From: Verrucomicrobiota bacterium
GTDB taxonomy: Bacteria; Verrucomicrobiota; Verrucomicrobiia; Limisphaerales; JACDHS01
Reading direction: 5' to 3'
DNA: 53,425 bases
NCBI GenBank assembly: GCA_013820875.1
Contig: JACDHS010000014.1
Location: forward strand, 1 to 53,425
Positions 1 through 53,425 of the stretch are shown piece by piece. A model generated the notes under the pieces. The model worked only from the letters and a program-made list of their open reading frames with translations, searched no databases and had not been told where the DNA came from. The stretch's first letter is position 1; each line of letters begins with the position of its first letter. Position numbers and translations under genes: made by a program.

Positions 1-79
1 ACTAAACGCGATAATTGATTGTGGCATGTGCCGGTGATTATCGCAGTCCTTCAGACCGCTTGTTAATCTGCGGGGTTTA

Positions 80-99
80 CCCAGCCCGCGTGGGCTGGG
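80..99. repeat. GC-rich inverted repeat (hairpin)
   Basis: CCCAGCCC at 80-87 pairs perfectly with GGGCTGGG at 92-99 around the loop GCGT. No T-run follows on either strand, so it is not a standard rho-independent terminator. It may be a remnant of a dispersed palindromic repeat. Confidence 0.6.
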
Positions 100-214
100 C
101 TGAGGAATGGCCGCACCTTTGGTGCTTGGGACCAGAAGGCAACAGCCGGTCGACAACCCTTTCGCGGCTCGGGAGACTTTTTTGACGAGGGCGAGCGTAT
201 CCGGAAATTACTTT

Positions 215-270
215 TGGCAATCGCTATAGAACACGCGTCCCCCCAAGTATGTAAAAGATAGCGATTGCCA
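215..270. repeat. 13-bp perfect inverted repeat, 30-bp spacer
   Basis: TGGCAATCGCTAT at 215-227 is the exact reverse complement of ATAGCGATTGCCA at 258-270, with 30 bases between. The pairing stops at both ends. No gene starts nearby. It could be a dyad operator, the ends of a small decayed element, or a long-loop RNA hairpin. The sequence alone does not decide. Confidence 0.7.
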
Positions 271-500
271 TGACCGCTAAGTTGGACCCGCTAGGATATT
301 TCATGAATCACGACCAAGCTCTTCGAATAAACCGGCCAGTACTTTGTGAATTGGGTATTTTGTTGACGACAATCACAACAATCGTTTCACCCGAGCCGAC
401 GTTGAATCTACTTGCGTAAGCTCCAATTCTGCGGACAGCAGCGAGAGATATTGACTAACATGCGGCAGATTCTAGGGAGATGACTTCCCGCAACCAACCA

Positions 501-580
501 TTTTTCCGCAGCGAAAAATTACTTTTTCCCGGGAAAAACTTCCGTCGGAGCGAAAAAAAATGCTTTTTCCCGGCATCGTC
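501..580. repeat. Degenerate T-run/GC-core/A-run repeats
   Basis: T-runs followed by a short GC core and an A-run begin at 501, 523 and 564. The one at 523-538 is a perfect 16-bp palindrome, TTTTTCCCGGGAAAAA. The step from 523 to 564 is 41 bp. The design matches the larger array at 32712-33020, so this looks like a decayed or incipient copy of the same repeat class. Confidence 0.55.
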
Positions 581-636
581 TGTTTGTAAACAGCAGATTG
601 TCAGTGGTTTGCACGTTAGGGATCGGTTTTTAAGAA

Positions 637-2001
637 CTAAACGGCAGTGCCCTCGCTTCCAGCAGTTCGGACCGGCATCAGCAACACTTTATCCACCCGG
701 TGGCCATCCATATCCACCACCTCAACGTGATAACCGTTCATCTGGAAGGAGTCGCCTTCGTGCGGCACATGGCCTAACTGTTTTATGACAAACCCTGCAA
801 ACGTCTGGTAATCCCGATCGGGTTTTTCGTGCAACGCAAAACCTGTTACCACGCGCTCGAACTCATCGGCATCCAACATTCCGTCCACCAGCCATGAACC
901 GTCATCCCGGCGTTTTGCCGCGGGTTTCAGCCTTTCATTCGAGCTGGGCAACTCACCGATGATTGCCTCCATAATATCATGCAGCGACACGAGGCCGCTG
1001 ATGCCGCCGAATTCATCCGTTACGAGCGCAACGTGTTTCCCTGTCTTTTTGAATTGTTCGAGCAACGTGTTCGCGGTCACGAACGCGGGAACAATCATGG
1101 GCGGCACCATCAAATCGCGGATGCGAGGCGGAACGCCAGCCGCGAGGTTGGCATAAATCGACTTGATGGAAATGATGCCAACCACATTGTCGCGCTGGTT
1201 GCCTTCGTAAACTGGAAAGACTGTATGACCGCTCACCACGATTTTGTGCCAGACGGCATCATGTGAATCGGCGACATTGATCCAAATGATCTTCGCTCGC
1301 GGTGTCATCAGTTCCCGCACTGGCAGACGATCCAGCGCCAGCACCCCTTCCACCATCGCCGGTTCATGCGGCAGAAAAACACCCGCCCGAGTTCCCTCGC
1401 TCACCATCAGCCTCACCTCATCCTCAGTGACGGTCACTTCTGGTTCGGGTTTGATTGACAGGAGTTTCAGCAACTTATCGGTGAACCAACTCAGGACGTT
1501 CACAATGGGCGAGGCGAGAATGGAAAGCTTTGTCATCGTCCCCGCCAGAAGCCGGGCAATTCCCTCGGGGTTTCCCAACCCGAGACGTTTCGGCACCAAT
1601 TCGCCAATGATCAGCGTGAAAAAAGTTAAAGCGCCGACCACCAATGCGAATGCAACTTTGTTGGCATAGGGAGCAAGCCAGGCAATTTCTCGCAGTGGCT
1701 CGGCGAATTTCGCAGCCAGGGTCGCTCCACCGAAAGCTGCGGCAATCACTCCAATCAGCGTGATACCAATCTGCACGGTTGCGAGAAAGCGATTGGGCGA
1801 CTCGGCGAGTGCAAGGGCAGCACGCGCCCGGTCGTCTCCGCTTTCTGCCAGGCGACGCAACCGGGACTTTCGAACAGACACCACCGCGATCTCTGTCATC
1901 GAAAACACCCCGTTCGCCAGCAGCAACGCAAAGATGATTGCCACTTCAAATGCAATTGAACTCATTCGGAGCGACGGTAACGGATTCAGAAAAGAAACCA
2001 A
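637..2001 (-). CDS. CNNM/CorC-like membrane protein (DUF21, CBS pair, CorC_HlyC)
   Basis: This is a polytopic inner-membrane protein of the 'hemolysin family' CNNM/CorC group. Relatives have been linked to Mg2+/Co2+ export or resistance; haemolysis is only a historical label. The 454 residues match the usual length. The order is a DUF21 membrane domain (about 15-200, four hydrophobic segments, with the family-typical GVFSMTEIAVVSVRKSRLRR after the first), a cytosolic CBS pair (about 225-345) and a C-terminal CorC_HlyC domain (about 360-445) with a DEFGG motif in between. The start at 2001 lies only 19 bp from a repeat element. The ATG at 1965 would put the first membrane helix nearer the N-terminus, as in most relatives, and is equally likely. 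The transported ion cannot be read from the sequence. Confidence 0.9.
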   Translation of the reverse strand: MVSFLNPLPSLRMSSIAFEVAIIFALLLANGVFSMTEIAVVSVRKSRLRRLAESGDDRARAALALAESPNRFLATVQIGITLIGVIAAAFGGATLAAKFAEPLREIAWLAPYANKVAFALVVGALTFFTLIIGELVPKRLGLGNPEGIARLLAGTMTKLSILASPIVNVLSWFTDKLLKLLSIKPEPEVTVTEDEVRLMVSEGTRAGVFLPHEPAMVEGVLALDRLPVRELMTPRAKIIWINVADSHDAVWHKIVVSGHTVFPVYEGNQRDNVVGIISIKSIYANLAAGVPPRIRDLMVPPMIVPAFVTANTLLEQFKKTGKHVALVTDEFGGISGLVSLHDIMEAIIGELPSSNERLKPAAKRRDDGSWLVDGMLDADEFERVVTGFALHEKPDRDYQTFAGFVIKQLGHVPHEGDSFQMNGYHVEVVDMDGHRVDKVLLMPVRTAGSEGTAV

Positions 2002-2019
2002 GTCGCAGATATTCGCTAT

Positions 2020-2409
2020 GGCCTGCCTGAAAATGGGTGGAACGGGCTACCAGCCCGTTGTCGGCGGCAACCTGCCGCCGACTCTTCGGGTGACGGACAA
2101 CACACTAAATGGTTGTGTTAACCTATGAACTCGGCGGGCTAGAAAAAACAGAACTATAGAGTCGAGTTGCCGCTTTGCGGCAGGCCCGCCGCCACGGGCT
2201 GGTAGCCCGTTCCACCCGGATGAACCGGGCGGCTCTTTTTTTAACAGGGTGGCACGGGCAACCTGCCCGTGCTGGCGGGCTACCAGCCCGCCAGCTTCAG
2301 CGTGAGTAACACACAACAGATGGGGGAGTCGTCGGGTGCGTTGGGAGATCGGCGGCAGGTTGCCGCCGATAACGGGCTGGTAGCCCGTTCCACCCATTTC
2401 AGACAGGCC
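2020..2409. repeat. 390-bp element of ACC-triloop hairpins with ~61-bp terminal inverted repeats
   Basis: The outer ~61 bp (2020-2081 and 2349-2409) are near-identical inverted copies. Inside and within these ends are seven perfect stem-loops whose loop is always ACC (GGT on the other strand): 2041-2059, 2061-2081, 2194-2210, 2252-2272, 2271-2295, 2349-2369 and 2371-2389. Stem arms are 7-11 bp and differ between hairpins while the loop does not change. The right end lies 6 bp after the helicase stop codon, so the element fills the gap between two genes. It resembles REP/BIME or MITE-type non-coding elements. No transposase is present. A minus-strand frame at 2047-2397 is just translated repeat. 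Confidence 0.8.
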
Positions 2410-2415
2410 TAGCCG

Positions 2416-5400
2416 CTATTCGGACGTGTCTTCCAGGAGAAAATGCAGATCGTCCAATGTCAGGCTTTGAGCAAACTTTTCCTCTCCAAGAACATCATCG
2501 GCCAGGGCGGATTTGGTTTTCTGCAACTTCCGGATTTTCTCCTCGATGCTGTCTTTGATCAACAAACGGTAAGCGATGACATTGCGATGCTGGCCGATAC
2601 GATGCGTTCGATCGATGGCCTGGTTTTCGACCGCGGGGTTCCACCATGGATCAAAAAGAACCACGTAGTTTGCCGCCGTCAGGTTCAAGCCGAACCCACC
2701 CGCTTTGAGGGAAATCAGAAACAGCGCTTCCCCTTCTGCGTCCTGGAATCGTTGCACGAGATCGCCGCGATTCTCCGTCGCGCCGGATAGATAGAACGAG
2801 GGCCAACCACGTTTTTTAATCTCCTCCTGGAGAATGTCGAGCATCTCGACGAACTGCGAGAAGATCAGCACCTTGTGACCTTCCTCCATCAATGGCTCAA
2901 GCTGTTCGAGCAATGCTTCCACCTTGGCGCTTTCAGCTTTGGAATCAGGTTTGACGAGTCTTGGATGACAGCAAATCTGCCGAAGGCGCAATAGTGAGGT
3001 AAGGAAATTAAAACGTTCCTTCGCGAGTTGTTTCTGGGTGGAGATTCGCAGGAGCATTTGTTGCGCGCGTTTCAATTCCGCCCGGTAAAGCGTCTTTTGC
3101 TCCCCTTCCATTTCGCAGGACAAATCTTCCTCAATGCGATCCGGCAGATCCCGGGCCACTTGCGATTTCGTCCGGCGCAAAAGAAATGGACGAACCCGCG
3201 ATGAAAGTCGGCGACGCGCAAAAGGATCGTCCTTCGCATCATAGAGTTTGGCGAACTGCGCGCGGCTACCCAGGATGCCTGGCATGGCAAACGCCATGAG
3301 ACTCCACAAATCCAGGAGCCGATTCTCAATCGGAGTGCCGGAAAGAACGAGCCGATGCTCAGCGACCAAAGCGCGGGCGATCTGCGCTGTCTGCGAACTG
3401 GGGTTTTTGATGTATTGTCCTTCGTCGAGAATCACCGCCAACCAACGCACCGGCGTGAGACTTTCGCCAATTAACCGGAGTTGATTGTAATTGAGCACAT
3501 GGACATCGGCTTCACCAAGCCGGTCAACCACCTGGTATAATTCTCCTGCGGACCACATCTTCACGCGCAACCCCGGCGTAAATCGCCCGACCTCCGCGCG
3601 CCAGTTATCCATGACACTCTTCGGGCAAACAACCAGCACAGGAGGAATAGAAACGGTCGCTTCATCAGCCTGCCGTGTTCCACGCAACCACGTCAGCCAG
3701 GTAAGCGCTTGCAACGTTTTTCCCAAACCCATGTCATCGGCCAGGATGCCGCCAAATCGGTTCTCAGCCAGGTAAGCGAGGAAATGATAACCTTCCGTTT
3801 GATACGGACGCAACGTGGCGCTGACTCCCTCCGGCTGTTCGGGCGTCACGCGCGCTTTGATTTCCCCGGCGCGACGCTGGATCTTTTCAAACTGTTCCTC
3901 CGGCAAAAATTTCTTCGCCGCAGGATCCGCCAATTGCAATGCATGTAACCGTTGTGGCTCGGAGGTCAACTCACGGGCCGTCAACCCGAGCCGGGCCATT
4001 TGTTCATCTTCTTCCGGGCTCAGGTTGAATTGCAATTTGCGCCATCCCTTACCCTTGATCCGCACATAATCGCCGCGCGCGTCGAGCAGGAGTTTCAATT
4101 CCTGAGGCGTCAGCGTCGTATCCGAAACATCGAGCACGACGCGCAGATCGAACCAATCCATTTCCTTTTCTTCGACCGCAAGCCGCACACTCCCCGCCAC
4201 TGGATCCGCTATGAGCGAAGCCAGTTCACCTTTCAATTCCAGCTTCACATCCGTTGGAAGAGTTTTGGCCCAGTTGGCGAACAGCGCCGGAAACTTTTTG
4301 GTGACGCGCATGCGCCATTCATTTTGGTAACCATCCCATTTCGCCTCCAGCCCCAACATCAAAGCGCGCGGATCGCGCAACGCCCCCCGATCGTAAAGCG
4401 TGATCGTCCCAGTCCTGTTTTCGTGTGCCGACTCAGTCGCTTTATCGGAGCGGGACCAATACCCGTGCCATGCCTCAATCAGTTTTCCCGCAGGAGAACA
4501 AGCGCCGATTTTGATCACACATTCTTCAACGTTGCTACCGGGATAGCTGTTTGCCAGTTCGCAGGAGATCACTCCAAAAAGGGAGACGTTGCGAATGCGA
4601 TTTTGCAAACGAGGCGGCAACGCGACCCCGACGGAATGCAATAGAGCGGCTCCGGCGCGACTTTCGAGCGCAGGAGCGGGAATGATATTTTCGCGGTTTG
4701 GCGCCAGAACACCACCTTCGACCGTCGGTCCCTGAAACACGGCCTCTCGAGTAATATAAAGAGCGGGACGCCCCTCCAACACACAGAGCACCGGCGGAAT
4801 CGGCGAACCATCCGCCTGGGTCACTCGCAGGCGATAATCGTCACGATCGGTTTCCGCCAGGTCGAGTTGCCAGCGCAATGCGGGGAGGGAGCGATCGAAT
4901 GGCTTTCCCTCTGGATTTACCAGCAGCGCATCGAAGGCAGGCATGCGGAACATGCGGCCAAACTTTTCCAATGAATAAGATTCCGTGTAGGGCACCTCAA
5001 TGCTGCCGACCGAATCGAGGCGTCGCAGAAAAATTTCCCATAACCACTCAGCTTCCGCCGAAAGCGTCACAAAACCTTTGCCATTATCCTCCCGGAATTG
5101 CTTCACCTGGCTGACCTTCGGTTGCTCAAACTCATCGAATCGGCGCCATTCCAGCACGATGGATTTCTCACCAAACTTTGCACGCATTTCGCACAACTCC
5201 CCGACCGTGCTCCCCGCGGTTGAAGACCAGCGTTGTGCGCTCTCCAGGGTTTGAGTCCAGCGGTCAATCTCACGCGTCCGCCGCCAATCCCGCAGGCGAT
5301 CCTCGATTTCGCTGAAGTCAGTGACCGGCAACATGAATTCCGGGATCGGCATTCCGCGCTCGCGAAGAGCGTTCGCCACATACAGCCAAAACAACCGTTC

Positions 5401-5976
5401 ATTGGCAGGAAAGGCAGGCCATATATGCAACGCTTCATAGCCGAATCCACCGAGGCGCAGCCCCATTTCATCGAAATCCCAGCGAGTGATCTTGCGAGTT
5501 CCTTCACACCCTGCGTAAACCTTCTCCACCTTTTGGACAAACAAGGATTCCTGCGGGGTCAGAGGCCGTTTATTCGCTTCTTCCAACTGTTCCTCAAGAG
5601 AAATTGTGACGACCTGTTTTCGAGGCTTCTTTTTTTTGGTGGTCACTCTTCCCGGACCAGCACTGAGTTGTCGGACTTTTTCAGCACTGCTTTCCGCCAG
5701 CAGTGCTTTCATCGCTGCATAAACATGTTTGCAACCGGAAGCCAATGGGCAACCGCAACTGGCACTCCACCCCCTCCCGTGACCGTAAACCAGATTAACC
5801 GTATAGAGTTCCGTGCCTCGAACTGTCGCAGAAAAGTGGTTGGGTTTGTCCAGTTCGATCTGGGTAACCCGTCCCTGGTGAAAATACTTTTCACCCCTCA
5901 CCTGCGCTCGCGAATCCAGGCTGGCCATAAAAGAATGGGCCGAGGCCAGACCGGGAAATTCAGGTGGTACATTCAT
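2416..5976 (-). CDS. SWIM zinc finger SNF2-family DEAD/DEAH helicase
   Basis: This is a cytoplasmic Swi2/Snf2-type ATPase that probably translocates on duplex DNA. Bacterial members (RapA- or HepA-like) act in transcription recycling or repair, but the substrate is unknown for this subfamily. It has 1186 residues. A SWIM zinc-binding motif (C74, C76, C82, H84) sits near the N-terminus, followed by a long middle region typical of bacterial SWIM/SNF2 proteins. The helicase core begins near 700: Walker A ADDMGLGKT at about 745, motif II as DEGQ at about 848 (usual in bacterial SNF2 in place of DEAH), SGTPIENR, then the C-terminal RecA lobe with LKAGGFGLNL and DRTHRIGQ near 1110. The start at 5976 gives a complete N-terminus. 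No partner gene adjoins it, so it appears to be a stand-alone gene. Confidence 0.93.
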   Translation of the reverse strand: MNVPPEFPGLASAHSFMASLDSRAQVRGEKYFHQGRVTQIELDKPNHFSATVRGTELYTVNLVYGHGRGWSASCGCPLASGCKHVYAAMKALLAESSAEKVRQLSAGPGRVTTKKKKPRKQVVTISLEEQLEEANKRPLTPQESLFVQKVEKVYAGCEGTRKITRWDFDEMGLRLGGFGYEALHIWPAFPANERLFWLYVANALRERGMPIPEFMLPVTDFSEIEDRLRDWRRTREIDRWTQTLESAQRWSSTAGSTVGELCEMRAKFGEKSIVLEWRRFDEFEQPKVSQVKQFREDNGKGFVTLSAEAEWLWEIFLRRLDSVGSIEVPYTESYSLEKFGRMFRMPAFDALLVNPEGKPFDRSLPALRWQLDLAETDRDDYRLRVTQADGSPIPPVLCVLEGRPALYITREAVFQGPTVEGGVLAPNRENIIPAPALESRAGAALLHSVGVALPPRLQNRIRNVSLFGVISCELANSYPGSNVEECVIKIGACSPAGKLIEAWHGYWSRSDKATESAHENRTGTITLYDRGALRDPRALMLGLEAKWDGYQNEWRMRVTKKFPALFANWAKTLPTDVKLELKGELASLIADPVAGSVRLAVEEKEMDWFDLRVVLDVSDTTLTPQELKLLLDARGDYVRIKGKGWRKLQFNLSPEEDEQMARLGLTARELTSEPQRLHALQLADPAAKKFLPEEQFEKIQRRAGEIKARVTPEQPEGVSATLRPYQTEGYHFLAYLAENRFGGILADDMGLGKTLQALTWLTWLRGTRQADEATVSIPPVLVVCPKSVMDNWRAEVGRFTPGLRVKMWSAGELYQVVDRLGEADVHVLNYNQLRLIGESLTPVRWLAVILDEGQYIKNPSSQTAQIARALVAEHRLVLSGTPIENRLLDLWSLMAFAMPGILGSRAQFAKLYDAKDDPFARRRLSSRVRPFLLRRTKSQVARDLPDRIEEDLSCEMEGEQKTLYRAELKRAQQMLLRISTQKQLAKERFNFLTSLLRLRQICCHPRLVKPDSKAESAKVEALLEQLEPLMEEGHKVLIFSQFVEMLDILQEEIKKRGWPSFYLSGATENRGDLVQRFQDAEGEALFLISLKAGGFGLNLTAANYVVLFDPWWNPAVENQAIDRTHRIGQHRNVIAYRLLIKDSIEEKIRKLQKTKSALADDVLGEEKFAQSLTLDDLHFLLEDTSE

Positions 5977-6214
5977 TGAACAAAAAGCTTAAGATGGATT
6001 CAACCGACGGCAAGCGGTTCTCGTCTTTTTTCGTTGAAGCATCCCATGCATTTTCTCGCTATCTCAAGGAACTCCTGACGGCAGAAACATGGCTGGAACC
6101 GTTCTTGGGAGATAGAAAAACTCCATATTCTGAGATCGCTCGCAGACGTGTGGAAGAATGGACGTGTAGCAAACCTCAAAGGTCTCCATTCGACCACCGG
6201 CTTGCAGAATTTCA

Positions 6215-9200
6215 ATGGGACACAAAATGGTGATGCGATGCCTTCTCTGCTTTCTTACTGTTCTTTGCGGATCTGGCGTTCTGTTGCATGGCGAGAGTTT
6301 GGCGCTAAATGACAACGACTCTTTAAGGATGCCCACTCCGGGTGCCTTCGGTCTGAGAATTCTTTCGTCAAACCTTGTTGAACTGACATTGATCACAACG
6401 AAAGAGCCCGATCCTGCTCCGGTAACAGAATGGAATTTTTTCAAACCGAATGGCGCGCTCCTGTTGCCAAAGGCCTCGCAGTTCGACGCGATTATCGCCG
6501 GTCGTGAAGTGGGACTCAAAGTTATCAGTTTTAAACGTCGCCCATTGTATGCCCCCTTGAAGCAGCGCGATCTGCGGATTGGCAATTATCTCTATTTGCA
6601 ACTGGACGAGCCGATTGCAGACGGCGAGACGTTGCGGGTTCTTAATCCCACCGGAAATCTTTTTCCCGCTGAAAAACAGTTCGTCGCCTTGAAAGATCCG
6701 CTCCGTCGGAGTCCAGCGATTCATGTGAATCAAACAGGTTACGCGCCTAACCTGCCAAAAAAGGCTATGGTGGGATTCTATCTCGGAAGCGCCGGAGAAA
6801 TGCCTGTGGCGACCGCATCGGGATTCGCAATCGTTGATACGACGACGAGCAACGTTGTTTTTCAGAGTCATTTAACCGTGCGCCCGGACAGCGGTTACAC
6901 CTACTCGCCCGCGCCGTATCAGTCAGTGTTGGAAGCGGATTTTACGGCGTTCGATATTCCGGGTGAATATTGGTTGCAGGTTCCCGATCTTGGTGTGTCC
7001 TTTCCGTTCAAAATTCATGAGGGCGCGATAGCGTCTGTGGCACGCACCTATGCGCTTGGGCTGTATCATCAACGTTGTGGAGCAGCCAACGCACTTCCGT
7101 TTACCCGCCACACACATGACGTCTGCCACACTGCCGCTGCGGAAATGCCGCTGACCTCTTTCACTGCGGTCAACAGCTTTCTCGCTGAACAAACTGCCGA
7201 TTACCAGAATGAACCCCGCCACACCGCCCCGCAATTGAACAACGTCAATTCATCCCTCTATCCGTTCATCAATACGAATGTCCTCGATGTCTCCGGCGGG
7301 CATCACGATGCGGGCGATTACAGCAAATACACTGTCAATAGCGCACAATTTATTCACGCGTTGATCTTCGCGGTGGACACGATGCCGGCAGTCAGAGCCC
7401 TGGACAATTTGGGATTGCCCGAAAGCGGCGACGGAATCAGCGACGTATTGCAAATCGCCAAATGGGAGGCCGACTTCCTGGCCAAAATGCAGGACACCGA
7501 CGGCGGTTTTTATTTCCTCGTTTATCCCAGGAATCGAAAATACGAACATGATGTTCTGCCGGACCGAGGCGATTCACAGGTCGTTTACCCGAAGACAACC
7601 ACTGCCACTGCGGCAGCCGTGGCGGCATTGGCGCAAATCGCTTCTTCTCCCTCGTTTCAACAGCATTTCCCAGAAGAAGCCGCGCTCTATCTTCAGAAAG
7701 CCAGGAACGGCTGGGACTTTCTGGACGAAGCGATCACGGCGCACGGACGGAATGGCTCCTACCAGAAAATCACTCACTACGGCACAACATTCATACACGA
7801 TGACGAACTGGCGTGGGCTGCGACAGAACTGTTCCTGGCAACAGGCGAAAGCCAATTCCACGATCAACTGCTCGCGTATTTTGATCCGTCCGATCCTGAC
7901 ACACGTCTCTGGACCTGGTGGCGTTTATTTGAAGGCTATGGTTGTGCCGCCCGAAGCTACGCCTTTTCAGAGAGGAGTGGCCGGCAGTTGGAGACGGAGC
8001 TTGATCCCGTCTTTTTGGAAAAATGCCGGGCTGAAATTCTGGCCGGCGCCAACGATCAGTTGCACTTCTCCCGCTCGAACGCCTACGGCGTCAGTTTTCC
8101 GCCTCAAACCAAGGCGATCCGAGTCGCTGGCTGGTTTTTCCCGATCAATCAGTCCTTCGATCTCGTCGCCGGTTATCAACTCGATCCCAAACCTGAGTAT
8201 CTCGATGCCATTCTAGCGAACATCAACTACGAATGCGGGAACAACCCGGAAAACGTTTCGTTCCTCACTGGGATTGGATGGAAACGCCAACGCGAAATCG
8301 TGCATCAATACGCGCAGAATGATCGGCGCATTCTGCCGCCAACCGGCTTCCCACTGGGTGCGCTTCAAACGGGATTTCCCTATCTTGAACACTACAAAGG
8401 TGAGCTTGGCGCACTCACATTTCCCTCCGACGGACATCTCACCTCCCCTTACGCTCCGTATGATCGATGGGCCGATTGCTTTAATGTAACAACAGAATTT
8501 GTAAGTTCCCAACAAGCACGGGCATTGGCCGTAGCAGCGTTTGTATGGGCAAATCATTCCGCGGCAAACGAGCCATGGCAATCCGCCCAGGGAACTCTCC
8601 TTGGTGTTCCTGCTGAAATCCCTATGAACCAGGAAATAAGCCTAAGCCTCGCAGCGCCGGACATGGATCTGGCCCAGGCGATGATCGTCTGGGAAGCAAA
8701 AGAGCAGGAACCTTTCGCTGGACCGCTGTTTACCTTTAGCCCGACAAACCCCGGACCTCATTGGGTAGAAGCAGAAGCCGTGCTGCCAGATGGACGCAGA
8801 GTTTTTGCGATGACTGATTTCATCGTCGAGTACGGAGAGGATCTGCCGCCCAACAGCTATTTATCAACCGCACTTCCAGTGACTCCAGAAATGGCCGCTC
8901 TCTATCATCTGGATTTCAACACGTCGGATGCAACCGGCCAGCAGCTTTCTCTTCAGCTCTCCGGCAAAGCGCGGTTCGACGCTGCGAATCTCGGGTGGAT
9001 GGCAGAACGAAGCGGAGGCGCGTTGCGCTTCAGTGAAATCGGCGATTATGCGACGATCAGTATCAACAACAGCACCCTTTTCGACTCAGCGACCGAAGCG
9101 ATTGTTTTTGACCTGATGATGTACGTGAGCAATTACCGTCCTTCAACTTCCAACGTGCCAATCGCCACGCTGACGCGAAACTGGAATGCGAGCATGGAAC

Positions 9201-9694
9201 TGATCCAGAACCGTTATTTCGGTCCAATCTTCCGCGGAGGCGCTCAATTTGAAATCAGCGGCACTTCTGTGTCGAACGCACTGCCGAGGAATCGCTGGAA
9301 TCATCTGCGTCTAGCCATCGGGAAGACCGGTTACAGCGTCCGAATTAATGGAGACCTTTTTGCTTTCTCCCCGAGTAACGAGTTCAACAACTGGACGAAT
9401 CCCCAAGGGTTCTCCACGTTGACAATCGGAAATTTCGCAGGGTGGATGGATGAGATTGCCGTTTGGAACGTGAAGACCAACCACACAATGACGCTGTCTG
9501 CCTCGCATGTGGCGCCAGAAGAACTGAAACTGAGCATCTCCGGACATCCCGGCGTTCACTATCTTCTAAAGAACTCCGTTGACCTGCTGAATTGGACCAC
9601 CATCAGCACGAATTTCTTAGTTACCGATCAGACCGAATTTCAAATTTCAATCGATGCTGAGAGAAAGTTTTTTAAAGCCACTTCGATACCGTAG
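6215..9694 (+). CDS. Secreted glycoside hydrolase family 9-like protein with LamG domain
   Basis: This is probably an exported beta-glucan-active hydrolase. It has 1159 residues. A hydrophobic signal segment spans about 5-27; ATGs at 6215, 6227 and 6233 are alternatives. A cellulase N-terminal Ig-like domain begins at HVNQTGYAPNLPKK (about 170) and the GH9 (alpha/alpha)6 catalytic domain covers about 280-790. GGHHDAGDYSKYT near 361-373 carries the two family Asp residues (nucleophilic water). TEFVSSQQARALAVAAFVWA near 757-775 matches the region of the general-acid Glu. An Ig-like stretch follows, then a LamG/concanavalin-like domain (about 890-1070). The last ~80 residues (HYLLKNSVDLLNWTTIST) resemble a tail common on verrucomicrobial secreted proteins. 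Not every GH9 protein is a cellulase, so the substrate is open. Confidence 0.88.
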   Translation: MGHKMVMRCLLCFLTVLCGSGVLLHGESLALNDNDSLRMPTPGAFGLRILSSNLVELTLITTKEPDPAPVTEWNFFKPNGALLLPKASQFDAIIAGREVGLKVISFKRRPLYAPLKQRDLRIGNYLYLQLDEPIADGETLRVLNPTGNLFPAEKQFVALKDPLRRSPAIHVNQTGYAPNLPKKAMVGFYLGSAGEMPVATASGFAIVDTTTSNVVFQSHLTVRPDSGYTYSPAPYQSVLEADFTAFDIPGEYWLQVPDLGVSFPFKIHEGAIASVARTYALGLYHQRCGAANALPFTRHTHDVCHTAAAEMPLTSFTAVNSFLAEQTADYQNEPRHTAPQLNNVNSSLYPFINTNVLDVSGGHHDAGDYSKYTVNSAQFIHALIFAVDTMPAVRALDNLGLPESGDGISDVLQIAKWEADFLAKMQDTDGGFYFLVYPRNRKYEHDVLPDRGDSQVVYPKTTTATAAAVAALAQIASSPSFQQHFPEEAALYLQKARNGWDFLDEAITAHGRNGSYQKITHYGTTFIHDDELAWAATELFLATGESQFHDQLLAYFDPSDPDTRLWTWWRLFEGYGCAARSYAFSERSGRQLETELDPVFLEKCRAEILAGANDQLHFSRSNAYGVSFPPQTKAIRVAGWFFPINQSFDLVAGYQLDPKPEYLDAILANINYECGNNPENVSFLTGIGWKRQREIVHQYAQNDRRILPPTGFPLGALQTGFPYLEHYKGELGALTFPSDGHLTSPYAPYDRWADCFNVTTEFVSSQQARALAVAAFVWANHSAANEPWQSAQGTLLGVPAEIPMNQEISLSLAAPDMDLAQAMIVWEAKEQEPFAGPLFTFSPTNPGPHWVEAEAVLPDGRRVFAMTDFIVEYGEDLPPNSYLSTALPVTPEMAALYHLDFNTSDATGQQLSLQLSGKARFDAANLGWMAERSGGALRFSEIGDYATISINNSTLFDSATEAIVFDLMMYVSNYRPSTSNVPIATLTRNWNASMELIQNRYFGPIFRGGAQFEISGTSVSNALPRNRWNHLRLAIGKTGYSVRINGDLFAFSPSNEFNNWTNPQGFSTLTIGNFAGWMDEIAVWNVKTNHTMTLSASHVAPEELKLSISGHPGVHYLLKNSVDLLNWTTISTNFLVTDQTEFQISIDAERKFFKATSIP

Positions 9695-9739
9695 GTCAAT
9701 GGGAGGTTCATCAATTCCTTTACGTTTGCTCTTTGAAGT

Positions 9740-10120
9740 TTATGCGCGTGCCAGTGCGTTTTCGCTGACGAAAAGATTGCGCGCGCGGAAAACGGCGGGG
9801 CTTTCCAAAAGCAGGACTGCACGCAAGGAAGCCAGTTGCGAGGCAAACCAGGGGCGATGCAACTTGCGGTTGTCAGAGGCAACCCATGCAGGTATCGAGA
9901 ACCCGTTGTCACAAGCCAATTGCTCGGCCGTTGCAGCAAGATACGCATCCTGCACCATGCCAAGCTCGCCGTGAGTCGGTGCTAACAATTCCGGAGTGGC
10001 CGACAAAGCGGCTGCATTGGGCGCGGCATAAAATTCGTCCAAAAAATTCGCAAGACAGCGGTCGAAGGAATCCCCGCCGAGCGTGAGTTGTGCGACTTCC
10101 GCCAGGTTTTTTGGTCTCAT
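9740..10120 (-). CDS. Unknown protein coupled to a nucleotidyltransferase
   Basis: I do not recognise this 126-residue soluble protein. It is largely helical by composition and acidic at its N-terminus (MRPKNLAEVAQLTLGGDSF), with no membrane segment and no obvious catalytic motif. Its ATG overlaps the stop codon of the upstream nucleotidyltransferase-like gene by 4 bp (10117-10120), so the two are very probably translationally coupled and made in fixed ratio. Together they look like a two-gene unit of toxin-antitoxin or nucleotide-transfer type. That is an inference from arrangement, not from homology. Confidence 0.7.
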   Translation of the reverse strand: MRPKNLAEVAQLTLGGDSFDRCLANFLDEFYAAPNAAALSATPELLAPTHGELGMVQDAYLAATAEQLACDNGFSIPAWVASDNRKLHRPWFASQLASLRAVLLLESPAVFRARNLFVSENALARA

Positions 10121-10686
10121 ATCTTCCCCTCATCGAACAAGCCTTCCACCAGATACTGCGTCTTCACTGGGATGCGATTGGCCGGGTAGTATTGCCCAAC
10201 CAAATCCAATACTTCCTTTGCGGATTTTAAATCCAGATGCCGAATTAGAAAGGTAATATCAGCTACGTCGGTTGATTCGCTCGCGGTGCCGCCGATGCGT
10301 GCGGCAATGCATTTCATGGCGAGCAGGTATTCCGGCACGGGCATCGTCAAACGAAGGTGAGGGAATTGAGGAAGGTTCCCCGTAGTCGTTTCGTGCCGAG
10401 CGGATATGAATCCCTTGACACCGTCATTCAACCAATCAGCAGGCAAATGCAGATCCTCACCGATGCGCCGGGCAAGTTCACGAATCGTCTGTGTGGGTTG
10501 GAAAAGGGCGTCCACATCCTTCGTCGTCAACCGGGCAGTAAATGCCAAAACCATCACTGTGCCGCCAAACAGACAGACTTCTCCGGTGACACCCTCCTTG
10601 CCGAGTTCCTCGGACAAACTTTGCAACCCGCGAAGGATGGTTTCGCGAGTCAGTGCCGAGCCGGCTGCCTTTTCGTTCCCACTCAT
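10117..10686 (-). CDS. DUF6036/AbiEii-like nucleotidyltransferase
   Basis: The 189-residue protein has the shape of a minimal nucleotidyltransferase. CLFGGTVMVLAF (about 38-49) fits the first fold strand and G-G loop. TARLTTKDVDALF (about 50-62) carries a D-x-D pair expected to bind Mg2+. LLAMKCIAARIG (about 120-131) and DVADITFLIRHL (about 140-151) match the later conserved helices of DUF6036/AbiEii-like proteins. AbiEii-type proteins are toxins in type IV abortive-infection systems, where the antitoxin gene usually lies upstream. Here the partner lies downstream and overlaps by 4 bp, so the classical AbiE order does not apply. The exact substrate (tRNA, protein or nucleotide) is unknown. 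Confidence 0.72.
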   Translation of the reverse strand: MSGNEKAAGSALTRETILRGLQSLSEELGKEGVTGEVCLFGGTVMVLAFTARLTTKDVDALFQPTQTIRELARRIGEDLHLPADWLNDGVKGFISARHETTTGNLPQFPHLRLTMPVPEYLLAMKCIAARIGGTASESTDVADITFLIRHLDLKSAKEVLDLVGQYYPANRIPVKTQYLVEGLFDEGKI

Positions 10687-10705
10687 TATAAAAGCGAGAT
10701 TATCG

Positions 10706-12259
10706 TCAACTGAAGAACTTCGCCATCTTTGCCTTCACCGCTTCATCCATCTTAAGGAGCGGCGGCCACGGACGTTTAAAGCCTTCGCCGGGAAGTTTTT
10801 TCGTAGCATCAATGCCTAGCTTGCTGCCCATCGCAATTTCGCTGGTGGCATGATCGAGCACGTCAGAGGGGCCTTTGGTGAACATGCTGTCGCGTTGAGG
10901 ATCGGTGTTCGCGCAGAGATGAAACAACACTTCGCTCGTGTTATGCACATCCACCTCGGCATCCACGATGACCAGGTATTTTGTGAACATCATCTGCCCC
11001 ATCCCCCAGAGGCCGTGCATGATTTTGTAAGCCTGCATCGGATAGGTCTTCTTGATGCTGACGAAGACGAGATTGTGAAAAACACCCTCCGCTGGAAGAG
11101 CGATGTCCACGATCTCAGGAAAATTCATTTTGAATATCGGCAGAAACAACTTCACCGAAGCGCCACCAATATAGAAATCTTCCATCGGCGGGATGCCAAC
11201 TATCGTCGCTGGGTAAATGGCATCTTTTCGATGTGTAATGGCAGTGATATGAAAGACCGGATACGGCTCGGGCAAGGTGTAGTAACCCGTGTGGTCGCCG
11301 AACGGACCTTCGTCTCGTAACGGTTCGGTCGGATCAATGTAACCTTCGATGACAAAGTCTGAGTTCGCCGGAACTTCGAGATCGTTTGTCTCGCACTTCA
11401 CCAGCTCCACCGATTTCTTCCGCAGATAACCGGCGAGAAGAAATTCATCGAGGCCATCCGGCAATGGCGCAGTTGCCGCGAATGGAAACATCGGATCTCC
11501 ACCGATGAAGATGGAAACCGGCATCCGTTCGCCGCGTTCGTAATAACGGCGTCCGTGACGCGCGGCGACTTTCTGCAACTGCCAGTGCATCCCGGTCGTA
11601 CGGTCGTCGTAAATTTGGATGCGATACATGCCGACATTGCGTTCGCCGGTGTCCGGGTCTTTGGTGACAACACAAGGAAGTGTCACGAAGCGACCACCAT
11701 CAAGAGGCCAGCATTTAAGAATGGGGAGGTTTAGCAGGGTTGGTGGTGTTGGGGAGGTGGGAGGTAATTGCACCAGTCCCGGCGGAAGAGGAGAAGATGA
11801 TGTTGGAGCAGAAATCTCCTCGGCGCCTTTTTTCTCTTTTTCAGAATCAAACCGATGCACAACATCCTTGCAGGGCCCGCTCTTCACCACCTTCGGCTTG
11901 GCATGACGCAAATCCATCGCGGTGGATAAAAGCTTCATCATCTCGCGAAGGCTCGTCGGCGGTTTCGCCTTCATCAGGAAGCCAAGTTCCCTTGCCACAT
12001 CTTCGACCGATTCAGCATTCATGCTCATGGCCATGCGCTTCCATGAACCGAGCGTGTTGATGGCAACCGGAAAAGGAGAGATCACCCCATTCACCGTCGG
12101 CTTCTCGATGAGCAGCGCCTTGCCGCCACCGGGTGATTTCATTTCCCTGTCAGCGATTTCCGTAATCTCCAATTCGGTAGCAACCGGTTCCGAAATGCGT
12201 TTCAACTCCCCTGCCCTGTCGAGGGCTTCAACGAAATCACGAAAAGAATCAAATGCCAT
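10706..12259 (-). CDS. UbiD-family decarboxylase
   Basis: This is a prenylated-FMN-dependent decarboxylase of the UbiD family, which acts on aromatic or alpha,beta-unsaturated acids; family roles include quinone synthesis. It has 517 residues. The N-terminal flavin-domain start FDSFRDFVEALDRAGELKRI and the conserved EGPFGDHTGYYTLPEPYPVF block (about 310-330), with family Glu/Asp residues, are clear, as are IVGIPPMEDFYIGGASVK and the C-terminal DPQRD region. An odd Pro/Ser/Thr-rich insert of about 40 residues (about 137-176, including PTSPTPPTLL) interrupts the stretch just before LPILKCWPLDGG, where relatives have only a few residues. No UbiX flavin prenyltransferase gene is nearby, so the cofactor must come from elsewhere. 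Many Verrucomicrobiota make menaquinone through futalosine, which also uses UbiD-like proteins, so the pathway is not settled. Confidence 0.9.
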   Translation of the reverse strand: MAFDSFRDFVEALDRAGELKRISEPVATELEITEIADREMKSPGGGKALLIEKPTVNGVISPFPVAINTLGSWKRMAMSMNAESVEDVARELGFLMKAKPPTSLREMMKLLSTAMDLRHAKPKVVKSGPCKDVVHRFDSEKEKKGAEEISAPTSSSPLPPGLVQLPPTSPTPPTLLNLPILKCWPLDGGRFVTLPCVVTKDPDTGERNVGMYRIQIYDDRTTGMHWQLQKVAARHGRRYYERGERMPVSIFIGGDPMFPFAATAPLPDGLDEFLLAGYLRKKSVELVKCETNDLEVPANSDFVIEGYIDPTEPLRDEGPFGDHTGYYTLPEPYPVFHITAITHRKDAIYPATIVGIPPMEDFYIGGASVKLFLPIFKMNFPEIVDIALPAEGVFHNLVFVSIKKTYPMQAYKIMHGLWGMGQMMFTKYLVIVDAEVDVHNTSEVLFHLCANTDPQRDSMFTKGPSDVLDHATSEIAMGSKLGIDATKKLPGEGFKRPWPPLLKMDEAVKAKMAKFFS

Positions 12260-12366
12260 AGTTGGTCGCGATAGTAAGCGTTGTCAGCAACTGATGCAAT
12301 TACCGCAATGCACGCAAACTACTGGCACCTAAACAAACAACGTTTACAGTCGGGATATAACGAATT

Positions 12367-13467
12367 GTGAACGACGAACCTTCAACACCACCCAACACCA
12401 CGGGACCAGAGTCACCTGCGCCGCTCGAGAAAGCGCATCGGCGTCGCCCACGCTACTCGGGAAAAAACCCACGGAAGTTCGAAGACAAATATAAAGAACA
12501 CAACCCGCAAAAATACACCGATACTGTGGACAAGGTTCTCGCATCCGGAAAAACGCCAGCGGGATCGCATCGATCCATCATGGTAACGGAGATTCTCGAG
12601 GTACTTGCCCCGAAGCCAGGGGAGATGGCTGTCGATTGCACCCTGGGATACGGCGGACATGCAAAAGAAATCCTCGCGAAGATTGGACCCGGCGGACGTT
12701 TGCTCGGCTTTGACGCAGATCCGATCGAACTACCAAAAGCTGAAGCCCGTCTGCGCGCGTTGGGATTCGGCCCGGAGACATTCACCGTGCATCGCAGCAA
12801 TTTCGCAGGCATTCCCCAAGTGCTGGCAAGCGTCGGAATTCCTGGAGCCGATGTGATCCTCGCTGATCTTGGACTTTCATCCATGCAGATTGACGATCCT
12901 GCCCGCGGTTTTTCCGTGAAGTTTGAAGGGCCGCTCGATATGCGAATGAACCCGCAGCGCGGACAACCCGCATCAGCATTTCTGGAGAGAATAAAATCGG
13001 AGGATCTTGCCTCGTTGCTCGTGGACCATAGCGATGAACCGCGAGCGCGGGAAATTTCCACTGCCATTGCAGGTCGAAGATTTGAAACCACAACGCAACT
13101 CGCTTCCGCGATTCGCGCGACCCTTCCACGTCTGTCCAAAGATGAACAAACACTTTCGATCCGTCGTGTGTTCCAGGCATTACGCATTGCCGTGAACGAT
13201 GAATTCTCCGCGCTCGATACGTTCCTCCGCAATTTGCCGGAGTGCTTAAACGCAGGCGGGCGCGTTGCGATTCTGACATTTCATTCCGGGGAAGATCGTC
13301 GTGTGAAGAAGGCATTTGATGCCGGACTGCGCAACGGAATCTACAGCAATATTTCTCACGAGGTGATTCGCCCCTCAGCAAAAGAACGAAATGAAAACTC
13401 GCGCTCGGCTCCCGCAAAAATGCGCTGGGCACAAAAAATTTCTGAAGGTTCGCTGCCAATTGTTTAA
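12367..13467 (+). CDS. rsmH: 16S rRNA m4C1402 methyltransferase RsmH
   Basis: RsmH methylates N4 of C1402 in 16S rRNA, in the decoding centre, using SAM. The 366-residue protein uses a GTG start at 12367. The SAM site is VDCTLGYGGHAKEIL (about 92-106), followed by LLGFDADP. DVILADLGLSSMQIDDPARG (about 160-179), DMRMNP and a C-terminal ILTFHSGEDRRVKKAF are diagnostic for RsmH. The first ~75 residues form a basic extension (RRRPRYSGKNPRKFEDKYKE) absent from E. coli RsmH. The gene stands apart from any mraZ-fts-mur (dcw) cluster, where rsmH usually lies. It diverges from the UbiD gene with 107 bp between starts. TATAAC at 12356-12361 sits so close to the GTG that a leaderless message is possible, though no good -35 is visible. 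Confidence 0.93.
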   Translation: MNDEPSTPPNTTGPESPAPLEKAHRRRPRYSGKNPRKFEDKYKEHNPQKYTDTVDKVLASGKTPAGSHRSIMVTEILEVLAPKPGEMAVDCTLGYGGHAKEILAKIGPGGRLLGFDADPIELPKAEARLRALGFGPETFTVHRSNFAGIPQVLASVGIPGADVILADLGLSSMQIDDPARGFSVKFEGPLDMRMNPQRGQPASAFLERIKSEDLASLLVDHSDEPRAREISTAIAGRRFETTTQLASAIRATLPRLSKDEQTLSIRRVFQALRIAVNDEFSALDTFLRNLPECLNAGGRVAILTFHSGEDRRVKKAFDAGLRNGIYSNISHEVIRPSAKERNENSRSAPAKMRWAQKISEGSLPIV

Positions 13468-13546
13468 AGAACGCAGTGATAAAAAAAACGTCACCACATC
13501 GCAATGCCTCTTGCCTTCCTGCGTGTTCTGAGCATTCTTTTTGTGT

Positions 13547-13777
13547 ATGCCTGCTAAATCAAAAGCTCCATCTAAATCAATGAGCAAAAAAACAACGAAA
13601 CAGTCGCCTGTTAAAAAGACCGCTGCGCCAGCCAAAAAGGCAAGTGCCAGCAAAGCTAAAGCACCCGCCAAGAAAGCAGCGCCCGCGAAAGCGCCTGCTA
13701 AAAAAGCGGCTGTCAAAAAAGCACCAGCTAAAGCAGCACCCGCTGCTAAAAAGCAAACTGCGAGCAAGAAACGTTAA
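13547..13777 (+). CDS. Histone H1-like Lys/Ala/Pro-rich protein
   Basis: A 76-residue, extremely basic protein made almost only of Lys, Ala, Pro and Ser, with repeated APAKKA-type units through its length and no acidic residues. It resembles the C-terminal tail of histone H1 and the chlamydial Hc1/Hc2 proteins, so nonspecific DNA or RNA binding and nucleoid compaction are likely. I chose the ATG at 13547; an in-frame TTG at 13541 and an ATG at 13580 are alternatives. No strong Shine-Dalgarno is seen. It is a single-gene unit, closed by a clear terminator at 13797-13839. Low complexity means homology cannot be judged by eye. Confidence 0.8.
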   Translation: MPAKSKAPSKSMSKKTTKQSPVKKTAAPAKKASASKAKAPAKKAAPAKAPAKKAAVKKAPAKAAPAAKKQTASKKR

Positions 13778-13796
13778 CTAATAACTAACTCACTGC

Positions 13797-13839
13797 CCCG
13801 GATGGAGAATTTCGAATAGCAATTCCCATCCGGGTTTTT
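13797..13839 (+). terminator. Rho-independent terminator after H1-like gene
   Basis: CCCGGATGG (13797-13805) pairs perfectly with CCATCCGGG (13826-13834), with GAATT/AATTC extending the stem inward, and TTTTT follows at 13835-13839. It begins 20 bp after the H1-like stop codon and ends just before the next gene. Confidence 0.9.
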
Positions 13840-13852
13840 CATATTCACGTCT

Positions 13853-14716
13853 GTGCAAAAGTATCGAATCGGAATCATCGGCGGCAGCGGGTTGTATCAC
13901 ATCGAAGGTTTTACAAAACAAAAGTGGGTTAAAATAAAAACTCCTTTTGGTATTCCTTCCGACGATTTCCTCACGGGCGAACTTTCCGGGCGTGAAGTCG
14001 TTTTCCTTCCAAGGCACGGTCGAGGCCATCGCATTCTCCCGAGTGAACTCAATCATCGCGCCAACATCTGGGGAATGAAAAAGCTCGGGGCGCAATGGAT
14101 CATCAGCGTGAGCGCGGTTGGATCCCTCCAGGCGAAATACAAACCCTGCGACATCGTCCTGCCCAATCAATTCTTCGATCGCACAAAACGTTCTTTCGAA
14201 CACACTTTCTTCGGCCGCGGCATTGTCGCGCATGTCGCTTTCGCCGATCCGATCTGTGAAGAGTTACGACAGATTCTTCATAAGAATGCCAAAGCTCTGA
14301 AAGCCCGAGTCCATAATGGCGGCACTTACGTGAACATGGAAGGCCCGGCGTTCAGCACCCGCGCCGAATCGCTGACGAATCATAGATCTGGGTACGATGT
14401 CATCGGCATGACCAATCTCGGCGAAGCCAAATGCGCGCGCGAAGCAGAAATCGCATACGCCACCATGGCAATGATCACGGATTACGATTGCTGGAAGACT
14501 GACGAAGAACACGTGACCGTGGATATGGTTCTCGCCAACTTGAAACGCAACGCCGAACAGGCCAAAGCCATTGTTGCCAAATCGATTTCACAAATTCCCA
14601 TTGAACCGAACTGGCCCTGCCACAGCGCACTCCACAACTCGATCATGACCGGCAAAGAATTCTGGCCGGCAAAAACAAAGAAAGAGCTGGAGCCGCTTTT
14701 GAAAAAATATTTGTAA
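13853..14716 (+). CDS. mtnP: S-methyl-5'-thioadenosine phosphorylase (MTAP type)
   Basis: This enzyme phosphorolyses 5'-methylthioadenosine to adenine and methylthioribose-1-phosphate in methionine salvage after polyamine or related synthesis. The 287 residues match the usual length, from a GTG start at 13853. IGIIGGSGLY at the N-terminus and PRHGRGH (about 47-53) form the phosphate site. SAVGSLQ, then GGTYVNMEGPAFSTRAES (about 157-174), GMTNLGEAKCAREAEIAYA and TDYDCW follow. The D-x-D in TDYDCW marks adenosine-type specificity as in eukaryote-like MTAP, in contrast to Asn in guanosine/inosine phosphorylases. The start lies 13 bp after the preceding terminator's T-run, so the promoter must overlap that terminator or the H1-like gene. 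No other salvage genes adjoin. Confidence 0.92.
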   Translation: MQKYRIGIIGGSGLYHIEGFTKQKWVKIKTPFGIPSDDFLTGELSGREVVFLPRHGRGHRILPSELNHRANIWGMKKLGAQWIISVSAVGSLQAKYKPCDIVLPNQFFDRTKRSFEHTFFGRGIVAHVAFADPICEELRQILHKNAKALKARVHNGGTYVNMEGPAFSTRAESLTNHRSGYDVIGMTNLGEAKCAREAEIAYATMAMITDYDCWKTDEEHVTVDMVLANLKRNAEQAKAIVAKSISQIPIEPNWPCHSALHNSIMTGKEFWPAKTKKELEPLLKKYL

Positions 14717-14730
14717 GCACCACCGGCCGG

Positions 14731-14765
14731 AGTTCAACGGCTTCTCCTGGCAAAGCCGTTCGACT
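14731..14765. repeat. Hairpin downstream of mtnP
   Basis: AACGGCTT at 14736-14743 pairs with AAGCCGTT at 14753-14760, and a further AGT/ACT lies outside a two-base mismatch. It starts shortly after the mtnP stop, but no T-run follows, so it is only a weak terminator candidate. Confidence 0.4.
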
Positions 14766-14855
14766 GATATACTGGGAAGACTTTTCTCGTTCCCACAATA
14801 CAGATAGAAAAATGTGCATCGCTGGTTTAGAATCTCCACCGGTAAGCACATCCCC

Positions 14856-15140
14856 ATGTTAAAAAAAGACTTTAACTCACGGTTCCTGGGCTTTGCCCTG
14901 GTTGCATCAATCCTGGTGACAACGACCGTGGATGCCAATGCGTATATCGACCCGGGCAGCAGCAGTTACTTTTTCCAGTTACTGATCGCAGGCTTGACCG
15001 CTTTCGTCTATTTCTTCTCCAACATCAAGCGTCGAGTGCTCAGTTTTTTTAGGAAAGAGGCACCGCAACCGGAAAAGTTGGATGAGACGGACGTGAAGGA
15101 GCAAACTCTCAAAAAGGACGATTTGCACACCTCGAAGTGA
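14856..15140 (+). CDS. Small membrane protein with AYIDPG motif
   Basis: A 94-residue protein with a hydrophobic N-terminal signal or anchor (about 10-28), then AYIDPGSSSYFFQLLIAGL (about 29-47) leading into a second hydrophobic segment, then a charged Lys/Glu-rich tail. I chose the ATG at 14856 because it places the hydrophobic segment near the N-terminus; a GTG at 14814 would add 14 residues. The YIDPG(S/T)-Q motif recurs in small proteins found beside sulfatase-like and methyltransferase-like genes in other bacteria; this is from memory, with no database check. It opens a three-gene operon, and its stop overlaps the next start. A small inner-membrane partner of the sulfatase-like protein is a reasonable guess. 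Confidence 0.75.
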   Translation: MLKKDFNSRFLGFALVASILVTTTVDANAYIDPGSSSYFFQLLIAGLTAFVYFFSNIKRRVLSFFRKEAPQPEKLDETDVKEQTLKKDDLHTSK

Positions 15141-16522
15141 ATTTCCCCACAAGCATGGCTCAAAAGATTGGCGCATCGTTCCGAGATCCCAACGGGTTCA
15201 TTACAGAACATCAAGGCGAGTTCCTGCGGGTTGTGCAGCCATCATACGCTGCCAATTACGATCTCCTTCTCGGATCAGGATTGTATGACTCACTCGTAAA
15301 ACGCGGACTTCTCATTCCACACGAGGAGATTCAGCGCGGCACCGCATTTCCTGACGCCTACAAATTACTCAAGCCGCAGCAACTCTCTTTCATCTCCTAC
15401 CCATATGAATGGTGCTTTAGTCAATTGAAGGACGCTGCTCTTGCCACGTTGGAAATACAGAAACTGGCTATAGCACATGGCATGAACCTGAAGGACGCGA
15501 CCGCTTACAACATCCAATTTGTTGAAGGCCGCCCCCTGCTGATCGACACATTGTCATTCGAAAAACTCGAAGCGAAGCCGTGGATTGCCTATGGACAGTT
15601 TTGCCGACACTTCCTGGCGCCACTCGCGCTCATGAGTTATCGCGATGTTCGGCTGTCCCAATTGCTCCGGGTGCATCTCGATGGCATTCCGCTGGAACTC
15701 GCGAGCAAACTTCTTCCGACACGCAGCCGGTTGAAACTTTGGTTGCTCATCCACTTACATCTTCATTCTGCCAGCGAGCGAAAGCTCGGCGATAAGCGCC
15801 TGGATCGGAGTGCTCAGCAAAAGTACAGCATCAAGTCTCTGGAAGGATTGATCCAAAGTCTTGGAACCGCGATCGAAACATTGAGGTGGGAACCACCGAA
15901 AAATGTCTGGGGTAATTATTATGAGGAAACGGTCACGCCGGGAAAATATGTCGGGCACAAAAAAGAAATCGTCTCCCAATTCCTGCAAAGCGCAAAGCCC
16001 GCAGTAGTTTGGGACTTGGGCGCCAACACCGGATTATTCAGCCGCCTAGCTGCCGAAAATGGAAGTTCAGTTCTCTCCTTCGATGGGGATCCTGATTGCG
16101 TGGAGATCAACTACCTCGAAGCGCGCAAAAAAAATGAAAAGAGAATATTACCTTTACTCATGGATCTTGTGAACCCGAGTCCCGCCCTGGGTTGGGACAA
16201 TTCCGAGCGGATGCGGTGGTTGGAACGGCACACTCCAGACCTGACGATTGCGTTGGCCCTTATTCATCATCTGGCGATTGGAAACAACCTACCGTGGCAA
16301 CAACTCGTTGAGTTCTTTCATAAGATCTCTCCACGACTCATCATCGAGTTCGTTCCAAAAAACGATCCGAATGCGCAAAAACTTCTCCGGGTTCGTGAAG
16401 ATATTTTTACGGACTACACGCGAGAAAAGTTTGAAGAAGCATTCTCAGAGCGGTTCGAAATAGAAGCGGCAGCAGCCGTTGAAGATTCGGAACGCAAAGT
16501 GTACCTGATGCGCCGACTATGA
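15137..16522 (+). CDS. Class I SAM-dependent methyltransferase-like protein
   Basis: A 461-residue cytosolic protein. The N-terminal ~270 residues carry a conserved-looking region (FRDPNGFITEHQGEFLRVVQ near the start, FVEGRPLLIDTLSFEKLE near 120) of unknown function. The C-terminal part is a Rossmann methyltransferase: motif I VVWDLGANTGLFSRLA (about 288-303), an acidic residue in SFDGDPD for the SAM ribose, then LALIHHLAIGNNLPW and PRLIIEFVPKNDP. The GTG at 15137 overlaps the previous stop; the ATG at 15155 is an alternative. The next gene overlaps by 4 bp. The substrate is unknown. The setting beside a sulfatase-like membrane protein suggests a surface glycan or lipid. Confidence 0.8.
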   Translation: MNFPTSMAQKIGASFRDPNGFITEHQGEFLRVVQPSYAANYDLLLGSGLYDSLVKRGLLIPHEEIQRGTAFPDAYKLLKPQQLSFISYPYEWCFSQLKDAALATLEIQKLAIAHGMNLKDATAYNIQFVEGRPLLIDTLSFEKLEAKPWIAYGQFCRHFLAPLALMSYRDVRLSQLLRVHLDGIPLELASKLLPTRSRLKLWLLIHLHLHSASERKLGDKRLDRSAQQKYSIKSLEGLIQSLGTAIETLRWEPPKNVWGNYYEETVTPGKYVGHKKEIVSQFLQSAKPAVVWDLGANTGLFSRLAAENGSSVLSFDGDPDCVEINYLEARKKNEKRILPLLMDLVNPSPALGWDNSERMRWLERHTPDLTIALALIHHLAIGNNLPWQQLVEFFHKISPRLIIEFVPKNDPNAQKLLRVREDIFTDYTREKFEEAFSERFEIEAAAAVEDSERKVYLMRRL

Positions 16523-17973
16523 CAGAACGAACAAAAGAAAAACCGTTCACCTTGCATCCTTTCATGCTCGGCGCGCTTTTGCTCCTGATCTGTTACCGGG
16601 AGTTGGCGCCGCATGTAAAACCGCTTGAGTTTCTGACTTTGCTCGCAGGATTCGCCGCCGCGATTGCTGTGATTCACCTCGCTGCAACCCGCTTCTTTTC
16701 ATCGCGCATCCGGGGCGGCTTCGCTACCAGTCTTGCCGTTCTTTTCTTTGGCTTCGCAGCAGAGATGCGCACGAGCATTGAGTGGGCGTTGGATCAAATT
16801 TTTACATTCGAGTATATTGACGGAATTTACGTGATGGCAGCCCTGCCGCTCGTTTGGATTATCCTTCTACGCCTTCTTTACCGAACGAAATTTGATTTAG
16901 CCAGGATCAGTCGTTTTATAAGCGTGATCAGCCTGGTCGTCGTCGTTGCCACTGTTTTCGAGGTTTACACCGTAACGGCCCGAAGAAAAGTCGCCGCCAC
17001 CCCTAGGAAAAGCCATGCCCCGCTAATGCTTCCCACCAATCCGCCGGATATTTATTTCATCCTGATGGATGCTTACACGAGCGCTGAAAGCCTTAAAACG
17101 CATTGGGACTACGACAATTCTCCATTTGTTGAGTTTCTTTCCGGCAAAAGCTTTGATGTCGTAGAAAATGCACGAGCCAACTACGACTATACTCCCTACT
17201 GTCTTGCAGCCTACCTGGGAATGGAGCATCCCGCCAATGTTCCCGAATTCGGACACTGGCCAAAAATGAATTACCTGACGGAAATAGTGCGAAATGCAGA
17301 AGCACCCGGAAGGCTGAAGGCGTCCGGATACGAAATACTGAATTACTCGATATTCGACGTGGCTGGCGAAAAACGATTGTACCGCTGTCCCACCATCGAA
17401 TCGATTTCCGTTGGCGGTCTGGCGTTCACAAAATCCATCCTGGGCCTTTTAGTCGAACGGGAAAAATTGAGTTTCAGGGATGTTAACCTGCAACTCTTTT
17501 CCACTCTTCCAAAATTGGCGGCGGAACGGGGGACAAAACCTCGATTCATCTACGCTCACGTGATGATGCCGCACTCCCCCTATCTCTTCGACGAACATGG
17601 AAACCACGTTGTGCGGGGGATGACCATCTACAATCACAAAAAAGAGGATTACCTGGAGCACCTCATCTTCGCGAACAGGATGCTGACGAATACTATCTCT
17701 GAAATCCTGGAGAACTCTGCGCAACCGCCAATCATTATTCTCCAGGGCGATCACGGATTTCGAAGCCTGAAAGGAAAAGCGCGCGTTGCCGAAGCTCTCA
17801 CAATTCTAAACGCCTATCATCTTCCCGAAGCCCGGAAAGACTGGGTTTATGAAGGGATCACTCCAGTGAACTCTTTCAGGATGATCTTTAATCATTATTT
17901 CGGAGAGAACTATTCTTACGCGCCAGACACAATACATTCAGTGATTTCGTTGCCAGACGACAAACCAAAATAA
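16519..17973 (+). CDS. Membrane-anchored sulfatase-like (alkaline phosphatase fold) protein
   Basis: The 484 residues start with several membrane segments (about 15-160) and continue as a periplasmic alkaline-phosphatase-superfamily domain. PDIYFILMDAYTSAESL (about 174-190) supplies the first metal Asp and a Thr or Ser nucleophile. There is no C-x-P-x-R formylglycine motif, so it is not a classical sulfatase. IILQGDHGFRS near 409-419 supplies the Asp-His metal pair. Topology and motifs recall LTA synthase or phosphoethanolamine transferases, which move phospho-groups onto surface polymers. The ATG overlaps the methyltransferase stop by 4 bp. Function is likely envelope modification; donor and acceptor are unknown. 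Confidence 0.8.
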   Translation: MTERTKEKPFTLHPFMLGALLLLICYRELAPHVKPLEFLTLLAGFAAAIAVIHLAATRFFSSRIRGGFATSLAVLFFGFAAEMRTSIEWALDQIFTFEYIDGIYVMAALPLVWIILLRLLYRTKFDLARISRFISVISLVVVVATVFEVYTVTARRKVAATPRKSHAPLMLPTNPPDIYFILMDAYTSAESLKTHWDYDNSPFVEFLSGKSFDVVENARANYDYTPYCLAAYLGMEHPANVPEFGHWPKMNYLTEIVRNAEAPGRLKASGYEILNYSIFDVAGEKRLYRCPTIESISVGGLAFTKSILGLLVEREKLSFRDVNLQLFSTLPKLAAERGTKPRFIYAHVMMPHSPYLFDEHGNHVVRGMTIYNHKKEDYLEHLIFANRMLTNTISEILENSAQPPIIILQGDHGFRSLKGKARVAEALTILNAYHLPEARKDWVYEGITPVNSFRMIFNHYFGENYSYAPDTIHSVISLPDDKPK

Positions 17974-18114
17974 GGATAGAAAGAAGCGCAAAATGCCCGG
18001 CCTATGCTTGACTTGCGGGCAGAATGCAAAAACAGCGTTGGCAGCAGCAGATAAGTCCCAGGGAAGACAATAAACACTTAACACGTCGGCATCCGCTCAA
18101 TTTAACACCACTCG

Positions 18115-19044
18115 CTAAGCTGTGGGCCGATGCATTCGCCAGCTCAGCAGTGGCTGGGGAACAATCCCGATGCGCGGCAATTGCACAAGGTCATCCGCAC
18201 CATCAACAAACCCCGGCTCGGTGGTAACGGCGGCGCGGTAATGTTTCCGCACCTCCTCCACGACTGCCGGATTATGCGAACCATTCGGATAACAAAATTG
18301 ATCCACCGTACGGCCCAGTTTCTCTTCCAGCAGACGGCGACTCTCCGAGATTTCGAAGCGAAGTTCATCTGATTCAAGAGTGGCCAGGATGGGATGGTTG
18401 ACCGTGTGAGAACCGATGGTGATTAACCGAGGATCCAAAGACCGCAGATCGTCCCAGGTCATCATCTCGTATTTCACAACGTGCACAGGAGAAGGCCGAA
18501 ACGTATCAGTTGCCAGGCGGATGGTTTGTTCGGCAGACAAACGCGCGTCGATGGACAGGTGTTTCATCCATTCAATGACGCTTTCCACATCCAATCTGGC
18601 ACCTGTCCCGAGTTCGGCAAAAACTTTTAGGCGCTGTTCAACGCCCAGACTTTGAAGGCGAGCCCGTGCTTCCTGATTCCAGAGCCAGCCTTTGCTCTCC
18701 ACAATTCCTGGACAGACGAAGAATGTCGCAGGCAGTTGCAGCCGCTTGAGAACCGGATATGCCTCGGTAAAATTATTTCGCAAGCCATCATCGAATGTGA
18801 GGGCAAGTTCATCGGTGAACGCTTCGCGATTTTCCATCTTGCGGATAAGCGAATGAAGGGGCACCACCGTGAAGTGTTTTGCAAACAGTTCCAGGTGCTC
18901 CTTGAATTCCGCGGTTGAGTATTCGTCATCACCCACTCCATGGAACATGACGACACGGGCAACCTTCATGCCTTTGGCTCGAGCAAGCGAAAAGCCGCTT
19001 GCATAAGCCAGTCGACGAACGAGGGATGCCAGCAGCTTTTTCAT
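18115..19044 (-). CDS. Polysaccharide deacetylase (NodB/CE4-type)
   Basis: A 309-residue protein with the CE4 metal-dependent deacetylase fold. LALTFDDGLRNNF (about 80-92) holds the catalytic-base and metal Asp pair. GSHTVNHPIL (about 212-221) supplies the two metal His residues. FCYPNGSHN fits motif 3 in altered form. No clear signal peptide is present: the N-terminus is a basic amphipathic stretch, so it may act in the cytoplasm or need another export route. It is the last gene of the exopolysaccharide operon on the minus strand, 37 bp after the GNAT-like gene. It likely removes acetyl groups from N-acetylated sugars of the polymer or its lipid-linked unit. Confidence 0.88.
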   Translation of the reverse strand: MKKLLASLVRRLAYASGFSLARAKGMKVARVVMFHGVGDDEYSTAEFKEHLELFAKHFTVVPLHSLIRKMENREAFTDELALTFDDGLRNNFTEAYPVLKRLQLPATFFVCPGIVESKGWLWNQEARARLQSLGVEQRLKVFAELGTGARLDVESVIEWMKHLSIDARLSAEQTIRLATDTFRPSPVHVVKYEMMTWDDLRSLDPRLITIGSHTVNHPILATLESDELRFEISESRRLLEEKLGRTVDQFCYPNGSHNPAVVEEVRKHYRAAVTTEPGFVDGADDLVQLPRIGIVPQPLLSWRMHRPTA

Positions 19045-19081
19045 GCGATGAAATGTGCTTCTATTTCCAGAATTCTTTTGG

Positions 19082-20221
19082 TCACAGTCCGTAATCCCCT
19101 TGAGCTGTTACAAAATACGAGTTTTCTACCGTGATATTCTCTAGGAAACCTGAAGAACCTGTCATATATTCTCTCCGTCCCCAGGCCGGTCTTCTGAGCA
19201 AATGTAGCTTCCTGTACGAAGCGGCTGTCTGGCCATTGAAATGCGGAAACACGAGACGATCGAAAGAGTTTCGCCTGGCGTATTTAACCGCTTTCCCAAC
19301 CAGTGCCCGCAAAGTGCTTACCTCGTCCCGAGCGGGATCAATCCACAAATCGACGCACTCCATGATCTGCATCGCGCGTTCCCCGCTAGAGGATAACATC
19401 ATGTAGCCGAAGAGGGTGTCTCCCTCATAATAGCCGAGCAGCGTCTTTGCTGGTTCCTTGGCGGAAAAGCAGTACCAGTTTAGCATTTCAGAGGTGCGAA
19501 TATTTGTGTTGAGATATCGTGAGCGTGTTCTCTCCCAAAGTTCATCGAAGGCGCGATCTGCCTTTGAGATTTCCCGAACATCGGCACGCCTCGATTTCCC
19601 GAGCGTGAAACACTGAAACAGCGATTGGAAACACTGCAGAATCAGCGCGAAACCCCAGGCAATTTGCGCGCCGGCAAAACGGCCATCGAACTTCATTCGA
19701 AGGAACTTCTCGAAATTCAAAACAACGACGCTCTGCTCGTTAGTGCCCCCTCCCCTGTCAATGCGTTGGTACCTGAGCAGTTCCAGCATTTTCGCAACTT
19801 CCGGCCTGGGAGTCGTGGTTACATGAAGATGATCTTTCTGATCCTGCATCTGACGGCGTTTCAAAAACATGCTCATCCCTCTGTGATCTGGAAGAACCCT
19901 CCACGTCGTTCCTCCGAAACAGATGGTTTCCTTGCCACCCAATTGTATTTTCATCGGAATAGTGCCCAGGAAACCGACGATTTTTTCCTGTTGGCGGAGT
20001 ATCCATCCTCTTGAGGGGGCACCCGCAAAGGCCGGATTGATATCCCACCAAATACGAAACCTGCCAAGCCACCGCTCCTTGCTCCGTGTCTCCGCAGGAA
20101 AGCTCGCGAGGAAGGTCGCCAATTCTGCGTAGTCTTCTGATTGAACTGTTGAAACTTCCGAAATGCTGGCGTTTTTCACGTTTGTCTCTACGGCAGAATC
20201 CGGCCTCGCGGACGGAATCAT
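19082..20221 (-). CDS. GNAT/FemAB-like N-acyltransferase
   Basis: A 379-residue soluble protein with two probable acetyltransferase-type halves. The first includes GRFRIWWDINPAFAGAPSRG and WILRQQEKIVGFLGTIPMKI, as in GNAT strand 4. The second includes LLGYYEGDTLFGYMMLSSSG and the RALVGKAVKYARR helix. It resembles acyltransferases that move an acyl or amino-acyl group onto glycan amines. Its start overlaps the sulfotransferase stop by 4 bp (20218-20221). Coming after a ligase, carrier protein and decarboxylase, it is the natural candidate to take a group from the carrier protein and place it on the polymer. That role is inferred only. Confidence 0.72.
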   Translation of the reverse strand: MIPSARPDSAVETNVKNASISEVSTVQSEDYAELATFLASFPAETRSKERWLGRFRIWWDINPAFAGAPSRGWILRQQEKIVGFLGTIPMKIQLGGKETICFGGTTWRVLPDHRGMSMFLKRRQMQDQKDHLHVTTTPRPEVAKMLELLRYQRIDRGGGTNEQSVVVLNFEKFLRMKFDGRFAGAQIAWGFALILQCFQSLFQCFTLGKSRRADVREISKADRAFDELWERTRSRYLNTNIRTSEMLNWYCFSAKEPAKTLLGYYEGDTLFGYMMLSSSGERAMQIMECVDLWIDPARDEVSTLRALVGKAVKYARRNSFDRLVFPHFNGQTAASYRKLHLLRRPAWGRREYMTGSSGFLENITVENSYFVTAQGDYGL

Positions 20222-21147
20222 TTTTCCCTGGTGTTTTTTGCCAGATCAGTTCGTATTCTCAACCCAAGCTCGTAACGTCGGCGCGCCTCCTTGGCAGTGC
20301 GTTCTTTTTTGATGGGAACAGCCGGGTAACCGCTTGCTTCCAGCATCGGATTACAAATCCTGCCCATCATGCTGATCGTGTATTCGGACAACGTTCGCCA
20401 ACGACCGACCCCTTCAGTATCGACCTTCGTCTTTCCATACGTTTTCCAATCACCCAGGCCGACGTTCGATGAGGTTTGCATCGACCGATCCACCCAGTCA
20501 GCAGTCCATTCGACCTTCACGAATTCAGCAATTTTTGCGGTGACGGCTTTTGGATCGGCCGTGAGATCTTCGTATTTGATCAGCAGGACATTCTTTGGAT
20601 GGCGTTCGACAAAGGTCTGCATCGCCCGGTTGACATCCACCCAAAGATGGCAAAACGCTTGCAGCGGCTGCGGATACTGTTTTATATACTCGTGGACTTC
20701 GCTGAGATAACCACCGTTCGTATCGCACAGATCCTTCAAGCTGCACGCCACGTCGAGCCCGTGTCTTTGAATGCAAATGAAATAAGCGTGGTCGCCAAAA
20801 AGTTTTTCGATTTGATCCAAGTAAAAAATATCAAACGCAGTCTTTGATGCCCACCGTTTCTTTCCCTGGCGTTTAGCATGTTCGCGGTGAAAACCAAAGG
20901 CGTATTCGCGCAGCGATCCGAGAACGTAGCTCTCATCGAAGCCGGCAAAATCCAGGCCGGACAAAACGCTGATATCAACCCCTTCTGCGATGGTTTCGCT
21001 GTGTAAAAACCGGGCGCATGCTGAAAACAAGTTGGTCTCTCCCGGGCAGGCGATGTCGGGATGCGCGTTCAAAATGCGGCGCATCAAAGTTGTGCCCGAT
21101 CTTGGAGACCCTAAGACGATTATTCCTTCATAGTTTGCATCACTCAT
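20218..21147 (-). CDS. Sulfotransferase family protein (PAPS-dependent)
   Basis: A 309-residue cytosolic enzyme expected to transfer sulfate from PAPS to a sugar or lipid hydroxyl or amine. The 5'-phosphosulfate loop is VLGSPRSGTTLMRRILNAHP (about 11-30). The 3'-phosphate-binding segment is VLLIKYEDLTADPKAVTAKI (about 189-208). The intervening CHLWVDVNRAMQTFVERHPK is typical of Sulfotransfer_3-type bacterial proteins. It lies inside the EPS operon, 16 bp after the decarboxylase gene, which suggests a sulfated exopolysaccharide. No PAPS synthesis genes (cysDNC) are in the window. Confidence 0.88.
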   Translation of the reverse strand: MSDANYEGIIVLGSPRSGTTLMRRILNAHPDIACPGETNLFSACARFLHSETIAEGVDISVLSGLDFAGFDESYVLGSLREYAFGFHREHAKRQGKKRWASKTAFDIFYLDQIEKLFGDHAYFICIQRHGLDVACSLKDLCDTNGGYLSEVHEYIKQYPQPLQAFCHLWVDVNRAMQTFVERHPKNVLLIKYEDLTADPKAVTAKIAEFVKVEWTADWVDRSMQTSSNVGLGDWKTYGKTKVDTEGVGRWRTLSEYTISMMGRICNPMLEASGYPAVPIKKERTAKEARRRYELGLRIRTDLAKNTREK

Positions 21148-21163
21148 CTTTTCAACTTTTGAT

Positions 21164-22402
21164 TTAAACCGGCATTTTCAATTCGCTGATGTCTTCTACC
21201 TTCCAACGTTCGTCAACTCTCTCGAACATGATTTCCTTTGGAGGGGCGTGGCTGATGAAATGCATCGGGCTGGCCGTGATGCCGTAAGCACCACTGGATT
21301 TGATGGCAATCACATCCCCGACGCAGAGGTTCGGCAACTTAACGGCACGACCAATCCGGTCAATGGATGTGCAGAGTGGACCGCACAACTCATAAGGTTG
21401 CAGATTGGCATCCGAGTCGGTGTCGGCCCCGGTCTTGAACATCTGGTAATTTCGCGGAATGACACTTCCAAGATGGCCGCTGGCGGCGAGATGGTGGTGC
21501 ATGCCGCCATCACAAATGCACAGAGTCGCGCCCCGTGATTTTTTGATATTAAGCACTCGCATCAGATAATAACCGGCTTCGCCAATCAGATAACGACCAA
21601 GTTCAAGCACCAGATCGGTGTTTGCAAACCGGCCACTTTCGCGGAACGCCTTCAATTGCGGGTTGATGGCGTTTCCGATGGCATTGATATCCAACGGTTC
21701 GTCACCGAGATGATACGGAATGCCCAGGCCGCTGCCAAAAATCAGTTTTTCAGGAACAAAATCTGCCTTCTCACACAACTTGCGAAAAAGGCGCATGCAA
21801 CTTTCAAGGTTCTCCACAATGGAGTCCGCTTTGAGACATTGGGTTCCCGCATAGATGTGAAAGCCTTTGACCCGCAGGCTTTTCATTCCCCGAATCTGGT
21901 CGAGCGCGGATTCAGCCACTTCTTCATCGATTCCGAAAGGTGTGGGGCGGCCAGCCATGGTACTCCCGAAGCCGGCTGGGATTCGGATGGGGGAGATTCT
22001 CAATAAAACAGGTTGGACCACACCGGCGCGAGCGGCGATTGCGGAAAGGCGCTCCGCTTCGTTGACCGATTCGAGAATGATCTCGCCGATTCGAGCTTCG
22101 ACTGATTCGTATAACTCGGTATCCGTTTTCGCAGGGCCGGTGAAACTGATTTTCTCCGGATCCCATTGCGTTGCCATTGTCCGCTTGAGTTCACCACCGG
22201 ATGAAATGTCGAGCATGTCCACGGAGTTTTTCATCTGGACCAGCAGCGACAGGTTTGGGTTTGCCTTAACGGCGTAACTCAGTTTGAAGTGGCTGGCGAA
22301 GGCTGCCCGTGTATCGGTTGCGCGGCTTTTCAGCTTATCAATGTCGTAAACGTAGCAGGGAGTTCCGAAATCTTTCGCAATGCCGGCGAGAAGGGTCTTC
22401 AC
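21164..22402 (-). CDS. PLP-dependent decarboxylase, exosortase A system-associated type
   Basis: A fold-type III PLP enzyme related to diaminopimelate decarboxylase, 412 residues. The PLP lysine is K46 in LSYAVKANPN. ICDGGMHHHLAASGHLG (about 296-312) replaces the LysA signature and matches, as I remember it, the exosortase A-associated subfamily (TIGR03099). GPLCTSIDRIG, GAYGITASPMHF and the glycine-rich GSGLGIPYHLGDE are also typical of the superfamily. The gene overlaps the carrier-protein gene by 4 bp, so both are made together. Its substrate may be an amino acid, free or bound to the carrier protein. A true lysA function is less likely because of the context and the altered signature. Confidence 0.87.
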   Translation of the reverse strand: MKTLLAGIAKDFGTPCYVYDIDKLKSRATDTRAAFASHFKLSYAVKANPNLSLLVQMKNSVDMLDISSGGELKRTMATQWDPEKISFTGPAKTDTELYESVEARIGEIILESVNEAERLSAIAARAGVVQPVLLRISPIRIPAGFGSTMAGRPTPFGIDEEVAESALDQIRGMKSLRVKGFHIYAGTQCLKADSIVENLESCMRLFRKLCEKADFVPEKLIFGSGLGIPYHLGDEPLDINAIGNAINPQLKAFRESGRFANTDLVLELGRYLIGEAGYYLMRVLNIKKSRGATLCICDGGMHHHLAASGHLGSVIPRNYQMFKTGADTDSDANLQPYELCGPLCTSIDRIGRAVKLPNLCVGDVIAIKSSGAYGITASPMHFISHAPPKEIMFERVDERWKVEDISELKMPV

Positions 22403-22662
22403 GTTCCCTTTCTCGGAGAAGCAAATTGCATAATTTGCTCAACGGTATCGAAGTTCTCGATTCTCACATCCTCGGGATCGATCTTGGAGTTCATTTCCTC
22501 TTCAACAAACAGGATCAATTCTACGAGACTGAATGAGTCCAAAAGGTTCGAGGTGAACAATGCGGTGTCGGGCTTAATGGTAGTGATATCCAAACCCACC
22601 TTGTCTTTGAGGTGATTTAATATCTTTTCAGGGGTCAACGACATGGAGTTATCTGCTTTCAT
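22399..22662 (-). CDS. Acyl carrier protein
   Basis: An 87-residue acidic carrier protein. The phosphopantetheine attachment serine is S43 in NLLDSFSLVELILFVEEE, a DS-(hydrophobic) motif followed by the recognition helix. DPEDVRIENFDTVEQI forms the usual third-helix region. It sits between the AMP-forming ligase (9 bp upstream) and the PLP decarboxylase (4-bp overlap). It is not next to fatty-acid synthesis genes, so it is a dedicated carrier comparable in role to DltC or to the carrier in exosortase-linked clusters. M7 is an alternative start. Confidence 0.9.
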   Translation of the reverse strand: MKADNSMSLTPEKILNHLKDKVGLDITTIKPDTALFTSNLLDSFSLVELILFVEEEMNSKIDPEDVRIENFDTVEQIMQFASPRKGT

Positions 22663-22671
22663 TTTAAAGTT

Positions 22672-24228
22672 TTATTTGCCGTGTTGTTCAATGGATTGCT
22701 CAATGGCTTGAGGGCGATCTATTTTGCCGTTGGCCGTCTTGGGAAATTCAGTTACCGCAAAAATTTCCTTTGGAACAAGGTAATGAGGAGCTTCCGCTCG
22801 ACAATGATTGAGAATGTCTTTGGAAGAAACATGCTCTCCGCTGAAAATGACTAGAGCGCGTATCTTTTGTCCCAGTTCAGGATCATCAAGCCCGAAGGCA
22901 ACTACCTCCGAAACACAGGGGCATTCCATAATCAATGCCTCCACTTCGGTGGGGGAAACGCGATAGCCACTTGTCTTGATTTGATGATCCTTGCGTCCGA
23001 CATAATAGATGAACCCGTCCTCATCCTTCTTCACCAGATCTCCCGAGTAACCAACAGGATCATTGAACTGAGATCCTTCCGGCAGCAGCGGGTTCTGCCG
23101 GTAAACCTTTGCCGTGAGTTCAGGGCTGTTCCAGTAGCCTTTGGCGATGCCCGCGCCCCGATGAATCAACTCACCGACTTCTCCCGGTTTGCAGATTTCA
23201 TTGCGATCATTGATGACTTCAATTTGAACGTTCGGGAGTGCCTTGCCAATGGAGTCAGGAATCCTGTCCACTTCTTTCGGGTCAAGAAAGGTGGATCTGA
23301 ATGCCTCAGTAAAACCATACATCAGATAGAGATCTGCCCTGGGAAAGGTCTCCCGCACTTTTCGAACCAGCGGAACAGGCAACTTCGCCCCTGTATTGGC
23401 AATGTATCTCACCGACGAAAAATCGTATTTGTCCTTTTCGATTCTTGCCAGCTTCGGATTGAAAACAGATGCCCAGATCGGCGGAAGCGCCGGAACTCCG
23501 GTAATTTTCTCATTCTGGATTGTCTGAAGAAATGCGTTCGGCAAAAGATATTTATACAGGACGAGCGTGCAGCCTTTACAGAGCGTACTGGTGAGCTGAT
23601 TCAAACCATAATCAAAATTCAAAGCCGGCGAACAAAGAATTCTATCGTTCTCCGAAACCTTCAAATGCTCCGTGCTGTTCCTTGCCGTATCAATAAGGTT
23701 TCGATGCGCTATAACGACTCCCTTGGGCACTCCTGTAGAACCTGATGTGTAAATTATATTCGAAATATCATCGGTGATGTTCCCGCAATCCGGCTCACGA
23801 TCGAAGTTGCTTTCAATAAGAACCGGGAAATCCTCCGTGCAAACGACCGTGACAAGGCTTGGCTCAGACAGAATCGGCTGCAGGACGGAATTCTTGAACT
23901 GGACCGTCGTCAGCAAGGTAGAGATTCTACAATCATTGATGATGTGCCGCACCTGTTTTTGGTGCAGGGCGGAATTCATCAACACGAAGACTTTGTCGGC
24001 ATACAGGACGGCCAGCATGCTAAGAACCTGGTCAATTGATTTATCCAGGAAGATACCAACCCGTTCGCCGCGTTCAGGCGAAAATTGCTTAAGTGCTACG
24101 CCAAGGGCTTTGGCTTTCCCGCAAAGGGCCGAGTAGGTAATTGTGCTGCCACCGTTTTGGATGGCTGGTTTATCCGGGTATTTCTCCGCCGCGATTTCCA
24201 GGAAATGTTGTAAGAGATAAGGCTTCAT
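22672..24228 (-). CDS. AMP-forming acyl/aminoacyl ligase, exosortase A system-associated type
   Basis: An adenylate-forming (ANL superfamily) enzyme of 518 residues that activates a carboxylate with ATP and probably loads it onto the neighbouring carrier protein. The P-loop-like A3 core is IIYTSGSTGVPKGVVIAHRN (about 157-176). LYLMYGFTEAFRSTFLDP (about 298-315) is the A5 region and resembles the exosortase A-associated ligase family (TIGR03098). YSGDLVKKDEDGFIYYVGR covers A7-A8, and the catalytic lysine lies in PKTANGKIDRPQ near the C-terminus. By analogy with DltA it may activate an amino acid, but the specificity pocket cannot be read by eye. An 85-bp gap separates it from GT4, so a secondary promoter is possible. 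Confidence 0.9.
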   Translation of the reverse strand: MKPYLLQHFLEIAAEKYPDKPAIQNGGSTITYSALCGKAKALGVALKQFSPERGERVGIFLDKSIDQVLSMLAVLYADKVFVLMNSALHQKQVRHIINDCRISTLLTTVQFKNSVLQPILSEPSLVTVVCTEDFPVLIESNFDREPDCGNITDDISNIIYTSGSTGVPKGVVIAHRNLIDTARNSTEHLKVSENDRILCSPALNFDYGLNQLTSTLCKGCTLVLYKYLLPNAFLQTIQNEKITGVPALPPIWASVFNPKLARIEKDKYDFSSVRYIANTGAKLPVPLVRKVRETFPRADLYLMYGFTEAFRSTFLDPKEVDRIPDSIGKALPNVQIEVINDRNEICKPGEVGELIHRGAGIAKGYWNSPELTAKVYRQNPLLPEGSQFNDPVGYSGDLVKKDEDGFIYYVGRKDHQIKTSGYRVSPTEVEALIMECPCVSEVVAFGLDDPELGQKIRALVIFSGEHVSSKDILNHCRAEAPHYLVPKEIFAVTEFPKTANGKIDRPQAIEQSIEQHGK

Positions 24229-24313
24229 TTGTTGTGAGGAGAGGGCTTCATTCTGTTTGAGTCGTGGAACTCAAGCTTTAGAAAATACAATGAATGGGAA
24301 CACACATCTTCGG

Positions 24314-25459
24314 TCAATAATTGTTGGAAACACTCCGACGGCTCTTCGCGACTTCCCAGTACAGCCGCTCGTAATTGCTGATCATTTCTGCAATCGAGAA
24401 CTTCTTCACAACGTTCTGCCGAGCCTGACTTCCAATCTTGGGTAAGGCTGTTGAGTCAGCAAGGATATTCTGGATCGCAACCCTCAAATTTTGGGCGGTG
24501 GAAAGATCCTGCACAAAGCCATCGCTCCCATGCACCAACATCTCTGCGTTGCCACAGGCATTATGTGCCAAAACAGGAATTCCGCAGGCCATTGCTTCAA
24601 GCACCACGTTCGACATGCCTTCGATAATCGATGGCACCACGAGAATGTCCATCGCTTGATAGAACGGGCGCGGATCAGACTGAAATCCAGCCAAATGAAT
24701 GCGACTTTTGAATGGGCTTTGCCACACTCGTTCATGAATACGATCCGATTCAGCCCCACCGCTCCCGACGATCAACAAGTGTGCCTTGTCGTTCTTCACC
24801 GCGAGCACATCAAATGCTTCCAGCAGATCGAGGTGCCGCTTTAACCCGACGAAACGACCGACGATTCCCATCACCTGGGCGTCTTCTGGAAGATCGAGTT
24901 GCCCGCGCAAAGGCGCTTTGTCACCCGGCTGAAACCGATTGGTGTCAACACCGTTGATGAGCGCCACTATCCGCTGAACAGGCAGACGGAAATCCGCAAG
25001 CTGTTGTTTTTGCCCCACCGAGACTGTGTGTATGCAGCGGCAGCAGCGATAAAGGATTGCGCGCTGGCGGATACGCCTCGGAGTGCATTGTTCCGGCGGA
25101 AGCAAACCATGTTCGCCGTGCAGAATCGGATGCCGCCATCCGAATGCAGAAGCCAGGCTCGCGTATGTCAGGGATCCAAGGTTATGCGAATGAATCACGT
25201 GCGGCTTCAGCCTTGAAAGCAGACGGGAAAGTTTAAAGGTTGCACGAATGTCAAACCCGCTCTTGCGTCCCAAAACATGCACATTTTCCGGTTGAGGCAA
25301 ACGTTCTGCGAAAGCTCCGGTGCTGTTTAGGCAGCAGACATGAATTTCGAACTCGGCAGGATCCAAACCTCTTGCGACGTTAACAATGCCATTCTCCATT
25401 CCACCGGGATCCAGGGAAAAAACAACATGAAGGATTTTGATTCGCCGTGCCGCATTCAT
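24314..25459 (-). CDS. Glycosyltransferase family 4 (GT-B)
   Basis: A 381-residue retaining GT-B glycosyltransferase, expected to add a sugar from a nucleotide donor to the lipid-linked repeat unit at the inner face of the membrane. The N-terminal ILHVVFSLDPGGMENGIVNV (about 9-28) resembles the PEP-CTERM/EpsH1-associated sugar transferase family (TIGR03088). VIHSHNLGSLTYASLAS marks the acceptor side. The GT4 E-x7-E motif lies in PSIIEGMSNVVLEAMACGIP (about 295-314). It sits 15 bp downstream of the GT2 gene in the EPS operon. Donor and linkage are unknown. Confidence 0.92.
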   Translation of the reverse strand: MNAARRIKILHVVFSLDPGGMENGIVNVARGLDPAEFEIHVCCLNSTGAFAERLPQPENVHVLGRKSGFDIRATFKLSRLLSRLKPHVIHSHNLGSLTYASLASAFGWRHPILHGEHGLLPPEQCTPRRIRQRAILYRCCRCIHTVSVGQKQQLADFRLPVQRIVALINGVDTNRFQPGDKAPLRGQLDLPEDAQVMGIVGRFVGLKRHLDLLEAFDVLAVKNDKAHLLIVGSGGAESDRIHERVWQSPFKSRIHLAGFQSDPRPFYQAMDILVVPSIIEGMSNVVLEAMACGIPVLAHNACGNAEMLVHGSDGFVQDLSTAQNLRVAIQNILADSTALPKIGSQARQNVVKKFSIAEMISNYERLYWEVAKSRRSVSNNY

Positions 25460-25474
25460 GAGTCTTGATCAACA

Positions 25475-26431
25475 TCAACCGGCTGTTTTTTTCCGTGAGT
25501 TGGCCGACAGAGTAAAGCGCGCCAGGGCGCGCAACCGAAACAATGTTGGCTCGTTCAACCGATTGGGATTCACAAAAAACGGACACCAGGCGAGCGACAG
25601 TAAAATTTCTCGCAGGGCAGCTCCCCTGCGACCTTCGTCCCAATACATCCAAGCCGTCTCAAAATGGTTGTAGGCAAACACGCGCATCCAAAATGGAAAC
25701 TTCGTTTTCGGTACATAGGCATTTTTGAAGCTTTGACGCAACACACGACGTGTGTTTTGCCGCATGCGGTCCGCATGCTTGCTCATGTTGTTGGAATGCC
25801 TCCGTACCCGGATCAAACGTTCACCATTCACCAGAGCTCGGTAACGGTGAGTAATCCGGATCCACATGTCCCGGTCTTCTGAACTCCGCAAGGTGGGATC
25901 GAAATAACCACAAGTCTCAAACACGATTCGCCTCGCAATGACTGACGAGGGCGAAAACTGTGTTTTCATCATGATGTCAGCGCATCTGACCTCAAAAACG
26001 CCATTGGAAACCAAAGCCTTTCGTTTTACAGGCCCACCCTGCGAATCGATGAGCATGGAGCGACATGCGATGATACCGAATTCCTCCGGCAGTTCTGCAA
26101 ATCGCGTAAGCGCATCCTTCAACCGACTGGGCAACCATTCGTCGTCCGCATCAAGAAAACCAACGAAGTCAAAATGCGCTGCCTTGATGCCCGTATTGCG
26201 AGCGGTAGGAAGACCGGCGTTTTTCTGATAAATATAACGAACCCGATCGCCGTATGCTGCCACCAGTTCTGCTGTGTTATCGGTGGAACCATCATCTACT
26301 ACAATGATTTCATAGTAGGGATACTCTTGCTCAAGAACAGAATCGATGGCTTTCGGCAAATAACACGCATAGTTGTAGGCCGGAATAACGACAGACACGC
26401 CTAAATTGAGTGCAGCCTTTTGAGATGCCAT
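25475..26431 (-). CDS. Glycosyltransferase family 2 (GT-A)
   Basis: A 318-residue GT-A transferase. The N-terminal fold is clear: SVVIPAYNYACYLPKAIDSV (about 14-33), IIVVDDGSTDNTAELV (about 43-58), NAGLPTARNTGIKAA, and a DxD metal site in FLDADDEWLPSRL (about 93-105). No membrane segments are seen, so it is a repeat-unit assembler and not a processive synthase. It starts 6 bp after the Wzc-like gene and is followed 15 bp later by GT4, so the three are almost certainly co-transcribed. Confidence 0.92.
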   Translation of the reverse strand: MASQKAALNLGVSVVIPAYNYACYLPKAIDSVLEQEYPYYEIIVVDDGSTDNTAELVAAYGDRVRYIYQKNAGLPTARNTGIKAAHFDFVGFLDADDEWLPSRLKDALTRFAELPEEFGIIACRSMLIDSQGGPVKRKALVSNGVFEVRCADIMMKTQFSPSSVIARRIVFETCGYFDPTLRSSEDRDMWIRITHRYRALVNGERLIRVRRHSNNMSKHADRMRQNTRRVLRQSFKNAYVPKTKFPFWMRVFAYNHFETAWMYWDEGRRGAALREILLSLAWCPFFVNPNRLNEPTLFRLRALARFTLSANSRKKTAG

Positions 26432-26437
26432 GGAATC

Positions 26438-28630
26438 TTATTTCTCTGCGAGGGAGCTCGGTGCTTCGAGCGCTCTGTAGTTATAATAATAATTAGGAGC
26501 GTAGTAGAAGTACTTGTATCGATTCCCCAATGCATGGAAATCCAGCCGATTTAACACGAATCCCAGGAACTTCGTGCCATTCATCTCCAAAGACTGAATT
26601 GCTGACTTCACATTTCGCATGGGAGTAAAGCCGCCCCAGATTACAAATACTACCCCATCGGCAAGCCGCTGGATGATTGAAGTCTCCGCCAAACCGAGCA
26701 CCGGCGGAGTATCAATTATTATGCGGTCATATTTCTTGCGCAAATCCCCAAGTAACGCCGCAAAAGAAGGACCGTCCAGTAACTCGCAGGCAAAATCAAC
26801 ATGTTTGCCGCAGGTCACCAGCGTCAAATTTTCATGCCCCCCCGGCCTGAAAGCGTCTTCGATGGGTCTTTTTTCAGCCAGTATATCACTCAAACCGGGT
26901 TTATTCTGCGCTTTAAAAACTCGATGCAAGCGCCCACGGCGCAAATCAGCATCTATCAAAAGAGTCCTGTCCCCTTTCGTCGCAAAGGAGAGTGCAAGGT
27001 TTGATGAAACAACTGTTTTACCTTCCTGAGGCATGGCACTGGTTACAATAATGACCTGTGGCAAAGCACCTGTTTCAGAGTTCATTCCTAAATTAGCACG
27101 AATGACACGAAAGTTTTCCTGGAAGTAGTGATCCGATGCGTTCTCCCCCACGAATAACTGACTATCACTTCCAGAGGACTCAATTTGCGGGACTATACCC
27201 AGACCGCGCAAATGGAGACTCTCTTCAGCATCTTCCAAATCAGATATGCGGCTATCCAGAAATTCCAGAAGGAATGGCACTGCAATCGCCAGGGCAAATC
27301 CAAACAGCAAAGAGTAAATAGCTAATTTCGCGCGATGCGGTGAAACTGGGTTGTTCCTCAACGACTCCGAGTAACCCAAATATTTAAGCACATCTCTGTC
27401 CTTGTCTTCCGCGAAATCGAGAACATTGAGGCGCTTCTCCATATCCGCATGGAGCTTGCTCCACGCCAACTGCCCACTATCAAAACTCTTATAGGCCTGC
27501 ATCGCTTTTTCATAACGTCGCATCACATCATGATAGGCCGGAAGCGTAGCTTCCAATTCCCGCATCTTGGCGGCCAAAGTGGCGTAATTCGATTCCAAAC
27601 GATTGAAGGCAACCTCCAATTCCAGATCAAGGGCGCGTTCAATTTGTTCCAATTGTTTAATGACGACTACCATCTTCGGATGTTTCGGAAGGAACGTGCG
27701 CGCAAGGTCGTCGTGTTCCCGTTTCTTTTGCCGCCTTTCGAGATCAAGCTTTTCCCATGATTGCCGGTTTGGGCTTTGCACCATTCCTGGCACGATCACA
27801 ACAGATGATGAAGATGACTCAGTCTCCGAACCACCGAATGACCCGTTATCCTGCTGGAGAATCTGGCCAATATTGAGAGACGGATCCAACTCCTTTTCCA
27901 GGGCGGACAACACCGATAGCTTGCCCATCGTATCGAACGATTGGCTATCCAAAATTTGCCGGGTGCGCTCCATCATCCCCAATTTATTTGTGACGATCAG
28001 CAAATCCTTTCGAATCCCTTTGTAGTGATTCAATTCAATGGTGATTTTGGTCAGATCGTTACTGGTGCGCAGGTCGTATTTGGAGTTGAAAATTTGATCC
28101 ATCCGTTCCTGCATCTCCTCCATTTCCTTCGAAAACGTTTTCACCGTCATATCCGCCCGGCTTCTACGCTTTTCTTCACGGTCCAGCAGAAACTGTTGAA
28201 GCGTGGTTTCTGCCCAATCCCGCGCCAGATCATACGAATAGGCAAAGACCTCGACCCGAATTGTGTTCTGCGGGGTGAATCGAACGGTCATTTTCCGAAT
28301 GTACTTCCTCTCGATCTCACGAGCGGTTGCCTTGATTCCTAAACGTTCAGCGGTCCGCTCTTTGATGTAAGCTGACGCAAGCTTCGATCTGACAAAACGT
28401 TCCCTGCTGTCCTTGAAGGCTAACTGCGTGTCCACCGTTCGGCTCAGGCTGTCGTAACTGATTTCGGAGACAGCGTAATAGAGCGGGCGCGCATAAGTGT
28501 AGTAGGTGAGTCCTAATAAAAGAGAAAAGCACACTAATAAAACCATCAGGCGCAGATGCTTCACGATCAACGCGAAATACATCATTAAATCATTCTCTGT
28601 GAAAACGCCTTTTTTGGTGCGGGGGATCAT
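26438..28630 (-). CDS. Wzc-like polysaccharide co-polymerase and tyrosine autokinase
   Basis: A 730-residue inner-membrane protein that controls EPS chain length and export through cycles of tyrosine phosphorylation. It carries a Wzz domain with a membrane helix near 30-50, a long periplasmic coiled-coil region (about 100-420) and a second helix near 445-465. The cytosolic BY-kinase follows: Walker A SAMPQEGKTVVSSNLALSFA (about 532-551), Walker A' LLIDADLRRGRLHRVF, and Walker B RIIIDTPPVLG (about 640). The C-terminus has a tyrosine cluster (NRYKYFYYAPNYYYNYRA), the usual autophosphorylation sites. A terminator-like hairpin lies upstream and a possible promoter at 28668-28697. No phosphatase gene (Wzb) is visible. 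Confidence 0.93.
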   Translation of the reverse strand: MIPRTKKGVFTENDLMMYFALIVKHLRLMVLLVCFSLLLGLTYYTYARPLYYAVSEISYDSLSRTVDTQLAFKDSRERFVRSKLASAYIKERTAERLGIKATAREIERKYIRKMTVRFTPQNTIRVEVFAYSYDLARDWAETTLQQFLLDREEKRRSRADMTVKTFSKEMEEMQERMDQIFNSKYDLRTSNDLTKITIELNHYKGIRKDLLIVTNKLGMMERTRQILDSQSFDTMGKLSVLSALEKELDPSLNIGQILQQDNGSFGGSETESSSSSVVIVPGMVQSPNRQSWEKLDLERRQKKREHDDLARTFLPKHPKMVVVIKQLEQIERALDLELEVAFNRLESNYATLAAKMRELEATLPAYHDVMRRYEKAMQAYKSFDSGQLAWSKLHADMEKRLNVLDFAEDKDRDVLKYLGYSESLRNNPVSPHRAKLAIYSLLFGFALAIAVPFLLEFLDSRISDLEDAEESLHLRGLGIVPQIESSGSDSQLFVGENASDHYFQENFRVIRANLGMNSETGALPQVIIVTSAMPQEGKTVVSSNLALSFATKGDRTLLIDADLRRGRLHRVFKAQNKPGLSDILAEKRPIEDAFRPGGHENLTLVTCGKHVDFACELLDGPSFAALLGDLRKKYDRIIIDTPPVLGLAETSIIQRLADGVVFVIWGGFTPMRNVKSAIQSLEMNGTKFLGFVLNRLDFHALGNRYKYFYYAPNYYYNYRALEAPSSLAEK

Positions 28631-28667
28631 ATTCGTTTAAGGATCTTTCCTTGGTTTGTAGCCGACT

Positions 28668-28697
28668 ATTATGTCATGTATTTGAGTTCACCGGCAA
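28668..28697 (-). promoter_or_regulatory. Possible sigma-70 promoter before wzc-like gene
   Basis: On the minus strand, TTGCCG (28692-28697) and CATAAT (28668-28673) are 18 bp apart, about 38 bp upstream of the Wzc-like start. It lies just after the hairpin terminator and could restart transcription. The match is moderate. Confidence 0.35.
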
Positions 28698-28710
28698 GGA
28701 ATATAATAAG

Positions 28711-28743
28711 AAAAGAGCTTGCCTCGAGTTCTCAAGGCAAGCT
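28711..28743 (-). terminator. Hairpin terminator/attenuator between wza- and wzc-like genes
   Basis: On the minus strand AGCTTGCCT pairs perfectly with AGGCAAGCT (plus coordinates 28735-28743 and 28716-28724) around a 10-base loop, and CTTTTCTTATT follows. It lies 27 bp after the wza-like stop and 86 bp before the wzc-like start. It may reduce expression of the downstream EPS genes relative to the exporter. Confidence 0.7.
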
Positions 28744-28769
28744 TTAACAAGGCACAAACAAAAACCTAA

Positions 28770-29981
28770 TTAGAAGCTGAAGAACTTCTCAGGAACAACA
28801 ATGATATCTTTCGGTTCCAAAATCACATCTGAAGTCTTCCCGTTTTGCAGGTTTTTGATACTAACAGGAATTTTCTGTTTGTTACCATTGCCGCGGTCGC
28901 GCAACAGGTAAACTTTGCTGCGGTTGGCAAAACGGGAAAAGCCACCACAGCGCAGAATAGCGGAATAGGCAGTGAGTTCGTCGTCTGGCAGCAACTTCAA
29001 TTGACCTGGCTTCACGACATTACCCGTTACGTAAATGACATTCGCAAAGGCCGGAATCATGATGATATCCCCCGGATTCAGGCTGAGATCTGAAGGGAGA
29101 CCTACACCGTCCAGGATCGCCTGAACATTCACTTCTTCCACCAGCGGTTGGCCACCCACCAAACGGAGGAGGCGAACACGAGTAAGATCAGCCGACTGAG
29201 TTACGCCACCGGATCGCAAAATGGTTGTGACAACGGTAGGTGCGACACCAGGAGGAATACGCCAAGGCCCAGGATGAGAAAACTCGCCAGCCAAATAGAT
29301 CACTGGCCCGGTCGCAGTAGTCGAACCATCCGGACGCTCAATCATGACGGTCCCGTCCTTGATTTGAGATTCCTGCAATGCTTCCTTAACCGACCTTTCC
29401 GCACCGGCGACGTCTTTGCCGGCGACATACACACGACCGACCCGAGGCAGGACAATGTAACCGCCGCGGCGCACCTGATAAACGCCATTGAAAGAATCAT
29501 CCTCCAACACCAATACTTCGATCGACTCACCAGGAACAATGAGGTTGGCTTCTACACTATCACTAAAAGAGCTTTGCAGCGTTTGGATTGCTGCCGTTGT
29601 CTGACCTTGAACTCGCGCTAACTCTGTTTCAGCGGTTTTCACCCGCTCCTCGAGCCCAACGATTTCACGCTTCCAACGGTCAACTTCCCCTGCTGTTCCA
29701 GCCGAAGTCGCAGCCGCCAACTGGCTCTTCGCATTGTTCAACTTCGTCCGGTAGAAAACAATTTCCCGTTCCCATAAAACTTTTTGCTCATTCAACCCAT
29801 CCAATTCCTTTTGAACAGAAACGGCGGTGGCCTGCTTTTGTGCCAATGCATGTTCGGCCTGCTGATATTCTTCGCGAGATTTTTTGTAAAGGTCGGCTTT
29901 ATCAAGCGCCACGACGGGAGGCACCACAGCAATCAAACCGAGAAGGAGTAAACGAGCAATGCTGGAACGGATTTTTTTCAT
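28770..29981 (-). CDS. Wza-like polysaccharide export protein with N-terminal coiled coil
   Basis: A 403-residue exported protein for outer-membrane translocation of the polysaccharide. A signal peptide covers about 1-25; there is no lipobox Cys, unlike E. coli Wza. Residues about 30-140 are a charged Gln/Glu/Lys-rich coiled coil, an unusual addition. A Poly_export domain follows (about 145-220; VPGESIEVLVLEDDSFNGVY, GGYIVLPRVGRVYV). Two SLBB domains come next (about 225-310 and 315-395; IYLAGEFSHPGPWRIPPGVA and VIYVTGNVVKPGQLKLLP). The coiled coil could replace a separate periplasmic helical adaptor or dock onto the Wzc-like coiled coil. A good promoter match lies just upstream (30040-30067). 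Confidence 0.9.
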   Translation of the reverse strand: MKKIRSSIARLLLLGLIAVVPPVVALDKADLYKKSREEYQQAEHALAQKQATAVSVQKELDGLNEQKVLWEREIVFYRTKLNNAKSQLAAATSAGTAGEVDRWKREIVGLEERVKTAETELARVQGQTTAAIQTLQSSFSDSVEANLIVPGESIEVLVLEDDSFNGVYQVRRGGYIVLPRVGRVYVAGKDVAGAERSVKEALQESQIKDGTVMIERPDGSTTATGPVIYLAGEFSHPGPWRIPPGVAPTVVTTILRSGGVTQSADLTRVRLLRLVGGQPLVEEVNVQAILDGVGLPSDLSLNPGDIIMIPAFANVIYVTGNVVKPGQLKLLPDDELTAYSAILRCGGFSRFANRSKVYLLRDRGNGNKQKIPVSIKNLQNGKTSDVILEPKDIIVVPEKFFSF

Positions 29982-30039
29982 TTGAGTCTTAACTGTTATA
30001 AACTAATGGATTCTCTTAAATCAAGCAATAACTTTCCCG

Positions 30040-30067
30040 TATACAGAGAAAGGCATTCACAAGTCAA
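30040..30067 (-). promoter_or_regulatory. Predicted sigma-70 promoter for wza-like gene
   Basis: On the minus strand, TTGACT (30062-30067) and TGTATA (30040-30045) are 16 bp apart, in the 94-bp gap before the Wza-like start at 29981. Leader length would be roughly 50 nt. Confidence 0.5.
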
Positions 30068-30075
30068 TGTCTGGG

Positions 30076-31728
30076 TCAGAAATATTTGGTCAACGTCAGA
30101 ATTACCAGATTCTCCTCATAGCTGTCCAAAGGCAAATTGGAATCTCGAATCAGATGCTGGTAAAGGAGCCGCGCATGCACTGTCTGGGTGTACCGGTATA
30201 AAATTTCCGCACGACTGGACCATCTGTCAACATCCGCCGCAGCCGGGTTTTCATTTTCGATACGCGTGAATACCGTGCCCAGCCTGAGAGTAGTGCGACG
30301 CGCCAAATCGTAAGTGAAACGGATTCCTGCTTTGTACTCGAGCGCGCCTCTTTCCGATGATTGCACATCATCATAATCCGAGCGGCTTGCGAACAACACA
30401 GCACTGAGATCCCTGCTGAGCGAATAGCGCAAGCGATATGCGAGCGTCTCCTTGAGATCTTCATCAGGTTGGGTAACACGTTTGGTGTACCGAAGCTCAT
30501 GATACATCCGAGGATGCGGCGTGTGCCTCAAACTAAGCAGCCACAAAACCGACTCTCTGGCTCCGGATCCCCAAAAATATCCCACATCCCCCCTTAAACT
30601 GAGATTCTCCGTGACCGGACCAAAAACGCCAGCATGCGCTTCCTGACGCCAACCTTTGTACAAATCGGTAGTCCAGGCTTCATATGTGGTATAAGGCTTG
30701 AAACGCAACGTTTCACGCTCAGATATGAGCGTGCCATAAACATGATCTCGCTCTGAAGGGAGACGAGCGTCGGAGGGCCGATTGATATACCAATAATTGC
30801 TATGGTCAGCCCCCACGGTCAATCGGGTGACAGTTGGCAGCAATATATTCGCAGAAGCACCGACTACGTTTACCGCTCCGACGAATACTTCGTCCAATCC
30901 ACGACGACGACGATCCCGAAAGTCGCCTGCATCACGGCTCAGATCTCCGCGCGGCCGATAAACATACCTGCCAGCGCGATCTTCTTCATCAAATGTTTGA
31001 CCCTCATCAAATACTTCAAAGTCCACACCCTCAATCGGGCGGATATAATTCATCCTGAACTCGTCAAACACCACTATTTCCCAGTCGCCAATCTTGAAAT
31101 CATAGCTTAACTGAGCGCGGGCAATTGGCCAGTAATCGAAGCGAGCAAAAAAATCATCAGCCCCGAAGCCCGCGATCCCAATCTCGTTTTGAAACGGGAG
31201 ATAAATCAACACGCCCGAAACAGCGAAGCGCAGATTCTCGGTCAACTGCAACAAAGCAGTCATGTGTAATCGCATGATACCAATGACACCATCTTCCCTG
31301 TTGAATTCAGTGGCGTTGATGTTATCGCTATACAGCAGCCCCCCTGAAACAGAGCGCACATCCAGATAGAAAGGGCCAAGCTTCAGTTCGGCATCTTCTG
31401 GACGAAAGCCTCGTGCGAATGGAGATGCAAAATCAGGCCGGCCAAACACACGCGCAGTAAACTCACCCTCTCCCCCTCCTCCAAATCTTGGCTCAACCGA
31501 CGGACCAACCCTCAAGCTGCGAAAAACATCCTCATAAGGCGCGCCTTCATCCCGGATCACCGCAGAAAATGGAACGGCACTAAATTCCGAATCAGGTTCA
31601 GCCTGCGGAGCGCGATCCACCTGCGCCCAGGCTGAAGAAGTAAAAACAAGGACGAGCACCCAACGTCCACCTCTACGTACGAGCTTCCTAATTATTCTTC
31701 GCGCTGCTGCTGAGGGTTTTCTTTTCAC
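30076..31728 (-). CDS. Outer-membrane beta-barrel protein of the EPS locus
   Basis: A 550-residue secreted protein. A basic N-terminus and hydrophobic signal (about 20-36, ending SSAWAQ) lead into a proline-poor, aromatic-rich sequence of alternating strands (for example LRFAVSGVLIYLPF and WEIVVFDEFRMNYI). The C-terminus is NLVILTLTKYF, ending in Phe as outer-membrane barrels do. Its size and place directly before the Wza-like gene fit the EpsL/'exopolysaccharide outer-membrane' barrels that assist EPS secretion. I see no enzyme motif. It is the second gene of the minus-strand locus, 18 bp after the small membrane protein. Confidence 0.8.
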   Translation of the reverse strand: MKRKPSAAARRIIRKLVRRGGRWVLVLVFTSSAWAQVDRAPQAEPDSEFSAVPFSAVIRDEGAPYEDVFRSLRVGPSVEPRFGGGGEGEFTARVFGRPDFASPFARGFRPEDAELKLGPFYLDVRSVSGGLLYSDNINATEFNREDGVIGIMRLHMTALLQLTENLRFAVSGVLIYLPFQNEIGIAGFGADDFFARFDYWPIARAQLSYDFKIGDWEIVVFDEFRMNYIRPIEGVDFEVFDEGQTFDEEDRAGRYVYRPRGDLSRDAGDFRDRRRRGLDEVFVGAVNVVGASANILLPTVTRLTVGADHSNYWYINRPSDARLPSERDHVYGTLISERETLRFKPYTTYEAWTTDLYKGWRQEAHAGVFGPVTENLSLRGDVGYFWGSGARESVLWLLSLRHTPHPRMYHELRYTKRVTQPDEDLKETLAYRLRYSLSRDLSAVLFASRSDYDDVQSSERGALEYKAGIRFTYDLARRTTLRLGTVFTRIENENPAAADVDRWSSRAEILYRYTQTVHARLLYQHLIRDSNLPLDSYEENLVILTLTKYF

Positions 31729-31746
31729 GAAAGCGGCAGTCTGAAA

Positions 31747-31992
31747 TTACTGTTTAGATTGAAACAGGAACGGATGATTACTCTTGTGAACCGAGAAAGG
31801 CAGATATGCTATCAATCCCAACAGGGGCACGCATACGATAATTGCCAACCAGACAATCCGCTCTCTGCGACTGCATGGCCGGGTAATAACGCTAGAAGCG
31901 GCACAACCAACTACGGCAAGCCACACGAATAAAGCCGCAACGATTACAATGCTGCTTCGCCCGATTCCAAATGTCTCCAAAATTTCTGACAT
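31747..31992 (-). CDS. Small PLDc_N-like membrane protein
   Basis: An 81-residue protein with two hydrophobic segments (about 13-36 and 46-67) joined by a basic loop, RPCSRRERIVW. The second segment IIVCVPLLGLIAYLPF matches the PLDc_N ('phospholipase D nuclease N-terminal') pattern of a W...P-x-G-x-x-x-Y motif found in many short membrane proteins without the nuclease domain. Its role is unknown. It is the first gene in the direction of EPS transcription, 18 bp before the barrel protein, though it need not take part in EPS export. Confidence 0.75.
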   Translation of the reverse strand: MSEILETFGIGRSSIVIVAALFVWLAVVGCAASSVITRPCSRRERIVWLAIIVCVPLLGLIAYLPFSVHKSNHPFLFQSKQ

Positions 31993-32142
31993 AAACTGTT
32001 GTTAGCCTTTCATAACTCGCCTCTGGTGTCTAGGACTTTCAGGGAAAAAGCGTAGCCCCTGATACGTCATTCCCTGAGCATGTCGTACCGAGCACATTTT
32101 CGCAAGAAACCACAGGGAAACAGGCACGAAAAAGCAAATTGA

Positions 32143-32218
32143 TGGTGGAGCCGAGGGGGATCGAACCCCTGACCTCCTCATTGCGAACGAGACGCTCTAC
32201 CAACTGAGCTACGACCCC
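32143..32218 (-). tRNA. tRNA-Ala (anticodon CGC)
   Basis: A full cloverleaf on the minus strand: acceptor GGGGTCG/CGGCTCC, D-arm GCTC...GAGC, anticodon stem TCTCG/TGAGG with loop TTCGCAA, and T-arm AGGGG TTCGATC CCCCT, with encoded CCA at 32143-32145. The anticodon CGC reads GCG (Ala). The G3-U70 pair, the alanyl-tRNA synthetase identity element, is present. Confidence 0.95.
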
Positions 32219-32711
32219 ATCAATCGCTTGAATAAGCGACTCAACTATGCGGTTTTTGTCCCAGAGGGCAAGCTGATTTCTACAAGACAGCGGCACCGAC
32301 AACGGCAGATGATTCCGGCGTCCAAATTCTAAACCGCTTTCGCTATTTGTTATTCCATAGCCGTTCCGCAATCTTTTGGAGGCAAACTGCAATTGCACTG
32401 AAAACGGTAAAAATCCTCATCAAAGGCAAAGTCTCTGCAAAACAGCTACTTACAAAGAATCCTGCGGTTCTTCGCGCTTTTCGGTGGATTAAAGTTTCTG
32501 TGGTTTCACGGAGTTGGAAAAACGGAAGCATAAAACGGAACGAAACGCTCACGCGGTTGAGCCTCGGCTCTACATGGCTGCCGCCAACATGTTGTGCGCT
32601 TTCGTCGGCATCCGGTTGTCGGAATGATTGTTGCAGGGAAATAAAACAGGGTGTTGCTTCGTATTACTTTCAGTTCCGCGGACACTTTTCTCCCCTGCGT
32701 TATTGGCTCCA
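32219..32711. other. Intergenic region, no gene recognised
   Basis: I see no credible gene. A plus-strand frame at 32347-32784 has no recognisable motif and runs into repeat DNA. The stretch around 32460-32515 (gcggttcttcgcgctttt and similar) looks like a dispersed low-complexity repeat of the type common in environmental genomes. Confidence 0.55.
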
Positions 32712-33020
32712 TTTTTCCCGGGGAAAAAGGTCTGATTCACGGCTGGATCGGCATTTTTTTCGGCGGAAAATTCCAAATCAATAGGTGTTCATGACTTTTT
32801 TTGCCGGAAAAGTTCATGTGCATAAGGTGATCACGACTTTTTTCGGCGAAAAAAACCAAATCAATAGGTGTTCATAACTTTTTCCCGCGAAAAAAAACAA
32901 TGTCATAAGGTGTTCATGACCTTTTTCGCCGGAAAAGTTCATGTGCATAAGGTGATCACGACTTTTTCCGCCGAAAAAAACCAAATCAACAGGTGTTAGG
33001 GACTTTTTTCGCGGGAAAAA
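32712..33020. repeat. ~42-bp tandem array with T-run/GC-core/A-run palindromes (8 units)
   Basis: T-runs start at 32712, 32754, 32796, 32838, 32879, 32922, 32963 and 33004, a step of 41-43 bp. Each is followed by a 4-6 base GC core and an A-run, giving near-palindromes such as TTTTTTCGGCGAAAAAAA. Core bases vary (CGGCG, GCCGG, CCCGCG, CGCGGG) while the T and A flanks persist. Most units from the second on continue with AGGTGTTCATGAC or a close variant. There is no conserved reading frame and no unique spacer. Confidence 0.85.
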
Positions 33021-33180
33021 ATGGCGGTTTGGTGCTGTTTCCTGGTTGTAACGGCCTTTAAGGCAGCAATTTACGATTGGGGGCGGCTCCGGCCGAGTGA
33101 CCATCCAACGTCGGAGGGTGTGTCTGCGCGCCCAAAGCACGACTTGACCGGAGCAACGGGATAGGCTGCAATTCCATCCA

Positions 33181-34062
33181 ATGAACGCTTTTTCCGCCAC
33201 AGTTCTCCTGTCCCTGGCTGCGGTCTGCTTTTCCGGATGCGCATCACCTCAACCTTCGGAACAAATTCTGCGCAAACACCTGACGCTCTACGCCTCATTC
33301 GATCATGGGTTGGATGCGGATTACGCGGCGGGAGACAAACAGCTCTACGGAACCGCTCATCGGGCCAAGCCGCAACTCGGCAAACCCGGTTTGCCGGAAG
33401 GGGATGCTATCCAGGTCGCCAAAGGAGAAGGCCGCTTCGGCGATGCCTTGCGCTTCACAAAAAAGAGCGATGCCATCGTTTATTTCAAAGGCGCCAAAAA
33501 CTTTGATTATCAGGCGACCAACTGGAACGGTTCATTTTCTTTCTGGCTAAAGCTCGATCCGGATAATGATTTGGAACCTGGCTATTGCGATCCGGTCCAG
33601 GTGGCGGCAGGCAATTGGGCCAACGGCGTTTTCTTCGCGGAATTCAGCAAAGACGAAACACCACGCCACTTTCGCTTTGCTCTGCGTCCACTTCTTCCGA
33701 TCTGGAACCCGAATAACGTGGGATGGGAAAAGATCCCCGCAAAGGAACGCCCCATGGTGCAAATCGAAAAAACGCCATTCAGCCGCGAAGTGTGGACTCA
33801 TGTGGTGTTCACGTTCAACAACGCCAACACCGGAGAGAAGAATGGCATCGGCAAATTATTTTTAAACGGCGAATCCGTCGGCGAATTCCGCGATTGGGAT
33901 CTGAGCGTAAACTGGCAGCCTGAAAACATTCTGCTCAATATAGGCGTGTTTTACGTGGGGCTGTTCGATGATTTCGCTCTCTTCAACCGCGCTTTAACCG
34001 ATAATGAAGTAAAAATGATCTACCGTCAGGAAAACGGGCTGCATGGAATATTGTCCCGTTAG
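33181..34062 (+). CDS. LamG-domain lipoprotein
   Basis: A 293-residue lipoprotein. The signal peptide ends in a lipobox, VCFSGC, with acyl-Cys at 20. The rest is a single concanavalin A-like/LamG fold: TLYASFDHGLDADYAAGDKQ (start), GSFSFWLKLDPDNDLEPGY, WTHVVFTFNNANTGEKNGIG, GKLFLNGESVGEFRDWDLSV, and the family-typical ending VGLFDDFALFNRALTDNEVK. Such proteins bind carbohydrate or protein at the cell surface; no catalytic motif is visible. The gene stands alone between the 42-bp repeat array and the convergent RND genes. Confidence 0.88.
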   Translation: MNAFSATVLLSLAAVCFSGCASPQPSEQILRKHLTLYASFDHGLDADYAAGDKQLYGTAHRAKPQLGKPGLPEGDAIQVAKGEGRFGDALRFTKKSDAIVYFKGAKNFDYQATNWNGSFSFWLKLDPDNDLEPGYCDPVQVAAGNWANGVFFAEFSKDETPRHFRFALRPLLPIWNPNNVGWEKIPAKERPMVQIEKTPFSREVWTHVVFTFNNANTGEKNGIGKLFLNGESVGEFRDWDLSVNWQPENILLNIGVFYVGLFDDFALFNRALTDNEVKMIYRQENGLHGILSR

Positions 34063-34091
34063 CCACTGCGTTCCGCGCTCCGTTTCACGCC

Positions 34092-37000
34092 TCAATTCTC
34101 CTCTAAAACATCCGCTTCCTCGCTGGTTCGATGGAAGCGGCGCGTGGCGAAATAACTGTAAACGGCGGGGATCACCAGGAGTGTCAAAGCCGTTCCAATA
34201 ATCAAACCGCCGACAACTGCGATACCCATGGAACGACGACTTTCTGAACCTTCACCGAATGCGAGAGCGATGGGTAGAATTCCCAAAACAGTCGAAAAAC
34301 TGGTCATCAAGACAGGGCGAAACCGTGCGACCGCAGCCTCGCGGACGGCATCCAGTGGATTGAGCCCGCGTTCACGTTGTTGATTGGCAAATTCAACGAT
34401 CAGAATGCCATTTTTGGTGACCAGACCAATCAACATGATCATGCCGATCTGGCTGAAGACGTTAACCGTCTGGCCAGTGATCCAGAGGGAGCCAAGCGCC
34501 CCGACCAACGCCAGCGGAACCGTCAGCAGGATTGCCAATGGATCGCGAAAGCTTTCGAACTGCGCCGCGAGCACAAAATAGATAAGGGCGAGTGCGAAGA
34601 GGAATGCAAACTGGGTTCCCGAAGCTGTTTCCCGCAGGTCACGCGCTTCCCCGGCGAGATCGGTTTCGAAGGTTTCATCCAGGACTTCGCGAGCAATCCC
34701 TTGCATGGCTTCGATCCCCTGCCCCAGTGAGTAGCCTGGAGTCAGCGAAGCGGAAATGGTCGCCGCACTGTAACGATTGAAGCGGAATAATTGCGGCGGA
34801 CTGACCCGCTCCTCGAGCTGGACCACGTTATCAAGTCGGACAGGCGGTCCACTTCGGCTGGGAACATAGATACTGTTCAGGTCGAGATTATCATCGCGCT
34901 GCTCACGCAACAGTGCGCCGAGGACGAAGTATTGTTTTCCTTCCCGGACAAAATAGCCATAACGCTGCTCAGCCAATGCGAGATTCAATGTTTCACCAAT
35001 GTCCTGCGCTGAAACACCCAAAGACTGCGCTCGTTCGCGATCCATCTGAACGCGGAGTTCAGGTTTGTTGAACTTGAGATCAACGTCCACCCGGGAGAAC
35101 ACTTCGCTATCATTGGCGCGGTCGAGAAACTCCGGCAGCGACTGCCGAAGCTTTTCAAAATCCTGCGCCTGGATCACAAACTGAACCGGCAACCTCGCTC
35201 CACCACCAATGCCAATGCTGATGGTTGGATCCTGGATCACTGAGACACGCGCGCCTGAAAGTCTGCGGGACATCTGCAGGAGACGTTCGGTGATTTGCAT
35301 CTGCGACTGCTCACGCTGGCCGCGAGGCACCAGGTAGACACGGACGAATCCAGAGTTCACCGAACCTGCCCCACCAAAGCCAGGTGCGGTCTGCGAGATG
35401 ATGATGCTGGCTTCGGGAACCTCCTCAGTCACATGCGCGGTGAGTTGATCCATATAGTCCACCATATAATCATAGCTCGCGCCTTCCGGGGCTGTGGCAC
35501 TGACTCGCATGCGTCCACGATCTTCCAGGGGCGCTAATTCACTGCGCAATTGCGTAAAAAAGAACCAGGCAGCCAATGCGGCCAGAATCAAAATCGGAAA
35601 CGCGAGCCAACGGACGCTGAGGAACTTCGTAAGAACATTGCGATAGCCTTTGGTGATTCCATCAAAGAATGGTTCGGTCTTGTCGTAGAACTTCGAATGC
35701 TTGTGACCATGCAGCAGTTTCGTGCTGAGCATCGGTGTCAACGTGAGCGCAACAAACGAGGAGATGACAACTGTTCCAGCCAGCACGACGGCGAATTCGC
35801 GGAAGAGATGCCCGATCAATCCACCCAAAAAAAGCATGGGAGTAAAGACCGCCACGAGCGCGATAGTCGTCGAAACGACGGCCATGAAAACTTCCTTGGT
35901 TCCACGAATGCCAGCCTCGCGCGGCGGCATTCCAGCTTCGATCTTGCTGTAGATATTTTCCAACACCACGACGGCGTCATCCACCACCAGGCCGATGGCC
36001 AGAACCATCGCCAGCAAGGTCAGGACATTGATGCTGTAACCCGCGAGGTACATGACGAAAAAGCCACCGATAAGACTGACGGGAATAACGATGGCCGGGA
36101 CAAAGGTGGAGCGCCAGGTGCGGAGAAACAGGAAGATAATAAAGATGACGAGGCACAGCGCGATCAGAATGGTTTCTCTGACCTCGCGAATGGATTGCCG
36201 GACATATTCAGTCGTGTCGAAAGCGATGGTCGCTTCGATATCCGGCGGCAAATCCTTTCTGATTTGCTCCAGGCGCTTATACATTTCGTCCGCGATTTCA
36301 ATCTGGTTCGCGCCGGGTTGCGGACGCAAAACCACACCGACAGCCGGCACGCCGTTTCGCTTCATCAGGTTGCGGACATTTTCCGGCCCCACCACCGCTT
36401 CGCCAATATCCCGCAGACGAATGACACCGTCGGTCCCCTCGCGGATGACCATGTCATTGAACTCTTGCGCAGTTTGAAAGCGACTCGCGGTCCGAACACT
36501 CACCTCCACCTGGCGACCGTCAATGCGTCCCGAGGGGAGTTCAACATTTTCGCGTCGCAACGCATCGCGAACATCCACGGGTGTTAATCCGTATCCAGCT
36601 AATTTATTGCGATCGAGCCAGAGACGCATCGCATAACGTTTTTCTCCCCAGATACCCACTTCGGCCACGCCATCAATGGTCTGGAACATTGGCTTAAAAC
36701 GGCGATCCGCTATTTCGGAAAGTTCGAGCAGTTCGCGTTGAGGACTGTAGACAGAAATCATGGCCACCGGCTGCCGATCGGCGTCGGCCTTGGAAACAGT
36801 GGGCGGATCAGCGTCGGGCGGAAGATTATTCTGGGCGGCGGCAACCTTGTCGCGGACGTCATTGGCGGCGGTTTCAAGATTTGCGCCGAGTTGAAACTCC
36901 ACGATGATGGTGCTGCGCCCTTCCCGGCTGATAGAGGTCAACGTGCGGACCCCGGCGACGGCATTGATGTTCTCTTCGAGAGGTTCAGTGATTTGAGATT

Positions 37001-37178
37001 CGATGATCTCCGGTGAAGCCCCTGGATAAACGGTGGAGACAGTGATGATGGGTGGATCAACCGCCGGAAATTCCCGAACGCCAAGGCGCTGATAACTGAC
37101 CACGCCGAAGATCACGATGACGATGGACATCACCATGGCCAGCACAGGCCGCTGTATGCTGAGCTTGTAGAGCGTCAC
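34092..37178 (-). CDS. RND efflux permease (AcrB/MexF/HAE1 family)
   Basis: A 1028-residue proton-driven inner-membrane pump with the usual 12-helix duplicated layout. It begins MTLYKLSIQRPVLAMVMSIV, typical of HAE1 pumps. GLVVDDAVVVLENIYSKIEA (about 403-422) holds the proton-relay Asp pair in helix 4. Porter-domain landmarks include VYPGASPEIIESQITEPLEE and the late ITGQTVNVFSQIGMIMLIGL. The C-terminus is complete. It overlaps the adaptor gene by 4 bp, adaptor first. There is no TolC-like outer-membrane channel in the window, so the pair likely uses one encoded elsewhere. Substrates (drugs, detergents or metabolites) cannot be told from sequence. Confidence 0.95.
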   Translation of the reverse strand: MTLYKLSIQRPVLAMVMSIVIVIFGVVSYQRLGVREFPAVDPPIITVSTVYPGASPEIIESQITEPLEENINAVAGVRTLTSISREGRSTIIVEFQLGANLETAANDVRDKVAAAQNNLPPDADPPTVSKADADRQPVAMISVYSPQRELLELSEIADRRFKPMFQTIDGVAEVGIWGEKRYAMRLWLDRNKLAGYGLTPVDVRDALRRENVELPSGRIDGRQVEVSVRTASRFQTAQEFNDMVIREGTDGVIRLRDIGEAVVGPENVRNLMKRNGVPAVGVVLRPQPGANQIEIADEMYKRLEQIRKDLPPDIEATIAFDTTEYVRQSIREVRETILIALCLVIFIIFLFLRTWRSTFVPAIVIPVSLIGGFFVMYLAGYSINVLTLLAMVLAIGLVVDDAVVVLENIYSKIEAGMPPREAGIRGTKEVFMAVVSTTIALVAVFTPMLFLGGLIGHLFREFAVVLAGTVVISSFVALTLTPMLSTKLLHGHKHSKFYDKTEPFFDGITKGYRNVLTKFLSVRWLAFPILILAALAAWFFFTQLRSELAPLEDRGRMRVSATAPEGASYDYMVDYMDQLTAHVTEEVPEASIIISQTAPGFGGAGSVNSGFVRVYLVPRGQREQSQMQITERLLQMSRRLSGARVSVIQDPTISIGIGGGARLPVQFVIQAQDFEKLRQSLPEFLDRANDSEVFSRVDVDLKFNKPELRVQMDRERAQSLGVSAQDIGETLNLALAEQRYGYFVREGKQYFVLGALLREQRDDNLDLNSIYVPSRSGPPVRLDNVVQLEERVSPPQLFRFNRYSAATISASLTPGYSLGQGIEAMQGIAREVLDETFETDLAGEARDLRETASGTQFAFLFALALIYFVLAAQFESFRDPLAILLTVPLALVGALGSLWITGQTVNVFSQIGMIMLIGLVTKNGILIVEFANQQRERGLNPLDAVREAAVARFRPVLMTSFSTVLGILPIALAFGEGSESRRSMGIAVVGGLIIGTALTLLVIPAVYSYFATRRFHRTSEEADVLEEN

Positions 37179-38299
37179 CGCTTCGCTCCCGTGTCTTGTG
37201 CTTCATTTTCACCATCACTTTCCTGGTGCGCCTCGTCCGGCACTTGTTTCACCTGCACTTTTGTTCCGGGGCGCAATTGCAAAATTCCAGTGATAACCAA
37301 TTCTTCATCAGGCTTCAGCCCATCCTCAATCTGAACCGAATCCGACGTGCGCAAACCGACCCGCACGACACGTTCCTCGACCTGCCCGTTCCTGTGGACA
37401 AAAACTTTCTGCTCTTTCAGACCGGGAACCAACGCGATCGCGGGAATTAAAATTGCGTCCGGTATTTCATCCAACAACACCTCCACCTCGGCAAAGGAAC
37501 CGGGCAATAGCTGATTCCCTTCATTGGGCGCAATGGCACGGATCTGCAGAGAGCGAGTGGCGACGTTTACGGCAGGTTCGATGGCATCGATTTTGGCCTT
37601 CTTCGATTGAACGATGCCGGCAACCCGATAGGTCACCGTTTCGGCGTTACGCAATTGCGACAGGTAACGCTCCGGCACAGTAAAATCGAGTTTAAGCGCG
37701 CTGATGTCCTGCAGGCTGGCGATGGACGTTCCCGGTGTGACATACGCTCCTTTGCTGATGTTGCGCAGGCCGACAACTGCATCGAACGGCGCAACAATTT
37801 TCATTTTTTGAAGCTGCGCCTTGATCAGTTCCACCTCGGCCTGTGCCACGTGAAGATTGGCCAGGCTTCGATCATACTCCGCCTCGCTGATGAGGTTGCC
37901 CGACCGCACTAATTCCCGGTCACGCTTTTCCACTGCGGTGGCAAGCTCAAGCTGTGCCTGCGCGCGCCTGAGTTGCGCCTGCAATTCGGAATCATCGATT
38001 GCGAGCAACAATGCGCCGGCTTTCACCGGCTTGCCTTCCTCGAAATTAATTTCAGTCACAATCCCAGCCCGCTCCACTTGCAGGTTTACAGACTCCCGCG
38101 CCCGCAAAGTGCCGGTGGCAGAAAGCGTCGCACGATAAGGGCGCGATTGAACCTGGATGACTTCCACCACGTAAGGAGAAGCGGCGGGACGAGTGCCGGC
38201 ACGATCCGTTTTTCTCTTGCAACCATTAACAGCACACAAACAAACCAGCGCCAGCATCCAGGCTGCGGCACTGAACAATTTCGAAGTAACAAAATTCAT
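37175..38299 (-). CDS. RND periplasmic adaptor (MFP/HlyD-type) lipoprotein
   Basis: A 374-residue periplasmic adaptor that links the RND pump to an outer-membrane channel. A lipobox AVNGC puts acyl-Cys at 27. The barrel-sandwich (lipoyl) halves are GTLRARESVNLQVERAGIVT and APFDAVVGLRNISKGAYVTP. Between them lies an alpha-hairpin (about 105-170). A beta-barrel domain with PGSFAEVEVLLDE and a membrane-proximal domain with RNGQVEERVVRVGLRTSDSV follow. The acidic C-terminus (ESDGENEAQD) is short. It is the first gene of the efflux operon. No regulator gene adjoins it. Confidence 0.93.
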   Translation of the reverse strand: MNFVTSKLFSAAAWMLALVCLCAVNGCKRKTDRAGTRPAASPYVVEVIQVQSRPYRATLSATGTLRARESVNLQVERAGIVTEINFEEGKPVKAGALLLAIDDSELQAQLRRAQAQLELATAVEKRDRELVRSGNLISEAEYDRSLANLHVAQAEVELIKAQLQKMKIVAPFDAVVGLRNISKGAYVTPGTSIASLQDISALKLDFTVPERYLSQLRNAETVTYRVAGIVQSKKAKIDAIEPAVNVATRSLQIRAIAPNEGNQLLPGSFAEVEVLLDEIPDAILIPAIALVPGLKEQKVFVHRNGQVEERVVRVGLRTSDSVQIEDGLKPDEELVITGILQLRPGTKVQVKQVPDEAHQESDGENEAQDTGAKR

Positions 38300-38513
38300 C
38301 CTTTAAGAAGGTCGCAAACGCAAAGTGAACGCCACGACCGCAAGTATTTGTGGAGACATGACGCTGTCGTCAAGCAAAGCAACCATTTCAGGGTAAGAAA
38401 TCTCCCCATGTCACGTCACTTGCGAGCCAACAAATGCAAACGAGTCCACAAATCAGGGAGAGCCTGACTTTCTAAAATTCACGAAGGTTGTATGAGAAGG
38501 TGAGAGACAGAAT

Positions 38514-38972
38514 ATGAAAACACTCGAGTCAATCGTCATATCACATCCGCTCGTCAGCACCATGAAACCTGAGCACCTGGCGCAAGTCTGCAAAAACGCC
38601 AGCGAGATGGAATTCAAAGCCGATGAAATTATTTTCCGCCAGGGCGATCCCGCCAATCGACTGTTCCTGATTGAGTCGGGGAAAGTTGCTTTGGAAGCTC
38701 ATGAAGAAGGTAAAACCGTTCCCATCCAGACCCTGGGCACGGACGATATATTGGGTTGGTCATGGCTGTTCCCGCCATTTTCCTGGAATTTCCAGGCACG
38801 CGCCCTTGAACCGACTCGAGTGATCGTTCTCCACGGCGCACATCTCCTCGTCACGTGCGAAGAGGACCACGATTTTGGTTATGAGTTGATGAAACGCATT
38901 TCGCAACTTGTCATCACTCGATTGCAGGCAACGAGGCACCAACTGATAGCGCAGAAGGACAATCGAAAGTGA
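38514..38972 (+). CDS. Stand-alone cyclic-nucleotide-binding domain protein
   Basis: A 152-residue protein that is nearly all one cNMP-binding beta-roll: ADEIIFRQGDPANRLFLIES (about 42-61), GKVALEAHEEGK, TLGTDDILGWSWLFPPFSW (with the phosphate-cassette position occupied by GWSW where cAMP binders usually have GE-L-----R-A), RVIVLHGAHLL, and a C-terminal dimer-type helix. No helix-turn-helix follows, so it is not a Crp-type transcription factor by itself. It may sense a nucleotide or another ligand and act on a partner. No partner gene is adjacent; the RND operon diverges from it. Confidence 0.85.
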   Translation: MKTLESIVISHPLVSTMKPEHLAQVCKNASEMEFKADEIIFRQGDPANRLFLIESGKVALEAHEEGKTVPIQTLGTDDILGWSWLFPPFSWNFQARALEPTRVIVLHGAHLLVTCEEDHDFGYELMKRISQLVITRLQATRHQLIAQKDNRK

Positions 38973-39269
38973 TGTTATGAGAACCTGCCTGAAAACCAAT
39001 CGGCCACGGAGTTTTCCCGGTAGAGGTACTTGTGCGAATCCCGGACGGCACCGTCGCGGTTTACGGAAATTGAAGGCCCCGGATCACACAATGCAGGTGT
39101 GGGATCTCGAAACCAGGTTCAATTGCCGCGCATGGTGCGAAAACTATTTTGGTCAGGGGTGAGACCTTAAACTGTAGTCGATAAATCATTGCAGGTGAGT
39201 ATGGGTTCCTGCGGCGCGCACGGAGTGGCACGCCCTGCCTGCGCAAGGTTCACCCCTCATGTGTCAAAA
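38973..39269. other. Intergenic, no gene recognised
   Basis: No frame here has recognisable content; two short plus- and minus-strand frames of ~61 codons overlap each other. The gap ends in the gap-gene terminator. Confidence 0.55.
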
Positions 39270-39299
39270 AAAACGCAGCCCTTAGTCAGGCTGCGTTTT
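39270..39299 (-). terminator. Rho-independent terminator of gap
   Basis: AAAACGCAGCC (39270-39280) pairs perfectly with GGCTGCGTTTT (39289-39299) around an 8-base loop. On the minus strand the stem is followed by T-rich sequence (complement of the A-run 39266-39272). It lies 24 bp after the gap stop codon and could work in both directions. Confidence 0.88.
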
Positions 39300-39323
39300 G
39301 CTTTGCAAAATGTGGATCTGAAA

Positions 39324-40388
<1,065 letters not shown>

Positions 40389-40404
40389 TTAATTTTGAAT
40401 CGTG

Positions 40405-40432
40405 AATTTACAGCCGATGCCTAGTGCGTCAA
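40405..40432 (-). promoter_or_regulatory. Predicted sigma-70 promoter of gap
   Basis: On the minus strand, TTGACG (40427-40432) and TAAATT (40405-40410) are 16 bp apart, with about 25 nt from the expected start site to the ATG at 40373. Confidence 0.5.
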
Positions 40433-40718
40433 CGCTGAATTGAGTGGCGAATTCTGCGCATGGGCGCAAGCACGGCATCTGGATGACCCTAATCCCACTC
40501 GCACCTCGCGAACAGCAACTCTCTCCGTTGATCGTACAAATACAAGTTTTGAGTTCCCTGCCCCGCCCCACCGGGCGGGTGTAAAAGGGCTGAGTTATCT
40601 CAAGCGATGCAGCGTGTCGATTTGCTACGTTTGAGACCCCGAAGAGAAAATTGGCCCTTTTCCACCCCGAAATTCCAGCAAAAATACCCAAAAGTAAGGA
40701 AAACGGGCTGTTTATCCA
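40433..40718. other. Intergenic, no gene recognised
   Basis: No gene is seen. A GC hairpin (CCCGCCC/GGGCGGG, 40562-40579, loop CACC) is the only structure noted before the tandem array. Confidence 0.5.
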
Positions 40719-40966
40719 TTTTTTCGTTCTGTTTTAGAACCCTGGTTGGCCAACTAGGTGTCTAAAACGGAACGAAAAAGTAGGTAGGTTGGCCAACTAG
40801 GTGTCTAAAACGGAACGAAAAAGTAGGTAGGTTGGCCAACCAGGTATCTAAAACAGAACGAAAAAGTAGGTGGGTTGGCCAACCAGGTGTCTAAAACAGA
40901 ACGAAAAACTAGGTGGGTTGGCCAACTAGGGTTCCAAAACAGAATGAAAAAGTGGCGTGGTTGGCT
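40719..40966. repeat. 43-bp tandem array (5 full units) with inverted leader
   Basis: Units start at 40745, 40788, 40831, 40874 and 40917, exactly 43 bp apart, with a partial sixth at 40960. Every full unit begins with the perfect palindrome GTTGGCCAAC, kept in 5 of 5, followed by a TCTAAAACGGAACGAAAAA-like segment. Just before the first unit, 40719-40738 is the reverse complement of that segment (one G-T difference), so the leader and unit 1 could form a ~20-bp stem. Because 43 is not a multiple of three, the array has no constant reading frame, which argues for a non-coding role. Confidence 0.9.
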
Positions 40967-41121
40967 CCCTTCCCTCGCAGCATTGACAGATTTTCCACGA
41001 GGGACTGCGGTTACGCCGCCTCCGTTTTTTATGCGCGGCGCAATCTCACGCACTTTTGATCACACCCCGCAAAAAGGTGGACAGGGAAAAGGGGGTTGGT
41101 CATTCTCGCGCGCAATTCACT

Positions 41122-42648
41122 ATGAGAACTCTTTTACTCGGTATTGATAGCGGCACCCAGTCCACCAAAGTCCTCGTCGTTGACGCTAAAAATGGAAAAG
41201 TCCTCGGTGCGGCGGCGCAATCCTACGACCTGATACCCAATCTCCCGCCGGGCGCAAAAGAGCAACATCCTCAAAGCTGGCGCGACGCCACAGCCAAAGC
41301 CATCCAGCAGGCGCTCAAAACTGCCAAAGCCAAGGGCAGTGAAGTCAAAGCGATCGGTGTCAGCGGACAACAACATGGGTTCGTTCCCCTGGATAAGAAA
41401 GGCGAGGTCATTCGGCCCGCGAAATTGTGGTGCGATACTTCCACCTCCGCCGAATGCGAAGAGATCACGGCGAAGCTCGGTGGCGCGAAGGCAACTATTC
41501 GCGAACTCGGGAATGCCGTTCTTCCCGGTTTCACCGCCCCGAAGATTCTCTGGCTCAAAAAGAACGAGCCGAAGAATTTTGCCAAACTCGCCACCGTCCT
41601 GCTTCCACACGATTACCTGAACTTCTGGCTTACTGGCGTGAAGAACATGGAATACGGCGATGCCAGCGGAACCGCCCTGCTCAATGTCAAAACGCGCAAA
41701 TGGTCTGATGCGATCTTGAAAGCCATTGATGCCGATCTCGCCGGGAAGCTTCCGGCGCTTCAATCGAGCGATCGCCCTGCTGGAACATTGCAGGCCAGCA
41801 CAGCGCGTGAACTCGGTTTGCCGGAAGGTATTTTAGTGAGCGCAGGCGGCGGCGATAACATGATGGGCGCAATCGGCACTGGCAACACGCGCCAGGGAGT
41901 CATCACTGCCAGCTTCGGCACCAGCGGAACCATTTATGCCTGTTCTGAGAAACCGGTGATTGATCCGAAAGGCGAGATCGCCGCTTTCTGCGATTCGACA
42001 AACCGCTGGCTTCCCCTGCTCTGCACGATGAATGTCACCGTGGCGACCGAGATGGTCCGGGAAGATTTCGGACTGACACACGAGAAATTCGCTGCTGAAG
42101 CCGCCAAAGCTCCCGCTGGCTCCGATGGTTTGCTCCTGTTGCCTTATCTGGAAGGTGAACGCACCCCCAACGTTCCGCACGGAACGGGTGTGTGGCTCGG
42201 TGCGAATCAAAAAACATTTGCCGCACCGCATTTCTGTCGGGCTGCAATGGAAGGTGTCACGCTCGGGATGAATTATGGTCTGCGCCGTCTTGCAGAACTC
42301 GGCGTGAAACCAACTCAAATCCGTGCCACCGGCGGTGGAGCCAAATCAAAACTCTGGCGCCAGATCATGGCCGACATTTTCAATGCCGAAGTAGTGACGC
42401 TGAAAGTCACGGAAGGCGCGGCTTACGGAGCAGCGTTGCAGGCGCTCTGGTGCTGGCGTTTGCAGAGTGGCGAAAAAACTTCGATCAACGACATCACCAA
42501 CCAGTTTATCCAACTGAACAAAGCGGAAACGGCCGTTCCCAAGACGAAGAACGTGGATATTTATCGCGAGTTGCAAGGGATCCAGGATGAAACATCGCTT
42601 GCCCTGCGCGGGGTGTTCACAAAGCATCGCAATTTCGTGATGCGTTAA
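41122..42648 (+). CDS. xylB: Xylulokinase (FGGY family)
   Basis: This enzyme phosphorylates D-xylulose to xylulose-5-phosphate, feeding the pentose phosphate pathway. From the ATG at 41122 it has 508 residues, normal for XylB. Upstream in-frame codons (from 41056) lack homology-like content. The N-terminal ATPase loop is LLGIDSGTQSTKVLVVDAK. VIGVSGQQHGFV-type sequence (AIGVSGQQHGFVPLD, about 77-91) carries the substrate-binding residues. VSAGGGDNMMGAIG holds the conserved Asp, followed by ASFGTSGTIYA. ATGGGAKSKLWRQIMADIF and EGAAYGAALQA complete the C-terminal lobe. No xylose isomerase gene adjoins. A fructose- or ribulose-type FGGY kinase is less likely given the GQQHG and GDN motifs. Confidence 0.92.
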   Translation: MRTLLLGIDSGTQSTKVLVVDAKNGKVLGAAAQSYDLIPNLPPGAKEQHPQSWRDATAKAIQQALKTAKAKGSEVKAIGVSGQQHGFVPLDKKGEVIRPAKLWCDTSTSAECEEITAKLGGAKATIRELGNAVLPGFTAPKILWLKKNEPKNFAKLATVLLPHDYLNFWLTGVKNMEYGDASGTALLNVKTRKWSDAILKAIDADLAGKLPALQSSDRPAGTLQASTARELGLPEGILVSAGGGDNMMGAIGTGNTRQGVITASFGTSGTIYACSEKPVIDPKGEIAAFCDSTNRWLPLLCTMNVTVATEMVREDFGLTHEKFAAEAAKAPAGSDGLLLLPYLEGERTPNVPHGTGVWLGANQKTFAAPHFCRAAMEGVTLGMNYGLRRLAELGVKPTQIRATGGGAKSKLWRQIMADIFNAEVVTLKVTEGAAYGAALQALWCWRLQSGEKTSINDITNQFIQLNKAETAVPKTKNVDIYRELQGIQDETSLALRGVFTKHRNFVMR

Positions 42649-42745
42649 CAATGTGCTGCCGGTATTTTGCCGCCGGGCAGAGTCGGGAGACAAGTCGCTC
42701 ATGTTCGTCATTTATTTGACGGCACATTTCTTCTAACCTCCCGCC

Positions 42746-43717
42746 ATGTCGCAGGAGCCTGAAAAAGAAGTTCAAGACGAATGGATTCGTCTTTTCCTCC
42801 AACACCTTGCGACCGACCGTGGCGCTTCTGTTTATACCCAGCGAAATTATAAACAGGCACTTACCGAACTTTATCGATGGTGGCTTGGGGAACGGAAATC
42901 CGCCCCGGATTGGAAAACCCTGCAACGCGATGATTTCCGCAGTTACCTGCGTGTTCTCAGCCGACGCAACTTCAGCCGCGCCGCCATCCAACTCCGGTTC
43001 AGCGCCTTTCGCACTTTCTTCAAGTTTCTGATCCGGCGCGGGCACGCCGAAACCACGCCGATCAAAAACATCATTCTGCCGAAACTGGAAAGACGATTGC
43101 CGAAGTTTCTGACCGCGCCACAAATGCTCGATCTGCTGAACGCTCCGTTGAAAGAACTTGAGCGCATCAGCAAAGCAGCCCAGGAAAACGGACACGCCAA
43201 AATCGATCCGACCCCCTACTTCTGCGCTGTCGCAATCCTTGAAACGATTTACTCGTGCGGTTTGCGTATCAGCGAACTGTGCGGGTTGCAGGTCGCGGAC
43301 ATCGATTGGAACGAACAATGGGTGCGTGTCCGCGGCAAAGGAAAAAAAGAACGTGTCGTGCCGATCGGTGAACCGGCCCTGACCGCGATTAAAAATTATT
43401 GGGCAAAGTTGTCCGTTGTTCCGACCGGAACTGCGCCGGTCTTTTATTCAATGGCAGAGAGAGAGAGCCCCCTGTATCCGCGCATCGTGCAATTGCGATT
43501 GAAAAATTATCTGGCCCAGGCCGGGTTGGACCCGGGGATTACCCCGCACAAATTGCGGCACAGTTACGCCACCCATCTGCTCAATGCGGGCGCGGATTTG
43601 CGCAGTGTCCAGGAGTTGTTGGGCCACGCCCACCTCGTTACAACGCAGATCTATACGCATGTTTCGATCGAGCGTTTGAAGCAGGCGTATGAGGGTGCGC
43701 ATCCGCGTGCGAAATAA
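42746..43717 (+). CDS. Tyrosine recombinase XerC/XerD-like
   Basis: A 323-residue site-specific recombinase, probably for chromosome-dimer resolution at dif. The N-terminal SAM-like DNA-binding domain (about 10-105) includes TQRNYKQALTELYRWW. The catalytic domain carries the R-K-H-R-H-Y set: Arg in SCGLRISELCGLQ (about 175), Lys in RVRGKGKKERVVP, HKLRHSYATHLLNAG (H and R, about 267-270), the second His in LLGHAHLVTTQIYTHVS and the nucleophile Tyr (about 302). A 15-20 residue insert near 130-150 (RISKAAQENGHAKIDPT) precedes the catalytic Arg. XerC and XerD cannot be told apart here. The tRNA-Phe gene follows 50 bp later. Confidence 0.9.
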   Translation: MSQEPEKEVQDEWIRLFLQHLATDRGASVYTQRNYKQALTELYRWWLGERKSAPDWKTLQRDDFRSYLRVLSRRNFSRAAIQLRFSAFRTFFKFLIRRGHAETTPIKNIILPKLERRLPKFLTAPQMLDLLNAPLKELERISKAAQENGHAKIDPTPYFCAVAILETIYSCGLRISELCGLQVADIDWNEQWVRVRGKGKKERVVPIGEPALTAIKNYWAKLSVVPTGTAPVFYSMAERESPLYPRIVQLRLKNYLAQAGLDPGITPHKLRHSYATHLLNAGADLRSVQELLGHAHLVTTQIYTHVSIERLKQAYEGAHPRAK

Positions 43718-43767
43718 TCCCTTGCCAAATGGGGTATGAGCAGTGGATATTCTCGCCGCTTCAGTGC

Positions 43768-43843
<76 letters not shown>

Positions 43844-44075
43844 CTTCAAACCTCAATGTTTCCGGTGTTTTCCTTCGAATCAGAAGGAAAAATGCCGTCT
43901 AGTGCTACTGTGTCCAACGCTTTTCAATACGGTTTAGCTGTTCATATATATCCACATGGAAATCTTCGGGTTGATAATCTTGCTGGCTGCAAAGACGAGA
44001 ACTGGAATGCCAGGAAATGATTGCTTTCCGAGGGACAACCAACAGCGGAGACATTAGGCTGCACCACACGAAGAT

Positions 44076-44486
44076 ATGTTCCGACTGATTAAATCATTTT
44101 TTCCCGCGAAACCACCCGTCGAGTTTCGGGACGCGGAGTTTGGTGTGCTGACAATGTCGTCTGGCATGTGGAGCGGACAGGCTGAGCGAGGCGGCAGAAC
44201 CATTCGTTTCTGCGTGAGTGGGACTGACACGACGCCTGACGCAGCGCTGCTGGATGGAGTGCGTTACGTTCTGGGCGGGGCGGACGATGTTGAGCAGAAG
44301 GCAGTGGGTTTTCTCCGAGCACAGAATCCGAGTGTTCAGCAGGGAGACTTCAGGTTTCAAGGAGTCGATTTCCCCTGGGAGGACAAGCCAGATCTTTACG
44401 TGATGGAGTTCACGTTGACTGGCGATGACACCATCTGGCGGGTTGATGTTGAGGGTGGGGAACCAAAATCCGTTTGGCCGAGATGA
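44076..44486 (+). CDS. Unknown small protein
   Basis: I do not recognise this 136-residue soluble protein. It is acidic and mixed alpha/beta by look, with a basic N-terminus (MFRLIKSFFPAKPP) and several Trp residues (GMWSG, FPWED, IWRVD, SVWPR at the end). It has no signal peptide or membrane helix and no catalytic motif. It resembles in general character the short single-domain proteins found singly or as immunity-type partners, but nothing nearby supports that. It converges on the dGTPase gene, 87 bp away. Normal codon use and the lack of internal overlap with other genes support it being real. Confidence 0.65.
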   Translation: MFRLIKSFFPAKPPVEFRDAEFGVLTMSSGMWSGQAERGGRTIRFCVSGTDTTPDAALLDGVRYVLGGADDVEQKAVGFLRAQNPSVQQGDFRFQGVDFPWEDKPDLYVMEFTLTGDDTIWRVDVEGGEPKSVWPR

Positions 44487-44573
44487 GGGAGCGCCGAGGT
44501 GGCTACTTTCCTGTTTACGTCAGCCTGCATCGCGGCGTGCCTAATGACACCGCTCTTCCCACGAAGTTCTTGT

Positions 44574-45941
44574 TTATCCGCCACCGATTTCGCTGGAGAC
44601 CTGCATGGCAAAGTTATCAGTCATCCCGGCGATGAAATCCATGACCTGCCCGAGCCACCAGGCTTCACCCCTCGTTTGATTTGCCCGGATGTATTCTTTT
44701 TCCCAGGCCAACTCCAGGCAACGTTGCTGCACGAAGCTGAGTTTGTTGTAGTCGCCGGTTGTACTCAGTTCTTTAGCGGCCTTCGCGTAGGCGCCGAGAA
44801 TGCGTCCCAGCGTGTTGTAGGCGCCCAGTTCGGTTGCCACTTTCGGACGGTAGCTGAAAATATAATCGTAGCGCTCTTTGATTTCCACCAGCGCCTCTTT
44901 CATGTGATCGGGGAAATCGGATTTCATATCGCGCTTCCAACAACGTTCCCCGGACATAATCTCGTCATAGAACGTTTCAAACGTTGCGCTAGCCGCTTCC
45001 GTCAGAGCGCCGATCGCTCCTGCGCGAATTGCCGACAAGGGCCGGCCATCGTCGCGGCCAATGATGCTGGCAAAAATCTGGCGCACTTCTTTCTCCTGCA
45101 GAATGCGCATCTGCACGGCATCTTCCAAATCGGTGATCCGATAGCAGATGTCGTCCGCCGCCTCGGAAAGATACGAAAGCGGATGGCGGGTGATCGTTCC
45201 GTTCGGGATTCGCAGACCAAGCGTTTGCACTACATCATCAAAAATTTCTATCTCAGACGAAAACGCGCTGAATTTTTTCTCGGTATCCACCCGTGGATCA
45301 CCGGAGTGCCACGGGTATTTCATCATCGCGCCGAGCGACGCATAGGTAAGCTTGAAGTAGGCCTGGTCACGGGCATCGCTGCGGGCCACCATCCGGAAAC
45401 TTTGCGCGTTGCCTTCGAAGAATAACCAGTCGCGCGCCACTCCATGAAGCCGCCCTGCCATTTGATTCCCAAAAAGTCCCATCAAATGAGCATTGGCCCA
45501 TTCGCGAATGGCAAATTCGCCAGCATGACCAAACGGCGGATTGCCAATGTCATGGGCGAGACAAGCGGCTTGCACGATGCAGTTGAGATCTTCCGGCGTG
45601 CGACCTTTTGGAAGTTCGTTGCGCTTCAATAAAATTCGTCCCGCCGCATAGGCGAGTGAACGACCAACACTCGCCACTTCCAACGAATGCGTGAGCCGAT
45701 TATGAATGTGATCAATTTTGGCAAAAGGATGGACCTGGGTCTTGCCAGCGAGACGACGAAAGGGAGCAGAAAAAATGACGCGGTCACAGTCACGTTCGAA
45801 AGGGGTGCGAGTCCCGGCAACGGAAGTTGCCGGTGCAGCTTCGAGTTTCGGAGCCGTTTCAGCGACAGATCCAGCGCCTGAGCCGGATAGTGAATGCCGC
45901 TTTTCCGACAACAACAGATTCCAATCGAGACGAAAACTCAT
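44574..45941 (-). CDS. dgt: Deoxyguanosinetriphosphate triphosphohydrolase (dGTPase, HD domain)
   Basis: This enzyme hydrolyses dGTP (or other dNTPs) to the nucleoside and triphosphate. It has 455 residues. The N-terminal FERDCDRVIFSAPFRRLAGK and TQVHPFAKIDHIHNRLTHSL (about 71-90, first metal His) lead to the HD motif in AACLAHDIGNPPFGHAGEFA (about 132-151). LSYLSEAADDICYRITDLED supplies the later metal Asp. An Ala/Ser-rich low-complexity insert (about 18-45) separates the opening DWNLLLSEKR from the conserved FERD block, where relatives are continuous or shorter. The protein otherwise matches the dGTPase family. It lies 65 bp downstream of the cytochrome fusion gene and may share its transcript. 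Confidence 0.93.
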   Translation of the reverse strand: MSFRLDWNLLLSEKRHSLSGSGAGSVAETAPKLEAAPATSVAGTRTPFERDCDRVIFSAPFRRLAGKTQVHPFAKIDHIHNRLTHSLEVASVGRSLAYAAGRILLKRNELPKGRTPEDLNCIVQAACLAHDIGNPPFGHAGEFAIREWANAHLMGLFGNQMAGRLHGVARDWLFFEGNAQSFRMVARSDARDQAYFKLTYASLGAMMKYPWHSGDPRVDTEKKFSAFSSEIEIFDDVVQTLGLRIPNGTITRHPLSYLSEAADDICYRITDLEDAVQMRILQEKEVRQIFASIIGRDDGRPLSAIRAGAIGALTEAASATFETFYDEIMSGERCWKRDMKSDFPDHMKEALVEIKERYDYIFSYRPKVATELGAYNTLGRILGAYAKAAKELSTTGDYNKLSFVQQRCLELAWEKEYIRANQTRGEAWWLGQVMDFIAGMTDNFAMQVSSEIGGG

Positions 45942-46006
45942 GCAACGTTTTCAGCAGATTACAGGAACAAGGGCTGTGGAACGAACGGAAAATGCTGCAC
46001 AACCGC

Positions 46007-49000
46007 CTACTCCACCAAAAACGTTCCCTCACTACTCTCAAGGCGCAGTGTTTCTGGCAATGCATTGAGATCGAGGCGAACGACGATGCTGTGTTTTCCT
46101 TGTGGCAGATCCACCTCGAGTTCGCTTTCAGTCGTCGCAGCACTTTTGTTATCGGTGCTCACAGCGCGGGTTTGACCGATTAATTTGCCGTTCGCCCAGA
46201 CTTCACATTCGCCGGCGGTGTTCAGCTTCAATCTGGCTTTCGTGTTGCTCGCCAGTTGCAATTTGGCCGCGACAAAAGCGCCCACGGTATTGCGCTTGGA
46301 GTAAGGTGCAATCTTCGCTTCCAATTCTGCTTTGGAAACTTTTCCTTCCACCGTTGACAACATCGTATGCCAACCCGCAACACTGGTGTCTCCTTTGACC
46401 AGGTTATCAATTCCGAATTGCGCTTTGTCCACTGTCAGGACGAACAGCTTCCAGGCACGGGCGACATTTCCTTTGGATGCATCAAACGGTCCCGGTTTAC
46501 CAAGCTCGGACAGAAACTTGAACAGGTCAGCGCGTTCTTCGGACGTCAACTCGTCCACCAGGCCGGAAGGCATCAGCGACGCGCCATTTTTGCGGCTCTC
46601 AACATTGCTTTTCGGAATAGAAACCTCTTTGTCAGTGGCATCGCGCAACACAATCTCCTGCGCCGTTTCGCGCACGACAATTCCGCTGTATTCCATTTCA
46701 TCCTTCGTCGTGATCTGAACTGAATGATAGCCTTCCTTGATCTTCGCATCCGGGAAGAGCATGGATTCAATTAGGTAATCCAACGGCGCACTTGCTCCAA
46801 TGGAAGTCAGGTCGGGACCGACTTTGCCACCGGCGCCGCCGATCGCATGACACAGGACGCAAGCCAGTTCCGCGCGACGATAAATCTTTTCACCATGGAA
46901 CGCGTCACCTTGCGCAATTGCCGCCGTCAACTGTTTCATCTCCTCTGGAGTCAAAGTTTTATCAGCGTCATCAATATTCGCGGCCCGGTTCAGCACCAAT
47001 ACCAATTCCGGTTCATTTCTGCCTCCTTCACGCGCCACTTTGAGACCCGCTTTGGCGACTGAATCTGTCACGGTGGTCTTCGCCAGCGCATCGGCGATTT
47101 TCTTTCCTGCGCCTTTGATGTTCAAAAGTGAACGCCAGAGTTCGGTGGCTTCTCCTTCATTTTCTGTCGCAGAAAGAACGCCGACGATCTGCGCCATGGA
47201 CCGCTCCACATTCAATGCGGCGAGAACCAGCACCGCCTGCTGGCGAATGGCTGCTTCTCCTTTTTCGGAGAGCGGAATCAAACCTTTGTAAACTTCTTCC
47301 CCGCCCATTTCGCGCAAACTGGCAAAAGATGTTTTGCGAATCTCAGAAGGAACTTTTTTGTCGCCTCCAATTCCTAAAAGTTGCGGACCAGTCGAACGTA
47401 GTTTCCATGCGCCAGCCAATTTGATTGCGGCGACCTTCACCTGGTCATTCTTGTGCGAAAACAATTTTGCCACGCCATTGAGGTCACCTGCTGGTTTGGC
47501 ATTGCGCAGGCGGGCCGCTTCACCAAGGCCGTTCAAAGCGCGAACTGCGGCAGCATCATCCATCTTCCCGTCAGTCGTTTGTTTGAACAGTTTACCCAAC
47601 TCCTCTACTCCACCGGATTTGGACGTAAGTTCAATCCATTGACCACTGGTCGGAACATCTTTACCCGTGAGCAACTGCTGTAGAACGGTGCTGGCAAGGG
47701 CGGGTTCGATCGATCGCAATCCAAATTCGAGCTGCTTCTCGCGACCTTCCGGGGTCCATGCGCCGGATTGAATGGCCTGCAACCAAGGCTGTGCGAGTTC
47801 GTTGATGCTCAGCCAGATTCCGTAATCAAGAAATTCGTCCATCGGCTGTTCGAGTGCGCTCAGGACCAGTTCAGCCGAGTGCGCTGAAGGCACTTTGCCC
47901 AGGGCGCGAACGGCTTCGAGGCGAACCCGCGGGTGAGAATCTTGCACTGCGAGTGCGAGCAAACGGCGCGAATCAGAAACGCGCGGACGCCAGAAACTAA
48001 GAACACGCACTGCCGCAGCGCGGATCCGGCCATCCTCTGCAGCCAACACACGTTTCAACAATACCGGTTCCACGACATCGATGGATTGATACATCCAGAG
48101 CGCTTCCAGCAACGCCTTTTCGCTCGACTGATCAGCAACCCATTTCGCGAGGTCGCTCTGCATTTTTTGCCCGCGTTCAGTAAGAACGCGACGTGACTGG
48201 ACGCGAGTCCATTCATTATCGGACAAAAGGTTATCCAACAGGGCGCGGTTCTTTGCTTCGGTGAGATTCTGTTTTGGCACGAGCGGACGACCCTTGGCGG
48301 TGACGCGCCAGATGCGGCCATGTTCGTGATCCCGGCGTGGATCACGGAAATCCACTTCGCCATGTTGAATGATCGGGTTCGACCAATCGGCAATGTAGAG
48401 AGCGCCGTCAGGACCGAACTTCACGTCAATGGGACGAAACGTGACATTCGTTGTGCGCAGCAAATCAGGAAGTTCTTTCGTCACGTAACCTGCGCCCGTT
48501 TCTTCGATCCCAAAACGGACGATGCGATGCGCACGGAAATCGCAGGTGATCGCATTATTCTGAAACTCGTCCGGAAACTGCGGGCTGTTCACTAGTTCGA
48601 GCCCGCAGAATTTTGGGTAACTTCCCGGCGAAATGCTTTTCAATTCCCGACGCATTTTGGCGTAGGTCAAATATTCCGCGCCCCGAATGCCGAAGCTGAT
48701 CCCCTGCCCTCCGCAACCATCGGTGGTGAACGATTGGCCAAAACGATCGAAGGCGTGCCCCCAGGTATTGCAGAACCCGAGAAGAAATGTTTCCAACTCC
48801 ATCGTTGGCGGACGCAGTTGCAGCACCCCACCACTGCGCAGACGCATCACGCCGTGCGGAGTTTCTGTGTCAGTGCGAATGTAAATGGATTGATTGAAGT
48901 AAAGTTGTCCGTCCATGCCCCAACGCAATGTGTGAATCGTGTGATGGGTATCTTCGGTGCCAAAACCTGAGAGAACGACTTTGCGAACATCCGCTTTGCC

Positions 49001-50320
49001 ATCGTTGTTGGTGTCTTTGAAATGCAACAACTCCGTGCTTTGCCCGACGTAAACGCCGCCGTCGCCCGGTTCGACAGCGGTGGGAATAAACAAACCTTCC
49101 GCAAACACCGTGGACTTATCGGCACGACCGTCACCTGTCGTGTCTTCGAGAACGAGAATGGTATCGGCTGCGATTTGTCCGGGTTCGATCTGTGGATAAA
49201 CCGCAGAACTGGCGACCCACAAACGGCCCTGGGCGTCGAAGTTCATTTGTATCGGCTTCGCAAGCTGCGGATTTTCCGCATACAAATTGACTTCAAAACC
49301 AGGCGCCACTTCGAACGTGGGCAATGGCTGGGGAGTAAATGGTTGATCAGAAAGTTTAATCTCGGGAGCGGGCGGAATCTCAGAAGGTTTATTCCGAAGG
49401 AGTGCAGAGATTTTGGCATCGGCCGCATCCAACAACGGATTGAACTTCGGAATGTCAGCAGCGTTCTTGCCTTGTTCATGTTTTCGGAAGCCGAGGATGT
49501 AAGCCATGTTCTGAGGGCGCGACTGATCGAAGTAGAGAGTGTTCTTGGCGAGGATTTCCGCACGAATCGCTTCTCCGTTTTTCATTCTCTTCGTTGCACC
49601 CGGTTTCAAACCCAATCCCCTTTCGATGACCTCTGCTGCTTTCTGGTAACCCAACGCATTCAGGTGAATGCCATTATCGGTCAGTGGCTTCGCCGCTTTC
49701 TTCTCCGTCTCCATTTTCAGGTCATCGAAAAGCGATACAAATGGCAGACCACGTTTCTGCGCGACCTGTCCAATGGCTTTGCTGTAAAGCGCGAGTTGTC
49801 GGTTGTGTGGTTCCGGATCAGGCAGCGGCGCGCCAAGATTTTCGTGGCGAATGGGACTCAGCAGAACGATCCGAACATCTTTCCCGGCTTGTTCTTTCAA
49901 TGTATCCAGCAGCTTTTCCAAATCGGCGGAAAATTTCGCCACACCTTTTTCACCATCGAACGAGTTCGCCATGCCGTAGCCGATAAATGCCACTGTCGGT
50001 TTCGCGTTTGCGATCTGTTCCACGAATTCCTTCCACGGCTGGTCCGCTGGTTCGCGTCCCGCCTGCAACTTGCTCAAGCCGGCGCGCGACGTCCCCTCCG
50101 GGGTGTCACCGCTCCAACCGAGATTACGGAAGCTCACTTTGCGCTCTGGAAACTGCGCGGCGAGGGCCAGTTCGATGTAGCCATAGTATTGTTCCCGTTC
50201 CATCAGCGTGTCGCCGATGAACACCACGCGATCGCCATCGCGCAGTTCAAACAAACTGTTTTGGGAGAAAGCCATCTGCGCGCAAAACAACACCAGCGCA
50301 AAAAGAGTTTGGATTTTCAT
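46007..50320 (-). CDS. SGNH hydrolase / PVC dehydrogenase / HEAT / cytochrome c fusion protein
   Basis: A 1437-residue exported multidomain protein of a kind special to Planctomycetes and Verrucomicrobia. A signal peptide covers 1-19. An SGNH/GDSL-like domain follows (about 25-235; RVVFIGDTLMEREQYYGYIE, GIHLNALGYQKAAEVIERG). A membrane-bound-dehydrogenase beta-propeller comes next (about 340-700; IQMNFDAQGRLWVASSAVYP, VKFGPDGALYIADWSNPIIQ). HEAT-like repeats cover about 720-1130. The cytochrome c domain has one heme-binding C-x-x-C-H (ELACVLCHAIGGAGGKVGPD, about 1155), then an ~130-residue C-terminal extension. Domain content suggests sugar oxidation passing electrons to the heme, coupled to de-esterification; this is inferred. 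It ends a four-gene operon of secreted esterase-like proteins. Confidence 0.88.
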   Translation of the reverse strand: MKIQTLFALVLFCAQMAFSQNSLFELRDGDRVVFIGDTLMEREQYYGYIELALAAQFPERKVSFRNLGWSGDTPEGTSRAGLSKLQAGREPADQPWKEFVEQIANAKPTVAFIGYGMANSFDGEKGVAKFSADLEKLLDTLKEQAGKDVRIVLLSPIRHENLGAPLPDPEPHNRQLALYSKAIGQVAQKRGLPFVSLFDDLKMETEKKAAKPLTDNGIHLNALGYQKAAEVIERGLGLKPGATKRMKNGEAIRAEILAKNTLYFDQSRPQNMAYILGFRKHEQGKNAADIPKFNPLLDAADAKISALLRNKPSEIPPAPEIKLSDQPFTPQPLPTFEVAPGFEVNLYAENPQLAKPIQMNFDAQGRLWVASSAVYPQIEPGQIAADTILVLEDTTGDGRADKSTVFAEGLFIPTAVEPGDGGVYVGQSTELLHFKDTNNDGKADVRKVVLSGFGTEDTHHTIHTLRWGMDGQLYFNQSIYIRTDTETPHGVMRLRSGGVLQLRPPTMELETFLLGFCNTWGHAFDRFGQSFTTDGCGGQGISFGIRGAEYLTYAKMRRELKSISPGSYPKFCGLELVNSPQFPDEFQNNAITCDFRAHRIVRFGIEETGAGYVTKELPDLLRTTNVTFRPIDVKFGPDGALYIADWSNPIIQHGEVDFRDPRRDHEHGRIWRVTAKGRPLVPKQNLTEAKNRALLDNLLSDNEWTRVQSRRVLTERGQKMQSDLAKWVADQSSEKALLEALWMYQSIDVVEPVLLKRVLAAEDGRIRAAAVRVLSFWRPRVSDSRRLLALAVQDSHPRVRLEAVRALGKVPSAHSAELVLSALEQPMDEFLDYGIWLSINELAQPWLQAIQSGAWTPEGREKQLEFGLRSIEPALASTVLQQLLTGKDVPTSGQWIELTSKSGGVEELGKLFKQTTDGKMDDAAAVRALNGLGEAARLRNAKPAGDLNGVAKLFSHKNDQVKVAAIKLAGAWKLRSTGPQLLGIGGDKKVPSEIRKTSFASLREMGGEEVYKGLIPLSEKGEAAIRQQAVLVLAALNVERSMAQIVGVLSATENEGEATELWRSLLNIKGAGKKIADALAKTTVTDSVAKAGLKVAREGGRNEPELVLVLNRAANIDDADKTLTPEEMKQLTAAIAQGDAFHGEKIYRRAELACVLCHAIGGAGGKVGPDLTSIGASAPLDYLIESMLFPDAKIKEGYHSVQITTKDEMEYSGIVVRETAQEIVLRDATDKEVSIPKSNVESRKNGASLMPSGLVDELTSEERADLFKFLSELGKPGPFDASKGNVARAWKLFVLTVDKAQFGIDNLVKGDTSVAGWHTMLSTVEGKVSKAELEAKIAPYSKRNTVGAFVAAKLQLASNTKARLKLNTAGECEVWANGKLIGQTRAVSTDNKSAATTESELEVDLPQGKHSIVVRLDLNALPETLRLESSEGTFLVE

Positions 50321-50345
50321 AAGTAAATTGAATTCAGATCAACGA

Positions 50346-51047
50346 TCAACGACGAGTCACGGGCTCAGGCGCTTTTAAGTGAGGTTTCACCATGGAGGTC
50401 CAAAGCGCATAACCTTTTTCGCTAAGATGAACCCCATCTTTCTTGAATAGTTCGGGTTTCGGTTTTCCATCCGGTCCCAGCATCTCTGGATAAACATCCA
50501 CAAAAACCAATCCATCCTTCTTGTCACAATGTTTTTCCACCAATGCATTCGTTTGCATCACTTTATCGATCATGTGCCAGCGCGCTGGACTCGGCTTCAC
50601 TGAAATAAAAATGATTTTCGTTTTTGGAAGAACCTCGTGAACCTTGAAGGCAAACATTTCGAAGTGCTGGGAAAGCTCCTCAGGGCTTTTACCGGCATAC
50701 AAATCGTTGTCTCCGGCATAGAACACGATCTTCCTGGGCCGATAGGGCAGAACCACTCGATTTGCATATTTAACCGCATCCTCAATTTCAGAACCACCAA
50801 ACCCACGATTGATCACCTGGTGCCCTGGAAAATCTTTGGCGAGGGTATTCCATATCCGGATGCTGGAACTGCCAACGAACAGGATCGCATTCCGCGGTGG
50901 AGGATTCGTCCGATCCGATCGCTCAAAGTCTCTGATCGATTGTTCCCATCGGTTCGGATCCCTGCCCTGCGTCGCACCTGTCTGAGCCGGGCTCGAACCG
51001 GCAAGCAACAGGAACACCAGCGATGCGGCAAGTGTTCGGAGTGTCAT
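50346..51047 (-). CDS. SGNH/GDSL hydrolase (copy 1)
   Basis: A 233-residue secreted esterase-like protein. I chose the ATG at 51047, which gives a standard signal peptide (TLRTLAASLVFLLLAGSSPA); the upstream ATG at 51083 would add 12 residues of poor signal character. Block I is ILFVGSSSIRIW with the nucleophile Ser, block II is VINRGFGGSEI, block III is VFYAGDNDLYAGKSPEE, and block V is KDGVHLSEKGYALW (Asp-His). It resembles platelet-activating-factor acetylhydrolase-like GDSL proteins and is a close paralogue of the next gene. Substrates in this group include acetylated sugars, but none is shown here. Confidence 0.9.
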   Translation of the reverse strand: MTLRTLAASLVFLLLAGSSPAQTGATQGRDPNRWEQSIRDFERSDRTNPPPRNAILFVGSSSIRIWNTLAKDFPGHQVINRGFGGSEIEDAVKYANRVVLPYRPRKIVFYAGDNDLYAGKSPEELSQHFEMFAFKVHEVLPKTKIIFISVKPSPARWHMIDKVMQTNALVEKHCDKKDGLVFVDVYPEMLGPDGKPKPELFKKDGVHLSEKGYALWTSMVKPHLKAPEPVTRR

Positions 51048-51090
51048 GGGCAAGATAGTTTCAAATCCGGAGCAGCAAGGCAAAGAACAT

Positions 51091-51801
51091 TCAACGTTTG
51101 CTCACTGGAGCTGAATGGCCAGCTTTTAAATGCGGTTTCACCACCGCCGTCCACAATTGGTAACCCTCTTTGCTCAAGTGCAATTTGTCCTGGATGAACA
51201 ACTCCTCGCGCGGCAAACCATCCAATCCCAGCATCGGTGTATAAATATCAGCGTAGGAAAGCCGGCTATCGCTGTCACAAAACCGCTTAATCAATGTGTT
51301 CGATTCGATAACCTTGTCTTTCAACGCCCAGCGTGACGGACTCGGCTTGACGGCGATGAACACGATTTTTGTTTTCGGCAATTCCTTGTGAACAGTCGAA
51401 ACGAACTCTTTGAAATCTCCCAGCAATTGCTGCGGCGTTTTGCCTTTGGCCAGATCGTTGTCCCCGGCGTAAAGAACGACCGTTTTAGGGCGGTGCGGCA
51501 CGAGAATCCGATCTGCGTATCTCACGGAATCCGCAATTTCAGAACCACCAAAACCACGGTTGATGACTTTGTGCTCAGGAAAATCCTTGGCAAGAGTCCG
51601 CCACGCCCGAATGCTGGAACTGCCGATAAACAACACTGCGTCTTTAGGCGGAGCATTCGTTTGATCGGCTTGCTCGAAAGCCTTCATTGCAGGTTCCCAC
51701 TTATCAGCATCTTTGGCCGCCGCGGTCTGGGCATTGACCGAAGCCGACCCGGAAAGAAGGAGAGAACTCAGCAGTGCGAAGATCAAACGGCGGTATTGCA
51801 T
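51091..51801 (-). CDS. SGNH/GDSL hydrolase (copy 2)
   Basis: A 236-residue paralogue of the neighbouring gene, aligning over its whole length. Signal peptide about 1-24 (LIFALLSSLLLSGSASVNAQ), block I VLFIGSSSIRAW, block II VINRGFGGSEI, block III VLYAGDNDLAKGKTPQQ, block V DKLHLSKEGYQLW. The GFGGSEI and KPSPSRW/KPSPARW stretches are nearly identical in both copies, so this is a tandem duplication. 43 bp separate it from copy 1, and both belong to the minus-strand operon. Differences cluster in the loop after GDND, which could alter specificity. Confidence 0.9.
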   Translation of the reverse strand: MQYRRLIFALLSSLLLSGSASVNAQTAAAKDADKWEPAMKAFEQADQTNAPPKDAVLFIGSSSIRAWRTLAKDFPEHKVINRGFGGSEIADSVRYADRILVPHRPKTVVLYAGDNDLAKGKTPQQLLGDFKEFVSTVHKELPKTKIVFIAVKPSPSRWALKDKVIESNTLIKRFCDSDSRLSYADIYTPMLGLDGLPREELFIQDKLHLSKEGYQLWTAVVKPHLKAGHSAPVSKR

Positions 51802-51851
51802 ATGAATAAAGAGACCATGGCGGTGATGTGAAAATTCAATTTGCCTGGAGA

Positions 51852-52649
51852 TTAACGGCTTTTCTTCTGCAGCTTAAGCATTTCTTCCGCAAAACGTCGG
51901 CCCATTTCCCGTTCGGATTTCGTATCAAAATGAACTTCATCACCTTTGTGGGTTAACCCTGTGGCTTTCCAACAGGCAGTATTGGGCACCCGATTCGGAA
52001 TGTTGGCCAACGCATCGTTGATCCTCCTGGCATGCGGCGTTTTGGTCGGATCCTTGCGGGTGTAAAGAAATTCACCAATCTGCCCGACGACAAACGGCAA
52101 CTTCGGTTGACCGAGATCTTCCCGAATATCTTCGATCATCTGAGCGAGGCGATCTTCGTAAGTTTCCGCCGTTGCTAATTCTATGCTGTCGTTCTCGCCT
52201 TGATGCCAGAGAATGCCTTTGAGCGTTCCATCATTCATGGCGGCTTTGGCGCGGACCACCGCGTTGGAATACAAATCACCACCGCGCGACCACCGACTCA
52301 AGGGCGTTCCACCCACCGCGCAAGGCACCAAACCGATGGTGGCCTTCTTATCCGTTTCAGCCATCTGTTTCCCGAAAGCGAGGCCCGGTCCGACGCCAAG
52401 GCCTTTAGGGCGATCCTGATGCACCGGTTCGATGGCGATCTCCCAGGCATTGCTGTAGTTGAGCCGTAAGACTCGTGGATGCGTCGTCTTATCTTCGTCC
52501 TCGATGTCACCACGTCCCGCCATGTTTGACTGCCCCAACAATAGGTAGATGCGCAGGTTTTTCTTTTTGGGGAGTTGGACGTCGGCGGCGGTAGAGGAAA
52601 ACGAAAAGATTGAAACGAGAAGCAGAATGAGTGGAATTACGTTCTTCAT
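51852..52649 (-). CDS. Sialate O-acetylesterase-like protein (SASA/DUF303)
   Basis: A 265-residue exported esterase. Signal peptide about 1-21. The SASA domain opens with IYLLLGQSNMAGRGD (nucleophile S41), then GLGVGPGLAFGKQMAE, VPCAVGGTPLSRWSRGG and GILWHQGENDS (about 145-155), and ends with GDEVHFDTKSEREMGRRFAE carrying the Asp/His of the triad. The family removes acetyl groups from sugars such as sialic acid, and in planctomycete/verrucomicrobial genomes more likely from plant or algal polysaccharides. It is the first gene of the minus-strand operon leading to the two SGNH hydrolases and the cytochrome fusion. Confidence 0.88.
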   Translation of the reverse strand: MKNVIPLILLLVSIFSFSSTAADVQLPKKKNLRIYLLLGQSNMAGRGDIEDEDKTTHPRVLRLNYSNAWEIAIEPVHQDRPKGLGVGPGLAFGKQMAETDKKATIGLVPCAVGGTPLSRWSRGGDLYSNAVVRAKAAMNDGTLKGILWHQGENDSIELATAETYEDRLAQMIEDIREDLGQPKLPFVVGQIGEFLYTRKDPTKTPHARRINDALANIPNRVPNTACWKATGLTHKGDEVHFDTKSEREMGRRFAEEMLKLQKKSR

Positions 52650-53006
52650 GGTGATTACTAAGCGCGCTCCGCTAATCCAGGAAACTTCCCAGCGAATGAG
52701 ACGTCCAGGGATTGTCCCACAGTCGATCCTTTATCTCGAAATCTTCGGCCGACCGCTCTCCCTTGCCGCCCAAGTGTCATTTTTGATCAACGGATACACG
52801 ACCGTTTCTAACACAAAGATGTCCAATTCCCAGTTTATTGAAGCTGATCGTCCAATCCGGCTGTCCGTGATCCGCATTGAACAACCCCGAAAACGACCGG
52901 AGACTTTATCCTAAAAACGGCAGTTGAACCGCGAATCGAAGGTGGTCAAAAAACTACACTATCGAAAAATAAGGGGTTTTCTGCTTAGAGACGCCCAGAA
53001 CGTGGG
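52650..53006. other. Upstream region of esterase operon, no gene recognised
   Basis: The region must hold the promoter of the esterase operon, but no clear -35/-10 pair could be picked out. A plus-strand frame (52549-52914) overlaps the signal-peptide coding end of the esterase and has no recognisable content. Confidence 0.5.
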
Positions 53007-53342
53007 CTGGATGGTCTCAAGCCCACTTCAGGATCATCCGGAAACCGTCTGGATGGTCTCCAGTCCACTTCCGGATCATCCGAAAACCGCCTGGATGGTC
53101 TCCAGCCCACTTTCGGATCATCCTGAAACCGTCTGGATGGTCTCAAGTCCACTTCCAGATCATCCGGAAACCGTCTGGATGGTCTCAAGCCCACTTCCGG
53201 ATCATCTGGAAACCGTCTGGATGGTCTCAAGCCCACTTCCGGATCATCTGGAAACGGCCTGGACGGTCTCAAGCCCACTTTCGGATCATCCGGAAACGGC
53301 CTGGATGGTCTCCAGCCCACGTCCGGATGATCTTAAAAGACA
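53007..53342. repeat. 42-bp tandem array (8 units), palindromic consensus
   Basis: Units start at 53007, 53049, 53091, 53133, 53175, 53217, 53259 and 53301, exactly 42 bp apart. Each begins CTGGATGGTCTC and carries the near-palindrome TTCCGGATCATCCGGAA. The consensus is perfect, while single copies differ by one or a few changes, mostly transitions. Since 42 is a multiple of three and no in-frame stop occurs, frames stay open on both strands; on the plus strand the 14-residue unit is WMVSSPLPDHPETV. There is no signal peptide or flanking domain, and the window ends soon after, so coding status is unresolved. I treat it as a non-coding array. Confidence 0.85.
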
Positions 53343-53425
53343 GCGCTTTCGGGCGCATTTAAGCACCAGAAATTGAAAACCCCGCATTGTGCGTCCGAAA
53401 GCGGTGTCGCGCTTCGCTTGCCACC

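Follow-up and report, generated by a model that had tools for sequence, protein, structure and literature searches.

The element at positions 2020-2409 of the window, by which we mean the whole 53,425-nt stretch of a Verrucomicrobiota contig analyzed here, is very probably a pair of neighboring, non-autonomous REPIN-like elements that belong to a GTGG-type REP family and are served by a RAYT encoded within the alaS gene on contig 66 of the same genome (G000; 5.70 Mb, 239 contigs). Beyond this single case, we put forward, with belief and doubt evenly balanced, that a Verrucomicrobiota RAYT lineage consists of stop-free cassettes that enter loops of alaS, recG, thrS, and metH in frame by targeting or by a homing-like exchange, are translated unspliced as domains, and sustain REPs with matching hairpin loops, the loop serving as an identity code.

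Two inverted pairs of double hairpins

The initial annotation had described seven perfect stems closed by ACC or GGT and an inverted repeat of about 61 bp formed by the ends, and both are real. The seven stems are 7-11 bp long, with the triloop ACC (four) or GGT, its form on the other strand (three); 5,000 dinucleotide shuffles gave a mean of 0.04 and a maximum of two triloop stems of at least 7 bp. The ends are complementary over 51 nt without gaps (98%, 2031-2081 with 2349-2399) and over ~61-62 nt with gaps (95%, 2020-2081 with 2349-2409). The element is built from a 48-nt unit, GGGTGG followed by two hairpins with the common core GGCW-ACC-WGCC, which is present in four copies of alternating orientation:

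2041-2059, 2060-2082, 2194-2210, 2252-2272, 2271-2295, 2348-2370, and 2371-2389: the perfect triloop stems
2020..2034, + strand: left outer tract, GGCCTGCCTGAAAAT, copied ahead of GGGTGG in some units
2035..2082, + strand: REP unit A (GGGTGG 2035-2040, hairpin 1 2041-2059, hairpin 2 2060-2082, both loops ACC), covariance-model score 78.5 bits, E = 3e-13
2129..2217, - strand: REP unit B, inverted (CCACCC 2212-2217, hairpin 1 2194-2210), 51.5 bits
2142..2183, - strand: 42-nt insert nested within the hairpin-2 loop of unit B, CTGCCGCAAAGCGGCA...TTTTTTC
2218..2246, no strand: spacer between the two REPIN-like halves
2247..2295, + strand: REP unit C (GGGTGG 2247-2252, hairpin 1 2252-2272, hairpin 2 2271-2295), 70.9 bits
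2348..2395, - strand: REP unit D, inverted (hairpin 2 2348-2370, hairpin 1 2371-2389, CCACCC 2390-2395), 77.9 bits
2396..2409, - strand: right outer tract, ATTTCAGACAGGCC, an inverted copy of the left outer tract

Because the units are oriented +, -, +, and -, A/B and C/D form two inverted pairs. The hairpins number seven, eight minus one, because hairpin 2 of unit B is interrupted: between its arms (2129-2141 and 2184-2192), the loop is pushed apart by the 42-nt insert, which has a TTT-loop hairpin of its own (2168-2182). The whole element takes up the intergenic space from a CNNM-type gene (637-2001, minus strand) to an SNF2-type helicase gene (2416-5976, minus strand). Between the two halves, CCCGGATGAACCGGGCGGCTCTTTTTTT (2216-2242) resembles an intrinsic terminator. 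Elsewhere in the window, a lone 11-bp perfect hairpin, AAAACGCAGCC-CTTAGTCA-GGCTGCGTTTT, lies at 39270-39299.

Dispersed units with covarying stems and a conserved loop

The covariance model found ~76 REP units in G000. BLAST gave 98 matches of the element, including A/B-like copies of ~190 bp, and the pattern GGCWACCWGCC occurs 123 times, compared with 18 in a reversed control. The units thus combine the two marks of GTRG-REPs, a palindrome tagged at one end (GGGTGG before hairpin 1) and a high copy number, and the A/B and C/D pairs have the REPIN arrangement of two inverted REPs with a spacer.

Among 26 distinct aligned units, 97.3% of pair cells are paired and 9 of 17 pairs show two-sided changes, giving a covariation score of 0.436 versus 0.117 (SD 0.017) after shuffling; the units were picked by tag and hairpin, which biases toward pairing and not toward two-sided change. 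GTGG is invariant in these units, which were selected by that tag, and the inner GGC/GCC of hairpin 2 does not vary among them. Of 42 units, 37 have ACC as the loop of hairpin 1; the others have ACT (2), GCC (1), ATC (1), and ACG (1). Stems that differ around an invariant loop had been the initial description. The outer pairs do vary, but the inner GGCW/WGCC is constant, so the stems do not differ freely; likewise, the ACC loop is conserved but not invariant across the genome. Because the loops are conserved and the stems covary, the copies show neither random loops nor a lack of covariation, the two outcomes named at the outset as speaking against recognition of the loop.

Two smaller features recur outside the window element. 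The outer tract GAGCCTGTCTGAAAAT, with up to 5 mismatches, precedes GGGTGG in 11 of 48 G000 units, compared with 0.4% of shuffled flanks; it may mark a region where cleavage occurs or belong to an extended subfamily. The core of the 42-nt insert has 15 copies in G000 and none in a reversed-pattern control. Most of the copies that we read sit in REP hairpin-1 or hairpin-2 loops, and one (L009) has an unrelated left flank; perhaps the insert is a mini-element that aims at REP hairpin loops.

A RAYT flanked by ACC units on contig 66

Our transposase search, which covered the Y1 class, gave seven matches in G000. One of them is bordered on both sides by inverted GGGTGG double hairpins with ACC loops, the kind of matching copies that the initial annotation had proposed to look for:

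G000:C66:13330-13827: RAYT, between unit 13281-13328 (+ strand) and unit 13853-13900 (- strand)

This protein carries the HUH motif PDHVH and the tyrosine motif KFQYVCGNPW. It matches the REP_Tyr_transpos model NF047646 at E = 3e-20 and 72.4 bits, under the NCBIfam cut-off of 80, which the RAYT of a relative (L157) exceeds with 85.0 bits. A profile of 47 relatives had E. coli TnpA_REP (4er8) as its top PDB match (E = 1e-5), and an AlphaFold model (pLDDT 87) aligned to 4er8 with Z = 13.5 over 139 residues, the next match being IS608 (Z = 10.5). Within G000, ACC-unit flanks were seen only at this RAYT, which is most likely the cognate enzyme of the window element.

Other Y1 matches of the genome have other surroundings. 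The RAYT on C239 (L035, G000:C239:9540-9824) has double hairpins with GGAA/TTCC tetraloops on either side, which make up a second REP family of G000. Another match (L032, G000:C73, near 15444-15785) lies among six copies of a CCCAGGCC-AGC/GCT-GGCCTGGG hairpin.

The contig-66 RAYT and its hairpins lie in frame inside alaS: AlaRS domains precede and follow them in a single 1133-aa open frame, and the flanking hairpins are part of what is translated (GGTGYQPVAAGNLP... and ...AAGQVARQNGLVARSTQ). This alaS is the sole alanyl-tRNA synthetase gene detected in G000; 13 genomes, G000 included, have one alaS match set each. We considered two other ways in which the frame could be used. An intein was rejected, as no HN[CST] splice junction was found near the C-terminal end in any of 19 alaS inserts. 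An internal start was rejected for G000, where the sole in-frame candidate ahead of the RAYT core is a TTG. The AlphaFold model of the whole AlaRS-RAYT, built with 18 sequences, was poor (pLDDT 63.5, pTM 0.34), and what it supports is just a folded RAYT part (451-592) between linkers of low predicted confidence.

RAYTs in frame within housekeeping genes

Scanning GTDB species genomes with the RAYT alignment gave 78 loci, nearly all in Verrucomicrobiota or allied MAGs. The locus counts describe this RAYT subfamily only, because the scan relied on two of its peptide patterns. At least 69 of the 78 loci are in-frame RAYTs inside alaS, recG, thrS, or metH. With G000 counted and with hosts assigned automatically and domains checked on examples, the hosts are recG (31), alaS (29), thrS (5), and metH (5), next to 6 free-standing RAYTs and 3 that are unassigned or cut. 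Of the 69 strong RAYT matches seen in 387 genomes of the phylum, 34 were located in open frames of 600 aa or more; long frames alone prove nothing.

The alaS insertions use loop 2 (23) or loop 1 (6). The recG loop lies between RTAARQE...PLPLF and PQIIVGTHALLYE, and the thrS loop between SMFPPMELRE and RYYLKAMNCPHHH. In alaS, recG, and thrS alike, different RAYT clades share the same insertion loop. The exact insertion nucleotides vary or cannot be told, and the points shift by some residues within the loop.

Several individual loci deserve mention. Two RAYTs occur in one AlaRS frame, one per loop, in L112 and in G052:C141 (L061); the two in the G052 AlaRS differ in hairpin loop type, CCCT and ACC. 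In L157:329-5185, a metH RAYT lies between the homocysteine and pterin domains together with many REP-like peptides, at an insertion site that differs from that of L127, L143, L145, and L148. By reading, we also placed more distant RAYTs in frame within a DinG-type helicase (L069) and PriA (L070), with other repeat peptides on their flanks.

Hairpin loops follow the RAYT

Hairpins flank each of the in-frame RAYTs. In 48 of 61 loci, those on the 5' and 3' sides have identical loops (shuffling gives 8.9 on average and at most 20), and 12 changes account for the loop class on the RAYT tree, compared with 40 after shuffling. A clade of RAYTs with GCY loops spans recG and metH, and one with CCCT loops spans alaS and metH. 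When seen in the flanks alone, this agreement could partly reflect co-inheritance of the flanks.

For dispersed copies, we preferred the unit model R1 over simple loop patterns because the latter are noisy: TCC and CCCT cores are common also in genomes in which no matching RAYT was found. R1 units occur in all 6 genomes with an ACC-clade RAYT (G000 74, G052 105, G010 79, G028 27, G014 16, and G033 8) and in 10 of the 52 that lack a close one (p = 2e-4). Those ten genomes weigh against the reading of the units as served by such a RAYT, as does G033, which has few units despite its ACC-clade RAYT and in which the simple loop pattern is not enriched. In G052, where the same gene carries a CCCT RAYT as well, CCCT cores are in excess (125 versus 23). 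The agreement between RAYT and dispersed copies argues for use. Loop conservation, together with the match between loop and RAYT clade, suggests that the RAYT recognizes the loop.

Discordance with host-gene trees

The vertical inheritance usual for RAYTs was not found here: the RAYT class is incongruent with the AlaRS and RecG trees. On an AlaRS tree built without the RAYT, the hairpin loop class is scattered as if shuffled (12 versus 10.7), and the set inserted in alaS loop 2 needs 9 changes on the AlaRS tree versus 2 on the RAYT tree. The AU test rejected grouping the ACC carriers into a single AlaRS clade (p = 6.5e-7), and likewise the CCCT carriers (p = 3.4e-9). The RecG tree needs 8 changes versus 2 on the RAYT tree and 7.6 after shuffling. 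All these are quick trees, and MAG errors are possible in single loci. Since the RAYT class is discordant with both host trees, REP-RAYT-REP cassettes appear to have been inserted repeatedly in the same loop, and the pattern in the sequences would fit repeated entry or exchange at tolerant loops of host genes.

It is also possible, if somewhat doubtful in our judgment, that RAYTs insert everywhere and are kept, or recognized by us, only in tolerant loops of conserved genes, with neither targeting nor exchange between lineages. Insertion points that differ by some residues within a loop would be expected from such survivorship, as would the use of several host genes and of a second loop in alaS. 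It accounts less well for the occupation of the same alaS, recG, and thrS loop by different RAYT clades, combined with the discordance from host trees. Survivorship and mobility are compatible and can both be true together.

Other readings of the window element

The reading of the element as REPIN-like and served by the contig-66 RAYT has to be weighed against three others. The alaS-RAYT might be a frozen passenger, with the dispersed ACC units being old debris or moved by another RAYT. G000 does have further RAYTs (C239 and C27), and some relatives hold units without a close RAYT. However, the contig-66 RAYT is the only one in G000 at which ACC-unit flanks were seen, and the C239 RAYT has GGAA/TTCC loops. 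The proteins also look maintained: by strict motif, HxH is intact in 76 of 79 and the tyrosine in 77 of 79, and RAYT dN/dS is mostly 0.03-0.16 in pairs with unsaturated dS and enough divergence, the closer pairs having been used because dS is saturated in several others. We therefore regard a frozen passenger as unlikely.

It is very unlikely that the hairpins are a functional RNA acting in transcripts between the SNF2 helicase and CNNM genes, as a terminator, an mRNA stabilizer, or a 5'-leader control, and retained for that role. The element fills the gap between two same-strand genes, and as a whole it folds much better than shuffled sequences (z = -19). But single REP units fold well as DNA too, the ~76 units are dispersed in varied contexts, two of them are translated inside alaS, and units flank a transposase. 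All Rfam matches are far below gathering scores, and with nothing at that level, a small RNA processing unit, the other function initially suggested, gained no support. A classical MITE of a DDE transposon, to which the near-perfect inverted ends of 51-61 nt might point, is hardly credible, as these ends are double hairpins that also occur alone and in other arrays, border a Y1 RAYT, and are extended in just 11 of 48 units.

The REP/RAYT idea of the initial annotation, by contrast, is supported by the units, their covariation, the conserved loop, and the unit-flanked RAYT; loop recognition and transposition themselves are inferred. Once single-stranded, a GGGTGG-tagged double hairpin would serve as a substrate of the Y1/HUH RAYT, which may read its tag together with the invariable inner stem and the ACC loop, cut beside the double hairpin, and mobilize the segment between two inverted units. 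The contig-66 RAYT would act on the window element in trans and could be made as a domain of AlaRS or released from it. A stop-free cassette in an essential gene should be hard to lose, which suggests how the RAYT and its REPs stay alive.

Comparison with known systems

Opitutus terrae is known to have GTGG-tagged REPs as well as REPs located within genes (PMC3733652). The GTAG-20 family of that species resembles the window family in its short GTRG-tagged hairpins (mostly GTGG), short loops, and dimers, and also in its RAYT association and the location of some units within genes (PMC3733652). In contrast to GTAG-type REPs, the window unit places two hairpins with a common ACC loop behind a single tag, and the RAYT lies in frame in a host gene. 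The REPIN/RAYT systems of Pseudomonas fluorescens share two inverted REPs with a spacer, a dispersed and non-autonomous character, a cognate RAYT with matching flanks, and compensatory changes (PMC3116915, PMC8049555). RAYTs have been described as single-copy, vertically inherited genes (PMC8049555), whereas the RAYT class here is incongruent with the host-gene tree.

Binding and cutting of single-stranded REP hairpins by TnpA_REP is strand-specific, and loop positions matter in two of three systems, being required in those of Stenotrophomonas and Marinomonas (PMC8266576). The contig-66 RAYT has the HUH motif, the tyrosine, and the same predicted fold as the TnpA_REP proteins (E. coli 4ER8, Stenotrophomonas, Marinomonas), but it is 15-17% identical to 4ER8 and is encoded as a domain within a housekeeping enzyme. 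Rickettsia palindromic elements (RPEs) are palindromic repeats in frame inside functional genes (PMC3733652). The alaS insert is similar in this respect but carries an intact RAYT. RPEs are not known to have a transposase. Inteins and homing endonuclease genes lie in frame in conserved enzymes, at the same position across lineages, with trees that disagree with those of their hosts. The RAYT cassettes share the in-frame insertion, the recurrent position, and the tree discordance; they differ from inteins in the missing HN[CST] junction (0 of 19 alaS inserts), the REP-hairpin flanks, and the HUH/Y1 nuclease.

Significance

RAYT cassettes in frame within housekeeping genes appear to be undescribed so far; the open-access literature yielded neither a RAYT located in a synthetase or other housekeeping gene nor an intein-like transposase. 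How RAYTs persist, although they are not seen to make copies of themselves, is an open question for REP systems. If a RAYT is housed in frame in an indispensable gene, most frameshifts and deletions there would also break the host gene, which would be a simple answer. The discordance with host trees makes these RAYTs mobile, unlike those described before. The many matched pairs of RAYT and loop in one protein family would make a recognition code directly testable. Finally, in many Verrucomicrobiota a DNA-transposase domain is part of AlaRS, RecG, ThrRS, and MetH, which annotation may misread.
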